Positions 1-64,000 of a stretch of 64,000 bases of DNA are shown here, piece after piece (position 1 is the first letter of the stretch; every line of letters starts with the position of its first letter). Under the pieces are notes generated by a model that saw only the letters and a list, made by a program, of their open reading frames with translations, had not been told where the DNA came from and did no database searches. The stretch comes from Pseudonocardia sp. HH130630-07 (GTDB lineage Bacteria; Actinomycetota; Actinomycetes; Mycobacteriales; Pseudonocardiaceae): the NCBI RefSeq assembly GCF_001698125.1, contig NZ_CP013854.1, forward strand, positions 682,001 through 746,000, read 5' to 3'. A program made the position numbers and the translations under genes.

Positions 1-1
1 C

Positions 2-19
2 GTCGTGCTGCTCGACTGA
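2..19 (+). CDS. Possible 3' end of an upstream gene
   Basis: The first bases can be read as the last five codons (VVLLD) of a gene entering from the left, ending in TGA at 17-19. This is too short to identify and could be chance. Confidence 0.25.
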   Translation, partial: VVLLD

Positions 20-376
20 CCAGCGATCCACATCACGGGACGAGCCGCCGGTCTTCTGTAGCGCGTGCGGGCGGCGGCATGCGACTCTGTGCACTCGCCA
101 GACCGCACTCGCCGGGGTGTGCGGTCCAACCGTGCCGCAGTTCAGAACGGTCCGGGGGCTCACCAGCAGCGTCCGGCAGCCAGACACACCCGAAGGACAG
201 ATCTCCTGCGGGTCACCCACCCGGCGGCACGGCGCACCTGATCGGCCCACTTGGCACGTCTCCAGCCGGTGGCTCGCTGTACTCTGAGAACCCTTTTTCG
301 GACTGCAGCGACCTGCCTGCTTCCGGGACGTCCGACTCGGGTCGCTTCCGGTGTACCGAGACGACAGGAGGAGCAG
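20..376. other. Upstream region of gltB
   Basis: No convincing gene lies here; the open frame through it has no coding character. It holds a perfect 8-bp inverted repeat (GACCGCAC at 101-108, GTGCGGTC at 119-126) with a 10-nt loop. This could be a terminator for the gene to the left or a regulatory hairpin. The gltB promoter must lie between here and 376. TACTCT at 280-285 is a possible -10, but I see no good -35 and no GlnR-type box. Confidence 0.4.
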
Positions 377-4945
<4,569 letters not shown>

Positions 4946-5010
4946 CCACGCCCGCCGCGACGCCGGCGACCCGAACCACGCAACTGCGACTTTCTCTGGG
5001 GAGGCTGCTC

Positions 5011-6462
5011 ATGGGTGACCCGAAGGGCTTCATGACGACCCGCCGGGAGACCCCGACCCGTCGGCCGGTGGACCTGCGGCTGATGGACTGGCGCGAGGTC
5101 TACGAGGACTTCCCGAGCCAGACGCTGGAGAAGCAGGCCGGGCGCTGCATGAACTGCGGCATCCCGTTCTGTCACCAGGGCTGCCCGCTCGGGAACCTCA
5201 TCCCCGAGTGGAACGACCTCGTCTACCGCAAGGACTGGCGCGAGGCGACCGAGCGGCTGCACGCCACGAACAACTTCCCGGAGTTCACCGGGACGCTGTG
5301 CCCCGCCCCGTGCGAGGCGGCGTGCGTGCTCGGCATCAACGACGACGCCGTCACCATCAAGCAGGTCGAGATCGAGATCATCGACCGGGCCTGGGACGAG
5401 GGCTGGGTGACGCCGCAGCCGGCGGCGACGAAGACCGGGCGGAAGGTGGCCGTCGTGGGGTCCGGGCCGGCCGGGCTGGCCGCCGCCCAGCAGCTCACCC
5501 GGGCCGGGCACGACGTCGTCGTGTTCGAGCGGGCGGACCGCATCGGCGGGCTGCTGCGCTACGGCATCCCCGAGTTCAAGATGGAGAAGTCGCGGCTGGA
5601 CCGGCGGCTGGAGCAGATGGTCGCCGAGGGCACCCACTTCCGGGCCTCGGTCGACGTCGGCACCGACATCACCGTCGAGCAGCTCCGGGCCGACTACGAC
5701 GCGGTCGTCCTGGCCGGCGGCGCGACGGCGTGGCGGGACATCCCCGCCGACGGCCGCGACGCCGAGGGCGTCTACCAGGCGATGGAGTTCCTGCCGTGGG
5801 CCAACCACGTGCAGCAGGGCGACCTGGACGCCCCGCCGGTCTCCGCCGAGGGCAAGGACGTCGTGATCATCGGCGGCGGTGACACCGGCGCCGACTGCCT
5901 GGGCACCTCGCACCGCCAGGGCGCGCGCTCGGTGACCCAGCTGGAGATCATGCCGACGCCTCCGGAGCACCGGACCGACGGCATGCCCTGGCCCACCTAC
6001 CCGATGGTCTACCGGGTGTCCTCGGCGCACGAGGAGGGTGGCGAGCGGCTGTTCTCGGTCAACACCACCGAGTTCGTGAAGGACGCCGACGGAAGGCTGG
6101 CCGGCATCCGGATCTGCGAGGTCACCCGCGGCGAGAAGGGCTTCGATCCGGTCGCGGGCACCGAGCAGGAGCTCCCCGCCCAGCTGGTGCTGCTGGCGAT
6201 GGGCTTCGTCGGCCCGGAGAAGGGCCGGCTGCTCGACGACCTGGACGTCGATCTCGACGACCGCGGCAACGTCGCGCGCGACGACAGCTACATGTCCTCG
6301 GCGGACGGCGTGTTCGTCGCCGGCGACATGGGCCGCGGCCAGTCGCTGATCGTGTGGGCCATCTCCGAGGGCCGCTCGGCGGCCGCCGGGGTGGACGCGT
6401 ACCTGACCGGCCGGACCGTGCTGCCCCGGCCGATCGACCCGACGGACCGCCAGATCGCCTGA
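5011..6462 (+). CDS. gltD: Glutamate synthase, small beta subunit
   Basis: GltD (483 aa) oxidises NADPH and passes electrons to GltB through FAD and 4Fe-4S clusters. The N-terminus has the two Cys groups (CMNCGIPFCHQGCPLGN and LCPAPCEAAC). These are followed by an FAD-binding Rossmann motif (VVGSGPAGLAAA), an NADPH motif (IIGGGDTGADC) and a C-terminal FAD motif (FVAGDMGRGQSLIVWAI). ATG at 5011 has a GGGGAGG ribosome site. It lies downstream of gltB in the same operon, and a strong hairpin 10 nt after its stop ends the unit. Confidence 0.96.
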   Translation: MGDPKGFMTTRRETPTRRPVDLRLMDWREVYEDFPSQTLEKQAGRCMNCGIPFCHQGCPLGNLIPEWNDLVYRKDWREATERLHATNNFPEFTGTLCPAPCEAACVLGINDDAVTIKQVEIEIIDRAWDEGWVTPQPAATKTGRKVAVVGSGPAGLAAAQQLTRAGHDVVVFERADRIGGLLRYGIPEFKMEKSRLDRRLEQMVAEGTHFRASVDVGTDITVEQLRADYDAVVLAGGATAWRDIPADGRDAEGVYQAMEFLPWANHVQQGDLDAPPVSAEGKDVVIIGGGDTGADCLGTSHRQGARSVTQLEIMPTPPEHRTDGMPWPTYPMVYRVSSAHEEGGERLFSVNTTEFVKDADGRLAGIRICEVTRGEKGFDPVAGTEQELPAQLVLLAMGFVGPEKGRLLDDLDVDLDDRGNVARDDSYMSSADGVFVAGDMGRGQSLIVWAISEGRSAAAGVDAYLTGRTVLPRPIDPTDRQIA

Positions 6463-6472
6463 ACACCGTCTC

Positions 6473-6519
6473 CGTGCGAAGGGGCCCCGGTCGCGTGCGA
6501 CCGGGGCCCCCTTCGCACG
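6473..6519. terminator. Strong hairpin terminator after gltD
   Basis: A near-perfect inverted repeat of about 22 bp per arm (left arm 6473-6494, right arm 6497-6519, one extra C in the right arm). Lying between convergent genes, it probably serves both strands. There is no clear U-tract, as is common in high-GC actinobacteria. Confidence 0.85.
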
Positions 6520-6527
6520 TGCCCGGC

Positions 6528-6782
6528 TCAGTCGATGCGTTCCAGCTCGTAGGCGTCGTCGCCGATCCAGATGCGCAGGCCCTCGGCGTCGTCGGTGATG
6601 TAACCGTCCTCCTCCTCGCCGAGCTCCCGGATCGCGCCCAGCGCACGACGCCCGAACTCGACGGTGCCGTTCCCGGCGTCCACCGGCCGGTACTCCCTGG
6701 CCAGCAGCGCGGTGCGGCACTCCCGCGCCAGCCACGCCGCGTTCCGCTCCCCCACCTGCGCCCGCCACCGTTCGTCCCGCAC
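6528..6782 (-). CDS. Small conserved-looking hypothetical protein
   Basis: An 84-aa acidic protein of unknown function (VRDERWRAQVGERNAAWLAR ... GLRIWIGDDAYELERID). I see no catalytic motif, signal peptide or membrane segment. The frame stays open upstream, but that part has no coding look. GTG at 6782 has CATACT at 6794-6789 six bases before it, which fits a leaderless transcript. It converges on gltD across the hairpin. The longer start at 6941 cannot be excluded. Confidence 0.6.
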   Translation of the reverse strand: MRDERWRAQVGERNAAWLARECRTALLAREYRPVDAGNGTVEFGRRALGAIRELGEEEDGYITDDAEGLRIWIGDDAYELERID

Positions 6783-6864
6783 GGACCGAGTATGGCCCGA
6801 CACGCTCCGTCCGTCGTGGCTGATCGACCGGCGATCGCACTGAACCGATCCGGCCACGCCACCC

Positions 6865-6878
6865 GTCGTGATCACGAC
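6865..6878. repeat. 14-bp perfect palindrome
   Basis: GTCGTGATCACGAC is a perfect palindrome in the otherwise empty stretch 6783-7081. It lies about 75 bp upstream of the small minus-strand gene and could be an operator. Nothing else is recognisable in this stretch. Confidence 0.35.
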
Positions 6879-7081
6879 TCCGCCCGTCGCAGTCACGACG
6901 CCGCTCGCGGTCGCGGGCGACACAGCGGCCGTCTGCACCACAACTCAGACCGGTCTCGTGCGTTGAACCGGGCGACCGGCATCCGCAGAACCGGGAGCCC
7001 CTGTAGATGCCGGGCACCATCGGGACACCGGGTATCGCGACTCCGTCGCGGTCCCGGTGCCCGGTGGTGTATCCGCCCCGC

Positions 7082-7703
7082 TCAGCGGTCGGCGAGTACC
7101 GGTTCCGCCGGTCGGGCAGCCCGCCGGCGCACCGCGAGGGCGCGGTTCGCCACCCAGAACAGTCCCGTGGTGGCCAGGGCCATGCCGGTGCCGGCGAGGA
7201 CGCACAGCAACGGATCGCCCCCGGTCAGCGGGCCCAGGGCGATGCCGATCACGAGCATGTAGCAGCCCCACAGGAGCGAGCTCAGCACGGACCCGGCCAG
7301 GAACCGGCCGCAGGCCCACCCCGAGCCGCCCGGCCGCTGCGCAGCTCGCCAGCCGGCCGCCGGGCAGGAAGCGCGCCGCCGCGAGCACCGTCACCGGCCG
7401 CCGCCCGAGCTGCGAGCGGGCCCACCGGACGGCCGGGCCGTCCGCGGTCGCGGCGCGCGGGAGCAGGCGGTGCGAGCCGCGGCCGAGCGTGTGCACCGCG
7501 AGGTCACCGGCGATCGAGCCCAGCACGGCGGCGAGGAAGAGCCCGAGGACGGTCGTCGTGCTGCCGGAGACGACGGCCGAGGCCGTCGCAGTCATCAGCA
7601 GGGTCTCGCTCGGCAGCATCGGCACCGGGCCGTCCACCGCGACCATCAGCGTGAGCACGGGGAGCAGCCAGACGCTGTGCAGTACCGCCGTGACCAGCTC
7701 CAC
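7082..7703 (-). pseudogene. DedA/VTT-like membrane protein, frameshifted
   Basis: The first frame starts at GTG 7703 behind a GGGGAGG site. It encodes a DedA-like protein: hydrophobic N-terminus, E-rich reentrant loop (PMLPSETLLM), then AARFLPGGRL, the family's RFxPGxR motif. After about residue 128 the homology moves to another frame, which continues as WACGRFLAGSVLSSLLWGCY and ends at 7082 with a last membrane helix (GMALATTGLFWVANRALAV). The two frames join near the C run at 7319-7322 (G run on the coding strand), so one base is missing or two are extra. DedA proteins are membrane transporters linked to lipid flipping and membrane potential. This is either a real frameshift or a sequencing error. 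Confidence 0.75.
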
Positions 7704-7762
7704 CCGGTGCCTCCCCCTCGGTGCCCACCGGCGAGCCTCGCAGACGCGGGGCCGGCGGGTAA

Positions 7763-7777
7763 CGGGGGTATCCCCCG
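7763..7777. promoter_or_regulatory. G-run/C-run palindrome between dedA-like and doxX-like genes
   Basis: CGGGGGTATCCCCCG is a perfect inverted repeat around TAT, in the divergent promoter region of the DedA-like (minus) and DoxX-like (plus) genes. G/C runs around a TAT core resemble sites used by CsoR/RcnR-type metal repressors, and a csoR gene lies at 48.5 kb. Regulation by it is inference. Confidence 0.4.
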
Positions 7778-7855
7778 ATGAGTTCCCGGCACCGGCCCGG
7801 TCGATACCGGTACCCGCCCGGGAAACACCGCGGCGGCCTATCCCGGAGGTTGGTC

Positions 7856-8254
7856 ATGTCGGTCCACAGCGGTACCCGCTCGTCGCTCTCCCCCGCAGCC
7901 CACCGTGCGCTGTGGGTGCTGCAGATCCTGCTCGCGGTGTTCATGGTGCTCGCGTCCGCGGCGCCCAAACTCGTCGGGGAGGCCACCGCGGTCCAGATCT
8001 TCGCCGAGATCGGGGTCGGCCAGTGGCTGCGCTACGTCATCGGCGTCCTGGAGCTCGCCGGTGGAGTCGGCATGTTGACCAGGCGGTTCTCCGGTCCCGC
8101 CGCCGTGGGGCTGGCACTGCTGATGGTCGGCGCCGCGCTCACCCAGCTGTTCGTGCTGGACGGCGGACTGCTGGCGCTGACGCCGGTGGTGCTCGGGCTG
8201 CTGTGCGCCGTGGTGGCCGCCGGTCGCCGGGAGACCCTGACCACAGCCCGCTGA
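7856..8254 (+). CDS. DoxX-like membrane protein
   Basis: A 132-aa protein with four hydrophobic segments (about residues 18-38, 53-70, 78-98, 104-122), matching the DoxX/DoxX-like family in size and topology (LQILLAVFMVLASAAPKLVG; GVLELAGGVGMLTRRF). The family is loosely linked to quinone or thiosulfate oxidation and to oxidative-stress complexes; substrate is not predictable here. ATG at 7856 follows GGAGGT at 7845-7850. It is transcribed away from the DedA-like gene. Confidence 0.8.
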   Translation: MSVHSGTRSSLSPAAHRALWVLQILLAVFMVLASAAPKLVGEATAVQIFAEIGVGQWLRYVIGVLELAGGVGMLTRRFSGPAAVGLALLMVGAALTQLFVLDGGLLALTPVVLGLLCAVVAAGRRETLTTAR

Positions 8255-8354
8255 CCTGCGTTTACCCGCCGTCGATCCGGGGAACGACTCGCAGGACACC
8301 GGCGCCGGACGCCCGGCGCCGCACCGGAGTCCCGCACAAGGGGAGGAACCCGCC

Positions 8355-9281
8355 ATGGCCGACCGCCATGTGAAGCCGGTCGACGACGGCTGGACCGTCG
8401 AGAAGGACAACGCCCGGCGCCCCAGCGCCCGCGCCGCCACCCAGGCCGAGGCCGTCTCCCGCGCCGTGGAGATCATCGCCAACACCGGCGGGGGCACCCT
8501 CGTCGTGCACGGAACCGACGGATCGGTCCGCGAGCGTCGCGCCGTCGAGTCCGGATCGGACCAGACGACCGGCACGGCCGTCCGGGCGACCGCCTCGGCC
8601 ACCGGCACCGCCGCCGCCGACACCGCCGCGAAGGCCGCCGACAGCGGTGGCCGCACCGCCAGGGCGGTCGGCTCCGACACCGCGACGACGGCGAAGAAGG
8701 TCGCCGGGGAGACCCGCGCCGGAGCCTCCGCCGTCGGTGACACGGCCAGGGCCGGTGCCGGGCAGGTCGCCACCGAGGCGAAGAAGGCCGCGCGGTCGGG
8801 TGGCGAGTCGGCCCGCAGGTCGGGCAAGGCCGCCGGCGACGCCGGCCGGGCCGCGGCGGACGCGGCGCGCGCCACCGCCGAGCAGGTGGCCGGTACCGCG
8901 GCGAGCACCGGCCGTCAGGTCGCGGGTGAGGTGTCGGCCTCGGCCGCACGGTCGGCCGCCACGGTGCGGTCGGCCGCCGACTCCGGTGCCGAGTCCGCCG
9001 TCCGCAGCGCGGACCGGGCGGCCCGGGTCGGCGAGCGCGTCGAGGACGACCTCGACGACACCGGCGCCCGGCTGGCCCGCCAGCTGCACGAGAACGGCGA
9101 GCGGGCCGCGGCCCGGCTCGACGAGTTCGCCGCACGGGTCTACCGCCCGCTGAACCCGATCCGCTTCGGCAGCCGGGTCGCGGCGGGTGCGGTCGCGACC
9201 GCGTTCGGCGTCACCGGCGCCGTCACCGCCCGCGCCGGGAAGCTGTTCCAGCGCGGGACCCGCCGGGCCACCGGCCGCTGA
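8355..9281 (+). CDS. DUF2188 N-terminal domain fused to a long Ala-rich helical region
   Basis: A 308-aa protein. Residues 1-58 look like DUF2188 (RHVKPVDDGWTVEKDNA ... GGTLVVHGTDGSVRERR), a small fold found in stand-alone stress proteins. Residues 70-235 are an Ala/Thr/Ser/Lys/Glu/Arg repeat-like region with no Pro and evenly spaced charges, predicted as long amphipathic helices like phasins or LEA/histone-like proteins. The C-terminus (NPIRFGSRVAAGAVATAFGV ... KLFQRGTRR) is basic with one moderately hydrophobic stretch. A GGGGAGG site precedes ATG. Function unknown; a granule-, membrane- or DNA-coating role is a guess. Confidence 0.75.
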   Translation: MADRHVKPVDDGWTVEKDNARRPSARAATQAEAVSRAVEIIANTGGGTLVVHGTDGSVRERRAVESGSDQTTGTAVRATASATGTAAADTAAKAADSGGRTARAVGSDTATTAKKVAGETRAGASAVGDTARAGAGQVATEAKKAARSGGESARRSGKAAGDAGRAAADAARATAEQVAGTAASTGRQVAGEVSASAARSAATVRSAADSGAESAVRSADRAARVGERVEDDLDDTGARLARQLHENGERAAARLDEFAARVYRPLNPIRFGSRVAAGAVATAFGVTGAVTARAGKLFQRGTRRATGR

Positions 9282-9320
9282 ACCCGTCCCGGCCCGTCCG
9301 GGAGACCGGGCGGGCCGGGT
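9282..9320. terminator. Bidirectional hairpin terminator
   Basis: A GC-rich inverted repeat (arms around CCGGCCCG and CGGGCCGG, extended by CCGG and AAC/GTT pairs, loop GAGA) fills the whole gap between two convergent stop codons. Confidence 0.75.
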
Positions 9321-10460
9321 TCAGCTCACCGGGTCGATGACGTAGTCGCCGGCGTCGTCGCGCCACTCCATGCGGATCAGGTCCCGTGCCCGGGCCGCCT
9401 TGGCGAACGACAGGAAGCTGCCGTAGCCGTAGCGCTTCTCCGAGAAGTCCGGGACCCGCTTGCGGAGCTGGTCCTTGAGCCCGGACAGCTGGGGCGGTCC
9501 GTGCGCTGCGGTCAGGTCGCGCACCACGCCCACCAGCAGCGCGAACGCGTCGTGGTCGGCGTCCGGGTCGTCCGGGACGGCGATCTCCGGGTCACCCTGC
9601 GCCGAACCGGGGGTCAGTGTGATCGCGCCCTGGGTCTCCAGGTGCCGCAGCAGCTCCCCGAACCCGCGGAACCCGTGGTCGGCCTCGTCGAACGTCGGGT
9701 CCTTGCGCAGGATCGCCCGCTTCAGCCGGGAGGCGAGCACCGGCCCGTCGGCCTGCCGGGCCAGTCCGGTCAGAGTGCTGACGACGAGCCCGGCGACGTC
9801 GCGCTCCTCGGCCCCGGTCGTCGCGGTCTCCTCCGTGACACCGGAGAAGACCAGCCCGAACGGATCGGGTTCCGGGGTGGGCTCGGGAGCGGCCGGCTCC
9901 GAGGTCACCGGCGCGGGCGCCGGGGCGGGCCGGTGCGCACCGCCCCGCCGGCGCCGGGACGGCAGCGGCTCGCGGCTGGGCTCCAGCCCGGGCAGCCGGT
10001 CGTAGAAGATGAACTCGTCGCAGGCCGGCGGCAGCAGCGCGGAGGTCGAGGACTGCACGCCGATCCCGATCACCCGCTTGTCCAGCTCGCGCAGCTTGTG
10101 CATCAGCGGGGTGAAGTCGGAGTCGCCGGTCGCGATCGCGAAGGTCGTGACGAACTCGCGCTCGTAGGCCAGCTCGATCGCGTCGACGGCCAGCTTGATG
10201 TCGGCGGCGTTCTTGCGCGATCCGCCGATCCGCTGCGGGATCTCGATGAGTTCGACCTGGGCGCGGGCCATCAGCCACCGGTCCTCGTCGAACGCCGACC
10301 AGTCGGCGTACGCGCGGCGCACCACCACCCGGCCGCGCTCGGCGAGCGCGTCGGCGACCGGCCCGAAGTCGAAGGGGACGACACCGAGGCCGTCCCGCGC
10401 CCCGATCGCGAGGTTCTCGTAGTCGAGCAGCAGGGCGATGCGTTCGTCCTCGTGGGCCAC
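9321..10460 (-). CDS. NYN-domain ribonuclease with two OST-HTH/LOTUS domains
   Basis: A 379-aa protein. Residues 6-150 are a NYN (PIN-like, LabA-type) nuclease domain with the acidic metal ligands in place: D13 in LLLDYEN, D87 and D93 in AADIKLAVDAIEL, D113 and D115 in TGDSDF. A Pro/Glu-rich linker (about 155-215) leads to two OST-HTH/LOTUS domains (about 218-285 and 303-375, each with an xGFxxFxxL/GSFLxF signature). These bind RNA in other proteins. The architecture suggests an RNA-targeting endonuclease; target unknown. GTG at 10460 has TAGGCT at 10472-10467 six bases upstream and no ribosome site, suggesting leaderless translation. Confidence 0.88.
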   Translation of the reverse strand: MAHEDERIALLLDYENLAIGARDGLGVVPFDFGPVADALAERGRVVVRRAYADWSAFDEDRWLMARAQVELIEIPQRIGGSRKNAADIKLAVDAIELAYEREFVTTFAIATGDSDFTPLMHKLRELDKRVIGIGVQSSTSALLPPACDEFIFYDRLPGLEPSREPLPSRRRRGGAHRPAPAPAPVTSEPAAPEPTPEPDPFGLVFSGVTEETATTGAEERDVAGLVVSTLTGLARQADGPVLASRLKRAILRKDPTFDEADHGFRGFGELLRHLETQGAITLTPGSAQGDPEIAVPDDPDADHDAFALLVGVVRDLTAAHGPPQLSGLKDQLRKRVPDFSEKRYGYGSFLSFAKAARARDLIRMEWRDDAGDYVIDPVS

Positions 10461-10514
10461 CGCGGAAGCCTAATCCCGGTGCCCCGTCCCGGGCCGTCCG
10501 GGACACTGCGCGTC

Positions 10515-11087
10515 ATGCGTGCGGAGGACGTGGAGCAGGCGACCGGGGTCATGACGGAGGTGCTGCGCGGCCGGGCGGACGCGGACTGGTCGGCGCCCGC
10601 CGGGCCGCTCACCTGGTCCTGCCGGGACACCGCCGTGCACGTGGCCGACGACCTGTTCGGCTACGCCGCGCAGGTCGCGGTCGCGCCGCCGGGCGACTAC
10701 CCGCCGTTCGAGATCACCGTGCCCGCCGGCGAACCGTCCGACCGGATACTGCTCGTGGTCGAGACCGGCGGCGCGATGCTCGCCGCGGCGCTGCGGACCG
10801 CACCGCCCGGCGTCCGGGGCTGGCACCCCTACGGCGACTCCGACGCGAGCGGCTTCGCCGCGATGGGGGTGACCGAGATCCTGGTGCACACCCACGACAT
10901 CACCCGTGGGCTGGGCGTGGACTGGGAGCTCCCGGCCGCGCCGTGCCGCGCGGTGCTGCACCGGCTGTGGCCGGGCACCGATCCGGGGCCGGACCCGGCC
11001 TCGACGCTGTTGCACCGGACCGGCCGGGCGGCGCTGGGTGCCGTCCCGCCGCCGTCGAGCTGGCGGTGGGACGGCACCCCGCACTGA
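10515..11087 (+). CDS. Maleylpyruvate isomerase/DinB-like mycothiol-dependent protein
   Basis: A 190-aa protein resembling the N-terminal domain of mycothiol-dependent maleylpyruvate isomerases (TIGR03083-like, DinB four-helix fold). The start pattern (MRAEDVEQATGVMTEVL), WSCRDTAVHVADDLFGYA and ILVHTHDITRGLGVDW supply the usual metal-binding histidines. It probably acts as a mycothiol S-transferase in detoxification; substrate unknown. Transcribed divergently from the NYN gene, 54 bp away. ATG at 10515 is the only good start and has no strong ribosome site. Confidence 0.75.
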   Translation: MRAEDVEQATGVMTEVLRGRADADWSAPAGPLTWSCRDTAVHVADDLFGYAAQVAVAPPGDYPPFEITVPAGEPSDRILLVVETGGAMLAAALRTAPPGVRGWHPYGDSDASGFAAMGVTEILVHTHDITRGLGVDWELPAAPCRAVLHRLWPGTDPGPDPASTLLHRTGRAALGAVPPPSSWRWDGTPH

Positions 11088-11097
11088 CCGCCCCGGG

Positions 11098-11904
11098 TCA
11101 GGGGGTACCGAAACCGGCCGCCACGAGGACCTGCCTGCCCTGGTCACCGGTCACGAACTGCACCCACTTCTGGGCCAGCTCGGCGTTCTGGCTGTTCTTC
11201 AGCACCGTGATCGGGTAGTCGTTCACCGCCCCGGACGCCTGCGGGAAGTCGACGCCCTCGGCCTTGCCCTCCGACGCCGTGACGTCGGTCTTGTAGACCA
11301 GCCCGGCGTCGGCGTTGCCGGTCGTCACCTTCTGCAGCACCGCCTTGACGTCCTGCTCCTCCGAGACCGGCGTGATGTCGGCCCCGGCGGCCTGCTCGAC
11401 CTTCTCGGTCGCGGAGCCGCACGGCACCTGCGGGGCGCAGACCACGGTCCGCAGGTCGGGCTTCGTGAGGTCCTGCAGCGACGCGACCTGCTTCGGGTTC
11501 TGCGGCGCGACGGCGATCTGCAGCGTGTTCGTCGCGAAGACGACCGGCTCACCCTGCTGGTTGCCGGCGTCGGTCACCTTCGTCATGTTGTTCTCGTCCG
11601 CCGAGGCGAACACGTCCGCCGGGGCGCCCTGGTTGATCTGCTGGGCCAGCGTCGAGGAACCGGCGAAGTTGAAGGTGACGTCGGAGCCGGGGTTCGCGGC
11701 CTCGAACTGCTTCTCCAGCTCGGAGAAGGTGCCGGTGAGCGAGGCGGCCGCGAACACCGTCAGCGTGCCGCCCTGGGCGGGCGCCGGGGCGGCGTCGCCC
11801 CCGGCCCCGCCTCCGGCGTCGCCCCCGCCGCACCCGGCCAGCGCGGCCAGGGCGGTCGCGGCCACCACCGCGGCGGCGGCGCGGGGGATCGATCGGTTCT
11901 TCAC
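11098..11904 (-). CDS. modA: Molybdate ABC transporter substrate-binding lipoprotein ModA
   Basis: ModA (268 aa) is the extracellular molybdate/tungstate-binding component of the ModABC importer. GTG at 11904 follows GGGAGG. A lipoprotein signal is clear (RAAAAVVAATALAALAGCGG, Cys about 26). The family landmarks follow: TVFAAASLTGTFSELEKQFE, FNFAGSSTLAQQINQGAPAD, and the C-terminal SGAVNDYPITVLKNSQNAELA. modB and modC are not beside it. It is transcribed away from the molybdenum-dependent nitrate reductase, so the context fits Mo supply. Its 5' region holds a perfect hairpin. Confidence 0.93.
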   Translation of the reverse strand: MKNRSIPRAAAAVVAATALAALAGCGGGDAGGGAGGDAAPAPAQGGTLTVFAAASLTGTFSELEKQFEAANPGSDVTFNFAGSSTLAQQINQGAPADVFASADENNMTKVTDAGNQQGEPVVFATNTLQIAVAPQNPKQVASLQDLTKPDLRTVVCAPQVPCGSATEKVEQAAGADITPVSEEQDVKAVLQKVTTGNADAGLVYKTDVTASEGKAEGVDFPQASGAVNDYPITVLKNSQNAELAQKWVQFVTGDQGRQVLVAAGFGTP

Positions 11905-11956
11905 GTGGGCCCTCCCGGGTTGCTGGCGACGGCGTGCGTCGACGTCCGTGCCGCGG

Positions 11957-11980
11957 GCTCCCCGGTGTCCGCCGGGGAGC
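11957..11980 (-). promoter_or_regulatory. Perfect 9-bp hairpin in the modA leader
   Basis: GCTCCCCGG and CCGGGGAGC enclose a 6-nt loop about 52 nt upstream of the modA start. If TATCAT at 12018-12013 is the -10, the hairpin lies in an about 100-nt 5' UTR and could be an RNA control element. I cannot match it to a known molybdenum-cofactor riboswitch. Confidence 0.4.
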
Positions 11981-12113
11981 GGCCGGAGATCCGGATGTGC
12001 GGCACGGTCGGGATGATAGGGACGCACGGGCCGCTCCGCCACGGCCGTCGGGCCGCATCTGCCGTTCCCCGCACGGCCCCGCACAGCGCACCGGGCCCCG
12101 CTGTGAGGCACCC

Positions 12114-12150
12114 GTAACGACGTGGTGACGCCAGGTCACGGCGGCATAAC
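12114..12150 (+). promoter_or_regulatory. Tandem GlnR-like boxes upstream of nitrate reductase
   Basis: Two half-site pairs are seen: GTAAC-N6-GTGAC (12114-12129) and GTCAC-N6-ATAAC (12135-12150), separated by 5 nt. The actinobacterial GlnR box is a gTnAC-n6-GaAAC pair, often repeated. TACCGT at 12161-12166 is the likely -10, placing the boxes in an activating position. GlnR control of nitrate assimilation is established in Streptomyces and mycobacteria; here it is inferred. Confidence 0.6.
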
Positions 12151-12218
12151 GCCCGCGCCGTACCGTAACCACGGGTCCGGGCCGGGCCCGGAACGGGCGA
12201 CGGAGGCGGCAGCGCACG

Positions 12219-15200
12219 GTGACGACGACAGCGGACCCGGCAGCGGCGGACACGGCGGACCCGGCGGGCACGACCACGGCGCGTACCGCCTGCACCTACT
12301 GCGGGGTCGGGTGCGGGATCCTGCTGCAGATCGGCACCGGACCCGGCGGCGCGCGGCAGGTGACCCGGGCCGCCGGGGACCCGGACCATCCCGCGAACGC
12401 CGGACGGCTGTGCACCAAGGGCGCCACCAGCGCCGAGCTGTTCCGCGCCCCCGGGCGGCTGGACACCGCGCTGGTCCGGCCCGGACGTGGTGCGGAGCCG
12501 GTGCGGACGCCGGTCGACGAGGCGATCACGGCCACGGCCCGCGGGCTGCGCGCGGTGCTGGACGAGCACGGCCCGGACGCGATCGCCCTCTACGTGTCCG
12601 GGCAGATGAGCATCGAGGCGCAGTACCTCGCCACCAAGCTGGCCAAGGGGTTCCTGGGCGGCAACCAGATCGAGTCGAACTCACGCCTGTGCATGGCCGG
12701 AGCGGCCACCGGCTACACGCTGTCCCTCGGCGCGGACGGCCCGCCCGGTTCCTACGCCGACCTCGACCGGGCGGACGTGCTGTTCGTGATCGGCTCGAAC
12801 ATGGCCGACTGCCATCCGGTGCTGTTCCTGCGGATGATGGAGCGGGTCGCGGCCGGGGCGACGCTGATCGTGGTCGATCCCCGGCGGACGGCGACGGCCG
12901 ACAAGGCCGACCTGTTCCTGCAGATCGCGCCCGGCACCGACCTCGCGCTGCTGAACGGGCTGCTGCACCTGCTGCACGCCGGCGGGTACGTGGACACGGC
13001 GTTCGTGGAGGAGTTCACCGAGGGCTGGGCGGACATGCCGGCCTTCCTGGCCGACTACCCGCCCGACGCCGTCGCCGCCGTCACCGGGATCGCCGAGGCC
13101 GACCTGCGCCGGGCCGCCGAGCTGATCGGCACCGCGGAGAACTGGACGAGCTGCTGGACGATGGGGCTCAACCAGAGCACCCACGGGACCTGGAACACCA
13201 ACGCCCTGGTCAACCTGCACCTGGCGACGGGCGCGATCTGCCGCCCCGGCAGCGGGCCGTTCTCCCTCACCGGCCAGCCGAACGCGATGGGCGGGCGCGA
13301 GGTCGGCTACATGGGTCCCGGCCTGCCCGGGCAGCGGTCGGTGCGCTCCGCCGCCGACCGGGCGTTCGTCGAGCAGCAGTGGGGCGTCCCGGCCGGCACG
13401 CTCCGCGAGGAGACCGGGCGCGGTGCGGTCGACCTGTTCTCCCGGATGGCCGACGGCGAGGTGAAGGCCTGCTGGATCATCTGCACCAACCCGGTGGCGT
13501 CGGTCCCGAACCGCCGGACGGTCCTCGACGGGCTGGCCGCCGCCGAGCTCGTCGTGACCCAGGACGTCGTCGCCGACACCGAGACCAACGCCCACGCCGA
13601 CATCGTGCTCCCGGCGACGATGTGGGCCGAGGCCGACGGCGTCATGGTCAACTCCGAGCGCGACCTGACCCTGGTGCCCGGGGTCGCCGACCCGCCGGGC
13701 GATGCGCTGCCGGACTGGGAGCTGATCGCCAGGATCGCCTGCGAGATGGGTTTCGGGCACGCCTTCGGCTACACCGGCGCGGCCGAGGTGTTCGACGAGA
13801 TCCGCCGCTTCCACAACCCGAGGACCGGCTGGGACCTGCGCGGGGTCGACCACGCCCGGCTCCGCGACTCCCCCGTGCAGTGGCCGGCCCCGCCCGGCGC
13901 CGAGGACCGCAACGCCGTCCGCTACCGCAACGACGGCCGCAGCCAGGCGCTCGGTGTCCGGCCGGACGGCACGGTCCCGCGGCTGTGGTTCCCCCGGCCC
14001 GGCGGCCGGGCGCTGTTCCTGCCCCGGCCGCACCTGCCCGCCGCGGAACTGCCCGACGACGACCACCCGTTCCTGCTGAACACCGGCCGCGTCCAGCACC
14101 AGTGGCACACCATGACCAAGACCGGCACCGTCGCCGCGCTGAACCGGCTGGACCCCGGGCCGTTCGTGGAGATCCATCCCGATGACGCCGCCCGGCTCGC
14201 GGTCGGCGCCGGCGACGACCTGGAGCTGGTGTCCCGGCGCGGGCGTGCGGTGCTCCCGGCCCGGGTCTCCGACCGGGTCCGCCCGGGCAGCCTGTTCGCC
14301 CCGTTCCACTGGAACGACCGCTACGGCGCGGACCTGGCGGTGAACGCGGTGACCAACGACGCCGTCGATCCGCTGTCCTTCCAGCCCGAGTTCAAGGTGT
14401 GCGCGGTGGCGGTCACCGCGGTGCCGCGGGCACCGGAGCCGGACGCCGGACCGTTCGGCGTGGCCGGCGAGCCCGACCCGGAGCTGACCGGCACGCAGCG
14501 CCGTTACCTCGCAGGCTTCCTGCGCGGGCTGGACGCGGCGCCGCCGGACGGGACGGTCCCGGTGCTGCCCCCGGGCGCCCCGTTCGCGCCGGAGCACGCG
14601 ACCTGGGTGGACGGGGTGCTGGCCGGGATGTTCTCCCGGGCGTCCCCGGCCGCCGTGGCGACTGCCGCCGCCGGGCCGGACGGGGGCTCCCGCCCGGTCG
14701 TCGTGCTGTGGGCGTCGCAGACCGGGACCGCCGAGGACGTCGCGACCGGGGCCCTGGTGCGCCGTCTCGCCGGGATCGGGGTCCGGCCGGCCGTGCTGGG
14801 GATGGACCGCGCCGACCCGGCGACGCTGCCCGCCGGCGCGGACCTGCTCGTCGTCACCAGCACGTTCGGCGACGGCGACGCCCCGGACAACGGCGCGGCG
14901 TTCTGGACGGCGCTGACCGGCGCCGGCCCCGGCGCGCTCGCCGGGCGGCGCTTCGCCGTGCTCGCGCTCGGTGATCCCGGCTACGCCGAGTTCTGCGGGC
15001 ACGGCCGCCGCCTCGACGCCCGGCTCGCCGAGCTGGGGGCCGAGCGGCTGCTCGACCGGGTGGACTGCGGGCCCGACGTCGCCGGGCCGGCCACGGAGTG
15101 GCTGGAGGCGGTCGCCGCGGTGCTCACCACCGACCCGCCGGACTCCGCGGGGCCGGGTGCCGTCCCGGACGCCGGACCGGGCACCGGCGCCGCGGACCCG

Positions 15201-16325
15201 GGAGCAGCGGCGACGCCGGCTGGTACGCCCCGGGACGCGCCGCTCGTCGGCAACCGGCTGCTCAGCGGGCCCGGCGCGGCCAAGGAGGTCCGCGAGTTCG
15301 TCCTCGACATGGACGGGACCGGGCTGCGCTACGAGACCGGTGACGCGCTGGAGGTGACCGCGCGCAACGCCGACGCCCTGGTCGAGGAGTGGCTGTCGGC
15401 CACCGGGCTGGACGGGCGCGCCGAGGTCGAGATCGCCGGGTCCGCCGTGCCGCTCGGGCGCGCGCTGCGCGAGCGGCTGGACATCACGCGGGCGGCCCCG
15501 GCGCTGCTGCACTTCGTCGCCGAGCGGTCCGGCGACGCGCGGCTGGGCGCCCTGCTGCGGCCGGGCAACCGCGGTGAGCTGGACCGGTGGTCCTGGGGCC
15601 GCCAGGCCGTCGACGTCGTCGGCGGGTCCGGGGTGCGGGCCACCGCGCAGGAGTGGGTGGACCTGCTCGGGCCGCTGCGCCCGCGGCGGTACTCGATCTC
15701 GTCGAGCCCGCTGGAGCGGCCCGCCACCGCGTCGCTGACCGTGTCCGTGGTCCGCTTCACCGGCCCGCGCGGGACGCCGCGGGCCGGGGTGTGCTCGGCC
15801 GGTCTCGCCGACGCCCCGGCCGGGAGCCCGGTGCCGGTCGCCGTCCGGTCCGCCCCGCACTTCCGCCCGCCCGCCGCGGGCGTCCCGATGATCATGATCG
15901 GGCCGGGGACCGGGATCGCGCCGTTCCTCGGCTTCCTGCAGGAGCGCCGGGCCCGCGGCGACCGGGCTCCGAGCTGGCTGTTCTTCGGTGAGCGGCACCG
16001 GGCGACCGGCTTCTACCACCGCGACGAGCTGGACGGGTTCCGCCGCGACGGCGTCCTCACCGACCTGGACCTGGCGTTCTCCCGGGACCAGCGGGCCACG
16101 GTGTACGTCCAGGACCGGATGCTCGGTCACGGCGCGAAGCTGTGGTCCTGGCTGCGCGACGGCGCGCACCTCTACGTGTGCGGCGACGCGGCGCGGATGG
16201 CCCGCGACGTCGACCGGGCGCTGCGCACCGTCGTCGCCCGGCACGGCGGGTTCACCGCGGAGGAGGCGGACGCGCAGGTGGCCGCGCTGGCCGCCGACCG
16301 ACGCTACGTCCGCGACGTCTACTGA
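12219..16325 (+). CDS. Assimilatory nitrate reductase fused to a CysJ-like flavin reductase
   Basis: A 1368-aa single-chain enzyme. Residues 20-750 are a Mo-bis-MGD oxidoreductase with a 4Fe-4S motif at C25, C28, C32 and C65 (CTYCGVGCG ... GRLCTKG) and the Mo-ligand region NSRLCMAGAATGY, so Cys is the ligand. Residues about 825-965 are a flavodoxin domain (VVLWASQTGTAEDVA; TSTFGDGDAPDN). The rest is a FAD/NADPH ferredoxin-reductase unit (RRYSISSSP; GPGTGIAPFLGF; LYVCGDAARMARDVD). Nitrate can thus be reduced to nitrite directly with NAD(P)H in the cytoplasm. GTG at 12219 has GGAGG upstream. No nitrite reductase or nitrate transporter is nearby. The 3' end overlaps the convergent LysR gene by 7 bp. 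Confidence 0.93.
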   Translation: MTTTADPAAADTADPAGTTTARTACTYCGVGCGILLQIGTGPGGARQVTRAAGDPDHPANAGRLCTKGATSAELFRAPGRLDTALVRPGRGAEPVRTPVDEAITATARGLRAVLDEHGPDAIALYVSGQMSIEAQYLATKLAKGFLGGNQIESNSRLCMAGAATGYTLSLGADGPPGSYADLDRADVLFVIGSNMADCHPVLFLRMMERVAAGATLIVVDPRRTATADKADLFLQIAPGTDLALLNGLLHLLHAGGYVDTAFVEEFTEGWADMPAFLADYPPDAVAAVTGIAEADLRRAAELIGTAENWTSCWTMGLNQSTHGTWNTNALVNLHLATGAICRPGSGPFSLTGQPNAMGGREVGYMGPGLPGQRSVRSAADRAFVEQQWGVPAGTLREETGRGAVDLFSRMADGEVKACWIICTNPVASVPNRRTVLDGLAAAELVVTQDVVADTETNAHADIVLPATMWAEADGVMVNSERDLTLVPGVADPPGDALPDWELIARIACEMGFGHAFGYTGAAEVFDEIRRFHNPRTGWDLRGVDHARLRDSPVQWPAPPGAEDRNAVRYRNDGRSQALGVRPDGTVPRLWFPRPGGRALFLPRPHLPAAELPDDDHPFLLNTGRVQHQWHTMTKTGTVAALNRLDPGPFVEIHPDDAARLAVGAGDDLELVSRRGRAVLPARVSDRVRPGSLFAPFHWNDRYGADLAVNAVTNDAVDPLSFQPEFKVCAVAVTAVPRAPEPDAGPFGVAGEPDPELTGTQRRYLAGFLRGLDAAPPDGTVPVLPPGAPFAPEHATWVDGVLAGMFSRASPAAVATAAAGPDGGSRPVVVLWASQTGTAEDVATGALVRRLAGIGVRPAVLGMDRADPATLPAGADLLVVTSTFGDGDAPDNGAAFWTALTGAGPGALAGRRFAVLALGDPGYAEFCGHGRRLDARLAELGAERLLDRVDCGPDVAGPATEWLEAVAAVLTTDPPDSAGPGAVPDAGPGTGAADPGAAATPAGTPRDAPLVGNRLLSGPGAAKEVREFVLDMDGTGLRYETGDALEVTARNADALVEEWLSATGLDGRAEVEIAGSAVPLGRALRERLDITRAAPALLHFVAERSGDARLGALLRPGNRGELDRWSWGRQAVDVVGGSGVRATAQEWVDLLGPLRPRRYSISSSPLERPATASLTVSVVRFTGPRGTPRAGVCSAGLADAPAGSPVPVAVRSAPHFRPPAAGVPMIMIGPGTGIAPFLGFLQERRARGDRAPSWLFFGERHRATGFYHRDELDGFRRDGVLTDLDLAFSRDQRATVYVQDRMLGHGAKLWSWLRDGAHLYVCGDAARMARDVDRALRTVVARHGGFTAEEADAQVAALAADRRYVRDVY

Positions 16326-17272
16326 TCCCGCGGGCCGCCGGGGCCGCCGTCGCCCGGGGAGCCGGCACGTTCCAGCTCCGCGGCGACGTCGGCGGCCGCG
16401 ACGGCGTCCCGGAAGGCGAGGGCGACGTGCGAGGCCGGGCCGCGGTCACCGAGCCGGAGCCCGACGGTCGGCCGCGGCCCCTCCCCCACGACCGGCAGCG
16501 CCCGCATCCCCGGCGGCACCCCGAACGCCCGCAGCCAGGTGTGCGCGATGACCGCCGACCACCGGCCGGTGGCGAGGTGCGCGTACAGCGCGGCGACGGT
16601 GTCGGTCTCCACCACGATCCGCGGACGGCCACCGGCGGCGCGGACGGCGTCGTCGAGGATCTGCCGGTTCTGCATGCCCTGGACCAGCGCACACAGCTCC
16701 ACCTCCCCGACGTCGGCCCAGCCCACCGTCTCCCGGTCGGCCGCCGTCGGACCGGGGGTCACCAGCAGGTAGCGCTCCCGGTAGAGCGGCAGCGTGGTGT
16801 CGCCGGGCTCGTCCGGCTCCAGGTAGGTCAGCCCGGCGTCGAGCTCGAACTCGGCGAGCCTGCGGTCGATCTCCCGGGAGGGCAGGACCTCGATCCGGGA
16901 ACCGGCCCGCGGATGCGCCCGGATCCAGGCGGTGGTCAGCGCCGGGGTCGCCGGGACCGCGGTCGGGATCGCCCCGATCCGGACCATCGCGGACAGGCCG
17001 TCGCGCATCCGGTCGAGGTCGGTGTGCAGCGCGTCCCGCTCGGCGAGGATGCGGTGCGCCCAGCCGACCACCCGTTGCCCCTCCGGGGTGAATCCCTCGA
17101 ACCGGCGGCCGCGCAGCACGATCGTGACGTCCAGCTGCCGTTCGAGGGTCTGCAGCGCCGTCGACAACGTCGACTGGCTGGCGTGACAGGCCGCGGCGGC
17201 CCGGCCGAAGTGCTGTTCCCTGGCCAGGGCCACCAGGTACTCGAGCTGTCGCAGCTGCACGTCACCGGCCAC
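16319..17272 (-). CDS. LysR-family transcriptional regulator
   Basis: A 317-aa LTTR. The N-terminal winged HTH is at about 6-65 (LRQLEYLVALAREQHFGRAA; SQSTLSTALQTLERQLDV) and the periplasmic-binding-like effector domain at about 95-290. GTG at 17272 has TAAGCT (17284-17279) six bases upstream, a leaderless arrangement; GTG at 17260 is an alternative. It lies between the nitrate reductase and the divergent formate dehydrogenase operon, so it probably controls one or both and itself. A perfect 26-bp inverted repeat sits directly behind its -10 box. Confidence 0.9.
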   Translation of the reverse strand: MAGDVQLRQLEYLVALAREQHFGRAAAACHASQSTLSTALQTLERQLDVTIVLRGRRFEGFTPEGQRVVGWAHRILAERDALHTDLDRMRDGLSAMVRIGAIPTAVPATPALTTAWIRAHPRAGSRIEVLPSREIDRRLAEFELDAGLTYLEPDEPGDTTLPLYRERYLLVTPGPTAADRETVGWADVGEVELCALVQGMQNRQILDDAVRAAGGRPRIVVETDTVAALYAHLATGRWSAVIAHTWLRAFGVPPGMRALPVVGEGPRPTVGLRLGDRGPASHVALAFRDAVAAADVAAELERAGSPGDGGPGGPRDQ

Positions 17273-17284
17273 GGGACGAGCTTA

Positions 17285-17310
17285 GGCGCCGATCGGGGAT
17301 GATCGGCGCC
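17285..17310. promoter_or_regulatory. Perfect 10-bp inverted repeat, candidate LysR operator
   Basis: GGCGCCGATC, six bases (GGGGAT), then GATCGGCGCC. It abuts the predicted -10 of the LysR gene, where binding would block that promoter. A second symmetric element, ACTCCGGAGT at 17321-17330 with flanking CGATC/GATCG, lies between it and the formate dehydrogenase promoter (TAGGTT at 17366-17371). Confidence 0.6.
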
Positions 17311-17406
17311 GTCGATCACGACTCCGGAGTTGCCGATCGCCCGAGCGGGTCCGGGCCACGGCGCCTAGGTTGTGTGAGAAGGCGATCGCACCGGATCGGA
17401 GTGGAC

Positions 17407-20400
17407 GTGGACGTCGTGGGGTGGCTGGGCTCCTGGCCCGTCTTCCAGCAGCTGACCGGTCGCGACCGGCTCGGCCGGGGCGCCGCGGCGCAGTCCGGGA
17501 AGTCCGAGGGGCTGCGCGCCCGGACCGCGACCGCCGACCGCTGGGCCGGCTCGGTCTGCCCGTACTGCGCGGTGGGCTGCGGGCAGCGGGTCTACGTGAA
17601 GGACGAGAAGGTCGTCCAGATCGAGGGCGACCCGGACTCGCCGATCTCCCGCGGCCGGCTGTGCCCGAAGGGCTCGGCCAGCACCCAGCTCGTCACCGGC
17701 CCGCAGCGGCTGGAGAAGGTCCGCTACCGCGCGCCCTACGCCACCGAGTGGACCGACCTGGACCTGTCCACCGCGATGGGGATGATCGCCGACCGGGTCG
17801 TGGACGCCCGCCGCCGTGGCTGGCAGGACGCCGACGACCAGGGCCGCCCGCTGAACCGGACGATGGGCATCGCCGCACTCGGCGGCGCCGCGCTGGACAA
17901 CGAGGAGAACTACCTCCTCAAGAAGGTCTTCACCTCGTGGGGCGCGGTGCAGATCGAGAACCAGGCGCGTATTTGACACTCCGCCACGGTTCCCGGTCTG
18001 GGAACCTCGTTCGGTCGGGGCGGCGCGACCAACCACCAGCAGAGCCTGGCGGACGCCGACTGCATCATCATCATGGGCTCGAACATGGCCGAGGCGCACC
18101 CGGTCGGGTTCCAGTGGGTGATGGAGGCCAAGGCCCGGGGCACCCGGGTGATCCACATCGACCCGCGGTTCACCCGGACCAGCGCGGTCGCGGACACCTA
18201 CGTGCGGTTGCGCGCGGGCAGTGACATCGCGTTCCTCGGCGGGGTCGTGCGCCACGTCCTGGAGAACGACCTCGCGTTCCGGGAGTACGTGGCGGCCTAC
18301 ACCAACGCGTCGTTCGTGCTGGGCGAGGACTACGTCGACGCCGAGGACAACGACGGCGTCTTCTCCGGCTACGACCCGGAGTCCGCGACCTACGACACGA
18401 GCAGCTGGCGGTTCGAGACCGGTGCCGACGGCGCGCCCGTGAGCGACCCGACGCTGGAGCACCCGCGCAGCGTGTTCCAGGTGCTGCGCCGGCACTTCGC
18501 CCGCTACACCCCGGAGACGGTGCAGGAGGTCTGCGGCGTGTCCCCGGAGCAGTTCCGGGACGTCTGCGAGGCCTGGACGTCGAACTCCGGGCGGGACCGG
18601 ACGACGTCGCTGGTCTACAGCGTCGGCTGGACCCAGCACTCGGTCGGTGCGCAGTACATCCGCTGCGGGGCGATCCTGCAGCTGCTGCTGGGCAACGTCG
18701 GACGCCCCGGCGGCGGGATCTTCGCGCTGCGCGGGCACGCCTCCATCCAGGGCTCGACCGACATCCCGACCCTGTTCAACCTGCTGCCCGGCTACCTGCC
18801 GATGCCCGCCGTCGGCCAGGCCGACACCGCCACCTACATCGAGGCGGTGCGCACGAAGGGCCACAAGGGCTTCGGCTGGAACAGCGACGCCTACATGGTG
18901 TCGATGCTCAAGGAGTGGTTCGGTGACGCCGCGACGCCGGAGAACGACTTCGGGTACGGCTGGCTGCCGCGCATCGACGGCGACCACGGCACCTACCGCA
19001 CCGTCATGGACATGATCGACGGCCGGGTGTTCGGGTACTTCGTGCTCGGACAGAACCCGGCGGTCGGCTCCGCGCACGGCAAGATGCAGCGGCTCGGGAT
19101 GGCCAACCTGGAGTGGATGGTCGTCCGCGACCTCGTCGACATCGAGACGGCGAGCTTCTGGAAGGACTCGCCGGAGATCGAGACCGGCGAGATCGTGCCC
19201 GAGCAGTGCCGCACCGAGGTGTTCCTGCTGCCCGCGGCCTCGCACGTGGAGAAGGACGGCACGTTCACCCAGACCCAGCGGATGGTGCAGTGGCGGACCA
19301 AGGCCGTCGAGCCCTCCGGTGACCGGCGCTCGGACCTGTGGTTCGCCTACCACCTCGGCCGGCTGGTGCGCGAGCGCCTGGCGGACTCGACCGACCCACG
19401 CGACCTGCCGGTGCAGAAGCTGGCCTGGGACTACGAGCTCGAGGGCCACGACGAGTGGGCCGAGCCGTCGCCGGACGACGTCCTGCGCCGGATCAACGGC
19501 TACGACCTGTCCACCGGTGAGCTGCTCGACGGGTTCGCCCAGCTCAAGGCGGACGGCAGTACGTCCTCCGGCTGCTGGATCTACAGCGGGGTGTACGCCG
19601 GCGGGGTCAACCGGGCCGCGCGGCGCGAACGCCCGGCGGACCCGGACGTCGCCCCCGAGTGGGGCTGGACCTGGCCGATGAACCGCCGGGTCATCTACAA
19701 CCGGGCCTCGGCCGACCCGCAGGGCCGGCCGTGGAGCGAGCGGAAGAAGCTGCTCTGGTGGGACGCGGACGCGGGCCGCTGGACCGGCGACGACGTCCCG
19801 GACTTCGTCGCGACCACCCCGCCCGGGCACGATCCGGGCCCGGACGCCGTCGGCCCGGCCGCACTCGCCGGTGACGACGCCTTCGTGATGCAGCCCGACG
19901 GCAAGGCGTGGCTGTTCGCGCCGACCGGTGTCGCCGACGGCCCGCTGCCGACGCACTACGAGCCGCACGAGTCCCCGATCCGCAACCAGCTCTACCGCCA
20001 GCAGTCCAACCCGACGCGCAAGGTGTTCGGGCGCAAGGACAACCCGTCGAACCCGGCGGCCGGGGAGAAGGGCTCGGAGGTCTTCCCGTTCGTCCTGACG
20101 ACGTCGCGACTGACCGAGCACCACACCGCCGGGGCGATGAGCCGCCAGCTGCCGTTCCTCGCCGAGCTGCAGCCGGAGCTGTTCGTCGAGGTGTCCCCGG
20201 AGCTGGCCCGGCAGCGGGACCTGGAGCACATGGGCACCGCACACGTGGTGACCAGCCGGTCCGCGGTGCAGGCGCGGGTGATGGTCACCGACCGGATGGC
20301 GCCACTGCGGGTCGGCGGCACGACGGTGCACCAGGTCTGGATGCCCTACCACTGGGGCTCCACCGGCCTGGTCCGCGGCGACGTGGTCAACGACCTGTTC

Positions 20401-20667
20401 GGCGTGGTCCAGGACCCGAACGTCTTCATCCAGGAGACCAAGGTCATCACCTGCGACGTCCGGCCCGGCCCGCGCCCGCGCGGGCCGGAGCTGACCGCCC
20501 TGCTGGAGGAGGTCCGCTCGCTGGCCGGCATCACCCCCGCCACCAACACCGAACTGCTGCACGACGACGGCGTCCCGCACGTCGACCCGACCGCCCGCCC
20601 CGACGACCGTCCGCCCGGTGTCCCGGGCATCGGCGTCCCGGCGGAGAACCCGCTGGAGACCCCGTGA
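17407..20667 (+). CDS. fdhA: Formate dehydrogenase catalytic subunit, selenoprotein (Sec at TGA 17974)
   Basis: A Mo/W-bis-MGD formate dehydrogenase alpha subunit (about 1086 aa with read-through). The 4Fe-4S motif is CPYCAVGCG (C51, C54, C58) ... GRLCPKG. The frame is interrupted only by TGA at 17974-17976 after ENQARI, exactly where FdhF/FdnG enzymes carry catalytic selenocysteine followed by His. The same frame continues as HSATVPGLGTSFGRGGATN, so this is residue Sec190, not a frameshift. A SECIS hairpin follows. GTG at 17407 is chosen because GGAG at 17398-17401 is correctly spaced; GTG 17401 is in frame. No Tat signal is seen, suggesting a cytoplasmic active site. It overlaps fdhB by GTGA. 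Confidence 0.93.
17977..18017 (+). promoter_or_regulatory. Bacterial SECIS element
   Basis: Just after the in-frame TGA, GGTTCCC (17988-17994) and GGGAACC (18000-18006) form a perfect 7-bp stem closed by loop GGTCT (17995-17999). The loop starts 19 nt after the TGA, as I recall it does in E. coli fdhF. The bases that SelB reads there (U17, G23, U24, counted from the U of UGA) are all present at 17990, 17996 and 17997. This directs selenocysteine insertion by SelB. Confidence 0.9.
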
Positions 20668-21698
20668 CCGAGCGGAACAGCTTCTACGGCCCGCTGGACG
20701 ACGTGACCGGTGACGCCGGGTACGACCCGGAGCACCCGCCGCGGATGGGCTTCTTCACCGACACCTCGGTGTGCATCGGCTGCAAGGCCTGCGAGGTCGC
20801 CTGCAAGCAGTGGAACTCGGTGCCCGACGACGGGTTCGACCTGCTCGGGATGTCCTTCGACAACACCGGGTCGCTCGGCGCCGACACCTGGCGCCACGTC
20901 GCGTTCATCGAGCAGCCGCGCCGGTCCGGCTGCCAGGACACCGGCCTGGACGCCGCGCCGGTCGGTGCCACCGCGACCGGTGTCATGCAGGCCTCGGTCG
21001 CCGAGGGCCTCGCCGCCTCCCCGGAGCGCGGTGGTGAGCTGGGATCGATGCCGCGCCGGGACGGGGCGGAACCGCTGGGGATGCCGTCGTTCTCCAGACC
21101 CGGCGACGGGACCGGCGCCGAGGTCCGCACCGACTTCCGCTGGCTGATGGCCTCGGACGTGTGCAAGCACTGCACGCACGCCGGCTGCCTGGACGTCTGC
21201 CCGACCGGCGCGTTGTTCCGCACCGAGTTCGGCACCGTCGTCGTGCAGCAGGACATCTGCAACGGCTGCGGCTACTGCGTCTCGGGCTGCCCGTACGGCG
21301 TGATCGACCGCCGGGTCGGCGACGGCCGGGCCCAGAAGTGCACGCTGTGCTACGACCGTCTGCACGACGGCCAGGAGCCGGCCTGCGCGAAGGCCTGCCC
21401 CACCGACTCCATCCAGTTCGGCGTGCTCGACGAGCTGCGCGAGCGGGCCGACGCCCGGCTGGAGCAGCTGCACGGCCTCGGCGTCGGTGAGGCCCGGCTC
21501 TACGGCCGCGACCCGGACGACGGCGTCGGCGGCGACGGCGCGTTCTTCCTGCTCCTCGACGAACCCGAGGTCTACGGTCTGCCGCCGGACCCGGTCGTCC
21601 CGACCCGCGACGCCGGTGCCATGTGGCGCCAGGCCGGGCTGGCCGCCGGTGCGTTCCTGCTCGCCGGGATCGCCTCGTTCCTGGGAAGGTCCCGATGA
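20664..21698 (+). CDS. fdhB: Formate dehydrogenase iron-sulfur (beta) subunit
   Basis: A 344-aa electron-transfer subunit with four 4Fe-4S clusters: CIGCKACEVACKQW near the N-terminus, CKHCTHAGCLDVCPTGA, CNGCGYCVSGCPYG, and CTLCYDRL ... ACAKACPT. A roughly 70-residue Gly/Pro-rich insert (about 85-150) separates the first cluster from the rest. The C-terminus ends in one hydrophobic helix (AGLAAGAFLLAGIASFLG), like the anchor of FdnH/HybA-type subunits. GTG at 20664 overlaps the fdhA stop and the next gene overlaps its stop, so the three are translationally coupled. Confidence 0.93.
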   Translation: MTERNSFYGPLDDVTGDAGYDPEHPPRMGFFTDTSVCIGCKACEVACKQWNSVPDDGFDLLGMSFDNTGSLGADTWRHVAFIEQPRRSGCQDTGLDAAPVGATATGVMQASVAEGLAASPERGGELGSMPRRDGAEPLGMPSFSRPGDGTGAEVRTDFRWLMASDVCKHCTHAGCLDVCPTGALFRTEFGTVVVQQDICNGCGYCVSGCPYGVIDRRVGDGRAQKCTLCYDRLHDGQEPACAKACPTDSIQFGVLDELRERADARLEQLHGLGVGEARLYGRDPDDGVGGDGAFFLLLDEPEVYGLPPDPVVPTRDAGAMWRQAGLAAGAFLLAGIASFLGRSR

Positions 21699-22783
21699 GC
21701 CACGACGCCGCCCCCGAGTCGGGGCTGCCCGCCACGACCGGCCCGGGGTCCGCCCGCGACGCCGAGATGTTCCAGGGCGGCCGGCGCCGGCGCCGGCGGG
21801 GCGGGGGTGGCGGCCGCGGCGAGCAGTCGATGGTCCCCGAGGCCGAGTTCTCCTCGTACTACGGCCGCGCCGTGCTCAAGCCGCCGGTGTGGGAGCACAA
21901 GATCGCCTACTACCTGTTCTGCGGCGGGCTCGCGGCCGGGACCGCGGTGGTGGGCGCGGGCGCCGACCTGACCGGGCGGCCCGCGCTGCGCCGCGCGAGC
22001 CGGGCCGGTGCGCTCGGCGGGCTGGTGGCGAGCACCTACTTCCTGGTCTCGGACCTGGGCCGCCCGGAGCGGTTCCACCACATGCTGCGGGTCGCCAAGC
22101 CGACGTCCCCGATGAGCGTCGGCACCTGGATCCTCGCCGTGTTCGGCCCGGCCGCCGGTCTGGCCGGCGCCGCCGAGGTGATCCCGGCGCTCCCGCCGCG
22201 GCTGCGCCGCTCCTGGCCGGTCCGGCTGATGGGCGCGCTCGCCCGGCCCGCGGGGCTCGGCGCCGCCGTGACCGCTCCCGCCCTGTGCACCTACACGGCG
22301 GTGCTGTTCTCCCACACCGCCGTCCCCGGCTGGAACGAGGTGCGCGACGAGCTGCCGTTCGTCTTCGCCGGTTCGGCGGCGGCCAGCGGCGGCGGTTTCG
22401 GCATGCTGACGACGCCGGTCCGTGAGGCCGGACCGGCCCGGGCCTTCGCGGTGCTCGGGGCCGCCGGTGAGCTGGTCGCGGGCAAGATCATGGAACGCCG
22501 GATGGGCATCATCCGCGAGGCCTACGAGCACGGACACGCCGGGAAGCTCCGCAAGGGCTCGGAGGCCGCCACACTCGCCGGGCTGGCGGGAACGCTGCTC
22601 CTCGGGCGGCGGTCCCGGGCCGGGGCCGCGGTGTCCGGGCTGGCGCTGCTGGCCGGGAGCCTGCTGCAGCGGCTCAGTGTGTTCGAGGCGGGCGTGGAGA
22701 CGACGAAGGACCCGCGCTACGTCGTCGTCCCGCAGCGGGAGCGGCTCGAGGAGCGGCGCCGGGCCGAGGCCGCGGGGAGCTGA
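21695..22783 (+). CDS. NrfD/PsrC-like membrane subunit of formate dehydrogenase
   Basis: A 362-aa integral membrane protein. After a disordered, Arg/Gly-rich N-terminus (about 1-50) come about eight hydrophobic segments typical of the NrfD/polysulfide-reductase family (WEHKIAYYLFCGGLAAGTAV; TSPMSVGTWILAVFGP). Such subunits pass electrons between the FeS subunit and the quinone pool without heme. The formate dehydrogenase is therefore probably menaquinone-linked on the cytoplasmic face. ATG at 21695 overlaps the fdhB stop (ATGA). fdhD and Moco or Sec genes are absent here. Confidence 0.88.
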   Translation: MSHDAAPESGLPATTGPGSARDAEMFQGGRRRRRRGGGGGRGEQSMVPEAEFSSYYGRAVLKPPVWEHKIAYYLFCGGLAAGTAVVGAGADLTGRPALRRASRAGALGGLVASTYFLVSDLGRPERFHHMLRVAKPTSPMSVGTWILAVFGPAAGLAGAAEVIPALPPRLRRSWPVRLMGALARPAGLGAAVTAPALCTYTAVLFSHTAVPGWNEVRDELPFVFAGSAAASGGGFGMLTTPVREAGPARAFAVLGAAGELVAGKIMERRMGIIREAYEHGHAGKLRKGSEAATLAGLAGTLLLGRRSRAGAAVSGLALLAGSLLQRLSVFEAGVETTKDPRYVVVPQRERLEERRRAEAAGS

Positions 22784-22878
22784 CCCGGCTCGTCGCCCCG
22801 CGGTGTGCCCCCGGTGGCCTAGCCTGACCGGAGGGGGACGGCCGCGGATCATCGTGCGGCCGGGAGGGGGCGGGGCCG

Positions 22879-23898
22879 ATGACGAGCAGGATCGTGCGTG
22901 GCCCGTCCATGGTCGACGTCGCCCGGCTCGCGGGGGTGTCGCACCAGACCGTGTCGCGCGTCCTCAACGACCACCCGAACGTCCGTGCCGGCACCCGCAC
23001 CCGGGTCCGGTCGGCGATCGCGGAGCTCGGCTACCGGCCCAACCGGGCGGCACGCACGCTGGTCACCGGCCGTGACAGGACGATCGGGGTCGTCGCGCCG
23101 AGGTCCACTGAGTTCGGTCCGGTGTCGCTGCTCGCCGCTTTCGAGGATCATCTCGCCGAGGCCGGCTTCGACGTCACCGTGGTGCGGGCGCACGAGCGGG
23201 ACGACGCCTCGGTGGGGGCCGGGATCGGGCGGCTGCTGGACTCGCAGGTGGCCGGCATCCTCGTCATCGCCCCACTGGTGTCGACCGCCGTGCCGGCGGA
23301 CGAGGTCACCGCCGACGTCCCGCTCGTGGTGGTCGGCGGCGATCCCGCCCGCCCGCAGCTCCGGTCCTCGGTCGACCAGTTCGAAGGCGGCCGGCTCGCG
23401 ACCGCACACCTGCTCGGCCTCGGCCACCGCACGGTGTGGCACGTCGGCGGGCCCGCCGAGTACCACGACGCGGCGCAGCGGGCCGAGGGCTGGCGAGCGG
23501 CGCTACACGCCGCCGGGTCCGAGATCCCACCGGTGGTTCCCGGGGACTGGAGCGCCGGCGCCGGGCACGTGGCCGGTCACTTGCTGGCCCGGATGCCGGA
23601 GGTCACCGCGGTGTTCGCCGCTAACGACGCCCTAGCCACCGGACTGCTGCACGCCTTCCACGAACTCGGCCGAGCAGTGCCGGGCGAGGTGAGTGTCGTC
23701 GGTTTCGACGACGCCCCGTCCTCGGCGCACCTCATCCCACCGCTGACCACGGTCCGGCCGGACTTCGGGGCCGTGGCCGGTGAGGTTCTCGATCTGCTGC
23801 TGAGCGACCTGCACCAGCGTGGGCGGGGGACCACCGAGGATCGCCGTGTCGCCCCGGTGCTCGTGCCCCGTTCTACTACGGCGCCACCGCAGCGTTAG
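22879..23898 (+). CDS. LacI-family transcriptional regulator of the sugar operon
   Basis: A 339-aa repressor with the N-terminal HTH and hinge (SMVDVARLAGVSHQTVSRVL, about 12-35; SAIAELGYRPNRAARTLVT) and a periplasmic-binding-protein-like sensor domain to the C-terminus. ATG 22879 follows GGGAGGGGG. It converges on the sugar transport operon with 21 bp between stops. A LacI-type operator lies in the promoter of that operon at 28.3 kb, its likely target. The inducer sugar is not identifiable. Confidence 0.93.
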   Translation: MTSRIVRGPSMVDVARLAGVSHQTVSRVLNDHPNVRAGTRTRVRSAIAELGYRPNRAARTLVTGRDRTIGVVAPRSTEFGPVSLLAAFEDHLAEAGFDVTVVRAHERDDASVGAGIGRLLDSQVAGILVIAPLVSTAVPADEVTADVPLVVVGGDPARPQLRSSVDQFEGGRLATAHLLGLGHRTVWHVGGPAEYHDAAQRAEGWRAALHAAGSEIPPVVPGDWSAGAGHVAGHLLARMPEVTAVFAANDALATGLLHAFHELGRAVPGEVSVVGFDDAPSSAHLIPPLTTVRPDFGAVAGEVLDLLLSDLHQRGRGTTEDRRVAPVLVPRSTTAPPQR

Positions 23899-23919
23899 CC
23901 GCGCCGCCAGCCCGGCATG

Positions 23920-24834
23920 TCACTGTCCGCCGAGACCGGTGGTCGCGATGCCCTTGACGATCTGACGCTGGAAGAACATGAACACGATCAGCAGCGGCGC
24001 CGCCGCGATCACCGCAGTGGCCATGCTCCTGGCGTAGTTCACGCCGTAGGCGTTCTGCACGGTCCCGACCCCGACCGGCATGGTCATCTGCGCGGGGTCG
24101 TTGGTGATGAGGAACGGCCACAGGAAGTTGTTCCAGGACCCGATGAAGGTGAAGATCGCGACCGCGACGAGGATCGACCGGGACAGCGGGAGCACGATGG
24201 TCCAGAACACCCGCAGGTGCGACGCGCCGTCGATGTAGGCGGCCTCCTCGAGCTCGCGCGGCACCATGTCGAAGAACCGCGTGAGGATGACGACGTTCAC
24301 CGGGACGACGATCTGCGGCAGCACGATCCCCCAGATGTTGTCCACGAGGCCGAACGTCTGCATCTGCGAGTACAGCGGGATGACCAGGAGCTGCGCCGGG
24401 ACCATGATCGCCGCGAGGGTGAGGACCTGGAGCAGCCGGCGCCCGGCGAAGTCGAGCCGGGACAACGCATACGCCGCCAGCGCCGAGATCACCACCGCGA
24501 GCACCGTCACCAAGGTGGACGACAGCAGGCTGTTGACCAGCCAGGTCGGCAGTCCCCCGGCCTGCAGCACCGAGACGTAGTGCTCCAGGGTGAACCCGTC
24601 GGACGGCCACACCCGCAGCGGTACCGACGCGGCGTCGTCCTCGGTCTTGAGCGAGGTCAGAAGACCCCACAGCAGCGGGACGAACCAGCTGGCCGCCAGG
24701 ACGACGAGCACGAGGGCGACCATCACCCGGAACGCTGTCGAGGTTCCGAGCAGGCGGGCGCTCGAGCGCCTGCGCTCCTCGCGTCGCGCGGCCCGGGAGC
24801 CGGCGTCGGGGGCGGTCGTGTCGAGGAGGCTCAT
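23920..24834 (-). CDS. Sugar ABC transporter permease (MalG-like)
   Basis: A 304-aa permease with six hydrophobic segments and the EAA loop (ELEEAAYIDGASHLRVFWTI, about 212-231) that contacts the ATPase. It forms a heterodimer with the upstream permease to import a carbohydrate. ATG at 24834 overlaps the stop of the preceding gene (ATGA). The first 25 residues are charged and cytoplasmic. No ATPase gene is in the cluster, so a shared MsiK-type ATPase is expected. Confidence 0.93.
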   Translation of the reverse strand: MSLLDTTAPDAGSRAARREERRRSSARLLGTSTAFRVMVALVLVVLAASWFVPLLWGLLTSLKTEDDAASVPLRVWPSDGFTLEHYVSVLQAGGLPTWLVNSLLSSTLVTVLAVVISALAAYALSRLDFAGRRLLQVLTLAAIMVPAQLLVIPLYSQMQTFGLVDNIWGIVLPQIVVPVNVVILTRFFDMVPRELEEAAYIDGASHLRVFWTIVLPLSRSILVAVAIFTFIGSWNNFLWPFLITNDPAQMTMPVGVGTVQNAYGVNYARSMATAVIAAAPLLIVFMFFQRQIVKGIATTGLGGQ

Positions 24835-25760
24835 GACGACGGTCCCTTCCGCGACCGCAGCGCCCACACGGCGGACACCGCGACCACGACGACGAAGAAG
24901 ATGAACGAGATCGCCGCGCCGTAGCCGATGCGGTACCCGGCGAACCCGACGTCGTAGACGTACTCCAGGATCGGCCGGGTCGAGCCGTTGGGACCGCCCT
25001 TGACCAGCAGGTAGATCTGATCGAACACCTTCATGGAGGCCAGCAGCTGCAGGAGCACGACCAGGCTCGTCGTCGGGCGCAGCATCGGCAGGGTGATCGC
25101 CCACGTCCGGCGCAGTGGTCCGGCCCCGTCCAGCGCCGCGGCCTCGTACAGCTGCTCGGGGATCGCCTGCAGCGCGGCGACGTAGAGTAGGAAGTTGAAC
25201 CCTACCGTCCACCAGACGGTCAGGATCGCGATCGACCGCATCGCCACCGATTCCTCGGAGGTCCAGCCGACGGCGTCGATGCCGGCCAGCCCGAGGACGG
25301 TGTTGGCCAGGCCCGCCTCGCTCTGGTAGATCCACCCCCACAACGTGGTGACGACCGAGGACGCCAGCAGGAACGGCCCGAAGAAGGCCAGCCGCCACAC
25401 CCACTGCCCCGGAAGACCCGCCGACACCAGGACGGCGAGGAGCAACGCCACCGCGACGAGCGGGATCACCGTGATCACGGTGAAGAACACGGTGTTCGCG
25501 AGGGAGGCCCACATCTCGGGATCGGTGAGCGCCTCGGTGTAGTTGTCGAAACCGACGAACCCACTGTTCTTACCGGTCAGGCTGGTGCCGGTGAAGCTGA
25601 GGTAGAACAGGTACAGGATCGGCCAGGCCAGGAACAGGGCGAAGGCGGCGACGTAGGGGGCGGAGAACCAGAGGCCCGTGACGGGACGGCGCCGTGGAGC
25701 CGGCCCGGCACCACGAGCCCCTCGGTCCGCCGCCACCGGAGCGGCGCTCGTGCGGGTCAT
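24831..25760 (-). CDS. Sugar ABC transporter permease (MalF/UgpA-like)
   Basis: A 309-aa permease with an arginine-rich N-terminus, six membrane segments and the EAA motif (QLYEAAALDGAGPLRRTWAI, about 203-222). It pairs with the next gene product. ATG at 25760 has AGGAGGT six bases upstream. It lies 37 bp after the binding-protein gene in the same operon. Confidence 0.93.
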   Translation of the reverse strand: MTRTSAAPVAADRGARGAGPAPRRRPVTGLWFSAPYVAAFALFLAWPILYLFYLSFTGTSLTGKNSGFVGFDNYTEALTDPEMWASLANTVFFTVITVIPLVAVALLLAVLVSAGLPGQWVWRLAFFGPFLLASSVVTTLWGWIYQSEAGLANTVLGLAGIDAVGWTSEESVAMRSIAILTVWWTVGFNFLLYVAALQAIPEQLYEAAALDGAGPLRRTWAITLPMLRPTTSLVVLLQLLASMKVFDQIYLLVKGGPNGSTRPILEYVYDVGFAGYRIGYGAAISFIFFVVVVAVSAVWALRSRKGPSS

Positions 25761-25797
25761 CGCACCTCCTGTGGCTCGTGGTGACGGACGGTCGGTC

Positions 25798-27111
25798 TCA
25801 CAGCGGATTGTCGACGGCGAGCATCGCCGTGATGTCGTCGAGCATCGCGGCGGACGTCGCGAGCGGGTCCGTGCGGCCCACGAACCCCTCGATGAGGCGG
25901 GACGACATCCGGTCCTGGAAGTCGCTGCCCCCGCCGGCGAACCACAGCGGTGGGTCCAGCACCACGCTCTCCGCGGCAGCCGCGTAACTGCTCTGCAGCG
26001 TCATCGACCGGTAGGCCGGCGTCCGGGTGAGGGGCTCGTAGCCGGGGACGTGACCGCCCTCCGCCCAGGTCAGTCCCTCCTTCACCAGCTCCGTGGCCAG
26101 CTGCTGGGACCGGGCGAGCCGCTCCGGGTCGACGTCGGACCGGGACGGCAGGACGAACGCGTGGGAGTCCGCGTAGGTCGCGGCCCGGCCGAACATCGTC
26201 GGCATCGGGGAGCCGGCGAGCCGCGGGAGCGCCTCCGCGAAGCTCGGCATCTCCCACTCCCCGGAGAGCGTCATCCCGGCCCGGCCCGCGCTGAACGCGG
26301 AGACCCCCGCGTCGTAGTCGAGGGTCGTCGACATCACCGTGTCGTCCATCGCCCCGGCGACGAACGCGATCACCGACGCGGCCGCGTCGACGTCCCACTC
26401 CGCAGCCGTACCGGTCTCGAACCGGTACGGCCCGCCGGTCTGGTTGTAGAGGCCCCAGAACAGCCGCCAGGCCTGCGCCTTGTCGTTGACGAACCCGAAG
26501 GCACAACCGATGTTCCCGGTCACCTCGGCCAGCTTGCGGTTCACCTCGACGAACTGCTCGGCCGACCGGATCGATGGCATCCGGCCGTCGGTGCCGAGCA
26601 ACCCGGCCCGCTCGGCGAGATCGAGGTTGTAGAACGCGACGAACGGGTGCGTGTCGAGCGGGATCGCGTAGACGTGGTCGTCGACGGTGGCACTGCTCCA
26701 CAACGCCTCGGTCGAGGTCGCCGCCGACACGCCGTTACGGGCGAGCAGATCGGGGTCGAACGGCTGCAGCAGCCCCGACGGTGCGTACCCGCCGAGCCGG
26801 GACATGTGCATCACGGCGAGATCGGGGGGCTCGTCACCGGCGGTCGCCATGGCGAGCTTGGTGTAATAGGCCGCGCCCCACTCCAGGCACACGTCGACGA
26901 CGGTGAGGCCGGGATCCCGCGAGCGCGCCGCATCGAGCATGGACAGGAACTTCTCGCCGTCGGCTCCGCTGAACAGGTGCCACAGCTGCAACGGGCGACC
27001 TGCCCCGCCGCCGGCTCCGCACCCGGCGAGCACCGGGCCCGCCACCATCGCGGCGGCGACCCCGCCGAGTCCCCGCAGTACCGAGCGCCTCCCGACCGGC
27101 CTCTGGCTCAA
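25798..27111 (-). CDS. Extracellular sugar-binding lipoprotein of ABC transporter
   Basis: A 437-aa solute-binding protein of the family 1 (MalE/UgpB) type. The N-terminus has twin arginines (R8 R9 in VGRRSVLRGLGG) followed by a hydrophobic stretch and lipobox LAGC (C31), so it is probably a Tat-exported lipoprotein. LWHLFSGADGEKF opens the mature fold. TTG at 27111 is the start, supported by AAGGAG six bases upstream. It supplies substrate to the two permeases that follow. Confidence 0.92.
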   Translation of the reverse strand: MSQRPVGRRSVLRGLGGVAAAMVAGPVLAGCGAGGGAGRPLQLWHLFSGADGEKFLSMLDAARSRDPGLTVVDVCLEWGAAYYTKLAMATAGDEPPDLAVMHMSRLGGYAPSGLLQPFDPDLLARNGVSAATSTEALWSSATVDDHVYAIPLDTHPFVAFYNLDLAERAGLLGTDGRMPSIRSAEQFVEVNRKLAEVTGNIGCAFGFVNDKAQAWRLFWGLYNQTGGPYRFETGTAAEWDVDAAASVIAFVAGAMDDTVMSTTLDYDAGVSAFSAGRAGMTLSGEWEMPSFAEALPRLAGSPMPTMFGRAATYADSHAFVLPSRSDVDPERLARSQQLATELVKEGLTWAEGGHVPGYEPLTRTPAYRSMTLQSSYAAAAESVVLDPPLWFAGGGSDFQDRMSSRLIEGFVGRTDPLATSAAMLDDITAMLAVDNPL

Positions 27112-27175
27112 CTCGAACTCCTTCGTTCGCGGTGCGCGGCTCTCCTGCCGGCGACGTGGGGCCGAGGCGCCCCGG

Positions 27176-28285
27176 CTACCCCGTACCGGTGCGCAGGAGG
27201 ATGCGGCTGCGGTAGGTGTTCCCCGGCCGGAGCTCGGTGGACGGGTAGTCCGCCCGGTTCGGGGCGTCCGGGAAGTCCTGCGGTTCGAGGCAGAAGGCAG
27301 CGCCGCGGGTCGCGGGCCCGCCGCCGGGGAACCGCACGGTGCCGTCCAGCATGTTCCCGGAGTAGAACTGGACGCCGGGCCGGTCGGTGAACACCGTCAT
27401 CGCGCGACCCGACGGCCGGTCGACGACCCGGGCCGCCGCACGGAGACCGTCGACGACCGGTCCCTCGTCGTTGAGCACGAACGTGTGGTCGAACCCTCCG
27501 GCGACCTCCAGCTGCGGGTGGCCGGACGCGAGGCGGTCGCTCATGCGCACCGGGACGCGCAGGTCGAACGGCGTGCCGACGACCGGGGCCGGTGCACCGG
27601 GCAACGGGATCAGGCGGGTGTCGACCGGGAGGTAGTGGTCGCACCAGAGGGTCACGTCGCAGTCCTCCACCCCGCGTCCGCCGAGGGTGAAGTAGGTGTG
27701 GTTCGTCAGGTTCACCACCGTCGGCGCATCGGTGACGACGATGAACTCGACGAGGACGTCCGTGTCCGTCACCGTGTAGGCGACCGTGATGTCGAGGGTG
27801 CCGGGATAGCCGCCGGCACCGGCCGGGCTGGTGTGGGCGCACACCACGGTCCGGCCGCCCGGGACGTCGTGCACCGCACCGATCCGGAAATCGACGTGGT
27901 CGAGCCCGGCGCTCCCGCCGTGCAGCGACGCCCCGGCCTCGTTGCGGTCCAGCCGGTGCTCCCGGCCGGCCAGCCGGAAGCGCCCGTCGCTGATGCGGTT
28001 GGCATAGCGGCCGACGGTCGCGCCGCGGTACGCGGTGTCGGTCCGCGGGTCGGCACAGCCGAGCACCACGTCGCCGAGCCGGCCATGGCGGTCGGGTGCC
28101 CGCAACGCGGCGAGGCGTGCTCCGTGCGGGTCGACGACCGCCTCGATCGCACCGCCCGGGACGCGGAGGAGTACGGCACCCGGCGCGGACCGGTCAGCGC
28201 GCGGCGGCCGGACGGCGCCGGGGCGGGAGGCCGGCGAGGAGCTGCCGTGGCCGGCCGCGTCCGGGATCACACCGGAGTGATCCAT
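27176..28285 (-). CDS. galM: Aldose 1-epimerase
   Basis: A 369-aa galactose-mutarotase-family enzyme interconverting alpha and beta anomers of aldoses. Visible landmarks are GRYANRISDGRF, LHGG, NLTNHTYFTLGG (catalytic His region), GFDHTFVLND (Asp) and CLEPQDFPDAPNR (catalytic Glu). ATG at 28285 has AGGAGGT upstream; the frame extends further but without coding character. First gene of the sugar operon, ahead of the binding protein by 64 bp. This suggests the transported sugar is, or releases, a free aldose such as galactose, glucose or xylose. Confidence 0.92.
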   Translation of the reverse strand: MDHSGVIPDAAGHGSSSPASRPGAVRPPRADRSAPGAVLLRVPGGAIEAVVDPHGARLAALRAPDRHGRLGDVVLGCADPRTDTAYRGATVGRYANRISDGRFRLAGREHRLDRNEAGASLHGGSAGLDHVDFRIGAVHDVPGGRTVVCAHTSPAGAGGYPGTLDITVAYTVTDTDVLVEFIVVTDAPTVVNLTNHTYFTLGGRGVEDCDVTLWCDHYLPVDTRLIPLPGAPAPVVGTPFDLRVPVRMSDRLASGHPQLEVAGGFDHTFVLNDEGPVVDGLRAAARVVDRPSGRAMTVFTDRPGVQFYSGNMLDGTVRFPGGGPATRGAAFCLEPQDFPDAPNRADYPSTELRPGNTYRSRILLRTGTG

Positions 28286-28324
28286 TGCTGACCTCCTGTG
28301 GCGCTTCGCGGCGGGAGCGGTGAT

Positions 28325-28352
28325 TGTTAACGCGAACATCAACGCCTGTCAA
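28325..28352 (-). promoter_or_regulatory. Sugar-operon promoter with LacI-type operator
   Basis: On the minus strand TTGACA (28352-28347) is a consensus -35. AACAAT lies 18 nt downstream as a weak -10. Between them sits the inverted repeat TGTTAACGCGAACA (28325-28338), centred on CG. LacI-family operators have a central CG flanked by inverted arms, often TGTTAACG-like. A repressor bound here would block RNA polymerase. Confidence 0.7.
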
Positions 28353-28624
28353 TCACACTCCCAACCGCACCGGTCACTGGACCAACGGCAGTTCGAACGG
28401 CATATCGATCGGGTCCTCAAAAGATGTGATCGTTCTACTCGTTTCGATCGGATCTCGCGAACGACTCCGCAGCCGGCCTCCCGGCCGTCCGCACCGGGGA
28501 GGGGCAACGGCACGGTGACCGGATCCGGCGGTGACGTCACCGGTACCCGCACGGGGTGACCGGGGCCGGAACCACGTTCCCGTTCGACGCGCGCCGCCGC
28601 ACCCGCGTTCCTAGGCTCGGGCCC
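28353..28624. other. Intergenic region upstream of mycothione reductase
   Basis: This stretch is visibly less GC-rich than its surroundings up to about 28,470. No frame in it looks coding. It contains the upstream part of the sugar-operon promoter and, at 28612-28617, the TAGGCT box of mtr. A decayed gene fragment cannot be excluded. Confidence 0.5.
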
Positions 28625-29989
28625 GTGACGCACCACGACCTCGCCGTCATCGGCACCGGATCCGGCAACACGATCGTCGACCACCGGTTCGCCGGGCTCG
28701 ACGTCGTCCACGTCGAGGCGACCCGGTTCGGCGGCACCTGCCTCAACGTCGGCTGCATCCCGACGAAGATGCTCGCCTACGCCGCCGAGGTCGCCGAGAC
28801 GGTGCGGACGGCGTCGCGGTTCGGGATCGACGCTCGCATCGAGGGGGTCCGCTGGCCCGACATCCGGGACCGGGTCTTCGGCCGGCTGGACCCGATCGGC
28901 GACGAGGGCCGGGACCACCGCCGCGAGCACGGCACCGTGCACGACGGCTACGCCCGCTTCACCGGGCCGCGGGCCATGGCCGTCGACCTGCACGGGGGCG
29001 GGACCGCCGAGTTCACCGCCGACCGGATCGTGCTGGCCACCGGGGGCCGGCCGCTCGTGCCACCGCCGGTCGCGGAGTCCGGCGTCCCGTTCGACACCTC
29101 GGACACGATCATGCGGATCGACGAGCTGCCCCGGCACCTCGCGGTGATCGGCGGCGGCTACATCGCCGCCGAGCTCGCGCACGTCTTCGGCGGGCTCGGC
29201 TGCGAGGTCACCGTCGTCGAGGCGTCGGAGACGCTGCTGGGCGGGATGGACGAGACCGTCGTGGAGCGGTTCACCGCCGCCGTCCGGGAGCGGTTCACCG
29301 TTCACACCGGGCGCTCGGTGGAGAAGGTCACCGGCGGCGCCGGTGACGTCCGGCTGCACCTCGACGACGGCACCGAGATCCGGGCGGACCGGCTGCTCGT
29401 CGCCGCCGGGCGCGCCGCGAACAGCGACCGCCTCGACACCGGGCTCGGCGGCGTCGCCACCCGCGACGACGGCCGGATCCAGGTCGACGAGTACGGCCGG
29501 ACCACCGCGGACGGCGTCTGGGCCCTCGGCGACGCCTGCACCGGGCACCCGCTCAAGCACGTCGCGAACCACGAGGCCGCCGTCGTCGCGCACAACCTCG
29601 CGAACCCAGACGACCTGCGGGCCTTCGACCACACCGCCGTCCCCGCCGCGGTGTTCACCACCCCGCAGATCGGCACCGTGGGCCGGACCGAGCAGCAGTG
29701 CCGCGAGGACGGCCTGGAGTACCGGGTGGGTCTGCACGACTACGCCGACGTCGCCTACGGCTGGGCGATGGAGGACCGGCACGGCTTCTGCAAGGTCCTG
29801 ACCGCGCCGGACGGGACGCTGCTCGGGGCGCACCTGCTCGGCCCGCAGGCGTCCACACTGGTGCAGCAGCTGGTGCAGGCCATGGCGCTCGGTGCCGGGG
29901 CGGGACGGCTCGCGGACGTGCAGTACTGGATCCACCCGGCGCTCAGCGAGGTCGTCGAGAACGCGCTGCGGGACGCGGCCGAGGGGTAG
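28625..29989 (+). CDS. mtr: Mycothione reductase
   Basis: A 454-aa flavoprotein disulfide reductase that regenerates mycothiol from mycothione with NADPH. It has the FAD motif IGTGSGNTI, the redox pair GGTCLNVGCIPTKM, the NADPH motif VIGGGYIAAELAHVF, the FAD motif VWALGDACTG and the C-terminal YWIHPALSEVVENAL carrying the His-Glu base. GSGN instead of GxGxxG-A is characteristic of Mtr. GTG at 28625 follows TAGGCT by 7 nt with no ribosome site, so it is probably leaderless. Mycothiol is confined to actinobacteria, a useful taxonomic marker. Confidence 0.94.
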   Translation: MTHHDLAVIGTGSGNTIVDHRFAGLDVVHVEATRFGGTCLNVGCIPTKMLAYAAEVAETVRTASRFGIDARIEGVRWPDIRDRVFGRLDPIGDEGRDHRREHGTVHDGYARFTGPRAMAVDLHGGGTAEFTADRIVLATGGRPLVPPPVAESGVPFDTSDTIMRIDELPRHLAVIGGGYIAAELAHVFGGLGCEVTVVEASETLLGGMDETVVERFTAAVRERFTVHTGRSVEKVTGGAGDVRLHLDDGTEIRADRLLVAAGRAANSDRLDTGLGGVATRDDGRIQVDEYGRTTADGVWALGDACTGHPLKHVANHEAAVVAHNLANPDDLRAFDHTAVPAAVFTTPQIGTVGRTEQQCREDGLEYRVGLHDYADVAYGWAMEDRHGFCKVLTAPDGTLLGAHLLGPQASTLVQQLVQAMALGAGAGRLADVQYWIHPALSEVVENALRDAAEG

Positions 29990-30025
29990 CGGAACACCCC
30001 GGCGTCGCGGACGGTTGATCCCGGC

Positions 30026-30325
30026 ATGTCGGACACCGAGCAGCCGGTCGTCACCCACGACCCCGTGCGCCGCCGTTACGAGATCGCCCTGGGCGGCGAG
30101 CGCGTGGGACTCGCCGCCTACACCGAGGACGGCGACCGGCGGATCTTCCACCACACCGAGGTCGACCCCGCGCTGCGTGGACGCGGCCTCGCCTCGACCC
30201 TGGTCGGGTTCGCCCTGACCGACACCCGCGACGCCGGGTGGCGGATCGTTCCGCAGTGCCCGTACGTGCAGCACTGGATCGCCTCGCACGAGGGGTTCGC
30301 GGACCGTGTGGAGGAGAGCGCATGA
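30026..30325 (+). CDS. Small GNAT-fold N-acetyltransferase (YjdJ type)
   Basis: A 99-aa minimal acetyltransferase domain with the acetyl-CoA loop (VDPALRGRGLASTLVGFALT) and CPYVQHWIASHEGF near the C-terminus. This pattern belongs to the YjdJ/GCN5-like small family. Substrate unknown. Its stop overlaps the pirin gene start (ATGA), so the two are coupled. Confidence 0.85.
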   Translation: MSDTEQPVVTHDPVRRRYEIALGGERVGLAAYTEDGDRRIFHHTEVDPALRGRGLASTLVGFALTDTRDAGWRIVPQCPYVQHWIASHEGFADRVEESA

Positions 30326-31281
30326 GCAACACCGAGACCGCGCCGGACCCGGTCGTCTGCGGCGGTGACGCCCCGGCCGTCGAGCTGGTGACGCCCCGCG
30401 AGGTCCCGCTGGGCGGGCCGCGCGCGATGACCGTGCGCCGGACGCTGCCCCGCCGCGTCCGCTCGCTGATCGGGGCCTGGTGCTTCATCGACCACTTCGG
30501 GCCGGACCGGGTCTCCGACACCGGCGGGATGGCCGTGCCGGGCCACCCGCACACCGGGCTGCAGACGGTGTCCTGGCTGTTCGAGGGCGAGGTGGAGCAC
30601 CGCGACACCACCGGTGCGCACGCCGTCATCCGGCCCGGCGAGGTGAACCTGATGACGGCCGGGCACGGCATCGCGCACTCGGAGTTCTCGCTGCCGGGCA
30701 CCGACGTGCTGCACGGGGTCCAGCTGTGGCTGGCGCTGCCGTCCGCGCACCGGCGGACCGCCCCGGCGTTCGAGCACCACGCACCGCCGCGGACCGATCT
30801 CGACGGCGCGGGCCTGCGCGTGTTCCTCGGGTCGCTGGCCGGTGTCACGTCCCCGGTCGCGACGTTCTCCCCGCTGCTCGGTGCGGAACTGGTGCTCCCG
30901 GCGGGCGGGTCGGTGGCGCCGGAGGTGTCGGCGTCGTTCGAGCACGGCGTGCTGGTCGACACCGGGACGGTCGACGTCTGCGGCACCACCGCGGGCCCCG
31001 GCGAACTGGTCTACCTGCCGCCCGGCCGGACGACCCTGCCGCTGCGGACCGGCGACGGCGCCCGGTTGCTGCTGCTCGGCGGCGAGCCGCTGGGCGAGCA
31101 GATCGTCATGTGGTGGAACTTCGTCGGCGCCACCCACGACGAGATCGCCGCACACCGGGCGGCGTGGCGGGCCGCCCGCGCGACCGGCGGGGACGCGCAG
31201 TTCGGCGCCTTCCCGGACGAGTGGGAGTCGACGCTGCCCGCACCGGAGCTGCCGAACGCCCGGCTCACCCCGCGGGAGTGA
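30322..31281 (+). CDS. Pirin-family protein
   Basis: A 319-aa bicupin. The N-terminal cupin carries the pirin metal ligands (HPHTGLQTVSWLFEGEVEH; GHGIAHSE) and a C-terminal pirin domain follows (LLLLGGEPLGEQIVMWWNFV). Bacterial pirins act as iron-dependent quercetinases or redox-sensitive partners of enzymes. Start ATG 30322 overlaps the upstream GNAT gene. The 3' end overlaps the convergent GNAT gene by 17 bp. Confidence 0.9.
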   Translation: MSNTETAPDPVVCGGDAPAVELVTPREVPLGGPRAMTVRRTLPRRVRSLIGAWCFIDHFGPDRVSDTGGMAVPGHPHTGLQTVSWLFEGEVEHRDTTGAHAVIRPGEVNLMTAGHGIAHSEFSLPGTDVLHGVQLWLALPSAHRRTAPAFEHHAPPRTDLDGAGLRVFLGSLAGVTSPVATFSPLLGAELVLPAGGSVAPEVSASFEHGVLVDTGTVDVCGTTAGPGELVYLPPGRTTLPLRTGDGARLLLLGGEPLGEQIVMWWNFVGATHDEIAAHRAAWRAARATGGDAQFGAFPDEWESTLPAPELPNARLTPRE

Positions 31282-31768
31282 CCGGGGCGTCGCCGGTCAC
31301 CCGGAACCAGCGGCTGACCGGCCACTCGACGAACCCGGCGGCGGCGTAGACCGCCCGGGCCGGGGCGTGGCCGGGATCGCCGCCGGTCTCGACCATGACC
31401 GAGGTCGCGCCCCGCCCGGCCAGCAGGTCGAACGCGTGCCGGGTCAGTGCGGTGCCGATGCCCCTGCGCTGCGCGGCCGGGTCGACGGCCAGGATGTCGA
31501 TCTCCCCCAGTCCCTCGTCGCGCATCGCGACGGCGACGAAGCCGACGACGGCGCCGTCGGTCTCGGCGACCCGGGCGTCGGCGGGGGCCGCACACACCCG
31601 CTCGACCGCGGCGCGCTGGGCGGCGGCCCACCCGTCGGGGTACTGGACGTCGTAGACGCCGGACGGACGCAGGATCGAGCGGACGGACGCGAACACCGGC
31701 TCCCAGGCCCGCAGCGCGAGGGCGACGAGGGCGTCCCGGTCGGCGGGGTCGAGCTCTCGGATCAGCAT
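31265..31768 (-). CDS. GNAT-family N-acetyltransferase
   Basis: A 167-aa acetyltransferase with the family A-motif (IDILAVDPAAQRRGIGTALT, about 90-110) and a typical C-terminal strand (YAAAGFVEWPVSRWFRV). Substrate not predictable. ATG at 31768. Its end overlaps the pirin gene on the other strand. Confidence 0.88.
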   Translation of the reverse strand: MLIRELDPADRDALVALALRAWEPVFASVRSILRPSGVYDVQYPDGWAAAQRAAVERVCAAPADARVAETDGAVVGFVAVAMRDEGLGEIDILAVDPAAQRRGIGTALTRHAFDLLAGRGATSVMVETGGDPGHAPARAVYAAAGFVEWPVSRWFRVTGDAPVTPAG

Positions 31769-31812
31769 GACGCCGCATCCTCGCCGGGCCCGCGCGGGGG
31801 CGCACCCCGGAT

Positions 31813-32079
31813 TCAGGCGTGGTCGGCGCGCACCACCGCGACCACCCGGCGGAGCTGTTCGAGCAACAGGTCGGGGCCGCGCCCGTCCGGCTCGACCTCG
31901 ACGTCGACCCGCCCGACGTCTCCCGACAGGTCGGCGCGCAGGTCACGGACGGCGTAGCGGCGCGACCGCAGCGTGGTGAGCACCTTGATCAGCCCGTCGT
32001 CGCCGCCGGTCACCAGCAGGGTGTAGGCGTGCACGGACGCGCGGGGGCGGGCGTCGGGGGTGGCGGTGAGGGTGTCCAT
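31813..32079 (-). CDS. ACT-domain protein resembling acetolactate synthase small subunit (IlvM-like)
   Basis: An 88-aa single ACT domain (YTLLVTGGDDGLIKVLTTLR ... VDVEVEPDGRGPDLLLEQLR) with the size and layout of IlvM. That is the short regulatory subunit of acetolactate synthase in branched-chain amino-acid synthesis. No large subunit is adjacent. ATG at 32079 has GGGAGATCC upstream. A short leader peptide and hairpin lie between its probable promoter and this start, supporting amino-acid-responsive control. Other ACT-domain roles are possible. Confidence 0.65.
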   Translation of the reverse strand: MDTLTATPDARPRASVHAYTLLVTGGDDGLIKVLTTLRSRRYAVRDLRADLSGDVGRVDVEVEPDGRGPDLLLEQLRRVVAVVRADHA

Positions 32080-32152
32080 CGGATCTCCCGGGGCAGCGGT
32101 ACGGGGATCCGGCCAGGTCCGGTGCGCAGTCGTGGGGCCGCACGAACGGGCC

Positions 32153-32183
32153 GCGCGCCGGCGACCTGGTTCAGCCGGCGCGC
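32153..32183 (-). promoter_or_regulatory. Attenuator-like hairpin ahead of the ACT gene
   Basis: GCGCGCCGGC and GCCGGCGCGC form a perfect 10-bp stem with an 11-nt loop. The upstream arm overlaps the last codons of the leader peptide, so ribosome position on the peptide would decide whether the stem forms. Confidence 0.55.
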
Positions 32184-32206
32184 CGGGTAATCACCTGCGC
32201 ACGCAC
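32171..32206 (-). CDS. Putative 11-aa attenuation leader peptide
   Basis: GTG at 32206 opens an 11-codon frame (VRAQVITRRAG) ending in TGA at 32171. TACCCT at 32218-32213 is a good -10 six bases before GTG, so the peptide would start at the 5' end of the transcript. Its VITRR core resembles the end of the branched-chain leader peptide I remember from Corynebacterium ilvBNC. It contains only two branched-chain codons (Val, Ile), so control may be weak. Confidence 0.5.
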   Translation of the reverse strand: MRAQVITRRAG

Positions 32207-32321
32207 GAGGGCAGGGTAGCAGTGCCCCGCCGCTGCCCGGCGACGGCGGAACTCCGGATCGGGCCCGGGGCGGGATGGTGCCGGGATAGATTGGGCGCCC
32301 GTTTCGATCCCGGAGGACCAC

Positions 32322-32891
32322 GTGGCACGACCGGCCTGGGGCCGCCTGTCCGTCCTGCTCGCGCTCGTCGTCGCCGTGTCGGCGGGGTGCGGGGCCGAGG
32401 AGCCGCCGCCGGGGCCGTTCCCGCCGCGGCCGCAGGACATCGCGGTCGACCGGCTCGATCCGTGTCAGGGGATCACCGCGGCGAAGGCGTCCGAGCTGGG
32501 GACGAGGGGGGCTGCGCGATCGACAGACGAGGAGGACGCGCCGGCTGCCAAGATCCAGGGAGCACGGACCCGCAGCTGTAGCTGGTCCAACCTCAGCGAC
32601 TACACGAGCTACAGCGTGTCGTTCATCGACCGGGAGGTGACGAACGGTCACGGTGCGGCCATCGGTAACGGCACGATCGATCAGGTCGCCGGCTATGGGG
32701 TCGTTCGGCAGGAGGACGACGGGGCCAACGCCTGCCGCATCTCGGTGGATGCCGGTCACGATCGGACCTTCCGGGTGGACGTCCTGTCGCGTGGGGACGT
32801 CGTCGGGCAGCCCGTGTCCATGACCGACGTGTGCCGGAGTGCGGCTGATGTCACGTCTCACGTGATCGAGACCTTGCGCGCGCTGAGCTGA
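32322..32891 (+). CDS. DUF3558 lipoprotein
   Basis: A 189-aa secreted lipoprotein: hydrophobic signal (LSVLLALVVAVSAGCG, Cys about 21), a Pro-rich spacer, then a DUF3558-type domain (LDPCQGITAAKASELG; RSCSWSNLSDYTSYSVSFI; NACRISVDAG). Its three conserved cysteines suggest a disulfide-bonded surface domain. GTG at 32322 has GGAGG six bases upstream and TAGATT at 32287 as a -10. It heads the PE-like/PPE-like pair, a gene order familiar in Pseudonocardiaceae. Function unknown. Confidence 0.85.
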   Translation: MARPAWGRLSVLLALVVAVSAGCGAEEPPPGPFPPRPQDIAVDRLDPCQGITAAKASELGTRGAARSTDEEDAPAAKIQGARTRSCSWSNLSDYTSYSVSFIDREVTNGHGAAIGNGTIDQVAGYGVVRQEDDGANACRISVDAGHDRTFRVDVLSRGDVVGQPVSMTDVCRSAADVTSHVIETLRALS

Positions 32892-32965
32892 TGACGGGTT
32901 TGCTCCCGCGACCACGATCCCCTGTTCCGCCTCGGCGACCACCACGGATCCCCTAGCTTATCGCC

Positions 32966-33364
32966 ATGACTCAGGCGCACGAGCCGCGTGGAACGGAATC
33001 CGACAGCCTCATGGTGCAGGTCGACCGGGACAACGTGCTCGGGATCTGCAGCGAGCTGCGCTATCAGGTCGAGCAGATGTACACCGCTCTGGAGACAGCG
33101 GACCGAAATGCGGTGCAACCGCCGTGCGGAGACGATCCTGTCTCGATCGACGCGGCCAGAGCGTTCGACGCCAAGATCGAACAGATTCGCGACGTGCACT
33201 GGGCACATCTCGCCGAGATCGAGAGAGCGATCGGACGGCTGCGCGAGGCCGCAGCCGAGTACGGCTTCACCAACGATGACATCGAGGCGTCGTTCAAGGC
33301 TGAGCTCCCGGGTATGCAGCAACGGCACGCTGACGTCCGCGCCGCCCGAGCAGCCGCACTGTGA
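32966..33364 (+). CDS. PE-like/ESX-associated small helical protein
   Basis: A 132-aa mostly helical, acidic protein (VQVDRDNVLGICSELRYQVE ... FDAKIEQIRDVHWAHLAEIE ... YGFTNDDIEASFKAE). Length, helical pattern and position before a PPE-like gene fit the PE-like partners of type VII secretion substrates, though there is no PE motif at the N-terminus. ATG 32966 has TAGCTT (32954-32959) six bases upstream: a leaderless start. The gene is clearly less GC-rich than its neighbours. Confidence 0.6.
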   Translation: MTQAHEPRGTESDSLMVQVDRDNVLGICSELRYQVEQMYTALETADRNAVQPPCGDDPVSIDAARAFDAKIEQIRDVHWAHLAEIERAIGRLREAAAEYGFTNDDIEASFKAELPGMQQRHADVRAARAAAL

Positions 33365-33371
33365 GCAATCG

Positions 33372-34859
33372 ATGATCATCGGGTGCAACAACTTCTCGGC
33401 GTTCGACCTCCCGACGAAGATCAGCTGGGTTCAGGATAAGCCCGGACGGTCTGCCTCGGACGGTAGAGCCGAGAACCTGACCACGCTCAGTACCTCGCTC
33501 GCTATTGCCGGCGGTGGTGTGGATCAGGGAATTGGCAGGTTCGGCACCGCCTGGCGCGGCCCGGCCGCCGATGCCGCCACGACCTCGCTGACCGGTATCG
33601 CGCAGGGCGTGGGCGACACCGCGACCGTCGCCGCGAACGGTGCAGGGCGGCTCGGTGACCACGGCTCGTCGTTCGAGTACCTGCGTCCGCTGGTCGACAG
33701 CGGTCGTTACGTCGACCCGAACCAGTACAGCTGGATCCAGCGGGCCGGGGACAACATCAGCGAGTCCTGGCAGTCGTTGTGGGGCAACGGCGCAGATCAC
33801 GTGACCATCGCCGAACGCAACGCGGCCACCGACGCCGAGGTCGACCGGGCCTTCACACGCTACGAGAACGACACCTTCGACATCAACGAACGCTTCACGA
33901 CCGCGAGCGCCCCACCCGCTCCCGGTGGCAGCGGTGTCCCCGGTGGCGCCGGCGGGATCGGTGGCCCCGGTGGTGCGGGTGCGGGCGGTATCGGCGGTGT
34001 CTCGTCCGGCGGCCCCGCGGCCGGTGGCGGTGGCGGCACGGCGGACGCTCCCGGTGCCGGGCCCGTGGCTCCGCCCTCACCCGGCGGTGGGCTCCCCGAC
34101 GGTGGTGGAGCTCCGGCTCTCGGCCCGGCCGCGGTCGGCGGTGCACCGGGCCCGGCCGGCGCGGCCGAGACCGGGCCGGGCGGCGGCGGGCCCGCACTGC
34201 GCCCGACCGACGCCGGGCCGGGCGGCGGGACCGCGAACGGCACCGGATCCGGCAGCGGCGCGGCCGCGGGCGGCCCGGCTCCGAACGGCACCGGGACCGG
34301 GACCGGCGGCGCGGGGATGGTCGGCGGCGCCCCCGGCAGCGGGGTGCGTGCCCCGGGGGCCGACCGCGTCCCGGGGGCCGGGTCCCGTGTGCCCGGCCCG
34401 GCTGCGGACCGGATCCGCAGCGATCTCGGTACGAGGTTCGGTGACACCGCCCGCCGCCAGCAGCTGCTCAACCAGCCGGGACCCACGGCACCGTTCGGCC
34501 GCGGCACCGTCGGCGGGGCGACGCCGGGTGCGGGCCGCGGCGCCCTGTTCGGCGGGGGCGGCACCGGATGGGGTGGCCCGGGTGCCGGTGGCGGGGTCTG
34601 GGCGCCCGAGCCGCGTACGGGCCTCCCCCGGGCCGGTTTTGCCGAGGGTCAGCCCGTCCGCCCCGGCGATCCGGCGACCGGCCGCGGTGCCGGCGGCGGG
34701 CAGCCCGGCGGGTACGGCCCGATGATGGGCGGCGCGGGGGCCGGGACCAGCGGCGGCCAGGAACACCGCAACCGCTACATCGTCCCCACCACCGAGTTCT
34801 TCGACCTCGACCTCGAGGTCACCGACGCCGTCCTCGGCCCGGACGACACCCCCCGCTGA
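33372..34859 (+). CDS. PPE-like type VII secretion protein with Gly/Pro/Ala-rich tail
   Basis: A 495-aa protein. Residues 1-175 form a helical WXG100/PPE-like region (FGTAWRGPAADAATTSLTGI; YSWIQRAGDNISESWQSLWG). Residues about 180-335 are a low-complexity Gly/Ala/Pro tract. A more conserved C-terminus follows (DRIRSDLGTRFGDTARRQQL ... EHRNRYIVPTTEFFDLD), ending acidic. This matches PPE-domain proteins of Pseudonocardiaceae, exported or surface-exposed through an ESX system. ATG at 33372 lies 7 bp after the PE-like stop, suggesting coupling; no ribosome site is obvious. ESX structural genes are not in this window. Confidence 0.72.
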   Translation: MIIGCNNFSAFDLPTKISWVQDKPGRSASDGRAENLTTLSTSLAIAGGGVDQGIGRFGTAWRGPAADAATTSLTGIAQGVGDTATVAANGAGRLGDHGSSFEYLRPLVDSGRYVDPNQYSWIQRAGDNISESWQSLWGNGADHVTIAERNAATDAEVDRAFTRYENDTFDINERFTTASAPPAPGGSGVPGGAGGIGGPGGAGAGGIGGVSSGGPAAGGGGGTADAPGAGPVAPPSPGGGLPDGGGAPALGPAAVGGAPGPAGAAETGPGGGGPALRPTDAGPGGGTANGTGSGSGAAAGGPAPNGTGTGTGGAGMVGGAPGSGVRAPGADRVPGAGSRVPGPAADRIRSDLGTRFGDTARRQQLLNQPGPTAPFGRGTVGGATPGAGRGALFGGGGTGWGGPGAGGGVWAPEPRTGLPRAGFAEGQPVRPGDPATGRGAGGGQPGGYGPMMGGAGAGTSGGQEHRNRYIVPTTEFFDLDLEVTDAVLGPDDTPR

Positions 34860-34884
34860 CCCCTCACCACCCCGGGACCGGCCC

Positions 34885-34931
34885 ACTCATGGAGCAAGAG
34901 CCTCGTGTGAGCAGGCCGAAGCTCCATGAGT
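34885..34931. repeat. Inverted repeat with 11-bp perfect arms
   Basis: ACTCATGGAGC and GCTCCATGAGT enclose 25 bases, in which GCCT and AGGC can pair further. It lies 25 bp after the PPE-like stop. It could end that transcript, but there is no U-tract and its A/T content is unlike other hairpins here. It may be a copy of a dispersed intergenic palindrome. Confidence 0.6.
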
Positions 34932-35005
34932 GCGAACCGGCGGGCTCCGGTGGGCGCGGGCCGGGTGCGGGCCGGGTGCGGGGGCGGTGGCCGGGGAGGC
35001 GCAGG

Positions 35006-35764
35006 ATGGCCGTCGTGCGGTACGTGGCGATCGGCGACAGCTTCACCGAGGGCGTGGGTGACGAGGACGGGTCGGGTGAGCCCCGCGGCTGGGCCGACCG
35101 GGTCGCGGCGGGACTGGCCGGCGCGTCCGGCGGGCCCGTGTCGTACGCGAACCTCGCGGTCCGCGGCCGGCTGCTCGACGACATCGTCGGCCCGCAGCTG
35201 GAGGCCGCGCTCGCCCTGGACCCGCTGCCGACGCTGATCACGCTGAACGGCGGCGGCAACGACATGCTGCGGCGGCACACCGACCTCGACGATCTGACGG
35301 CCCTCACCACCCACGCCGTGCGCCGGTGCGCGGAGACCGGCGTCCGGCTGCTGCTGATCAGCGGCGCCGACCCGTCGGCGGGCCTGCCGATGGGCCACGT
35401 CGTGCACCGCCGGGCGGCCGCCCTGACCGTGGCCGTCGCGGAGCTGGCCGCCACGCACGGGCTGGGGATGGCCGACGTCTTCGGCGACGCCGAGATCCGC
35501 CGGCCCGGCTACTGGTCGCCGGACCGCCTGCACCTGGGCCCGGCCGGGCACGTGCGGGCGGCCGGGCTGGTGCTCGACGCGCTCGGCGTCCGCGGGTCGG
35601 TCCCCGCGCCGCAGCTCCTGCCGGACGCGCGCCGGGGCGTCCGGACCGAACTGGCGTACTACCGCGAGCACGTCCTGCCCTGGATCAGACGGCGGCTGCG
35701 GCACCGGTCCTCCGGCGACGGCCGGGTCGGCAAGCACCCCACCTGGACGACGGTCACCGCCTGA
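35006..35764 (+). CDS. SGNH/GDSL-family hydrolase
   Basis: A 252-aa esterase-like protein with block I YVAIGDSFTEG (catalytic Ser), block II NLAVRGR, block III TLNGGGNDM and block V DRLHLGPAGH (catalytic Asp-His). No signal peptide, so probably cytoplasmic. The C-terminal about 40 residues are basic. ATG at 35006 is used; GTG 35015 is an alternative. Substrate unknown (acyl or acetyl ester likely). Confidence 0.87.
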   Translation: MAVVRYVAIGDSFTEGVGDEDGSGEPRGWADRVAAGLAGASGGPVSYANLAVRGRLLDDIVGPQLEAALALDPLPTLITLNGGGNDMLRRHTDLDDLTALTTHAVRRCAETGVRLLLISGADPSAGLPMGHVVHRRAAALTVAVAELAATHGLGMADVFGDAEIRRPGYWSPDRLHLGPAGHVRAAGLVLDALGVRGSVPAPQLLPDARRGVRTELAYYREHVLPWIRRRLRHRSSGDGRVGKHPTWTTVTA

Positions 35765-35770
35765 GCCCGG

Positions 35771-37093
35771 TCAGGCGCGCGGCTCCCGGAGATCCCGGAG
35801 CCGCTGCAGCTTGCCGACCGACCGTTCCAGCGTCTCCGGATCGACGATCTCGCAGGTCACCGTGACGCCGACGGCCTCCTTGACCGCCCGCACCAGGTCC
35901 GCGGCCGCGCGCTCGCGACGCTCGGCCGGCGCGTCCGGGCGGGCCTCGACCCGCACCGCGAGCGCGTCCATCCGGCCCTCGGTGGTCAGCACCAGCTGGA
36001 AGTGCGGCGCGCACCCCGGGGTGCGCAGGACGATCTCCTCGATCTGGGTCGGGAAGACGTTCACCCCGCGCAGGATGATCAGGTCGTCGGACCGGCCGGT
36101 CACCCTCGCCATCCGGCGCATCTGCGGACGCGCGGTGCCCGGCAGCAGCGTCGTCAGGTCCCGGGTGCGGTAGCGGATGATCGGCAGCCCCTCCTTGGTG
36201 AGGCTGGTGAACAGCAGCTCGCCCTCCTCGCCGTCGGGCAGCGACGTGCCGTCGAGCGGGTCGACGACCTCGGGCAGGAAGTGGTCCTCCCAGACGTGCA
36301 GGCCGTCCTTGGTCTCCACGCACTCCTGCGACACGCCGGGTCCCATGACCTCCGAGAGCCCGTAGATGTCGACGGCGTGGATGCCGGTACGTTCCTCGAT
36401 CTCGGTGCGCATCCGCTCGCTCCACGGCTCGGCGCCGAAGATCCCGACCTGCAGAGCGGTGCTGCGCGGGTCGACGCCGCGGCGCTCGAACTCGTCGATC
36501 AGGGTGAGCATGTAGCTCGGCGTCAGCATGATGATCTCGGGCTGGAAGTCGACGATGAGCTGCACCTGGCGCGGGGTCATCCCGCCGGACATCGGGATGA
36601 CGGTCGCGCCGAGCTTCTCCGCGCCGTAGTGCGCGCCCAGCCCGCCGGTGAACAGCCCGTACCCGTACGCGACGTGCACCCGGTGCCCCGGGCGCCCGCC
36701 CGCCGCCCGGATCGAGCGGGCCACCAGCGTCGCCCAGTTGTCGACGTCGCCCGCGGTGTACCCGACGACGGTCGGCCGCCCGGTCGTCCCGGACGAGGCG
36801 TGAATCCGCGCGATCTGCTCCCGGGGCACGGCGAACATGCCGAACGGGTAGCTCTCGCGCAGGTCGGCCTTCGTGGTCGTGGGGAACTTCGCGATGTCGG
36901 CGAGCTCGCGGCAGTCGTCGGGGTGCACACCGTGCGCGTCGAAGGCCGCCCGGTAGTGCGGGACCCGGGTGTAGGCGTGCCGCAGTGTCCACTGCAGACG
37001 CTGCAGCTGCAGCGCGCGCAGCTCGTCGAGCGACATCCGCTCGGCCGGGTCCAGCAGCTCCGCGGCCGGTGCGTCCCCGGTCGCCGTGCTCAT
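35771..37093 (-). CDS. paaK: Phenylacetate-CoA ligase
   Basis: A 440-aa AMP-forming ligase that activates phenylacetate to phenylacetyl-CoA, the first step of the paa pathway. Seen are the P-loop SSGTTGRPTVVGYT, YGLSEVMGPGVS, the hinge RSDDLIILRGVNVFPTQIE and a C-terminal lysine (VGKLQRL). Length is normal for PaaK. ATG at 37093 overlaps the paaZ stop (ATGA), so it is the second gene of a paaZK operon. Confidence 0.95.
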   Translation of the reverse strand: MSTATGDAPAAELLDPAERMSLDELRALQLQRLQWTLRHAYTRVPHYRAAFDAHGVHPDDCRELADIAKFPTTTKADLRESYPFGMFAVPREQIARIHASSGTTGRPTVVGYTAGDVDNWATLVARSIRAAGGRPGHRVHVAYGYGLFTGGLGAHYGAEKLGATVIPMSGGMTPRQVQLIVDFQPEIIMLTPSYMLTLIDEFERRGVDPRSTALQVGIFGAEPWSERMRTEIEERTGIHAVDIYGLSEVMGPGVSQECVETKDGLHVWEDHFLPEVVDPLDGTSLPDGEEGELLFTSLTKEGLPIIRYRTRDLTTLLPGTARPQMRRMARVTGRSDDLIILRGVNVFPTQIEEIVLRTPGCAPHFQLVLTTEGRMDALAVRVEARPDAPAERRERAAADLVRAVKEAVGVTVTCEIVDPETLERSVGKLQRLRDLREPRA

Positions 37094-39129
37094 CGCTTCG
37101 CCACCAGGGTCAGCACGTCGTAGCGGGCGACAGACTCGCCGTCCTGGCGGGTCACGTCGGCGTCCCAGCGGACCTCGCCGTGGTCCGCGGACTGGCGCGG
37201 GGTGATCTGCTTGCAGGTCAGCGTCACCGTGAGCTCGTCGTCGAAGCGGACCGGGGTGAGGAACCGCAGCCCGTCGACGCCGAAGTTCGCCAGCACCGGG
37301 CCGGGGTCCGGATCGACGAACAGGCCCGCCGCCAGTGACACGACGAGGTAGCCGTGCGCGACCCGCTGCCCGAACAGCGGGTTGGCCGCGGCGGCCGCCT
37401 CGTCGGTGTGGGCGTAGAAGGTGTCTCCGGTGAACTCGGCGAAGTGCTCCACGTCGCCCTGGGTGACCCGGCGCGGGCCGGCGACGAGGCTGTCCCCCGG
37501 CCGCAGCTCCTCGAGGTGCTTGCGGAACGGGTGGACACCGTCGTCGTGCCGCCGGGCCCCGGCCACCCAGCGGCCGGTGATCGCGGCGAGCGAGTCGGGG
37601 TCGGCCTGGACGGCGGTGCGCTGCATGTGGTGCAGGACGCCGCGGATCCCGCCCATCTCCTCGCCGCCACCGGCGCGGCCCGGACCGCCGTGCACCAGCT
37701 GCGGCAGCGGGGACCCGTGCCCGGTGGACTCGGCGGCGTCGCGGGCGTTGAGCACGTGCACGCGGCCGTGGAACGGGGCGATGCCGAGCACGACGTCCCG
37801 GACGAACCCCGGGTCGGCGCTCACCACGGACCCGGCCAGCGAGCCCTGGCCGCGGGCCGCGTACTCGACGAGCTGCGCGGTGCCGTCGTACGGCAGGACG
37901 GTGGCGACCGGGCCGAACGCCTCGACCTCGTGCGGCGCGGCGTGGTCGGGGTCGCCGAGCAGCAGCAGCGGGGAGACGAAGGCGCCCCGGTCGGCGTCGG
38001 CACCGGTCACCGCCACCCGGTCCGGGTCGCCGGACACGATCCGGCCGGCGCCCTGCAGGGCCTTGATGCTGCGCCGGACCTCCTCGCGCTGGTCGAGGCT
38101 CGCCAGGGCGCCCATCGTGACGCCCTCGGCGTCCGGTGCGCCGACCACGACCCGGGCCAACCGCTCCGACACCGCACCGACCACGGCGTCGACGTGCTCG
38201 CGCGGCACGAACGCGCGCCGGATCGCCGTGCACTTCTGGCCGGCCTTCACCGTCATCTCGGTGCTCAGGGCCCTGACGAACAGGTCGAACTCCGGCGTCC
38301 CCGGACCGGCGTCCGGACCGAGCGCGGCCAGGTTCAGCGAGTCGGCCTCGGCGGAGAACCGGACCGCGTTGCGGACGATGGACGGGTGGCTGCGCAGGGT
38401 CTGCGCGGTCGCCGCGGACCCGGTGAAGGAGACCAGGTCCTGGCCGGTGAGGTGCTCGAACGCGTCGCCCAGCGAGCCGGCGACGAACTGCACCGCCCCG
38501 TCCGGGAGCAGCCCGGAGCCGACGATCAGCTCCACCAGCCGCGCGGTCAGGAACGCCGTGGGCGACGCGGGCTTGATCAGCGTCGGCACGCCGGCGAGGA
38601 AGGCGGGCGCCAGCTTCTCCAACGGACCCCACACCGGGAAGTTGAACGCGTTGACCTGCACCGCGACCCCGTGGCGGGGGGTGAGCACGTGCTGGCCGAG
38701 GAACGTGCCGCCGCGGCCCAGCGGCTCCACGGCGCCCTCGACGAACACGGTGTCGGCGGGCAGCTCGCGCTTGGCCTTCGAGGCGTACGCGAGCAGGACG
38801 CCGATGCCCCCGTCGACGTCGAACCGCGAGTCGGCGAGCGTCGCGCCCGTGCGGGCCGAGACGGCGTAGAGCTCGTCGCGGTGCTCGCGCAGGTGCTGGC
38901 CGAGGGCCTTGAGCAGCGCGGCACGCTGGTGGAAGGTGAGCTCGCGCAGGGCCGGGCCGCCGGTGCGCCGTCCGTGGTCGAGCGCCGCACCGAGGTCGAG
39001 GCCGTCCGCGGAGATCCGCGCGATCTCCGCTCCGGTCACCGCGTCGTGCAGCGGGCGCCCGTCCCCGGAGCCGGTGCACCAGGATCCGGCGAGATGGCTG
39101 CGGAGCACCGGGGTACTGGACTGGGGCAT
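37090..39129 (-). CDS. paaZ: Bifunctional oxepin-CoA hydrolase/semialdehyde dehydrogenase PaaZ
   Basis: A 679-aa fusion. The N-terminal aldehyde dehydrogenase (about 1-520) has VNAFNFPVWGPLEKLAP, VSFTGSAATAQTL, and the catalytic Cys in MTVKAGQKCTAIRR. The C-terminal MaoC-like hydratase (about 540-679; EHFAEFTGDTFYAHTDEAAA) opens the oxepin ring. Together they convert oxepin-CoA to 3-oxo-5,6-dehydrosuberyl-CoA. ATG at 39129 has GGAGGT upstream. The promoter region shared with the divergent enoyl-CoA hydratase holds PaaR-like operators. Confidence 0.95.
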   Translation of the reverse strand: MPQSSTPVLRSHLAGSWCTGSGDGRPLHDAVTGAEIARISADGLDLGAALDHGRRTGGPALRELTFHQRAALLKALGQHLREHRDELYAVSARTGATLADSRFDVDGGIGVLLAYASKAKRELPADTVFVEGAVEPLGRGGTFLGQHVLTPRHGVAVQVNAFNFPVWGPLEKLAPAFLAGVPTLIKPASPTAFLTARLVELIVGSGLLPDGAVQFVAGSLGDAFEHLTGQDLVSFTGSAATAQTLRSHPSIVRNAVRFSAEADSLNLAALGPDAGPGTPEFDLFVRALSTEMTVKAGQKCTAIRRAFVPREHVDAVVGAVSERLARVVVGAPDAEGVTMGALASLDQREEVRRSIKALQGAGRIVSGDPDRVAVTGADADRGAFVSPLLLLGDPDHAAPHEVEAFGPVATVLPYDGTAQLVEYAARGQGSLAGSVVSADPGFVRDVVLGIAPFHGRVHVLNARDAAESTGHGSPLPQLVHGGPGRAGGGEEMGGIRGVLHHMQRTAVQADPDSLAAITGRWVAGARRHDDGVHPFRKHLEELRPGDSLVAGPRRVTQGDVEHFAEFTGDTFYAHTDEAAAAANPLFGQRVAHGYLVVSLAAGLFVDPDPGPVLANFGVDGLRFLTPVRFDDELTVTLTCKQITPRQSADHGEVRWDADVTRQDGESVARYDVLTLVAKR

Positions 39130-39157
39130 CGACAGGACCTCCGTCGTTCGTCAATGA

Positions 39158-39171
39158 ACCGACCGTTCGTT
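39158..39171. promoter_or_regulatory. PaaR-like operator (paaZ side)
   Basis: ACCGACCGTTCGTT agrees at 13 of 14 positions with the ACCGNNCGNNCGGT core of the corynebacterial PaaR site as I recall it. It lies 29-42 bp upstream of the paaZ start. Confidence 0.55.
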
Positions 39172-39219
39172 CGGCTGAACCTAGCATCGGCGGCCCCGGG
39201 CGGCCAGCACTCGGACATG

Positions 39220-39233
39220 ACCGACCGTTCGGT
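39220..39233. promoter_or_regulatory. PaaR-like operator (paaG side)
   Basis: ACCGACCGTTCGGT fits ACCGNNCGNNCGGT exactly and lies within the 16-bp near-perfect palindrome 39221-39236. TAGGCT (39241-39246), the -10 of the next gene, follows at once, so the site covers its -35 position. Confidence 0.7.
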
Positions 39234-39252
39234 CGGCGGCTAGGCTGGCCCG

Positions 39253-40059
39253 ATGGCCGACTCCGACCCCGCAGTGCTCGTCGACCGCGACACCGTCGAT
39301 CCCGCCGTCGCGGTGCTGACGCTGAACCGGCCCGCGACCTACAACGCGCTCTCCGTCGACCTCAAGGAGACGTTGCTGACCGCGGTCGCCGGGGTCGCCG
39401 GGGACGAGTCCGTGCGTGCCGTGGTGCTCACCGGGTCCGGGCGGGCGTTCTGCGTCGGGCAGGACCTCGGCGAGCACGCCGCCGCGCTCCGGGCGGACGC
39501 CGGGACCGCGCTGGACACCGTGCGGGAGCACTACAACCCGCTGGTGCTGGCGCTGTCCGGGACCCCGAAGCCGGTCGTGGCGGCGATCAACGGCCCCTGT
39601 GTCGGCGCCGGCCTGGGGCTGGCGCTCGCCGCCGACCTGCGGGTGGCCGCCGCCGGGGCGACGTTCGGCACGGCGTTCACCGGGATCGGGCTCTCCGCCG
39701 ACAGCGGCCTGTCGGCGAGCCTCGCACACGCCGTCGGCGTCTCCCGGGCGACCGAGCTGCTGCTGCTCGGCGAGCGGTTCACCGCCGAGGACGCCCGGGA
39801 CTGGGGCCTGGTCCGCGACGTCGTCGACGGCCCGGACCTGCTGGAGTCCGCACTGGTGCTCGCCCGCACGCTGGCCACCGGTCCGACCCGGGCCTACGCC
39901 GAGGTGAAGAGCGCGATCCGGTTCGGCGCGGTCAACGAGCTGCCCGCCGTGCTGGAGCACGAGGCCGACGCCCAGGTCCGGCTGGCCACGACCGCGGACC
40001 ACCGCGGCGCCGTCGAGGCGTTCGTCGCCAAGCGGACGCCGACCTTCGAGGGCCGATGA
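39253..40059 (+). CDS. paaG: Enoyl-CoA hydratase/isomerase (PaaG-like)
   Basis: A 268-aa crotonase-family protein with oxyanion-hole segments (GSGRAFCVGQDL; GPCVGAGLGLALAADLRVAA). In the paa pathway PaaG isomerises the ring 1,2-epoxide to oxepin-CoA, and its place opposite paaZ supports this. A PaaF-type hydratase is an alternative. ATG at 39253 is six bases after TAGGCT, so it is probably leaderless. It overlaps the regulator gene by ATGA. Confidence 0.82.
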   Translation: MADSDPAVLVDRDTVDPAVAVLTLNRPATYNALSVDLKETLLTAVAGVAGDESVRAVVLTGSGRAFCVGQDLGEHAAALRADAGTALDTVREHYNPLVLALSGTPKPVVAAINGPCVGAGLGLALAADLRVAAAGATFGTAFTGIGLSADSGLSASLAHAVGVSRATELLLLGERFTAEDARDWGLVRDVVDGPDLLESALVLARTLATGPTRAYAEVKSAIRFGAVNELPAVLEHEADAQVRLATTADHRGAVEAFVAKRTPTFEGR

Positions 40060-40646
40060 GCACCGCGCCGGTCCGCCGGGCGCGGCGCCCGAGCGGCGGC
40101 CGCGACCAGCTCCTCGAGACCGCGGTCGGCGAGTTCAACGCCCGGGGCTACGACGCGACGTCGATGGAGGACCTGTCCCGCGCGGCCGGGATCACGAAGT
40201 CGTCGTTCTACCACCACTTCGCCGGCAAGGAGGCGTTGCTGCGGGCCGCACTGGAGCGCGCCGTCGACGGCCTGTTCGGCGTCCTGGACCTGCCCGGCGC
40301 CCGGGAGGGCTCCCCGTCGGACCGGCTCCGGGTGATCGTCGGCGAGCAGGTCGGGGTGCTGATGGCCGAGCTGCCCTACGTGACCCTGCTGCTGCGGGTC
40401 CGCGGGAACACCGAGACCGAGCGCTGGGCCCTGGAGCGCCGCCGGGCGTTCGACGGGGTGGTCACCGGGATCGTCCGGCAGGCGGTGGAGGCCGGGGAGG
40501 TCCGGTCCGACGTCGACCCGGCCCTGGCCGCGCGCCTGCTGTCCGGCCTGGTCAACTCGATGGTCGAGTGGTACCGCCCCGGCAACGGCACCCTCCCCGA
40601 CGACGTGGTCCGGGCCGCCTTCACCGGTATCGTCCCCCCGAACTGA
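40056..40646 (+). CDS. paaR: TetR-family regulator of phenylacetate genes (PaaR-like)
   Basis: A 196-aa TetR repressor: N-terminal HTH (RDQLLETAVGEFNARGYDAT; MEDLSRAAGITKSSFYHHF) and a helical ligand domain. Actinobacterial PaaR proteins are TetR repressors released by phenylacetyl-CoA. Cotranscription with paaG and PaaR-like sites in both nearby promoter regions support this identity. Start overlaps the paaG stop. Confidence 0.8.
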   Translation: MSTAPVRRARRPSGGRDQLLETAVGEFNARGYDATSMEDLSRAAGITKSSFYHHFAGKEALLRAALERAVDGLFGVLDLPGAREGSPSDRLRVIVGEQVGVLMAELPYVTLLLRVRGNTETERWALERRRAFDGVVTGIVRQAVEAGEVRSDVDPALAARLLSGLVNSMVEWYRPGNGTLPDDVVRAAFTGIVPPN

Positions 40647-40668
40647 CCGGTGGGCGTTGCGTACGGGT

Positions 40669-41601
40669 TCACGCCGGAGCCGCTGCGTGACGCTCGATGA
40701 GGTAGCGCACCCGACCTGCCAGGTGGGCCGGGCGGTGGAGGACCTCGGGGGCCTCCGGGCGGAGGATGTGCCAGCCGCGGACGCTCAGGTACTGCTGGCG
40801 CTCCAGGTCCGCCCGGGCACGGGACGGGGTGAGGTGGTGACGGCCGTCGTACTCGATGCCGAGCCGGAACCGCGGGTAGGCGAGATCGATCCGGTACGGC
40901 CCGACCGGGTACTGCGACACCGGCGCGGGGAGCCCGCCGTCGTGCAGGGCGAGCCGGGTCCTGGACTCCATCGGGGACTCGGCGAGTGGGTCGGCCAGCG
41001 CCACGACCGCTGCGAGCCTGCGAACGCCCCGGACGCCGGGGTGCCGGGCGGCGAGCCCGAGCACCGCGTCCGGGGCGAAGCCACCGACCCTCGCGAGAGC
41101 GTCGAGCGCGACGACGGCCGGGTCCCGCTCCTCGCGGCGCGCCAGGTCGAACGCGGTCCGCAGCGCCGTCGTCACCAGCACGGTGTGGCCGGGCACGAAC
41201 CGGTGCCGGCTCCCTGGGACCGGAATCCGCACACCGCCGGCCACCTCGTCCGGACGGACACCGCCACGATGGACCCGCAGGCCCTCCTGCACCCGGCGGC
41301 TCCCTCCCGGGACCAGCACCTCCGCGGGAACCCCACGTGGCGCACAGTCCGCGCCGAGCATCTCCGCCGCCGACCAACCGGCCAGAACACCCCGGGTGAT
41401 CACCGGCTCGGCGCCGGCCCGGTGCCGAGCACCCACGGCGAGGGCGGCGGCCTCACACAGCTGCAGGTAGGTCGGCTCGGTGCCGGCGAGTACGTGCACT
41501 CCTCTCAACAGTCGACGGAACCGGGGCCCGCGTAACTCCGCCCGGGTCAGCAGACCGTCCCGGACCGCGTCCGCCCCCACGAAGGGCCTGGAGACATCCA
41601 T
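40669..41601 (-). CDS. DUF559/endonuclease-like domain protein (AbiEi-like N-terminus)
   Basis: A 310-aa protein with an N-terminal winged-helix-like segment (VRDGLLTRAELRGPRFRRLL), a middle region typical of actinobacterial AbiEi-like proteins and a C-terminal DUF559 domain. The latter has Vsr/restriction-endonuclease-fold features: PMESRTRLALHDGGLPAPVS, IDLAYPRFRLGIEYDGRHH. These families occur in many copies in actinobacteria and have no proven role. ATG at 41601 has AAGGGG upstream. It splits the two halves of the paa cluster without an obvious link. Confidence 0.78.
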   Translation of the reverse strand: MDVSRPFVGADAVRDGLLTRAELRGPRFRRLLRGVHVLAGTEPTYLQLCEAAALAVGARHRAGAEPVITRGVLAGWSAAEMLGADCAPRGVPAEVLVPGGSRRVQEGLRVHRGGVRPDEVAGGVRIPVPGSRHRFVPGHTVLVTTALRTAFDLARREERDPAVVALDALARVGGFAPDAVLGLAARHPGVRGVRRLAAVVALADPLAESPMESRTRLALHDGGLPAPVSQYPVGPYRIDLAYPRFRLGIEYDGRHHLTPSRARADLERQQYLSVRGWHILRPEAPEVLHRPAHLAGRVRYLIERHAAAPA

Positions 41602-41735
41602 GCCCCTTGGACGGCACCGCCACCGGAGCCGGTTCCACCCGATCGTCGAGCGGTACGCCCGGGCGATCGTCGCGACCAGAACGCAACGGCCGATGGCGGG
41701 GTTGCGGGCGGCGGGAGGCTGAGCCACACTGACAG

Positions 41736-41757
41736 CCGAACGAACATTCGGTACGTT
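41736..41757 (+). promoter_or_regulatory. paaA promoter with PaaR-like half-sites
   Basis: CCGAA ... TTCGG (41736-41751) and further CGGT-type half-sites to 41762 resemble the operators near paaZ, less perfectly. TACGTT at 41752-41757 is a candidate -10. GGAGGTG precedes the GTG start at 41775. Confidence 0.5.
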
Positions 41758-41774
41758 CGGTACGGAGGTGTCCC

Positions 41775-42731
41775 GTGACGAGCACCGCGCCATCCGAGGC
41801 GGAGCTGGAGGAGCGCTTCGCCGCGACCATCGCGGCGGACCGCCGGATCGAGCCGAGGGACTGGATGCCCGAGGCCTACCGGCGCACGCTGATCCGCCAG
41901 ATCGCCCAGCACGCGCACTCGGAGATCATCGGGATGCAGCCGGAGGGGAACTGGCTGCTCCGCGCCCCGTCCCTGCGGCGCCGGGCGATCCTCCTGGCCA
42001 AGGTGCAGGACGAGGCGGGCCACGGCATGTACCTCTACGCCGCGGCCGAGACCCTCGGGGTGGACCGCGAGGAGCTCACCGAGAAGCTGATCGAGGGCCG
42101 GCAGAAGTACTCGTCGATCTTCAACTACCCCACGCTGAGCTGGGCGGACATCGGCGTGATCGGCTGGCTGGTCGACGGCGCGGCGATCGCGAACCAGGTG
42201 CCGCTGTGCCGCTGCTCCTACGGCCCGTACGCCCGGGCGATGATCCGCATCTGCAAGGAGGAGTCGTTCCACCAGCGGCAGGGCTACGAGTCGCTGCTCG
42301 CGCTGATGAACGGCACCGAGGAGCAGCGGGCCATGGTGCAGGAGGCCACGGACCGGTGGTGGTGGCCGTCGCTGATGATGTTCGGCCCGGCCGACGGCGC
42401 CTCCCCCAACACCCGGCAGTCGATGGCCTGGGGCATCAAGCGGCACACCAACGACGAGCTGCGCCAGCGGTTCGTCGACATGACCGTCCCGCAGGCCGCG
42501 GCCCTGGGCGTGACGCTCCCCGACCCCGACCTGCGCTGGAACGGCGAGCGCGGCGCGCACGACTTCGGCGAGCCGGACTGGTCGGAGTTCCAGGCCGTCG
42601 TCTCCGGGGCGGGGCCGGCGAACCGGCAGCGGCTCGCCCACCGGCGGCGTGCCCACGAGAACGGTGCCTGGGTGCGCGAGGCGGCCCGGGCGTACGCGGA
42701 CAAGCAGGACGCACGGGGGGCACGGTCGTGA
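41775..42731 (+). CDS. paaA: Phenylacetyl-CoA 1,2-epoxidase, catalytic subunit
   Basis: A 318-aa di-iron protein that epoxidises the aromatic ring of phenylacetyl-CoA. Seen are the carboxylate-bridged iron ligands ([39 protein letters not shown]). GTG at 41775 follows GGAGGTG. First gene of the coupled paaABCDE operon; each following start overlaps the preceding stop. Confidence 0.96.
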
Positions 42732-43096
42732 GCGAGCAGGACATGACCGCGGAGGGCGGCCACGGCGCCGTCCCGACGACGGGGGTCGAGACCGGCTCCG
42801 GCGAGCGGCCGAGCCGCCGGGCCTGGCCGCTCTACGAGGTGTTCGTACGCGGCAAGCGCGGGCTCAACCACGTGCACGTCGGCTCCCTGCACGCCGCCGA
42901 CGACGAGATGGCCCTGCACAACGCGCGCGACGTCTACACCCGCCGTAACGAGGGCGTCTCGATCTGGGTGGTGCGGGCGGACGCGATCGCCGCGTCCAGC
43001 CCGGACGAGAAGGACCCGTTCTTCGCCCCGAGCGCGGACAAGATCTACCGGCACCCCACGTTCTACGCGATCCCGGAGGAGGTGCCGCACCTGTGA
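42728..43096 (+). CDS. paaB: Phenylacetyl-CoA epoxidase subunit PaaB
   Basis: A 122-aa small structural subunit needed for assembly of the PaaABC(E) complex ([36 protein letters not shown]). A 30-residue acidic N-terminal extension precedes the conserved domain. GTG at 42728 overlaps the paaA stop. Confidence 0.95.
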
Positions 43097-43971
43097 CCGG
43101 GAACGTCTACGACGCCCTCACCGAGGACTCCGACGACCCGCGCTGGGCGTTCGGCTCCGGTTTCGACGAGGTCGAGGCGGACCTCACCGCCCCGGTCCCC
43201 GGCGGCGCCGACCCGGCCGATCTGGCGGCGTACTGCCTGATGCTGGGCGACGACGCGCTGCTCGTCAGCCACCGCCTCACCGAGTGGGTCTCGAACGCCC
43301 CCGAGCTGGAGGAGGAGGTCGCGCTCGCCAACACCGCGCTCGACCTGCTCGGCCAGGCCAGGGTGCTGCTGGCCCGCGCCGGGCACCTGCTGGGTACCGA
43401 CGAGGACGCGCTCGCCTACCGCCGCGACGGCTCCGGTTTCCGCTGCGTCGCGCTCGCCGAGCCGTCCGACGACCTGGACTTCGCCCGGTGCATCGCCCGG
43501 CTGCTGGTGTTCTCCTCCTGGCGGCTCGCCCTGCTGCACCGGTTGCAGGCCTCGGCCGACCCGGTGCTCGCCGCCGTCGCGGCGAAGGGGGTCAAGGAGG
43601 TCACCTACCACCGCGACCACGCCGCCCGCTGGACGCTGCGCCTCGGCGACGGCACGCCCGTCTCGCACACCCGGATGCAGGACGCGCTGGAGCGGGTGTG
43701 GCCGTTCCTCGACGAGCTGTTCCGGACCAGCGCGGTCGAGCGGCGGCTGGTCGACGCCGGTGTCGCGGTCGACCCGGCGACCACCCGCGACGAGGTGCAC
43801 ACCGTCCTCGACCAGGTGCTCGCCCGGGCCACGCTCACCCGTCCCGACGTCCCGCCGATGGGCACCGTCGGGGGCCGCGGCGGGCGCGACGGCCTGCACA
43901 CCGAACACCTGGAGCCCGCGCTCGCCGTGCTGCAGAGCCTGGCCCGGAGGCACCCGGGGGCGACGTGGTGA
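43093..43971 (+). CDS. paaC: Phenylacetyl-CoA epoxidase subunit PaaC
   Basis: A 292-aa ferritin-like subunit, structurally related to PaaA but lacking a full iron site, that forms the PaaAC core (ALANTALDLLGQARVLLARA; KEVTYHRDHAARWTLRLGDG). GTG at 43093 overlaps the paaB stop and the next gene overlaps its stop. Confidence 0.95.
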   Translation: MTGNVYDALTEDSDDPRWAFGSGFDEVEADLTAPVPGGADPADLAAYCLMLGDDALLVSHRLTEWVSNAPELEEEVALANTALDLLGQARVLLARAGHLLGTDEDALAYRRDGSGFRCVALAEPSDDLDFARCIARLLVFSSWRLALLHRLQASADPVLAAVAAKGVKEVTYHRDHAARWTLRLGDGTPVSHTRMQDALERVWPFLDELFRTSAVERRLVDAGVAVDPATTRDEVHTVLDQVLARATLTRPDVPPMGTVGGRGGRDGLHTEHLEPALAVLQSLARRHPGATW

Positions 43972-44459
43972 CCGGGGCCCGCGCGGTCGTCGCCCGGGTC
44001 ACCGATCCCGAGATGCCGATGCTCACCCTCGACGACCTGGGCGTCGTCCGCTCAGTGACCGAGTCCGGCGCGGGCGTGACGGTGACGATCACCCCGACCT
44101 ACTCCGGCTGCCCGGCGGTCGAGGAGATGCGGACCGACATCTCCCGCGGCCTCACCGAGGCCGGGTACGGGCCGGTCGAGGTGCGCACGGTGTTCGCCCC
44201 GGCCTGGAGCACCGACTGGATCAGCGAGTCCGGCCGGCGCAAGCTCGCCGAGGCCGGGATCGCCCCGCCCGGCTCGGCGCCGCGGCCCGCGCCGGGCCCG
44301 GTCCCGCTCACCCTCGACGCACCCCGGACGGCCGTACGCTGCCCGCAGTGCGGGTCACCGGCCACCGAGGAGCTGTCGCGCTTCGGCCCGACCGCGTGCA
44401 CCGCGCTGCGCCGCTGCACCACCTGCCGGGAGCCGTTCGAACACATGAAGGAGATCTGA
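43968..44459 (+). CDS. paaD: PaaD, MIP18/DUF59-family Fe-S assembly factor
   Basis: A 163-aa protein with an N-terminal MIP18/DUF59 domain (VTDPEMPMLTLDDLGVVRSV; TPTYSGCPAVEEM) and a C-terminal zinc-ribbon-like part (CPQCGSPATEELSRFGPTAC ... RRCTTCREPFEHMK). It matures the epoxidase, probably the PaaE cluster. GTG at 43968 (or 43965) overlaps the paaC stop. Confidence 0.94.
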   Translation: MTGARAVVARVTDPEMPMLTLDDLGVVRSVTESGAGVTVTITPTYSGCPAVEEMRTDISRGLTEAGYGPVEVRTVFAPAWSTDWISESGRRKLAEAGIAPPGSAPRPAPGPVPLTLDAPRTAVRCPQCGSPATEELSRFGPTACTALRRCTTCREPFEHMKEI

Positions 44460-45649
44460 TGGCCGAGCCGGCCGCCCGTCGTCGCGGCGCCGCCTGGCAG
44501 GCCAGGGCCAACCGGGCGGCCGGGCGCAGCACGCTCGAGCTGGACGACGAGATCGACGCCCTGCTCGCCGCGGACACCCCGGACGCCGCGCCCGGCTTCC
44601 ACCGGCTCGTCGTGTCCGATGTGGACAGGCTGTGCGACGACGCGGTGGCCGTCACCTTCGACGTGCCGGACGACCTGCGCGCGCACTACGCGTTCCGGCC
44701 CGGCCAGTACCTGACCCTGCGCACCCGCACGGACGCCGGGGAGGAACGCCGGTCCTACTCGATCTGCGCCCCGGCCGGGTCCGCGCCGCGGGTCGGCGTG
44801 CGCCGGGTGGACGGGGGCCTGTTCTCCGAGTGGCTGGTCGACCGGGTGGCGCCGGGCGACGTCGTCGAGGTCGGCCCGCCGTCCGGGGGCTTCACCCCGG
44901 AGCTCGCCGCCGGCACCCACCACGGCCTCATCGCCGCCGGGTCCGGCATCACGCCGGTGCTGTCGATCGCCGCGTCGCTGCTCACCGCGCACGCGGACAC
45001 CCGGGTCACCCTGGTCTACGGCAACCGGCGCACCGACACCGTCATGTTCACCGAGGAGATCGCCGACCTCAAGAACCGCTACGGCCCACGCCTGCACCTG
45101 GTGCACGTGCTGTCCCGGGAGCCCACCGAGGTCGAGATCGTGGGCGGCCGCCTGGACGCCGGCCGGTTGCGCGCGCTGCTGACCGCCCTGGTGGACGTCG
45201 ACGGCGTCGACGAGTGGTGGCTGTGCGGCCCGCTGGGCATGACCGAGGACGCCCGCACCGTGCTCGCCGGACTCGGTGTGCCGCGCGGGCAGGTGCACCG
45301 CGAGCTCTTCCACGTCGACGAGCCCCCGCCCGAACCGCACCGGCCGGAGCGGACCGCCCCCGCGGACGGCTCCGCCAGCGAGGTCACCGTCGTCCTCGAC
45401 GGGCGGTCGACCACGCTGTCGCTCCCCCGTGACGAGGCGGTGCTCGACGCCGCCCAGAAGGTCCGCGGCGATCTGCCGTTCGCCTGCAAGGGCGGGGTCT
45501 GCGGGACCTGCCGGGCCCGGGTGACCGGCGGCGAGGTGGAGATGCGCCGCAACTACGCACTGGAGGACGACGAGGTCGCCGCCGGGTTCGTCCTCACCTG
45601 CCAGGCCCGGCCGGTGACGGAGAAGGTCACGATCGACTACGACACCTGA
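44459..45649 (+). CDS. paaE: Phenylacetyl-CoA epoxidase reductase PaaE
   Basis: A 396-aa NAD(P)H-dependent reductase feeding electrons to PaaA. The FAD domain (FRPGQYLTLRT; RRSYSICAP), the nucleotide domain (GSGITPVLSIAASLL; WWLCGPLGMTEDA) and a C-terminal plant-type 2Fe-2S domain (CKGGVCGTCRARV ... LTC) are in order. About 45 extra residues, helical and charged, precede the usual start. ATG at 44459 overlaps the paaD stop. Confidence 0.95.
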   Translation: MAEPAARRRGAAWQARANRAAGRSTLELDDEIDALLAADTPDAAPGFHRLVVSDVDRLCDDAVAVTFDVPDDLRAHYAFRPGQYLTLRTRTDAGEERRSYSICAPAGSAPRVGVRRVDGGLFSEWLVDRVAPGDVVEVGPPSGGFTPELAAGTHHGLIAAGSGITPVLSIAASLLTAHADTRVTLVYGNRRTDTVMFTEEIADLKNRYGPRLHLVHVLSREPTEVEIVGGRLDAGRLRALLTALVDVDGVDEWWLCGPLGMTEDARTVLAGLGVPRGQVHRELFHVDEPPPEPHRPERTAPADGSASEVTVVLDGRSTTLSLPRDEAVLDAAQKVRGDLPFACKGGVCGTCRARVTGGEVEMRRNYALEDDEVAAGFVLTCQARPVTEKVTIDYDT

Positions 45650-45667
45650 GCCCGTAGGGTCGCCGGT

Positions 45668-46276
45668 GTGTTCGTGAAGGTGTGTGGCCTGCGTACCGCC
45701 TCCGACGTCCGGGTCGCCGTGGACTCCGGTGCCGATGCGATCGGCGTGGTCGTGCACCCGCCGAGCCCGCGCTACGTCGACCCGGCGACGGCACGGGACC
45801 TGGTCGCCGCGGTGCCGTCGTCGGTGCTGTCGGTGGTCGTCGTCGCCGACCACACCGCGGCCGACGCCGCGGCGCTGACCCGCGAGATCGGCGCCGACGT
45901 GCTGCAGCTGCACGGGCGCTACACCGCGGAGGACTTCGCCGTCGCCGCCGCCGTCCCGGTCCGTCTCTGGCGCGCCACCTCGCTCGACCAGGATCCGGAC
46001 CTGCGCGTCGGTGCCTACGGCGAGGAGGTCCTGCTGCTCGACTCGCCGGTCGCCGGGTCCGGCGAGACCTGGGACGCCGCCGCCATGGACCGGCGCCCGG
46101 ACGGCCGCTGGCTGCTCGCCGGCGGGCTCGGCCCGGACACCGTCGCGGACGCCGTGCGCCGGGTCCGGCCGTGGGGGGTGGACGTCTCCAGCGGGGTCGA
46201 GTCGGCCCGCGGGGTCAAGGACCACGGGCGGATCGCGGCGTTCGTCGACGCCGCGAAGGACGGCGGCCTGCAGTGA
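45668..46276 (+). CDS. trpF: Phosphoribosylanthranilate isomerase
   Basis: A 202-aa (beta/alpha)8 enzyme of tryptophan synthesis (PRA to CdRP). Intact landmarks are VKVCGLR (catalytic Cys), DAIGVVVHPPSPRYV, DVLQLHG, LLLDS (catalytic Asp), GGLGPDTVADAV and GVDVSSGVE ... GVKD. Many actinobacteria lack trpF and use PriA for this step, so a separate gene far from other trp genes is notable. GTG 45668 follows TAGGGT (45655-45660) by 7 nt, suggesting its own leaderless promoter. It overlaps the CoA-transferase gene by GTGA. Confidence 0.88.
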   Translation: MFVKVCGLRTASDVRVAVDSGADAIGVVVHPPSPRYVDPATARDLVAAVPSSVLSVVVVADHTAADAAALTREIGADVLQLHGRYTAEDFAVAAAVPVRLWRATSLDQDPDLRVGAYGEEVLLLDSPVAGSGETWDAAAMDRRPDGRWLLAGGLGPDTVADAVRRVRPWGVDVSSGVESARGVKDHGRIAAFVDAAKDGGLQ

Positions 46277-47418
46277 CCGGGCTGCCGCTGGACGGGATCC
46301 TCGTCGTCTCCTGCGAGCAGGCCGTCGCCGCCCCGCTGGCGACCCGGCACCTCGCCGACCTCGGCGCCCGGGTGATCAAGATCGAGCGGCCGGGCACCGG
46401 CGACTTCGCCCGCGGCTACGACGAGACCGTGCGCGGGCTGTCCAGCCACTTCGTCTGGCTGAACCGCTCCAAGGAGTCGGTCGCGCTGGACCTCAAGGAC
46501 CCGGCGGACCTGGCGACCGTGCTGCGGCTGCTCGACCGCGCCGACGTCTTCGTGCAGAACTTCGCCCCGGGTGCGGCGGAGCGGCTCGGCCTCGGTGCCG
46601 CGGCGCTGCGCGAGCACCGCGGGCGGCTCGTCACCTGCTCGATCTCCGGGTTCGGCCCGGACGGGCCGTACCGCGACGCCAAGGCCTACGACCTGCTCGT
46701 CCAGTCCGAGGCGGGCCTGGTGTCGATCACCGGGACCGAGGACGCCCCGGCCAAGAGCGGCATCCCGGCCGCCGACATCGGAGCCGGGATGTACGCGTTC
46801 AGCGGCATCCTCGCCGCGCTCTACGAGCGCGAACGCACCGGTCGCGGCACCGAGCTGGAGGTCAGCCTGTTCGACTCGCTCGTCGAGTGGATGGGGTACC
46901 CGCTCTACTACGCCGGGTACGGCGGGACCCCGCCCGCGCGGGCCGGGACCAGCCACGCCGCCATCGCCCCGTACGGCACGTTCGCCGCGGGCGACGACAC
47001 CGACGTCGTCCTGTCGGTGCAGAACGAGCGGGAGTGGGCGGCGTTCTGCACCGACGTCCTGCACCGGCCGGAGCTCGCGACCGATCCCCGGTTCGACTCC
47101 GGCGGGCGGCGGGTGGCGCACCGCCCGGAGCTGCACGCCGAGATCGCCGCGGTGTTCACCACGCTGACCGGCGAGGAGCTGACCGACCGGCTGGCCGGCG
47201 CCCGGATCGCGCACGCCCGCCGGCGCGAGCTGACCGACGTTCTGGAGCACCCGCAGCTGCTCGCCCGCGACCGGTGGACCGAGGTGGGCAGCCCGGCCGG
47301 GCCGGTCCGGGCGGTGCTGCCGCCGATCGGGATGGCCGGGCGGGCACCCCGGATGGACGCCGTCCCCGGCGTCGGTGAGCACACCGACGCGGTCCGGGCC
47401 TGGCTCGACGAGGGCTGA
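46273..47418 (+). CDS. CaiB/BaiF-family (class III) CoA transferase
   Basis: A 381-aa type III CoA transferase moving CoA between carboxylates. It has the family N-terminus (PLDGILVVSCEQAVAAPLAT; RHLADLGARVIKIERPGTGD), the catalytic Asp region (AKAYDLLVQSEAGLVSITG) and SLFDSLVEWMGYPLYYAGYG. Substrate unknown; its neighbours suggest an aromatic or branched acid. Translationally coupled to trpF (GTGA), an odd pairing. Confidence 0.9.
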   Translation: MTGLPLDGILVVSCEQAVAAPLATRHLADLGARVIKIERPGTGDFARGYDETVRGLSSHFVWLNRSKESVALDLKDPADLATVLRLLDRADVFVQNFAPGAAERLGLGAAALREHRGRLVTCSISGFGPDGPYRDAKAYDLLVQSEAGLVSITGTEDAPAKSGIPAADIGAGMYAFSGILAALYERERTGRGTELEVSLFDSLVEWMGYPLYYAGYGGTPPARAGTSHAAIAPYGTFAAGDDTDVVLSVQNEREWAAFCTDVLHRPELATDPRFDSGGRRVAHRPELHAEIAAVFTTLTGEELTDRLAGARIAHARRRELTDVLEHPQLLARDRWTEVGSPAGPVRAVLPPIGMAGRAPRMDAVPGVGEHTDAVRAWLDEG

Positions 47419-47464
47419 CCGGCCGAGCCGGTTACCCCGTCCGCCGCAGCCCACGCGGCTCGGC

Positions 47465-47485
47465 GCCCCGCTCACAGCGCGGGGC
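47465..47485 (+). terminator. GC hairpin after the CoA transferase
   Basis: GCCCCGC and GCGGGGC form a 7-bp stem with a 7-nt loop, 47 nt after the stop. A weaker longer repeat (GCCGAGCC/GGCTCGGC) flanks it. A terminator role is likely but there is no U-tract. Confidence 0.5.
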
Positions 47486-47630
47486 CGCCCGGTGGGCGCG
47501 AGCCCCGTGATCGCGGCGGGAACCGTCGTACGGTGGTCTCGGAACGGTAACGGCGTCGATCCCCAGCGACGCCCGCGCCCACGCTCCCCGGCTCCCGGGC
47601 GCGACCGTCACCGACCGAGGAAGGACCCCC

Positions 47631-48470
47631 GTGCCGAGGCATACCCCCGGCGGCACGGCGCGGCTCCGGCGCTCCCCGAGCCGGCCCGTGCCGTCCCGCA
47701 CCGTCGTCACCCGCGACACGCACCGCCCCGTCCGCCGTCCGATCGGCGCGGTCGGGATCCTGACCTCCGCACTCGCCGGCGGCGGCATGGTCGCCGGGCA
47801 CGTCGCGCTCGGCGCGATCACCCCGCAGCCGGACGGACTCGCCGTGGCCGCCTTCGAGCTGCCCACCCCGGCCGCGGACCCGGCCACCCCCGCGGTGGCC
47901 GCGGGTGCGGTCCGGGCACTGGCCGAACCGCCCCCTCCGGTGGACGTCGACGAGATCGTCGGGGCCGCGACCGGTGCCGTGGACGACGCCCTGCGGGTCC
48001 GGGACGAGCAGGTCCGTGCCGCGCGGGCCGCGGCCGACGCCGCGCGGACCGCGGCGGAGCCCGAGCCCGACGAGGACACGTCCGGCGCGGCGGGCGACGG
48101 CACCGGCAGCACCGCCGGCTCCGGGCCGAGCTCCTGCGCCGCGGGCACCGAGGGCATGGAGGGGGTCGCCGCGAACGTCGCCACCGCGGGCGAGAAGCTG
48201 CGGTGCATGTTCGGCGTCGACTCGGTGCTCGGGCTCGGCAGCCGCGGCAACGCCTCCGACCACCCGAGCGGCAAGGCGCTGGACTTCATGGTCGACCGCG
48301 CCACCGGCGACCGGCTGGCCGAGTACGCGATGGCCAACCAGGACTCGCTCGGCATCTCCTACGTCATCTGGCGCCAGCGGATCGACACCGGCAGCGGCTG
48401 GGAGACCCAGGAGGACCGGGGCGGCGAGACCGCCAACCACATGGACCACGTGCACATCTCGTTCGACTGA
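47631..48470 (+). CDS. Secreted/anchored protein with ARB_07466-like C-terminal domain
   Basis: A 279-aa protein. A basic N-terminus and one hydrophobic stretch (IGAVGILTSALAGGGMVAGH, about 38-60) act as signal or anchor. A helical charged middle (about 105-145) and a Gly/Ser linker follow. The C-terminal domain (GLGSRGNASDHPSGKALDFM ... NHMDHVHISF) has the His/Asp pattern of ARB_07466-like, peptidase-M15-like domains. A cell-wall role is likely, activity unproven. GTG at 47631 has GAGGAAGG upstream. Confidence 0.78.
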   Translation: MPRHTPGGTARLRRSPSRPVPSRTVVTRDTHRPVRRPIGAVGILTSALAGGGMVAGHVALGAITPQPDGLAVAAFELPTPAADPATPAVAAGAVRALAEPPPPVDVDEIVGAATGAVDDALRVRDEQVRAARAAADAARTAAEPEPDEDTSGAAGDGTGSTAGSGPSSCAAGTEGMEGVAANVATAGEKLRCMFGVDSVLGLGSRGNASDHPSGKALDFMVDRATGDRLAEYAMANQDSLGISYVIWRQRIDTGSGWETQEDRGGETANHMDHVHISFD

Positions 48471-48485
48471 CCGCGGCCCTCGAAC

Positions 48486-48508
48486 GGTATACCCCCCGGC
48501 GGTATAGT
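48486..48508 (+). promoter_or_regulatory. csoR promoter/operator
   Basis: GGTATACCCCCC (48486-48497) and GGCGGTATAG (to 48507) form an imperfect G/C-run dyad flanked by TATA, as in CsoR operators. TATAGT (48503-48508) is the probable -10, so copper-free CsoR would block transcription. Confidence 0.65.
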
Positions 48509-48533
48509 CGCGGGGGGACCGAGGAGGGACGCG

Positions 48534-48815
48534 ATGCACGGTTACGCAGACAACAAGGATGCGCACATCAAGCGGATGCGCCGGATCGAGGGTCAGGTCC
48601 GCGGGATCAGCAAGATGATCGAGTCGGACAAGTACTGCATCGACGTGCTGACCCAGGTCGCCGCGGTCAACAAGGCGCTGGAGGCCGTCGCGCTCGGCCT
48701 GCTCGACGAGCACCTCAAGCACTGCGTGGCCGACGCCGCCGCCGAGGGCGGCCCCGTCGCCGAGCAGAAGCTCGACGAGGCCAGCGCCGCCATCGCGCGT
48801 CTCGTCCGGTCCTGA
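48534..48815 (+). CDS. csoR: Copper-sensing repressor CsoR
   Basis: A 93-aa four-helix repressor of the CsoR/RcnR family. The copper ligands fit: Cys in [11 protein letters not shown] and the His-x-x-x-Cys of [25 protein letters not shown] is the DNA-binding helix region. GAGGAGGG precedes ATG. An operator lies directly upstream. copZ follows 35 bp downstream, but no copper ATPase gene is adjacent. Confidence 0.93.
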
Positions 48816-48850
48816 CACCCACATCGGACACCACAGGGAGGCAGGTCGCC

Positions 48851-49063
48851 ATGAGCACCGCCACGTACACCGTCACCGGCATGACCTGCGAGCACTGCGT
48901 CGCGTCCGTCACCGAGGAGATCAGTGAGATCGGCGGCGTGACCGCTGTCGACGTCGACCTGCCCACCGGCGCCGTCACGGTCACCGCGGACGGCGACATC
49001 GCCCCCGGTGACGTCCGGGCCGCCGTCGAGGAGGCCGGCTACGAGGTCACCGCCGGGGCCTGA
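48851..49063 (+). CDS. copZ: Copper chaperone CopZ-like (HMA domain)
   Basis: A 70-aa heavy-metal-associated domain with the MTCEHC metal motif (residues 11-16) and a normal beta-alpha-beta-beta-alpha-beta layout. It carries Cu(I) in the cytosol, normally to a CopA ATPase. Cotranscribed with csoR; GGGAGG precedes ATG 48851. Confidence 0.92.
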   Translation: MSTATYTVTGMTCEHCVASVTEEISEIGGVTAVDVDLPTGAVTVTADGDIAPGDVRAAVEEAGYEVTAGA

Positions 49064-49222
49064 GTACTCCTCGGCCGCTCCTCTCGGGGTGATGGTCGGG
49101 GTTCGGCCCCGCCGGCTCCGGATCTGAACCGACAGGACCTGGGCCGACGACGCGCCCGGGCCCACCGTGCGGCATGGGGTCGGGGTACCCGCCCGCCGGC
49201 GTCTCACACCCACGGGCCCGGA

Positions 49223-50422
49223 TCACGCCGGTTCCGGGTGCAGCTCGGGGGTGCGCACCGTCGGGCCGCTCTGCACGTGGTCGAGGCATCGGCGCAGGTG
49301 CAGGACGATCCCGGAGGCGGCGAGGCTGTCCTCCCAGCCCGCGTCGCGCTGGCCGTCGAGGCGCTCGGTGACCTGCCCGAGTGCCGCCCACGCCGCTGCC
49401 AGGTGGGTGGCGTGCGGCCCGTCGGCCGGTCCGTCCGGGTCACCGGCCAGATCGTGCGGGTCCGCCGATCCGATCGCCCGGGCGAGACCCGACATGGCGT
49501 CGGCGACCGGTCGCCGAAGTTCCGGGTCGAGGACCAGCACCGTCCGTTCCGCCCAGGCGGTCTGGGCCAGCACCGTGCTGATGTCACGGACCAGCACGGC
49601 GAGCTGCTCCAGGGTCTGGGCCGCCTCGTAGAGCTGCTGGCCGCGCATCCGGTAGGACCGCGCACGCAGGTTCGCCCGGCGGCCCGCGTCGGCGGCTGCC
49701 ACCGCGTCCCGGGTGGCGTCGATCATCGGCTCGAAGTCGTGCCGGTGCCGGATCCACTCCTCCCGCTCCGGCGGCCACTGCTCGGCCAGCACCGCCGCCA
49801 TCTCCTGCAGGTGGCCCGCGATGCCGGCCCGCAGCCGGGCCACCGTCCGGGCGGCCCGCGCGTTCTGCGGCGGCGGTGGCAGGCCCACGTTGACGCCGAT
49901 CCCCACGGCGACACCGAGCAGCGTCTGGCCCAGGTAACCGGCGACGAAGCCGGTCGGGTCGGCCGCGCCGACCAGGATCGTGAACAGCGCCGCCAGCGGG
50001 ACCGTGTCGCGCTGCGGGCTCAGGTAGGGCACCGCGCCGAGCCCGATGCCGACGACCACGGCGAGCGCGACGCCCCACCACTCGGCGCCGGCGGCGTACA
50101 CGGCGGTGGCGCCGAGCCCCACCCCGGCCGCGGTGGCCGACAGGGCCCGCAGGCTCTGCCGCAGCGAGTCGAGCACCGTGGGGTAGCAGACGAGCAGCGC
50201 CCCCATCGGCGCGTAGTAGGGGTAGTCGCCGATGACGCCGGGGACGAGCGTGGCCAGGTACCACGCCGCGGCGGCGGCGAGGCCGGCCCGCCAGGCCAGG
50301 CGCATGCGGTGGCGCAGGTCGTCGGGGAACGACCCGGCCCGGGACAGCAGTTTCCGGGGACTCAACAACGGCTCCGTCAGGGATGGTGCGTGCTCGGGGA
50401 ACGGGGCCGGTGTCTCGACCAC
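49223..50422 (-). CDS. FUSC/aromatic-acid-exporter-like membrane protein
   Basis: A 399-aa protein with an N-terminal membrane block of about six helices (residues 42-180; WRAGLAAAAAWYLATLVPGV ... VPLAALFTILVGAADPTGF) and a C-terminal helical cytoplasmic half. This matches FUSC/ArAE-type exporters. GTG at 50422 is preferred because the extra 25 N-terminal residues of the longer frame (to 50497) are low-complexity Pro/Gly. Substrate unknown. It diverges from the sigma factor gene. Confidence 0.8.
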   Translation of the reverse strand: MVETPAPFPEHAPSLTEPLLSPRKLLSRAGSFPDDLRHRMRLAWRAGLAAAAAWYLATLVPGVIGDYPYYAPMGALLVCYPTVLDSLRQSLRALSATAAGVGLGATAVYAAGAEWWGVALAVVVGIGLGAVPYLSPQRDTVPLAALFTILVGAADPTGFVAGYLGQTLLGVAVGIGVNVGLPPPPQNARAARTVARLRAGIAGHLQEMAAVLAEQWPPEREEWIRHRHDFEPMIDATRDAVAAADAGRRANLRARSYRMRGQQLYEAAQTLEQLAVLVRDISTVLAQTAWAERTVLVLDPELRRPVADAMSGLARAIGSADPHDLAGDPDGPADGPHATHLAAAWAALGQVTERLDGQRDAGWEDSLAASGIVLHLRRCLDHVQSGPTVRTPELHPEPA

Positions 50423-50745
50423 TCGACGGCCACCGGGACGACCTCCTCGCGGTGCCGGGTGGACCGGGGCGGGGCTTCCCGGTGCGCCCGATCCCAAACC
50501 TGCTCACCCGGCCGTGTGACGCAGGGAGGTCCGAACGCGGGCGTTGCGCGCCCGGCTCCGCCTGCGCACCGGGCCCGTTCCGGTCCGGCCGGCACCGGCG
50601 CCGGAACGCGCGGACGCCGGTCGTGCGGTGGGCGGTCTTGTGGCCCGCCGCACCGGGTTCGTACGGTCGAGGGTCCCCGCCGTCCACGTGACGGTTCCGT
50701 TCAGCCTGCAGCGGAGTCCGACCCCGAACCACACCGGGAGCCTCC

Positions 50746-51555
50746 GTGCACTCTTCACCGACCGTCCCCACCCCGCGGCCCCGCGTGCCGCGCCGTCGTG
50801 AGGGACCCCGCGCCTACGACGATCTCGAGCCCGACCTACGCCGGCTCGCCGGGATGGGCGCCGACGACCCGGCCAGGGCGGCGCTGCGCGACCACGTCAT
50901 CTGCGCCTTCCTGCCGATGGCCCGCAACGTCTCCCGCCGGTACGTGGGCGGCGCGCACTCCGCCGACGACATCGAGCAGGCCGCCACGCTCGGCCTCATC
51001 CGGGCCATCGACCGCTACGACCCGGACGCGGCGACCGGTGGTCCGCTCGGCTTCCTGGTACCGAGCGTGCGCGGCGAGCTGCTGCGCTACCTGCGCGACC
51101 ACAGCTGGGCCCTGCGCGTCCCGCGGGACCTGAAGGACCGCAGTGTCGGGCTGAACCGGGCGACCGGGGTGCTGACCCAGCGCCTGGGCCGGGCACCGCG
51201 CCCCAGCGAGCTCGCCGAGGAGATGGACATCAGCACCGAGGAGGTCGTCGACGTGCTCGGTGCGATGGAGACCCACCACCCGGTGTCGCTCGACGAACCG
51301 GGCCCCGACGGCGAGCCCAGCCTGGGCGAGCGGATCGGCGGGGACGACCGCGACGTCGAGACGGCGTCGCTGCGCACCGAGATGCGCGAGCGGATCGACC
51401 GGCTGCCCGAGCGCGAGCGGCGCATCCTGCTGCTGCGGTTCTACGGCAACAAGACCCAGTCCGAGATCGCCGACGAGGTGGGCGTGTCCCAGATGCACGT
51501 GTCCCGGCTGCTGTCCCGGACGGTGGCCCGGCTCCGCGACGAGATGGACGGGTGA
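50746..51555 (+). CDS. sigF: SigB/SigF-type RNA polymerase sigma factor
   Basis: A 269-aa stress/sporulation-type sigma-70 factor with region 2 (DDIEQAATLGLIRAIDRYDP), region 3 (LGRAPRPSELAEEMDISTEE) and region 4 (LPERERRILLLRFYGNKTQS; EVGVSQMHVSRLLSRTVARL). In relatives, activity is held by an anti-sigma factor (RsbW/UsfX). None is adjacent here, so control must come from elsewhere. GTG 50746 has GGGAG upstream. I see no clear autoregulatory SigF promoter in 50498-50745. Confidence 0.9.
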   Translation: MHSSPTVPTPRPRVPRRREGPRAYDDLEPDLRRLAGMGADDPARAALRDHVICAFLPMARNVSRRYVGGAHSADDIEQAATLGLIRAIDRYDPDAATGGPLGFLVPSVRGELLRYLRDHSWALRVPRDLKDRSVGLNRATGVLTQRLGRAPRPSELAEEMDISTEEVVDVLGAMETHHPVSLDEPGPDGEPSLGERIGGDDRDVETASLRTEMRERIDRLPERERRILLLRFYGNKTQSEIADEVGVSQMHVSRLLSRTVARLRDEMDG

Positions 51556-51570
51556 CGACCGTTCCCGGGA

Positions 51571-52338
51571 TCACCCCGCCGTCGCGTGCAGCAGCACCCC
51601 GGCCACGGTCCCGTCGGCGAGCAGCCGGGCCAGCCGGTCGGACTGGTCCTGCGCCGCGCGGAACCGGGGATCGTCGCCGTGCTCCTCGGCGAGGACCTCG
51701 TCGACCCGGTCGACGCGGGCCGCCCACCCGGCCGGCGCGGGCGGGAGCCCGATCGTCGGCGTCGTCGTCAGGCCGGTGAACCCGGCCGTCCGCACCAGGT
51801 CGTGCAGCTCCTCGACCGAGGGGAAGTGGTTGCCGTCCGGCGTGCCCGCGGGCCGTGGCACCGGCGCGGTGAACACCAGCAGCCCCAGCGCCCCGCCCGG
51901 TTCCAGCACCCGGTGCAGCTCGGCGAGCACGCCCGCCCGGTCCGGGACCGCGCACAGCACGCCGAGACACCAGCACACCGCGACGGAGCCGGTCGCCAGG
52001 GGGACCCGGTGCCCGCTCCCGACGATCGCAGGGAGTCCGAACAACGACCGCGCCGACCGGCAGGCGTCCGGCATCGGGTCCACGACGACCGGCCGGGCAC
52101 CGAACCGCTCGCGCAGGTAGGCGGCGGGACCGCCGGCGCCCGCTCCGACGTCGGCGAGCCGGGTGCCCGGCCGGATCCCGCACGCACCGGCGAGCCGGTC
52201 GAGCGCGGCGGGACCACCGCTGCCCCGGCACGCGGCCGGGATCGCGTACCCGGCGCCGAGCCGGTCCACGGCACCGCGGAGCCATCCGGCGACGGTGTCG
52301 AACTCGTGCTCCATCGGGTCCGCGACGTCATCGGTCAT
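51571..52338 (-). CDS. SAM-dependent methyltransferase
   Basis: A 255-aa class I methyltransferase: motif I LADVGAGAGGPAAYL, then VVVDPMPDACRSA, an acidic-loop region (VAVCWCLGVLCAVPDRAGVL) and LEPGGALGLLVF. This layout fits a small-molecule C/O-methyltransferase. ATG at 52338 begins the conserved part; the frame runs further up but without homology. TAGTCC lies 7 nt before this ATG, a possible leaderless start. It converges with the sigma factor gene. Confidence 0.82.
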   Translation of the reverse strand: MTDDVADPMEHEFDTVAGWLRGAVDRLGAGYAIPAACRGSGGPAALDRLAGACGIRPGTRLADVGAGAGGPAAYLRERFGARPVVVDPMPDACRSARSLFGLPAIVGSGHRVPLATGSVAVCWCLGVLCAVPDRAGVLAELHRVLEPGGALGLLVFTAPVPRPAGTPDGNHFPSVEELHDLVRTAGFTGLTTTPTIGLPPAPAGWAARVDRVDEVLAEEHGDDPRFRAAQDQSDRLARLLADGTVAGVLLHATAG

Positions 52339-52428
52339 GCCGGCGGGACTACCCCGGCGCGGCCGGTCCACTCCGCGACGGGCACCCCGGGGTGCGGGCC
52401 CGGCCACCCCGATCTACCGTGCCTCGCC

Positions 52429-53588
52429 GTGAGTGCACCGTCCCGTCCCACCGTCGTCGATCTCGTCGCCGATCCCGGCCTGCCCACCGAGCTGGCCGGG
52501 CGGCTCGCCCGCGAGCTGCCCTCCGCCCTGGACCGCGCCGGCGACGGCACCTGGGAGGTGCGGGTCGCCGACGAACCGATCGCGCTCGACGAGGACGGGA
52601 CGCTGCCCGTACTGCAGATCGGTGCCCGGGTGCGGGAGCGGACCGGTGGCGACGTCGTCGTCCTGCTCACCGATCTGCCCCGGCGGGCCGGGGCGGAGCC
52701 GGTGGTCGCCGACGGCGGGACCGGCGACCGGATCGGCCTGGTCTCGCTGCCCGCGCTCGGGGCGCTCGACCAGTACCGGCGCTGCCGCGACACGGTGCTC
52801 CGGCTCGTGACCCGGCACCTGTTCCCCTCCGAGGACCGGGTGCCGGTCGGCGGGAGCACCCGGGCGGGGCGGGCCGGGGCGCTGACCCGGCTCGATCCCG
52901 GCACCGGCGACGCGACGACGACGCCGGCAGCGCGGGCGTCGAGGACGGGGTGGACGTCCGGTTGGCGCTCACCGGACGGCGCGGACGGCTGCGGCTGCTG
53001 TCCGGGATGGTCCGCGCGAACCGGCCGTGGCGGCTGGTCCCGAGCCTGTCCCCGGCGATCGCCGCGGCCGCGGCCGGTGCCGCGTTCGGGATCTTCTACT
53101 CCAACATCTGGCAGCTCGCGACGGCGCTGGGGGTCGGGCGGCAGATCACCGTCATGGCCGTGGCCCTGGTCGCGATGACCGCGTGGCTCATCCTGGACAA
53201 CGGACTGTGGGAGTCCCGCCGCAACCGGTCGCTGCGCGAGGAGATGCTGCTGTCCAACGCCTCGACGGTGCTGACCGTCGCCGTCGGCGTCGTGATCATG
53301 TTCGCGCTGCTGTTCGTCATCAGCCTGGTGACCGTGGTGCTGGTGGTGCCACCGCACTACCTCGGTACGACGCTGATGCGGGAGTCCGGGTTCGACGACT
53401 ACGTGATGATCGCCTGGCTGTCGACGTCGATGGGCACGGTCGCCGGGGCGCTGGGATCCGGGTTCGCCGACGACGGTGCGGTCCGCCAGGCCGCGTACAG
53501 CCGTCGCGAGCAGGAGCGCCGGGCCCGCCTGGACCGGGCCGACGGCAGCACCGACGACCGGACGGCGGACCGGGCGGGCGACGCGTAG
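52429..53588 (+). pseudogene. Conserved membrane protein of unknown function, frameshifted
   Basis: The first half (GTG 52429; VVDLVADPGLPTELAGRLAR ... GGDVVVLLTDLPRR ... LDQYRRCRDTVLRLVTRHLF) and the second half (GVDVRLALTGRRGRLRLLSG, then four membrane segments from about 53,060 to 53,460) clearly belong to one protein of about 386 aa. They lie in different frames. The switch is within about 52,905-52,940, a GAC/CGA-repeat stretch. TACCGT at 52415-52420 before GTG suggests a leaderless promoter. Function is unknown. Either a real frameshift or a base-call error. Confidence 0.75.
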
Positions 53589-53606
53589 CCGGACCGGCCC
53601 GCGGGC

Positions 53607-53813
53607 TCAGGCCTCCGGCGTGCCGAGCACCCGGTACCCGACCCGCCCGTGCCGGTCCACAGTGCGCCGGACCAGGCGACCGTCGGCGCGCCGGAGGATC
53701 GTCGGCGCGGCGGCGGGCCCGCCGCCGGGCACCACCGCGCGGGCCCGGCGCAGGCGCCCGAGCTGTCCGGCGCCCACCGCGGGGAGCCGCCGCCCCCGGC
53801 CGCACTCGTGCAT
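53607..53813 (-). CDS. Small basic hypothetical protein
   Basis: A 68-aa Arg-rich frame (MHECGRGRRLPAVGAGQLGR ... TILRRADGRLVRRTVDRHGR). The C-terminal half looks protein-like, the N-terminal half is doubtful. TAGCCT at 53877-53872 is a possible promoter. Nothing recognisable lies in the rest of 53,814-54,015. Confidence 0.4.
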   Translation of the reverse strand: MHECGRGRRLPAVGAGQLGRLRRARAVVPGGGPAAAPTILRRADGRLVRRTVDRHGRVGYRVLGTPEA

Positions 53814-54015
53814 CTCGTTCTCGCCGTCCTGCCGATCGTCGACACCGCGGGCGTCGGCCCACGGGCGGACGAGGCTAATCGGCGAACGGGTCGAACCGGA
53901 CGGCGATCCTCATATGTGATGAAGACGATCCGCTCCGATCATGTCCGGGGCAGGATCACCGCCCTCCGGGGCACACCGGCAGGACCGTCGGCCGTCGGCG
54001 TCGGGTCGCCGGTGC

Positions 54016-55101
54016 TCACCGTGGCTCCGTCCCGTCGTCGCCGGCAGGATCCAGCGGCATGACGACCGTGCTGAGGTCGCCGCCGTCGGCCGACCGGACG
54101 GTCATCGGGACGTCCGGTCCGCGCAGGTCGAGCAGCAGGTCGGGACCGGTCGCGGCACTGACCGCCGGGTACAGCGAGCGGAGGTCGAACGCCGCGGACA
54201 GGTCGGGACCCGCGACCCCGGCGGCGACCACGGGCGCACCCGGGCCCTCGGCACGGCCCCCGGTCACCGTGACCGCGGCGGCGCCGGCCGCCAGGCGGAC
54301 CAGCGATCCGGACCGCTGCTCCAGGGCCGCGAGCAGCGCGGCCCGCGACACCGTCACCCGCGTGACGACCTCGCCCAGCGCGGCGAGCATGGCCCGGTGG
54401 TCCGGGTACTCCCCCGGCACCAGGCCCACCGGGCGGGCGTCGGCGGCCGGCCGGAACAGGACCGCGTGCGGTGTCGCCTCGATCCGCACGTCGGCGGTCC
54501 GGCGCACCGCGGCGAGCACGTCCCGGAGCTGGTCGCCGTCGAGGGTGCCCGACCACGGGACGTCGCCGGTCCGGATCGGGACCAGCGTGCGGGTGGCGAG
54601 CCGGTAGCGGTCGGTCCCGATCAGCGTCACCGACGCGGGATCGATCTCGACCCGGACACCGGCGAGCACCGGGATCTGCGGATCGTGCACCGTCGCGGCG
54701 AGCACCTGCTCCATGGCGTCGGCCAGCACCGGGCTCCGCAGCTCGGCCACGGTCCGGCCGGGGGACGCGCCGAGGCTCGACCGCAGCGCGGCGGCCGTGC
54801 GCCGGGCCTCGGCGATCCCGGCCGCGGCCCGGGCGACGTGCTCGTCGATCGACCGGACCGCCTCGTCCGGGTCGGCGTCGAGCACCGTGCCGACCCGGAC
54901 GAGCGGCATCCCGATCTCGCGGAGCCGGCGTACCGCGACCGCCCGCTCCTCCTGGTCGGCGCGGTAGTACCGGTAGCCCGACGCCGGGTCGACCCACGCC
55001 GGAGGGAGCAGACCGGCGTCGTCGTAGAACCGCAGGGCGCCGGGCGTGAGCCCGCAGCGGCGGGCGAACACGCCGATGGACATCAGGTCTGGTTCGGTCA
55101 C
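54016..55101 (-). CDS. MerR regulator fused to a DNA sliding-clamp-like region
   Basis: A 361-aa protein. Residues 7-75 are a MerR HTH (SIGVFARRCGLTPGALRFYD; RYYRADQEERAVAVRRLREI), followed by the coiled-coil helix (about 76-115). Residues about 125-350 resemble domains 2-3 of DNA polymerase III beta (DnaN): VLAGVRVEIDPASVTLIGTD-RYRLATRTL is the clamp signature, and VSRAALLAALEQRS and the C-terminal VMPLDP fit too. Related fusions occur in actinobacteria; their ligand is unknown. GTG at 55101 lies 7 nt after a -10 box of a MerR-type promoter; ATG at 55083 is an alternative. Confidence 0.85.
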   Translation of the reverse strand: MTEPDLMSIGVFARRCGLTPGALRFYDDAGLLPPAWVDPASGYRYYRADQEERAVAVRRLREIGMPLVRVGTVLDADPDEAVRSIDEHVARAAAGIAEARRTAAALRSSLGASPGRTVAELRSPVLADAMEQVLAATVHDPQIPVLAGVRVEIDPASVTLIGTDRYRLATRTLVPIRTGDVPWSGTLDGDQLRDVLAAVRRTADVRIEATPHAVLFRPAADARPVGLVPGEYPDHRAMLAALGEVVTRVTVSRAALLAALEQRSGSLVRLAAGAAAVTVTGGRAEGPGAPVVAAGVAGPDLSAAFDLRSLYPAVSAATGPDLLLDLRGPDVPMTVRSADGGDLSTVVMPLDPAGDDGTEPR

Positions 55102-55108
55102 GCGGACG

Positions 55109-55139
55109 ATCCTCGGGTCTCGGGCAACCCGAGGGTCAA
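55109..55139 (-). promoter_or_regulatory. MerR-type promoter with 19-bp spacer and dyad
   Basis: On the minus strand TTGACC (55139-55134) and GAGGAT (55114-55109) are separated by exactly 19 bp. The spacer holds the perfect dyad CTCGGG-N3-CCCGAG (55119-55133). An overlong spacer with a central dyad is the hallmark of MerR-activated promoters, so this gene is probably autoregulated. Confidence 0.75.
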
Positions 55140-55187
55140 GCGTCCGGCCGCCTCGACAGCCATTAAAACAGTCGTTAGTTTATTTGG

Positions 55188-55574
55188 ATGGCCGACGACA
55201 CCTGCGACCTGTTGTGCCTCGACCTCCCGGAGGCCGAGCGGATCCGGGCCACGCTCCCGGCCCTCGACCTTCTCGAACCGGCCGCCGGTGTCGCCCGCGG
55301 GCTGGGCGACCCCACCCGGCTGCGCGTGGCGGCGGCGCTGCTGGCCGGTACCGAGCTGTGCGTCTGCGATCTCGCGTGGGTGTCCGGCGCGTCCCAGGCG
55401 CTGGTCTCCCACCACGCACGACGGCTGCGCACGGCCGGCGTCGTCGCCGCCCGCCGGGACGGGCGGATGGTGATGTACCGGCTCACCGGGCACGGTCGCG
55501 CCGTGCTGACGGTGCTGCTCGGCACCGACGACCGGCCCGCCGCGGAGCGCGTGCCGGGTACCGGCCGTGGCTGA
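55188..55574 (+). CDS. ArsR/SmtB-family metal-sensing repressor (CadC/CmtR-like)
   Basis: A 128-aa winged-helix repressor. The N-terminus has two cysteines (C6, C10). The recognition helix region is VSGASQALVSHHARRLRTAG, preceded by ELCVCDLA, the alpha-3 Cys-x-Cys motif that binds Cd/Pb/Zn in CadC-like proteins. ATG at 55188 follows TAGTTT (55176-55181) by six bases, so it is leaderless. The AT-rich stretch 55,163-55,185, with a TAAAAC/GTTTA dyad, is the likely operator. It overlaps the ATPase gene by 8 nt. Confidence 0.9.
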   Translation: MADDTCDLLCLDLPEAERIRATLPALDLLEPAAGVARGLGDPTRLRVAAALLAGTELCVCDLAWVSGASQALVSHHARRLRTAGVVAARRDGRMVMYRLTGHGRAVLTVLLGTDDRPAAERVPGTGRG

Positions 55575-57548
55575 CGCCTGCTGCGCCCCGGCACCGGGCG
55601 CGGACGCCCCGGAGGAACCGGAGGCGCCGGAGCCGGTCCGGCTGCACCGGGTCCGTGAACTCCGGCTCGCAGCGGTGGCGGCGGTCCTGCTCGCCGGCGC
55701 GCTCGTCGCCGGGTCCGCGGGAGCCCCGGCCCTCGCGGTCGCCGCGACGGAGCTCGTCGCCGCGGTGGTGGCCGGCTCGGCGTTCGTGCCGTCGGCGGTC
55801 CGTGCGGCACTCCGCGGGCGGGTCGGCGTCGGGCTGCTCATGACGATCGCCGCCGTCGGCGCGGTCGCGCTCGGCCGCTTCTCCGAGGCCGCCCTGCTGG
55901 GCGTGCTGTTCTCGATCGCCGAGGGGCTGGAGCAGCACGCGGTCGCGCGTACCCGGCGCGGCCTGCGCGCCCTGCTGGACCTGGTGCCGCGGACGGCGTC
56001 GGTGCTGCGCGCGGGGCGGGAGACCCCGGTGCCGCCCGGGGAGCTGCGCCCCGGTGACGTCCTCGTCCTGCGCCCGGGCGAGCGGGCACCCACCGACGGG
56101 GTGATCCGCTCCGGCCGGACCGGGCTCGATCTCGCCGCGGTGACCGGCGAGTCCGTCCCGGTGGACGCCGGTCCCGGGGACGCGGTGTTCGCCGGTGCGA
56201 TCAACGGGGGATCCGCGATCGAGGTGGAGGTGACCGTCCCGGTCGCGGACAGCTCGCTGGCCAGGGTCGTGCACCTCGTGGAGCAGGCGCAGGAGCGCAA
56301 GGGCTCCGGGCAGCGGCTCGCCGACCGGATAGCCCGGCCGCTCGTCCCGGCGATCATGGTCCTGGCCGGTCTGGTCGCCGTGCTCGGGACACTGCTCGGC
56401 GACGACCCGGTGACCTGGCTGGAGCGGGCGCTGGTCGTGCTGGTCGCGGCCGCCCCCTGCGCGCTGGCGCTGGCGGTGCCGCTGACCGTGGTCGCCGCGG
56501 TCGGGGCGGCGAGCCGCAACGGGATCCTCGTCAAGGGCGGTGCGGCGCTGGAGGAGCTCGGCCGGGTCCGGGTGGTGGCGCTGGACAAGACCGGCACCAT
56601 GACCCGCAACCGTCCGGAGGTCGTCGAGGTGCTCGGCGAGCCCGGTGTGGTGCTGACCCTCGCCGCCGGGCTGGAACGGCGCAGCGAGCATCCGCTGGCC
56701 CGGGCGGTCCTCGCCGCGGCCGGCGCGGCGGACCGGCCGGACGTCCGGATCGCCGAGGTCACGACGGTGCCCGGACACGGCGTCACCGGCGTGCTCGACG
56801 GCGGCACGCTGCGGCTCGGACGGCCCGGCTGGATCGACCCCGGTCCGTTCGCCACCGGGGTGGCACGGTGGCAGGCCGCCGGGGCGACCGTCGTCCTGCT
56901 CGAGCGCGACGACGTGCCGCTCGGTGCGCTCGCCGTCCGGGACGAGCTGCGTCCCGAGGCGGCCGCGGCGGTCACGCGGTTGCGGGCGCTCGGCCTCGGC
57001 GTCGCGATGCTCACCGGGGACAACCGGGCGACCGCGGCGGCCGTCGCGGTCCGGGCCGGTGTCGACGACGTCCACGCCGAGCTACGCCCGGCGGACAAGG
57101 CCGCGCTGGTCACCGCGCTCGGCCGGGGCGGGGCCGCCGGTCGGCGCCGGGCGGTCGCGATGGTCGGCGACGGCATCAACGACGCACCGGCGCTCGCCAC
57201 CGCCGACGTCGGCGTCGCGATGGGGCCATGGGGAGCGACGTCGCCGTGGAGACCGCCGACGTCGCGCTCATGGGTGAGGACCTGCGGCAGCTGCCCCGGG
57301 CGCTGGCGCACGCCCGGCGCTGCCGGCGGATCATGCTGCAGAACGTCGCGCTGTCCCTGGCCGTCATCGCGATCCTGGTCCCGCTGGCCGTCGTGGGCGT
57401 GCTCGGCCTGGCGACCGTCGTGCTGGTCCACGAGACCGCGGAGGTGCTGGTCATCCTCAACGCGCTGCGGGCGGCACGCTTCGGCACCGCGCCGCCCGCG
57501 GAGCGCGTCGGGCGCACCCCACCGGCCACACCGCACGCCGTGGGGTGA
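55567..57548 (+). pseudogene. Heavy-metal P1B-type ATPase (CadA/CtpG-like), frameshifted near the 3' end
   Basis: An about 660-aa exporter for Cd/Zn/Pb-type ions: Cys-rich N-terminus (ADACCAP), TGES (VTGESVPVD), APC in the metal-site helix (VAAAPCALALAVP), phosphorylation motif DKTGTM, SEHPLARAVL, TGDN and GDGINDAPALA. APC in place of CPC resembles mycobacterial CtpG. After VGVAMG the frame is lost. The expected AMGSDVAVETADVALMGEDL and the last membrane helices continue in another frame to 57548. One G is missing in the run at 57228-57231. A base-call error is likely, as everything else is intact. Confidence 0.85.
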
Positions 57549-57564
57549 CCGGCAGACGGTCGGA

Positions 57565-58269
57565 TCAGCCCTCGGCGAGTGCCTCGTCGAGGGCCCGGCG
57601 CGGGTCGTCGACCGTCTCCGGCTGCAGCCGCTCGCCGTCGACGAAGAACGTCGGCGTGCCCTGCACACCCAGCGCGTAACCGTCGCGGCGGTCGGCGTCG
57701 ATCCGCTGCCCGGTCTCGGGCGCCGCGTACGCCGCGTCGTACCGGGCCAGGTCGAGGCCCAGGTCCCGGGCGTAGCCACGGAACCGCTCGTCCATCGGGA
57801 CCTGCTGCTCGCCCCACTCGGACTGGGTCTCGAACATGCGCTGGTACATCGGCTCCAGCCGGCCCTGCTGGGCCGCGGCCTCCACCGCGCGGGCGGCGCG
57901 CTCGGCGTTGGCGTGGCTCGGCCCGGGGAAGTACCGGATCACGAAGTTGACGCGGTCTCCGTACTGCTCGCGGAGCTGCTCGATCACCGGGTACACCGCG
58001 CCGCAGGCCTCGCACTCGAAGTCGAGGAACTCGACGAAGTCGACGGTCGCGCCGGGCGCCGAGGACAGCCGGTGGCTGTCGGCCCGGACCGCGACCGCCG
58101 CCGCCCGGCCGGGGTCGGAGACGTCCTCGTCGCCGGAGCGGCCGATGACGAGCAGAGCGCCGACCGCCACGACGAACACGGCGACGATGACCAGCGAGAA
58201 CGTCAGGTTGGACAGGCCCGTGCGGGGAGCGGTGGACGGTACGCCGCGGCGTCGGGTGGAGCGGGTCAT
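57565..58269 (-). CDS. DsbA-family thioredoxin-like protein, membrane-anchored
   Basis: A 234-aa protein with a basic N-terminus and one membrane segment (FSLVIVAVFVVAVGALLVIG, about 24-43), then an extracytoplasmic DsbA/BdbD-like thioredoxin fold. The active site is FLDFECEACGAV (CEAC) and the cis-Pro loop is GVQGTPTFFVDG. It probably forms or isomerises disulfides in exported proteins. ATG at 58269. Downstream convergent neighbour of the metal ATPase; a link is possible but unproven. Confidence 0.88.
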   Translation of the reverse strand: MTRSTRRRGVPSTAPRTGLSNLTFSLVIVAVFVVAVGALLVIGRSGDEDVSDPGRAAAVAVRADSHRLSSAPGATVDFVEFLDFECEACGAVYPVIEQLREQYGDRVNFVIRYFPGPSHANAERAARAVEAAAQQGRLEPMYQRMFETQSEWGEQQVPMDERFRGYARDLGLDLARYDAAYAAPETGQRIDADRRDGYALGVQGTPTFFVDGERLQPETVDDPRRALDEALAEG

Positions 58270-58370
58270 GACGGCCTCTCGGATCGCGTGCCGGGCCGTC
58301 GCGGCACGATGCCGGGCCCGGGCAGGGTGATGTGCGGCGGGCCGGGCGCACGAGGGCCCGGCGAGCACGT

Positions 58371-58700
58371 CTAGATCCGGAAGACCTGCAGGTCGGCGGC
58401 GGTGTGCCGGGACAGGAGGGGCGGCGCCCGGTCGGTCACGCACATCCGCGGCGCCGCGGTCGCAGCACCGGCCGGACGGTCCGGCAGCACCACCGGGGCC
58501 GGGTGCCCGACCGTGGGGGCCGCGGTCGACAGCCGCCCGGCCGCAGCGTGCTCCACCGGGGCGCCGTGGCACCCGTGCGCGCGCTCCGCGGCGGACGCCT
58601 GGGCAGTGGGGCCGACCGTCGCGCACGAGGTGAGGCCCATCGCGAGCACGGCGAGGAGCCCGACCGCGACCACGGCCGACCACTGCGCGACTCGCCGCAC
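58371..58700 (-). CDS. Small lipoprotein of unknown function
   Basis: A 109-aa protein with a lipoprotein signal (VVAVGLLAVLAMGLTSCATV, Cys about 26) and a short Ala/Pro/His-rich mature part with two further cysteines. GTG at 58700 follows GGAGGGGGAG. TAACCT at about 58,730 on the minus strand is a possible -10. Possibly cotranscribed with the DsbA-like gene 101 bp downstream. Confidence 0.6.
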   Translation of the reverse strand: MRRVAQWSAVVAVGLLAVLAMGLTSCATVGPTAQASAAERAHGCHGAPVEHAAAGRLSTAAPTVGHPAPVVLPDRPAGAATAAPRMCVTDRAPPLLSRHTAADLQVFRI

Positions 58701-58725
58701 CCGCTCCCCCTCCGACCGGGTGAGG

Positions 58726-58938
58726 TTAGCGCGCGCCCGCGGCGGAACCGGTCACGACGCCGGTTCCCGGCCCCTGCGGGCGCCGGGAGACGCGCTGCCC
58801 GACGGCCACCGCGACCCACGCCAGGCCGATCCCCACCCGGCCCGGGGCCAGATCGGCGGGCCGCGGGTGCTGGCCGTCGGCGGTGTTCTGAGCCGGCTGC
58901 CAGACCCTGACGCGCTCGCGACCGGGTGTCGCCATCAT
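58726..58938 (-). CDS. Possible small hypothetical protein
   Basis: A 70-aa frame (TPGRERVRVWQPAQNTADGQ; GRVGIGLAWVAVAVGQRVSR). It has no known domain and one weakly hydrophobic stretch. It sits alone between the lipoprotein gene and the divergent peptidase gene. It could be a chance frame. Confidence 0.35.
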   Translation of the reverse strand: MMATPGRERVRVWQPAQNTADGQHPRPADLAPGRVGIGLAWVAVAVGQRVSRRPQGPGTGVVTGSAAGAR

Positions 58939-58982
58939 CCGGCTAGGCTGGGCGGCCCTCGTCGCACCGCCCGGGAGTCAGC

Positions 58983-59936
58983 GTGCCCCTGTTCCCCCCG
59001 ACCGAACCGTTCGACTGCGGTCTGCTCGACGTGGGGGGCGGCCACCACGTGTACTGGGAGCGCTGCGGAACCCGGGGCGCGCGGCCCGCCCTGTACCTGC
59101 ACGGCGGGCCCGGCAGCGGCGCGGGCGCCGGTGCCCGCCGGTACTTCGACCCGGAGTCGTCCGACGTCGTGCTGCTCGACCAGCGCGGGTGCGGCCGGAG
59201 CCGGCCGTCGCTGGGGGACCCGACCGTCGGGCTCGACGGGCACACCACCCGGGACCTGGTCGCCGACCTGGAGAGACTGCGGGAGCTGCACGGGTTCGCC
59301 GCCTGGACCGTCCTGGGCGTCTCCTGGGGCAGCACGCTGGCCCTGTCCTACGCCCAGGCCCACCGCGAGCGGGTCGACGGCATGGTCCTCGCCGCCGTCA
59401 CGACGACGACGGCCCGGGAGGTCGCGTGGCTCACCGAGGACGTGGGGCGGTTCTTCCCGCAGGAGTGGGAGCGGTTCGCCGGCGCCGTCCCCGAGCGGCT
59501 CCGCGGGCGACGGCTCGTCGACGCCTACGCCGAGATGCTCGCCGATCCGGACCCGGGCGTCCGGGAGCACGCGGCCCGCGAGTGGTGCCGGTGGGAGGAC
59601 GCGATCGTGTCCCTCGATCCCGGCCACCGGCAGCAGGACCGCTTCCGGGACCCGGACTTCCGCTACCTGTTCGCCCGCACCGTCACGCACTACTTCCGGC
59701 ACGCCGCCTTCCAGCCGGACGGACGGCTGCTGCGCGACGCACCCGGCCTCGACGGGATTCCCGGCGTGCTGATCCACGGACGGCTCGACGTCGGCGGGCC
59801 GCTGGACACCGCCTGGCGGCTGCACCGGCGCTGGGCGACCAGCCGCCTGCAGGTGCTCGACGACACCGGCCACGGCGGCACGACGAGCTTCACCGACGCC
59901 GTCGTCGACGGGCTGGCCGAGGTCACCGCCGGGTGA
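58983..59936 (+). CDS. pip: Proline iminopeptidase (alpha/beta hydrolase)
   Basis: A 317-aa S33 peptidase that removes N-terminal proline from peptides in the cytoplasm. Seen are the oxyanion segment LYLHGGPGSGAGAG, LLDQRGCGRS, the nucleophile elbow GVSWGSTLALSYA (Ser) and the C-terminal His (DDTGHGG); GRLDVGGPL supplies the Asp. GTG 58983 is preceded by GGGAG. Length and motif order are typical. Confidence 0.92.
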   Translation: MPLFPPTEPFDCGLLDVGGGHHVYWERCGTRGARPALYLHGGPGSGAGAGARRYFDPESSDVVLLDQRGCGRSRPSLGDPTVGLDGHTTRDLVADLERLRELHGFAAWTVLGVSWGSTLALSYAQAHRERVDGMVLAAVTTTTAREVAWLTEDVGRFFPQEWERFAGAVPERLRGRRLVDAYAEMLADPDPGVREHAAREWCRWEDAIVSLDPGHRQQDRFRDPDFRYLFARTVTHYFRHAAFQPDGRLLRDAPGLDGIPGVLIHGRLDVGGPLDTAWRLHRRWATSRLQVLDDTGHGGTTSFTDAVVDGLAEVTAG

Positions 59937-60033
59937 GGCCCTGTTCGCCGTACCGGGGTTGACCGGGCGCGCGTCCGCTTCGCACAGTGGAGGTCGCAGT
60001 CCATCGAGTCCACTCCCGGATCGGAGACCCGCG

Positions 60034-60525
60034 GTGAAGTACCTGTTCGTCAACGGACGGCTCGCCATCCAGATCCGGTACTGGGAGGAGCCCGGGTTCG
60101 GCGACGGCGGCGCCCGGGTCGAGTTGCGCCGGGTCACGCAGGTGGAGGGCACGGCGCACCGGGCCGGTGCCGCGGGGTGCACGGTCAGCCCGGTCCGGCC
60201 GGACGGGCTGTGGCGCGCCGACCTGTTCCTGAACCTCGACCGGCCGGGCGAGGGCTGCTTCCACCACCACCCCACCTTCTCGGCCACCGACGTCGGCGGC
60301 CGGGAGTTCGAGCGGGCGATCACCGACGATCCGCGGCGCTGGATCGAGGACCGCCTGCGCGACCTGCCGGCGTTGCTCGCGCTGTGCGGCGGAGAGGACG
60401 TCCTGTCCTCGGTGGACCTCGACGAACACCGGCGCGCGCTCCCGCTGATGCTGACGGCGGTGGAGCAGTGCCTGGCCCGGCTGCCGGCCGAGCTGGTCCG
60501 CCGGCACGCCTCGGCCGGGAGCTGA
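60034..60525 (+). CDS. Conserved-looking hypothetical protein
   Basis: A 163-aa soluble protein (MKYLFVNGRLAIQIRYWEEP ... GCFHHHPTFSATDVGGREFE ... WIEDRLRDLPALLALCGGED). The HHH run and acidic C-terminal helices are the main features. I do not recognise the family. GTG at 60034 has CGGAG nine bases before it. It ends 4 bp from the convergent aldolase gene. Confidence 0.65.
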   Translation: MKYLFVNGRLAIQIRYWEEPGFGDGGARVELRRVTQVEGTAHRAGAAGCTVSPVRPDGLWRADLFLNLDRPGEGCFHHHPTFSATDVGGREFERAITDDPRRWIEDRLRDLPALLALCGGEDVLSSVDLDEHRRALPLMLTAVEQCLARLPAELVRRHASAGS

Positions 60526-60529
60526 CCGC

Positions 60530-61177
60530 TCACCCGTGGTGCAGCCCCGGTAGCTCCTCCGGCGGGAACGTGGCCGTCCGGTTCCCGACGGCGAGCAGCC
60601 GGTAGGTCATCTCCGCCGCCTGCTCCAGGTTCAGCGCACGCCGGTAGGCCGACGCCGGGTCCGCACCGACGCAGGAGCTGCCGTGGTGGGCCATGAGGAC
60701 GCAGTCCGCGTCGGCGACGGCGGCCGCCGCGGAGTCGGCCAGCGCGTCGCTGCCGTTCGGGTGGAACGCGGTGCGGGCGATCCGCCGCACGTAGTGGGCG
60801 TGGTCCATCGTGACCAGCCGGATCTCCTCCCCCAGCGCGTCCACCAGCAACGACGCCTGCGGGTGCAGGTGGATCACGGCCTGGACGTCCGCACGGGCCT
60901 CGTAGGTGCGGGTGTGCAGCCGCCACTCGCTCGACGGCCGCCCGGTCCCGGCCCGCACCCGGCCGTGGCCGTCGACGACGCAGAAGTCGTCCACGCCCAG
61001 CCGGTCGAGCCAGGTTCCCGCACACGTGACGAGATAGCGGTCCGCGCCGAGCCGGACCGACAGGTTGCCGCCGCTGGCGAGGACGAGCCCGCGGGACACC
61101 GCGTCCGCCCCGATCCGGATCAGCTCGGTGCACCGGTCCGCGGGGACGACGCCGTCCGCCTCGATGGTCGGGGCCAC
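60530..61177 (-). CDS. Class II aldolase/adducin-family protein
   Basis: A 215-aa zinc-dependent aldolase/epimerase-type protein. The substrate loop is LASGGNLSVRL. Zinc histidines lie in VIHLHPQASLL and at DADCVLMAHHGSSCVG; SSEWRLHTRTYEARADVQAV is typical. Fuculose-1-phosphate aldolase-like, but substrate open. GTG at 61177 follows AGGAGG at 11 nt; the upstream open frame lacks coding character. Confidence 0.88.
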   Translation of the reverse strand: MAPTIEADGVVPADRCTELIRIGADAVSRGLVLASGGNLSVRLGADRYLVTCAGTWLDRLGVDDFCVVDGHGRVRAGTGRPSSEWRLHTRTYEARADVQAVIHLHPQASLLVDALGEEIRLVTMDHAHYVRRIARTAFHPNGSDALADSAAAAVADADCVLMAHHGSSCVGADPASAYRRALNLEQAAEMTYRLLAVGNRTATFPPEELPGLHHG

Positions 61178-61537
61178 GGTGCGGATGTCCTCCTCGATCC
61201 CGGCGCCGCCGCACCGGCCGGGTGTCCGACGACGGTCGGCGCGACCCGCCGCCCCTTCCGGTCCAGCCTGCACGAGACCGCACCGCCAGGACAGCCGGAG
61301 CCGGTGGCGGACGACGCCCGGAGCCACCGGGGGCAGCGGTCGGCTGTTCCTCCCACGGCCGGCCGTTCCGTCGTGATCGCATGCCGCCACCGACCACCGT
61401 GCTCTGACGACAGGGCCGACGATCGTCCGGGCCGTCATCGCGGCCGGTGCACCGGGATGCGCTGGGTCTGCGCGTCGGCGTCGTCGAGCGGTCCGGGGTC
61501 GCGCCGGGCGATCGGGTGCCCGTGATCGGCGCCGCGC
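61178..61537. other. Intergenic region without a recognised gene
   Basis: This 360-bp stretch holds the aldolase ribosome site (near 61,190) and otherwise GC-rich sequence with open frames on several strands, none with motifs or a sensible start. The minus-strand frame just after 61538 reads protein-like for about 30 residues (ARRDPGPLDDADAQTQRIPV) but has no start codon. Confidence 0.4.
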
Positions 61538-62539
61538 TCAGCCCCCGTCCGGGCGCACCCGCAGCAACTGTCCCGCGGTGAGCGCCACCCTCCGGTCGGC
61601 GTCGGCCACCAGATCGGTCAGGACGGCGTCGGCCTCCGGCCCGGGAACCTCGGCGAGCGCCGTCGTCAGCCGCAGCCTGACCGACACCTCGGCGCCGGTC
61701 AGCGCCTCCGCGATCGCCGCGGCGACCTCGGCGCCCCGGTGCTGCGTCGACGCCAGTGTCCCCAGCACCTCCGCGGCCTCCACGTCGTCGGGACCGTCGA
61801 CGACCATGTCGACGAGCGCGGCCACCGTGTCCGGCAGACCGAGCGTGCCGCGCACGAGGGTCGCGCGCCGCGCCACCAGTGGATCGGCGTGCCGGAACGC
61901 CTCGGCCAGCACCGACAGGGCCCGGGGCGACCCGATCTTCAGCAGCGCGGTCAGCGCACGGTGCCGACGGTCGGCGTCCGGTGCGTCGAGCGCGTCGGCC
62001 AGCACCGCGACCGCGTCGTCGCCGGCCCGGGCGACGGCCCAGTCCAGTGCCCCGGCGACGACCGGGTCGGGCTCGGACAGCGTGGCCTCGGCGAGCAACT
62101 CGGCGTCCCGCGTCGCCCCGCCGGTGAGCGACAGGGCGAGCCGCTGCCGGGCCGAGGGGTCCGCCGCCTCCAGTCCGCGCAGGAGCCCGGTCGTCCGGAG
62201 CACGTCCGTCCAGTCGGCCGGGTCGCTCCCCCGGACCCGTCCGAGCCTGCGCAGCAGCTCCTCGTCCCGGGCGATCCGGTCCCGGGTACGGGCGACGAGC
62301 CGCTCGACCAGCGCGGTCGGGTCGAACGAGAGATCGCCCAGGGCCTCCGCGACGTCGGGCAGGCCCATGCCCAGCGCGCGCAGGCCCTCCACGTGGAACA
62401 ACCGGCGGACGTCGGCCTCGGAGTACTCCCGGTAGCCGCCGAGGGTGCGCCCGGACGGGCGCACCAGCCCGATCGCGTCGTAGTGACGCAGCATGCGGGC
62501 GCTGATCCCGGACCGCCGGGACACCTCGCCGATCAGCAC
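61538..62539 (-). CDS. MerR-family regulator with HEAT-repeat C-terminus
   Basis: A 333-aa protein. Residues 1-70 are a MerR HTH (LIGEVSRRSGISARMLRHYD; GYREYSEADVRRLFHVEGLR), followed by the usual dimer helix. Residues about 120-325 are five to six HEAT-like helical repeats (VAVLADALDAPDADRRHRAL; RALSVLAEAFRHADPLVARR; GAEVAAAIAEALTGAEVSVR) in place of a ligand pocket, suggesting a protein-binding sensor. GTG at 62539 overlaps the upstream HEAT gene by 7 bp, so the two are coupled. Confidence 0.85.
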   Translation of the reverse strand: MLIGEVSRRSGISARMLRHYDAIGLVRPSGRTLGGYREYSEADVRRLFHVEGLRALGMGLPDVAEALGDLSFDPTALVERLVARTRDRIARDEELLRRLGRVRGSDPADWTDVLRTTGLLRGLEAADPSARQRLALSLTGGATRDAELLAEATLSEPDPVVAGALDWAVARAGDDAVAVLADALDAPDADRRHRALTALLKIGSPRALSVLAEAFRHADPLVARRATLVRGTLGLPDTVAALVDMVVDGPDDVEAAEVLGTLASTQHRGAEVAAAIAEALTGAEVSVRLRLTTALAEVPGPEADAVLTDLVADADRRVALTAGQLLRVRPDGG

Positions 62540-63207
62540 ATCGTCGCTCCCTCGCCGAGCGGCGCCCCGCGGAGCGCGACGATCCGGCGGGCCTCGTCCA
62601 TCGCGCCGTCGAACGCCTCGTCGGGATCGGCCATGACCCGCTCGGTGGCGACCGCGTGCGCCCGAACGTCGGGATCGGACGCGGTCGCGGCCCGGGCGAC
62701 GGCGGGCTCGGCCGCTTCTCCCAGCACCGCGAAGGCGCGGCTCAGGCTCCTCTGCAGCTCCCGGCCACCCCGGCCGAACTGCGTCGCCAGGGTCGCCGCC
62801 AGCCCGCTCTCGGCTCCCTCCGGGACCAGACCGGCCGCCGTACGCCACGCGGTGCGGGCCACCTCGTCGTCCGCGTCCTGCAGCAGCGCGGTGCTGATCG
62901 CGGGCCACGCCCGGGGGTCGCCGATCTTCGACAGCGTGTGCAGCGCCTGGCTCCGGCCCTGCGCGACCTCGGAGCCGAGCTCGGCCAGCAGGAGGTCCAC
63001 CGTCACCGCGGCATCATGCCGGGTCAGCGCCCAGGTCAGCATGTCGCGGACGTAGAAGTCGGGTTCGACGGCGCACCGCCGGACCAGCATCTCGACGTTC
63101 GCCGGGTCGGGGCGCGTCCCCGCGGCGAGCGCCGCGTTCAGGCGCACCGACACCGCCGGGTCCGCCAGTGCCGGTCCCGGGTGTGGGCCATCGTGCACGT
63201 CGGTCAT
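62533..63207 (-). CDS. HEAT-repeat protein
   Basis: A 224-aa protein of HEAT/PBS-lyase-type repeats (VRRCAVEPDFYVRDMLTWAL; LGSEVAQGRSQALHTLSKIG; ISTALLQDADDEVARTAWRT; AVLGEAAEPAVARAATASDP). It probably is a binding scaffold, perhaps for the MerR-HEAT partner encoded next. ATG at 63207 is chosen over GTG 63216 because GGAGG lies 8 nt before it. A MerR-type promoter lies upstream. Confidence 0.8.
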   Translation of the reverse strand: MTDVHDGPHPGPALADPAVSVRLNAALAAGTRPDPANVEMLVRRCAVEPDFYVRDMLTWALTRHDAAVTVDLLLAELGSEVAQGRSQALHTLSKIGDPRAWPAISTALLQDADDEVARTAWRTAAGLVPEGAESGLAATLATQFGRGGRELQRSLSRAFAVLGEAAEPAVARAATASDPDVRAHAVATERVMADPDEAFDGAMDEARRIVALRGAPLGEGATMC

Positions 63208-63227
63208 CTCGACCACCTCCGCCCGTG

Positions 63228-63258
63228 ATCCAAGGCCTTGTCACGGTGTCAGGGTCAA
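63228..63258 (-). promoter_or_regulatory. MerR-type promoter of the HEAT/MerR operon
   Basis: On the minus strand TTGACC (63258-63253) and TTGGAT (63233-63228) are separated by 19 bp. The spacer holds the near-perfect 13-bp dyad TGACACCGTGACA (63251-63239). This indicates autoregulation by the MerR-HEAT protein. Confidence 0.7.
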
Positions 63259-63405
63259 GCAGGAACGCGCTGCTCCGTCCAGCACGGCGCCCGGGGGATC
63301 CGCTCCGCCCGGACTCCGCACTCCGGTACGAAGCCCGGATGGGCCCCTGACCGCGGACCGCCTGCGCGAGGCCGTCGATCTCCTTGCCCGGCCGAGGCCG
63401 CCCGC

Positions 63406-63585
63406 ATGTACCGGCACCCGAACCTGCACGCCTGGCGGGTGATGCCGGACCGGATCGCGGCCGGGGAGCGGGGCCGCATCGTCGTCGTCTTCGTCGACGC
63501 GCTCGACGAAGACCCGAGCAGCCCTTACGACGCGGTGTTCCGTACCCAGGTCGCCCGCGGCGAGCGCTCGGAACTGCACGTGTGA
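63406..63585 (+). CDS. Small hypothetical protein
   Basis: A 59-aa frame (MYRHPNLHAWRVMPDRIAAG ... RIVVVFVDALDEDPSSPYDA) with a plausible beta-strand core. Just upstream another frame also looks coding (ADRLREAVDLLARPR, from about 63,340), so the gene may be longer and frameshifted. Family unknown. Confidence 0.45.
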   Translation: MYRHPNLHAWRVMPDRIAAGERGRIVVVFVDALDEDPSSPYDAVFRTQVARGERSELHV

Positions 63586-63628
63586 CGACGGCCCGGGCGG
63601 ACCGGCCGCCACACGCTACGGTCCGCCG

Positions 63629-64000
63629 GTGCTCGTCGTCGGCTCGATCGTCATCCGTGTGACCGATCTGGAACGGCAGGTCCGCTTCTGGACGGCCGCC
63701 CTGCACTACGAGGTGCGCCCGCCCGCGGGCGCCGACTTCGTCCTCCTCCGGCCGGTGGCGGGCCGCACCGGCCCGAACGTGTCGCTCGACGTGCAGCCGT
63801 CCGAACGGGTCCTCCCGCCGCGGATCCATCTCGATCTCTACGCCGAGGACCAGCAGGCGGAGGTGCGCCGGCTGACCGGGCTCGGCGCCCGGCACGTCCC
63901 CTGGCGGAACCGGCCGGACGACGCGGACTACGTGATCATGGAGGACCCCGAGGGGAACCGGTTCTGCGTCATCGACGCGGTGGGCCGGCCGGGCTGGAGC
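63629..64000 (+). CDS. Glyoxalase/VOC-family protein, cut by the window end
   Basis: At least 124 aa of a vicinal-oxygen-chelate domain (SIVIRVTDLERQVRFWTAAL; RIHLDLYAEDQQAEVRRLTG; YVIMEDPEGNRFCVID). The His and Glu metal ligands are at HLDL and EDPEGN. This is one full VOC module and the frame is still open at the end. GTG at 63629 is six bases after TACGGT (63617-63622), a leaderless start. Substrate unknown. Confidence 0.87.
   Translation, partial: MLVVGSIVIRVTDLERQVRFWTAALHYEVRPPAGADFVLLRPVAGRTGPNVSLDVQPSERVLPPRIHLDLYAEDQQAEVRRLTGLGARHVPWRNRPDDADYVIMEDPEGNRFCVIDAVGRPGWS

Follow-up and report, generated by a model that had tools for sequence, protein, structure and literature searches.

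The window analysed here, a stretch of 64,000 nucleotides from Pseudonocardia sp. HH130630-07, raises the question of whether an in-frame TGA inside an apparent formate dehydrogenase gene ends the protein or is read as selenocysteine (Sec), and of which features of the message might serve such a reading.

An in-frame TGA in a formate dehydrogenase gene

The frame opening at ATG 17299 contains only two stops, TGA 17974 and the terminator TGA 20665, and thus a single internal stop up to 20667, after which 896 sense codons were counted; the initial annotation had described a catalytic frame broken by this TGA alone and running on for about 900 codons. Around the TGA the frame reads ...IENQARI-U-HSATVPGLGTSFGRGG.... 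The start is uncertain, with ATG 17299 and GTG 17374, 17401, 17407 and 17416 as in-frame candidates; from GTG 17401 the product has 1,088 amino acids and a computed mass of 119.5 kDa (Sec taken as Cys), near the 118 kDa or so claimed earlier. The product scored 1801.3 bits against NCBIfam NF041513 (formate_DH_Act, an entry of kind 'exception'; cut-off 1400) and 945.2 bits against TIGR01553 (cut-off 814.2), the latter in one stretch from residue 47 to residue 1018 that spans the TGA. When aligned with E. coli formate dehydrogenase N (1kqf, chain A), the TGA fell on the X-His column in which X is Sec and the reading was NQARI-U-H, which places the TGA, as claimed, at the exact catalytic Sec/Cys site followed by His. 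The genes concerned are as follows.

16319..17272, minus strand: LysR-type regulator gene, divergent from fdhA (PF03466 80 bits, PF00126 56.5 bits)
17401..20667, plus strand: fdhA, formate dehydrogenase alpha subunit, with Sec as codon 192 counted from GTG 17401 (NF041513, TIGR01553, frame and stops)
17974..17976, plus strand: UGA read as selenocysteine (TGA in 80/80 closest relatives, best 80 of at least 586; 1kqf alignment)
20664..21698, plus strand: fdhB, iron-sulfur beta subunit, its start overlapping the fdhA terminator (PF13247 86 bits)
21695..22783, plus strand: fdhC, NrfD-type membrane subunit (PF03916 NrfD 52.5 bits, cut-off 25.8)

FdhB carries 4Fe-4S domains and matched TIGR01582 (FDH-beta) with 176 bits, under the cut-off of 334.7. 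A link between the LysR gene and fdh is suggested by its position. By eye, no twin-arginine motif was visible in the alpha N-terminus read from GTG 17401 onward, the start being uncertain; the simplest reading is therefore a cytoplasmic active site with electrons passing to a membrane subunit, and the cytoplasmic side is the more likely location. Upstream, the window also holds at 12219-16325 (plus strand) a fusion of a molybdopterin oxidoreductase, of nitrate reductase or FdhF type, with a flavoprotein reductase resembling CysJ (TIGR01591 481 bits and TIGR01931 433 bits, both below cut-off).

Together, the family models, the 1kqf alignment, the RNA hairpin described below and the sel genes of the genome support the earlier interpretation of a Sec-containing formate dehydrogenase. 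We conclude from sequence comparison, with a probability of roughly 0.96, that fdhABC (17401-22783) encodes a Mo- or W-dependent formate dehydrogenase with selenocysteine in its alpha subunit; annotations in which FdhA stops at residue 191 are corrected accordingly. That an ordinary Cys gene (TGC or TGT) merely seems to carry TGA through an error of sequencing or assembly, or has recently acquired it by nonsense mutation, is highly improbable: Cys homologues do exist in the phylum, farther off (TGC in G099, G422 and G301, TGT in G091, and TGC in Nonomuraea), but TGA stands at the site in all 80 of the closest relatives (best 80 of at least 586), a hairpin with covarying pairs follows it, and the sel gene set of the genome is complete. 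We give equally little credence to a genuine terminator with two separate proteins, for although a plain list of open reading frames yields 17299-17976 and 18073-20667, the second of these would lack both the Fe4S4 domain and the catalytic residue, the family models and the 1kqf alignment show a protein family conserved across the TGA, and the RNA around it is itself constrained.

A collection of named genomes supplied the relatives, of which the best 80 among at least 586 were fetched; the six best matches to fdhA were all from Pseudonocardia, the nearest from P. endophytica at 85%. A search of the genus found TGA in the full-length over-cut-off matches, among the matches listed. Two loci, L140 and L141, were excluded from the counts; their site residue was neither Sec nor Cys and their identity about 30%. 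A second Sec codon was considered for one family whose rows showed two TGAs and was rejected for the genes inspected, in which the second stop, if the alignment included it, lay at about query position 1026, near the C-terminus (L119, L120, L130); in L121 it lies at query position 251. Also rejected was a Sec nitrate reductase in genome G001, where a NasC-like match begins with the TGA, ahead of its conserved part.

The warning that automatic annotation would split the gene in two is fair for older annotation and no longer general. The part of a 2020 paper available to us (PMC7176365) lists FdhA1 and FdhA2 without protein id, added by hand, whereas NF041513 now exists and four public plasmid records (two actinobacterial and two others) keep a TGA-containing homologue, its internal TGA checked, as one CDS. 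On one plasmid, pYA7-1a of Arthrobacter sp. YA7-1 (L104, predicted conjugative), genes for fdh, an iron-sulfur subunit, nrfD, selD, selA and selB are adjacent, and a Tsukamurella plasmid (L103) carries a similar cluster; the pYA7-1a fdh-sel cluster is possibly a mobile Sec module.

The SECIS hairpin, the Sec machinery and a second Sec gene

Folding of the region downstream of the TGA, which had been suggested as a check, bore out the hairpin, with its distance of 11 nt from the TGA, its perfect 7-bp stem and its GGTCT loop.

17988..18006, plus strand: SECIS apical stem-loop, 7 bp, GGUCU loop (fold, pair conservation and covariation)
18014..18017, plus strand: possible 3' strand of a lower SECIS helix, GUCG with UGAC (17974-17977), tentative (U42 in 60 of 81 near genes, best 80 of at least 586)

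The stem-loop GGUUCCC-GGUCU-GGGAACC has a predicted energy of -12.6 kcal/mol, which was unexceptional against shuffles (z of -0.88, -1.23 and +0.39 for 38, 47 and 57 nt). Stronger evidence came from the near set of 81 genes, that is, fdhA with the best 80 of at least 586 relatives. Positions 18 and 30, both silent, form a pair in 81/81 genes of this near set (best 80 of at least 586), with five pair types, where 10,000 shuffles gave a mean of 59 and a maximum of 68, a significance overstated because the sequences are related; the U17, G23 and U24 said to stand at canonical spacing are at those places and invariant in 81/81. The E. coli-type SECIS has a bulged U17. Here U17 may be bulged or paired: the base opposite it is A in 36 and G in 45 of the 81 (best 80 of at least 586), with either of which it is able to pair, and in the predicted fold it is paired. 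Codon choice in the same genes (best 80 of at least 586) is equally restricted: the loop codon is GGT in 79/81, GGT being 9.9% of Gly codons elsewhere, its neighbours are CCC in 81/81 (25% of Pro) and CTG in 81/81 (60% of Leu), and the most deviant synonymous codon columns among 1,009 cluster around the TGA. According to the accessible part of PMC13188914, bacterial SECIS elements have a loop of 3-9 nt, an upper stem of 4-16 bp, a G within the first two positions of the loop, a UGA-to-loop distance of 16-37 nt and an energy of -7.5 kcal/mol or lower; the fdhA hairpin, with its 5-nt GGUCU loop, 7 bp, 18 nt and -12.6 kcal/mol, fits these rules as given there.

With the comparison widened to 75 distinct sequences, the apical stem and the possible lower helix were paired in 87.7% of cells; shuffles gave 81.4% and sliding gave 31-54%. 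The lower helix stays tentative because two of its four predicted pairs fail, 3-42 in 37 and 2-43 in 16 of the 75 sequences. An Rfam scan and ARAGORN gave no match over the 64-kb window, and the comparative evidence for the SECIS was therefore assembled by hand. The resulting covariance model (R1), run over the whole genome, recovered the fdhA site with 74.7 bits, by construction, since the site is in the training set.

The expectation that selA, selB, selC and selD should exist elsewhere in the genome, with the absence of selB or selC named as what would refute the Sec reading, was borne out. The genome (6.68 Mb in three contigs) carries tRNA-Sec at G000:C1:3852052-3852143 (74.4 bits, cut-off 47; reported by ARAGORN as tRNA-SeC with anticodon tca), selA (373 bits, cut-off 267.9), selD (381 bits, cut-off 125) and, as a whole ORF narrowly over its cut-off, selB (251.3 bits against 242.25). 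The selA, selB and selD matches contain no stops, and with tRNA-Sec they span 3.844-3.852 Mb of contig 1, 3.1 Mb from fdhA at 0.699 Mb. Between selA and selD lies an IS5-like transposase ORF (L101:7508-8338, plus strand; NF033581 88.8 bits, below the cut-off of 140). The gene adjoining selD (L101:9670-10770, plus strand) matches L-cysteine desulfhydrase Cds1 (NF052478 634 bits, cut-off 600), and a role in selenide supply is conceivable.

The initial annotation was right about fdhA, and besides fdhA the genome contains a second selenoprotein gene. The SECIS covariance model found one further whole-model site (22.1 bits, E 0.035) and six weaker partial matches with E of 0.9 or more.

G000:C1:5485701-5487713 (= L163:5702-7714), minus strand: second Sec formate dehydrogenase, short alpha subunit, 671 codons (SECIS model, TIGR01591)

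This gene reads ...NNVDSCNRT-U-HAPSVVGLTAVFGAGG... and reached 598 bits against TIGR01591, short of the 666 required; a NuoE/NuoF-like subunit adjoins it and FdhD is nearby. It is an NAD-type formate dehydrogenase.

Sec use had been called patchy in actinobacteria; the fdhA-type gene is over cut-off in 68 of 396 sampled genomes of the phylum but in 45 of 62 of the genus. In the genus tallies, read by hand from gene-match listings, the second Sec gene is present in 31 genomes (with at least one TGA in each of the 33 copies listed) and one or the other in 53. Among these 53, selA was over cut-off in 49, and the other four (G022, G048, G050, G055) are drafts split into 380 to 1,060 contigs. It was also found in four of the nine genomes with neither gene (G019, G035, G047, G053), which perhaps have other selenoproteins; a SECIS search gave no match at E 0.5 in G019 and G047 and one weak match each in G035 and G053, while in G001 it gave a second-family site (E 2.8e-6) and one weak match. 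A class sample showed a second-family match in 36 of 394 genomes, and among the loci fetched TGA stood at the site only in our own gene and L194.

By analogy with established SelB-dependent decoding, SelA and SelD would make Sec-tRNA-Sec, which SelB would carry to the ribosome while binding the GGUCU hairpin, and reading of the UGA as Sec would compete with release factor 2. The Sec would then bind the metal and take part in formate oxidation, with electrons passing by way of FdhB to FdhC and from there, presumably, into the quinone pool.

The codon before the Sec TGA

The bacterial SECIS is usually described as a hairpin downstream of the UGA only. Yet the most deviant synonymous column of the family lies on the other side of it.

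17971..17973, plus strand: codon -1, Ile ATT (rank 1 of 1,009 columns)

This codon deviates by 4.17 bits, the SECIS loop codon by 3.02 (best 80 of at least 586 relatives). Of the 81 genes of the near set (best 80 of at least 586), 74 have ATT, 6 have ATA and 1 has ATC, so that 80 end in T or A, while ATC makes up 97.9% of the 2,589 Ile codons elsewhere in them. Thirty-four distant Sec genes of the phylum gave A or T as the last base in 30, the exceptions being ATC in L110, L121 and L145 and TTG in L136, and those with less than 15% A/T-ending codons gave it in 16/20. The two actinobacterial plasmid Sec genes agree (2/2), and Thermomicrobium has ATA. Over the first family as a whole, 112 of 117 actinobacterial Sec genes (near set, best 80 of at least 586) have A or T as the last base of codon -1, and none of five Cys homologues does, four of which read GTG, GTG, ATC and ATC. 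In the second family it is ACT in 31/31, ACT being 0.3% of the 946 Thr codons of those genes and A/T-ending codons 4-5% overall; 30 of these 31 Sec genes came from the genus search, for which all but 3 of the 33 copies were fetched. Its Cys homologues above 60% identity have ACC in 20 and ACG in 3 of 23, with A/T in 0/23; five below 60% identity were excluded (L218-L222: CTC or CTG, also not A/T). These counts come from related sequences; even so, the codon before the Sec TGA, which ends in T or A in both families, appears from sequence to be under very strong constraint.

Sense codons before other TG triplets behave differently: of 2,434 that precede TGC, TGT or TGG, 125 have A or T as their last base. 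At true stops, TGA terminates 76 of the 80 first-family genes with a terminator in the locus, and the base before it is A in 37, C in 24, G in 13 and T in 2 (best 80 of at least 586); since A before UGA is common there, only T is distinctive. A preference for T at codon -2 was dropped as a rule, CGT being found in 47/81 of the first family (best 80 of at least 586) and T in only 1/31 of the second. Nor is the codon -1 rule universal. All six proteobacterial Sec genes compared (two from Burkholderia) have GTC, the trend being absent, and for SelD, where 20 TGA-bearing and 20 TGA-free genes of the phylum were fetched from the rows listed, the Sec genes have GGC 11, GGT 6, GGG 2 and GGA 1 (A/T in 7/20) and the Cys genes A/T in 2/20; among those with less than 15% A/T-ending codons the figures are 6/12 for Sec and 0/15 for Cys, so that a Sec-SelD trend is at most weak.

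Given these counts, we propose, at about even odds, that the Sec signal of Actinomycetota formate dehydrogenases extends to the 5' side of the UGA, with codon -1 having to end in U (or A) whatever the amino acid, and that this acts in Sec decoding. The reading we prefer from the sequences is that in these actinobacteria this base, in the ribosomal P site, makes termination at the UGA less likely or helps SelB to decode it, a proposal we would rate a little below an even bet. It is consistent with the same trend in codons for Ile (ATT, ATA), Val (GTT) and Thr (ACT), in two families with different flanks, and with its absence from the Cys homologues fetched; the GTC of the six proteobacterial Sec genes and the slight difference between Sec-SelD and Cys-SelD count against it. 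Termination in mammalian cells changes with the P-site codon, even between synonymous codons, but AUU gave the lowest readthrough among Ile codons, as far as the accessible part of that study goes (PMC9841425). The ATT before the fdhA UGA would most likely be kept because its third base affects UGA decoding.

A second explanation, which we consider unlikely though worth weighing, places the cause in the mRNA rather than the ribosome: C at codon -1 could pair with G41 in a misfold that buries the UGA. For 66 genes (15 mycobacterial loci left out), T in place of C raised the predicted chance of an unpaired UGA by a mean of 0.33, while 792 control Ile codons gained 0.025 and only 2.9% of controls reached the Sec median. 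Folding of the first family in three contexts likewise favoured T over C. For the second family the values with T and C in three contexts were 0.35/0.34, 0.41/0.36 and 0.51/0.37, with little difference in two of the three; moreover, in L055 and L030 an A at codon -1 buries the UGA more than C does, and the lower helix is weakly supported. Misfolding as the sole cause, supported in the first family and hardly in the second, was rejected.

Shared ancestry with no present function seems improbable. The second-family Sec genes are nearly one genus, so that T there could have been inherited once, but A/T-ending codons are so few in these genes, and the first-family site moves among ATT, ATA and GTT and rarely to the preferred codon. 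An internal promoter (TTGACA) was rejected on paper, because ATA sites lack the hexamer and no -10-like sequence lies at the right distance, and reinitiation at an ATG or TTG overlapping the UGA was judged less likely, since the actinobacterial Sec genes fetched that have Val in front of the Sec TGA all use GTT and none GTG.

The literature searched, with most subscription papers outside its reach, yielded nothing on the 5' context of bacterial Sec codons; the Engelberg-Kulka group reportedly worked on UGA context in E. coli. Should the codon -1 result hold, it would offer a simple single-base test of events 5' of a bacterial Sec codon and a cheap marker for finding actinobacterial Sec formate dehydrogenase genes. 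The constraint 5' of the UGA is the less expected part of this analysis and worth a bench test.

Comparison with known formate dehydrogenases

E. coli formate dehydrogenase N (FdnG, 1kqf) has a Tat signal on its alpha subunit and a cytochrome b gamma subunit. The alpha subunit described here aligns with it over nearly its full length, with Sec in the same column and TIGR01553 over cut-off, but has an NrfD-type gamma partner and no visible Tat motif.

Closer counterparts occur in Actinomycetospora chiangmaiensis DSM 45062, of the same family Pseudonocardiaceae, for which the available part of PMC7176365 reports three Sec formate dehydrogenases and selenium-dependent formate removal, with expression of the FDH proteins and of SelA, SelB and SelD and a search for SECIS elements. 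The alpha subunits of FDH1 and FDH2 have 1,078 or 1,089 amino acids with Sec, and FDH1 likewise comes with beta and gamma subunits; its gene cluster is listed as including selA and selB, whereas here the sel genes lie 3.1 Mb from fdhA. FDH3, a cytoplasmic NAD-dependent Sec enzyme in the same portion of that paper, resembles our second Sec gene in its short alpha subunit and NuoE/NuoF-like subunit, the match being one of length and subunit make-up.

Since the Sec formate dehydrogenases of Actinomycetospora are known, fdhA belongs to a known kind, and comparison with NF041513 (formate_DH_Act), whose cut-off it exceeds, found no difference. The fdhA gene is confirmed as one more member of a known selenoprotein family, ordinary in kind and now documented with its machinery, partners and relatives.
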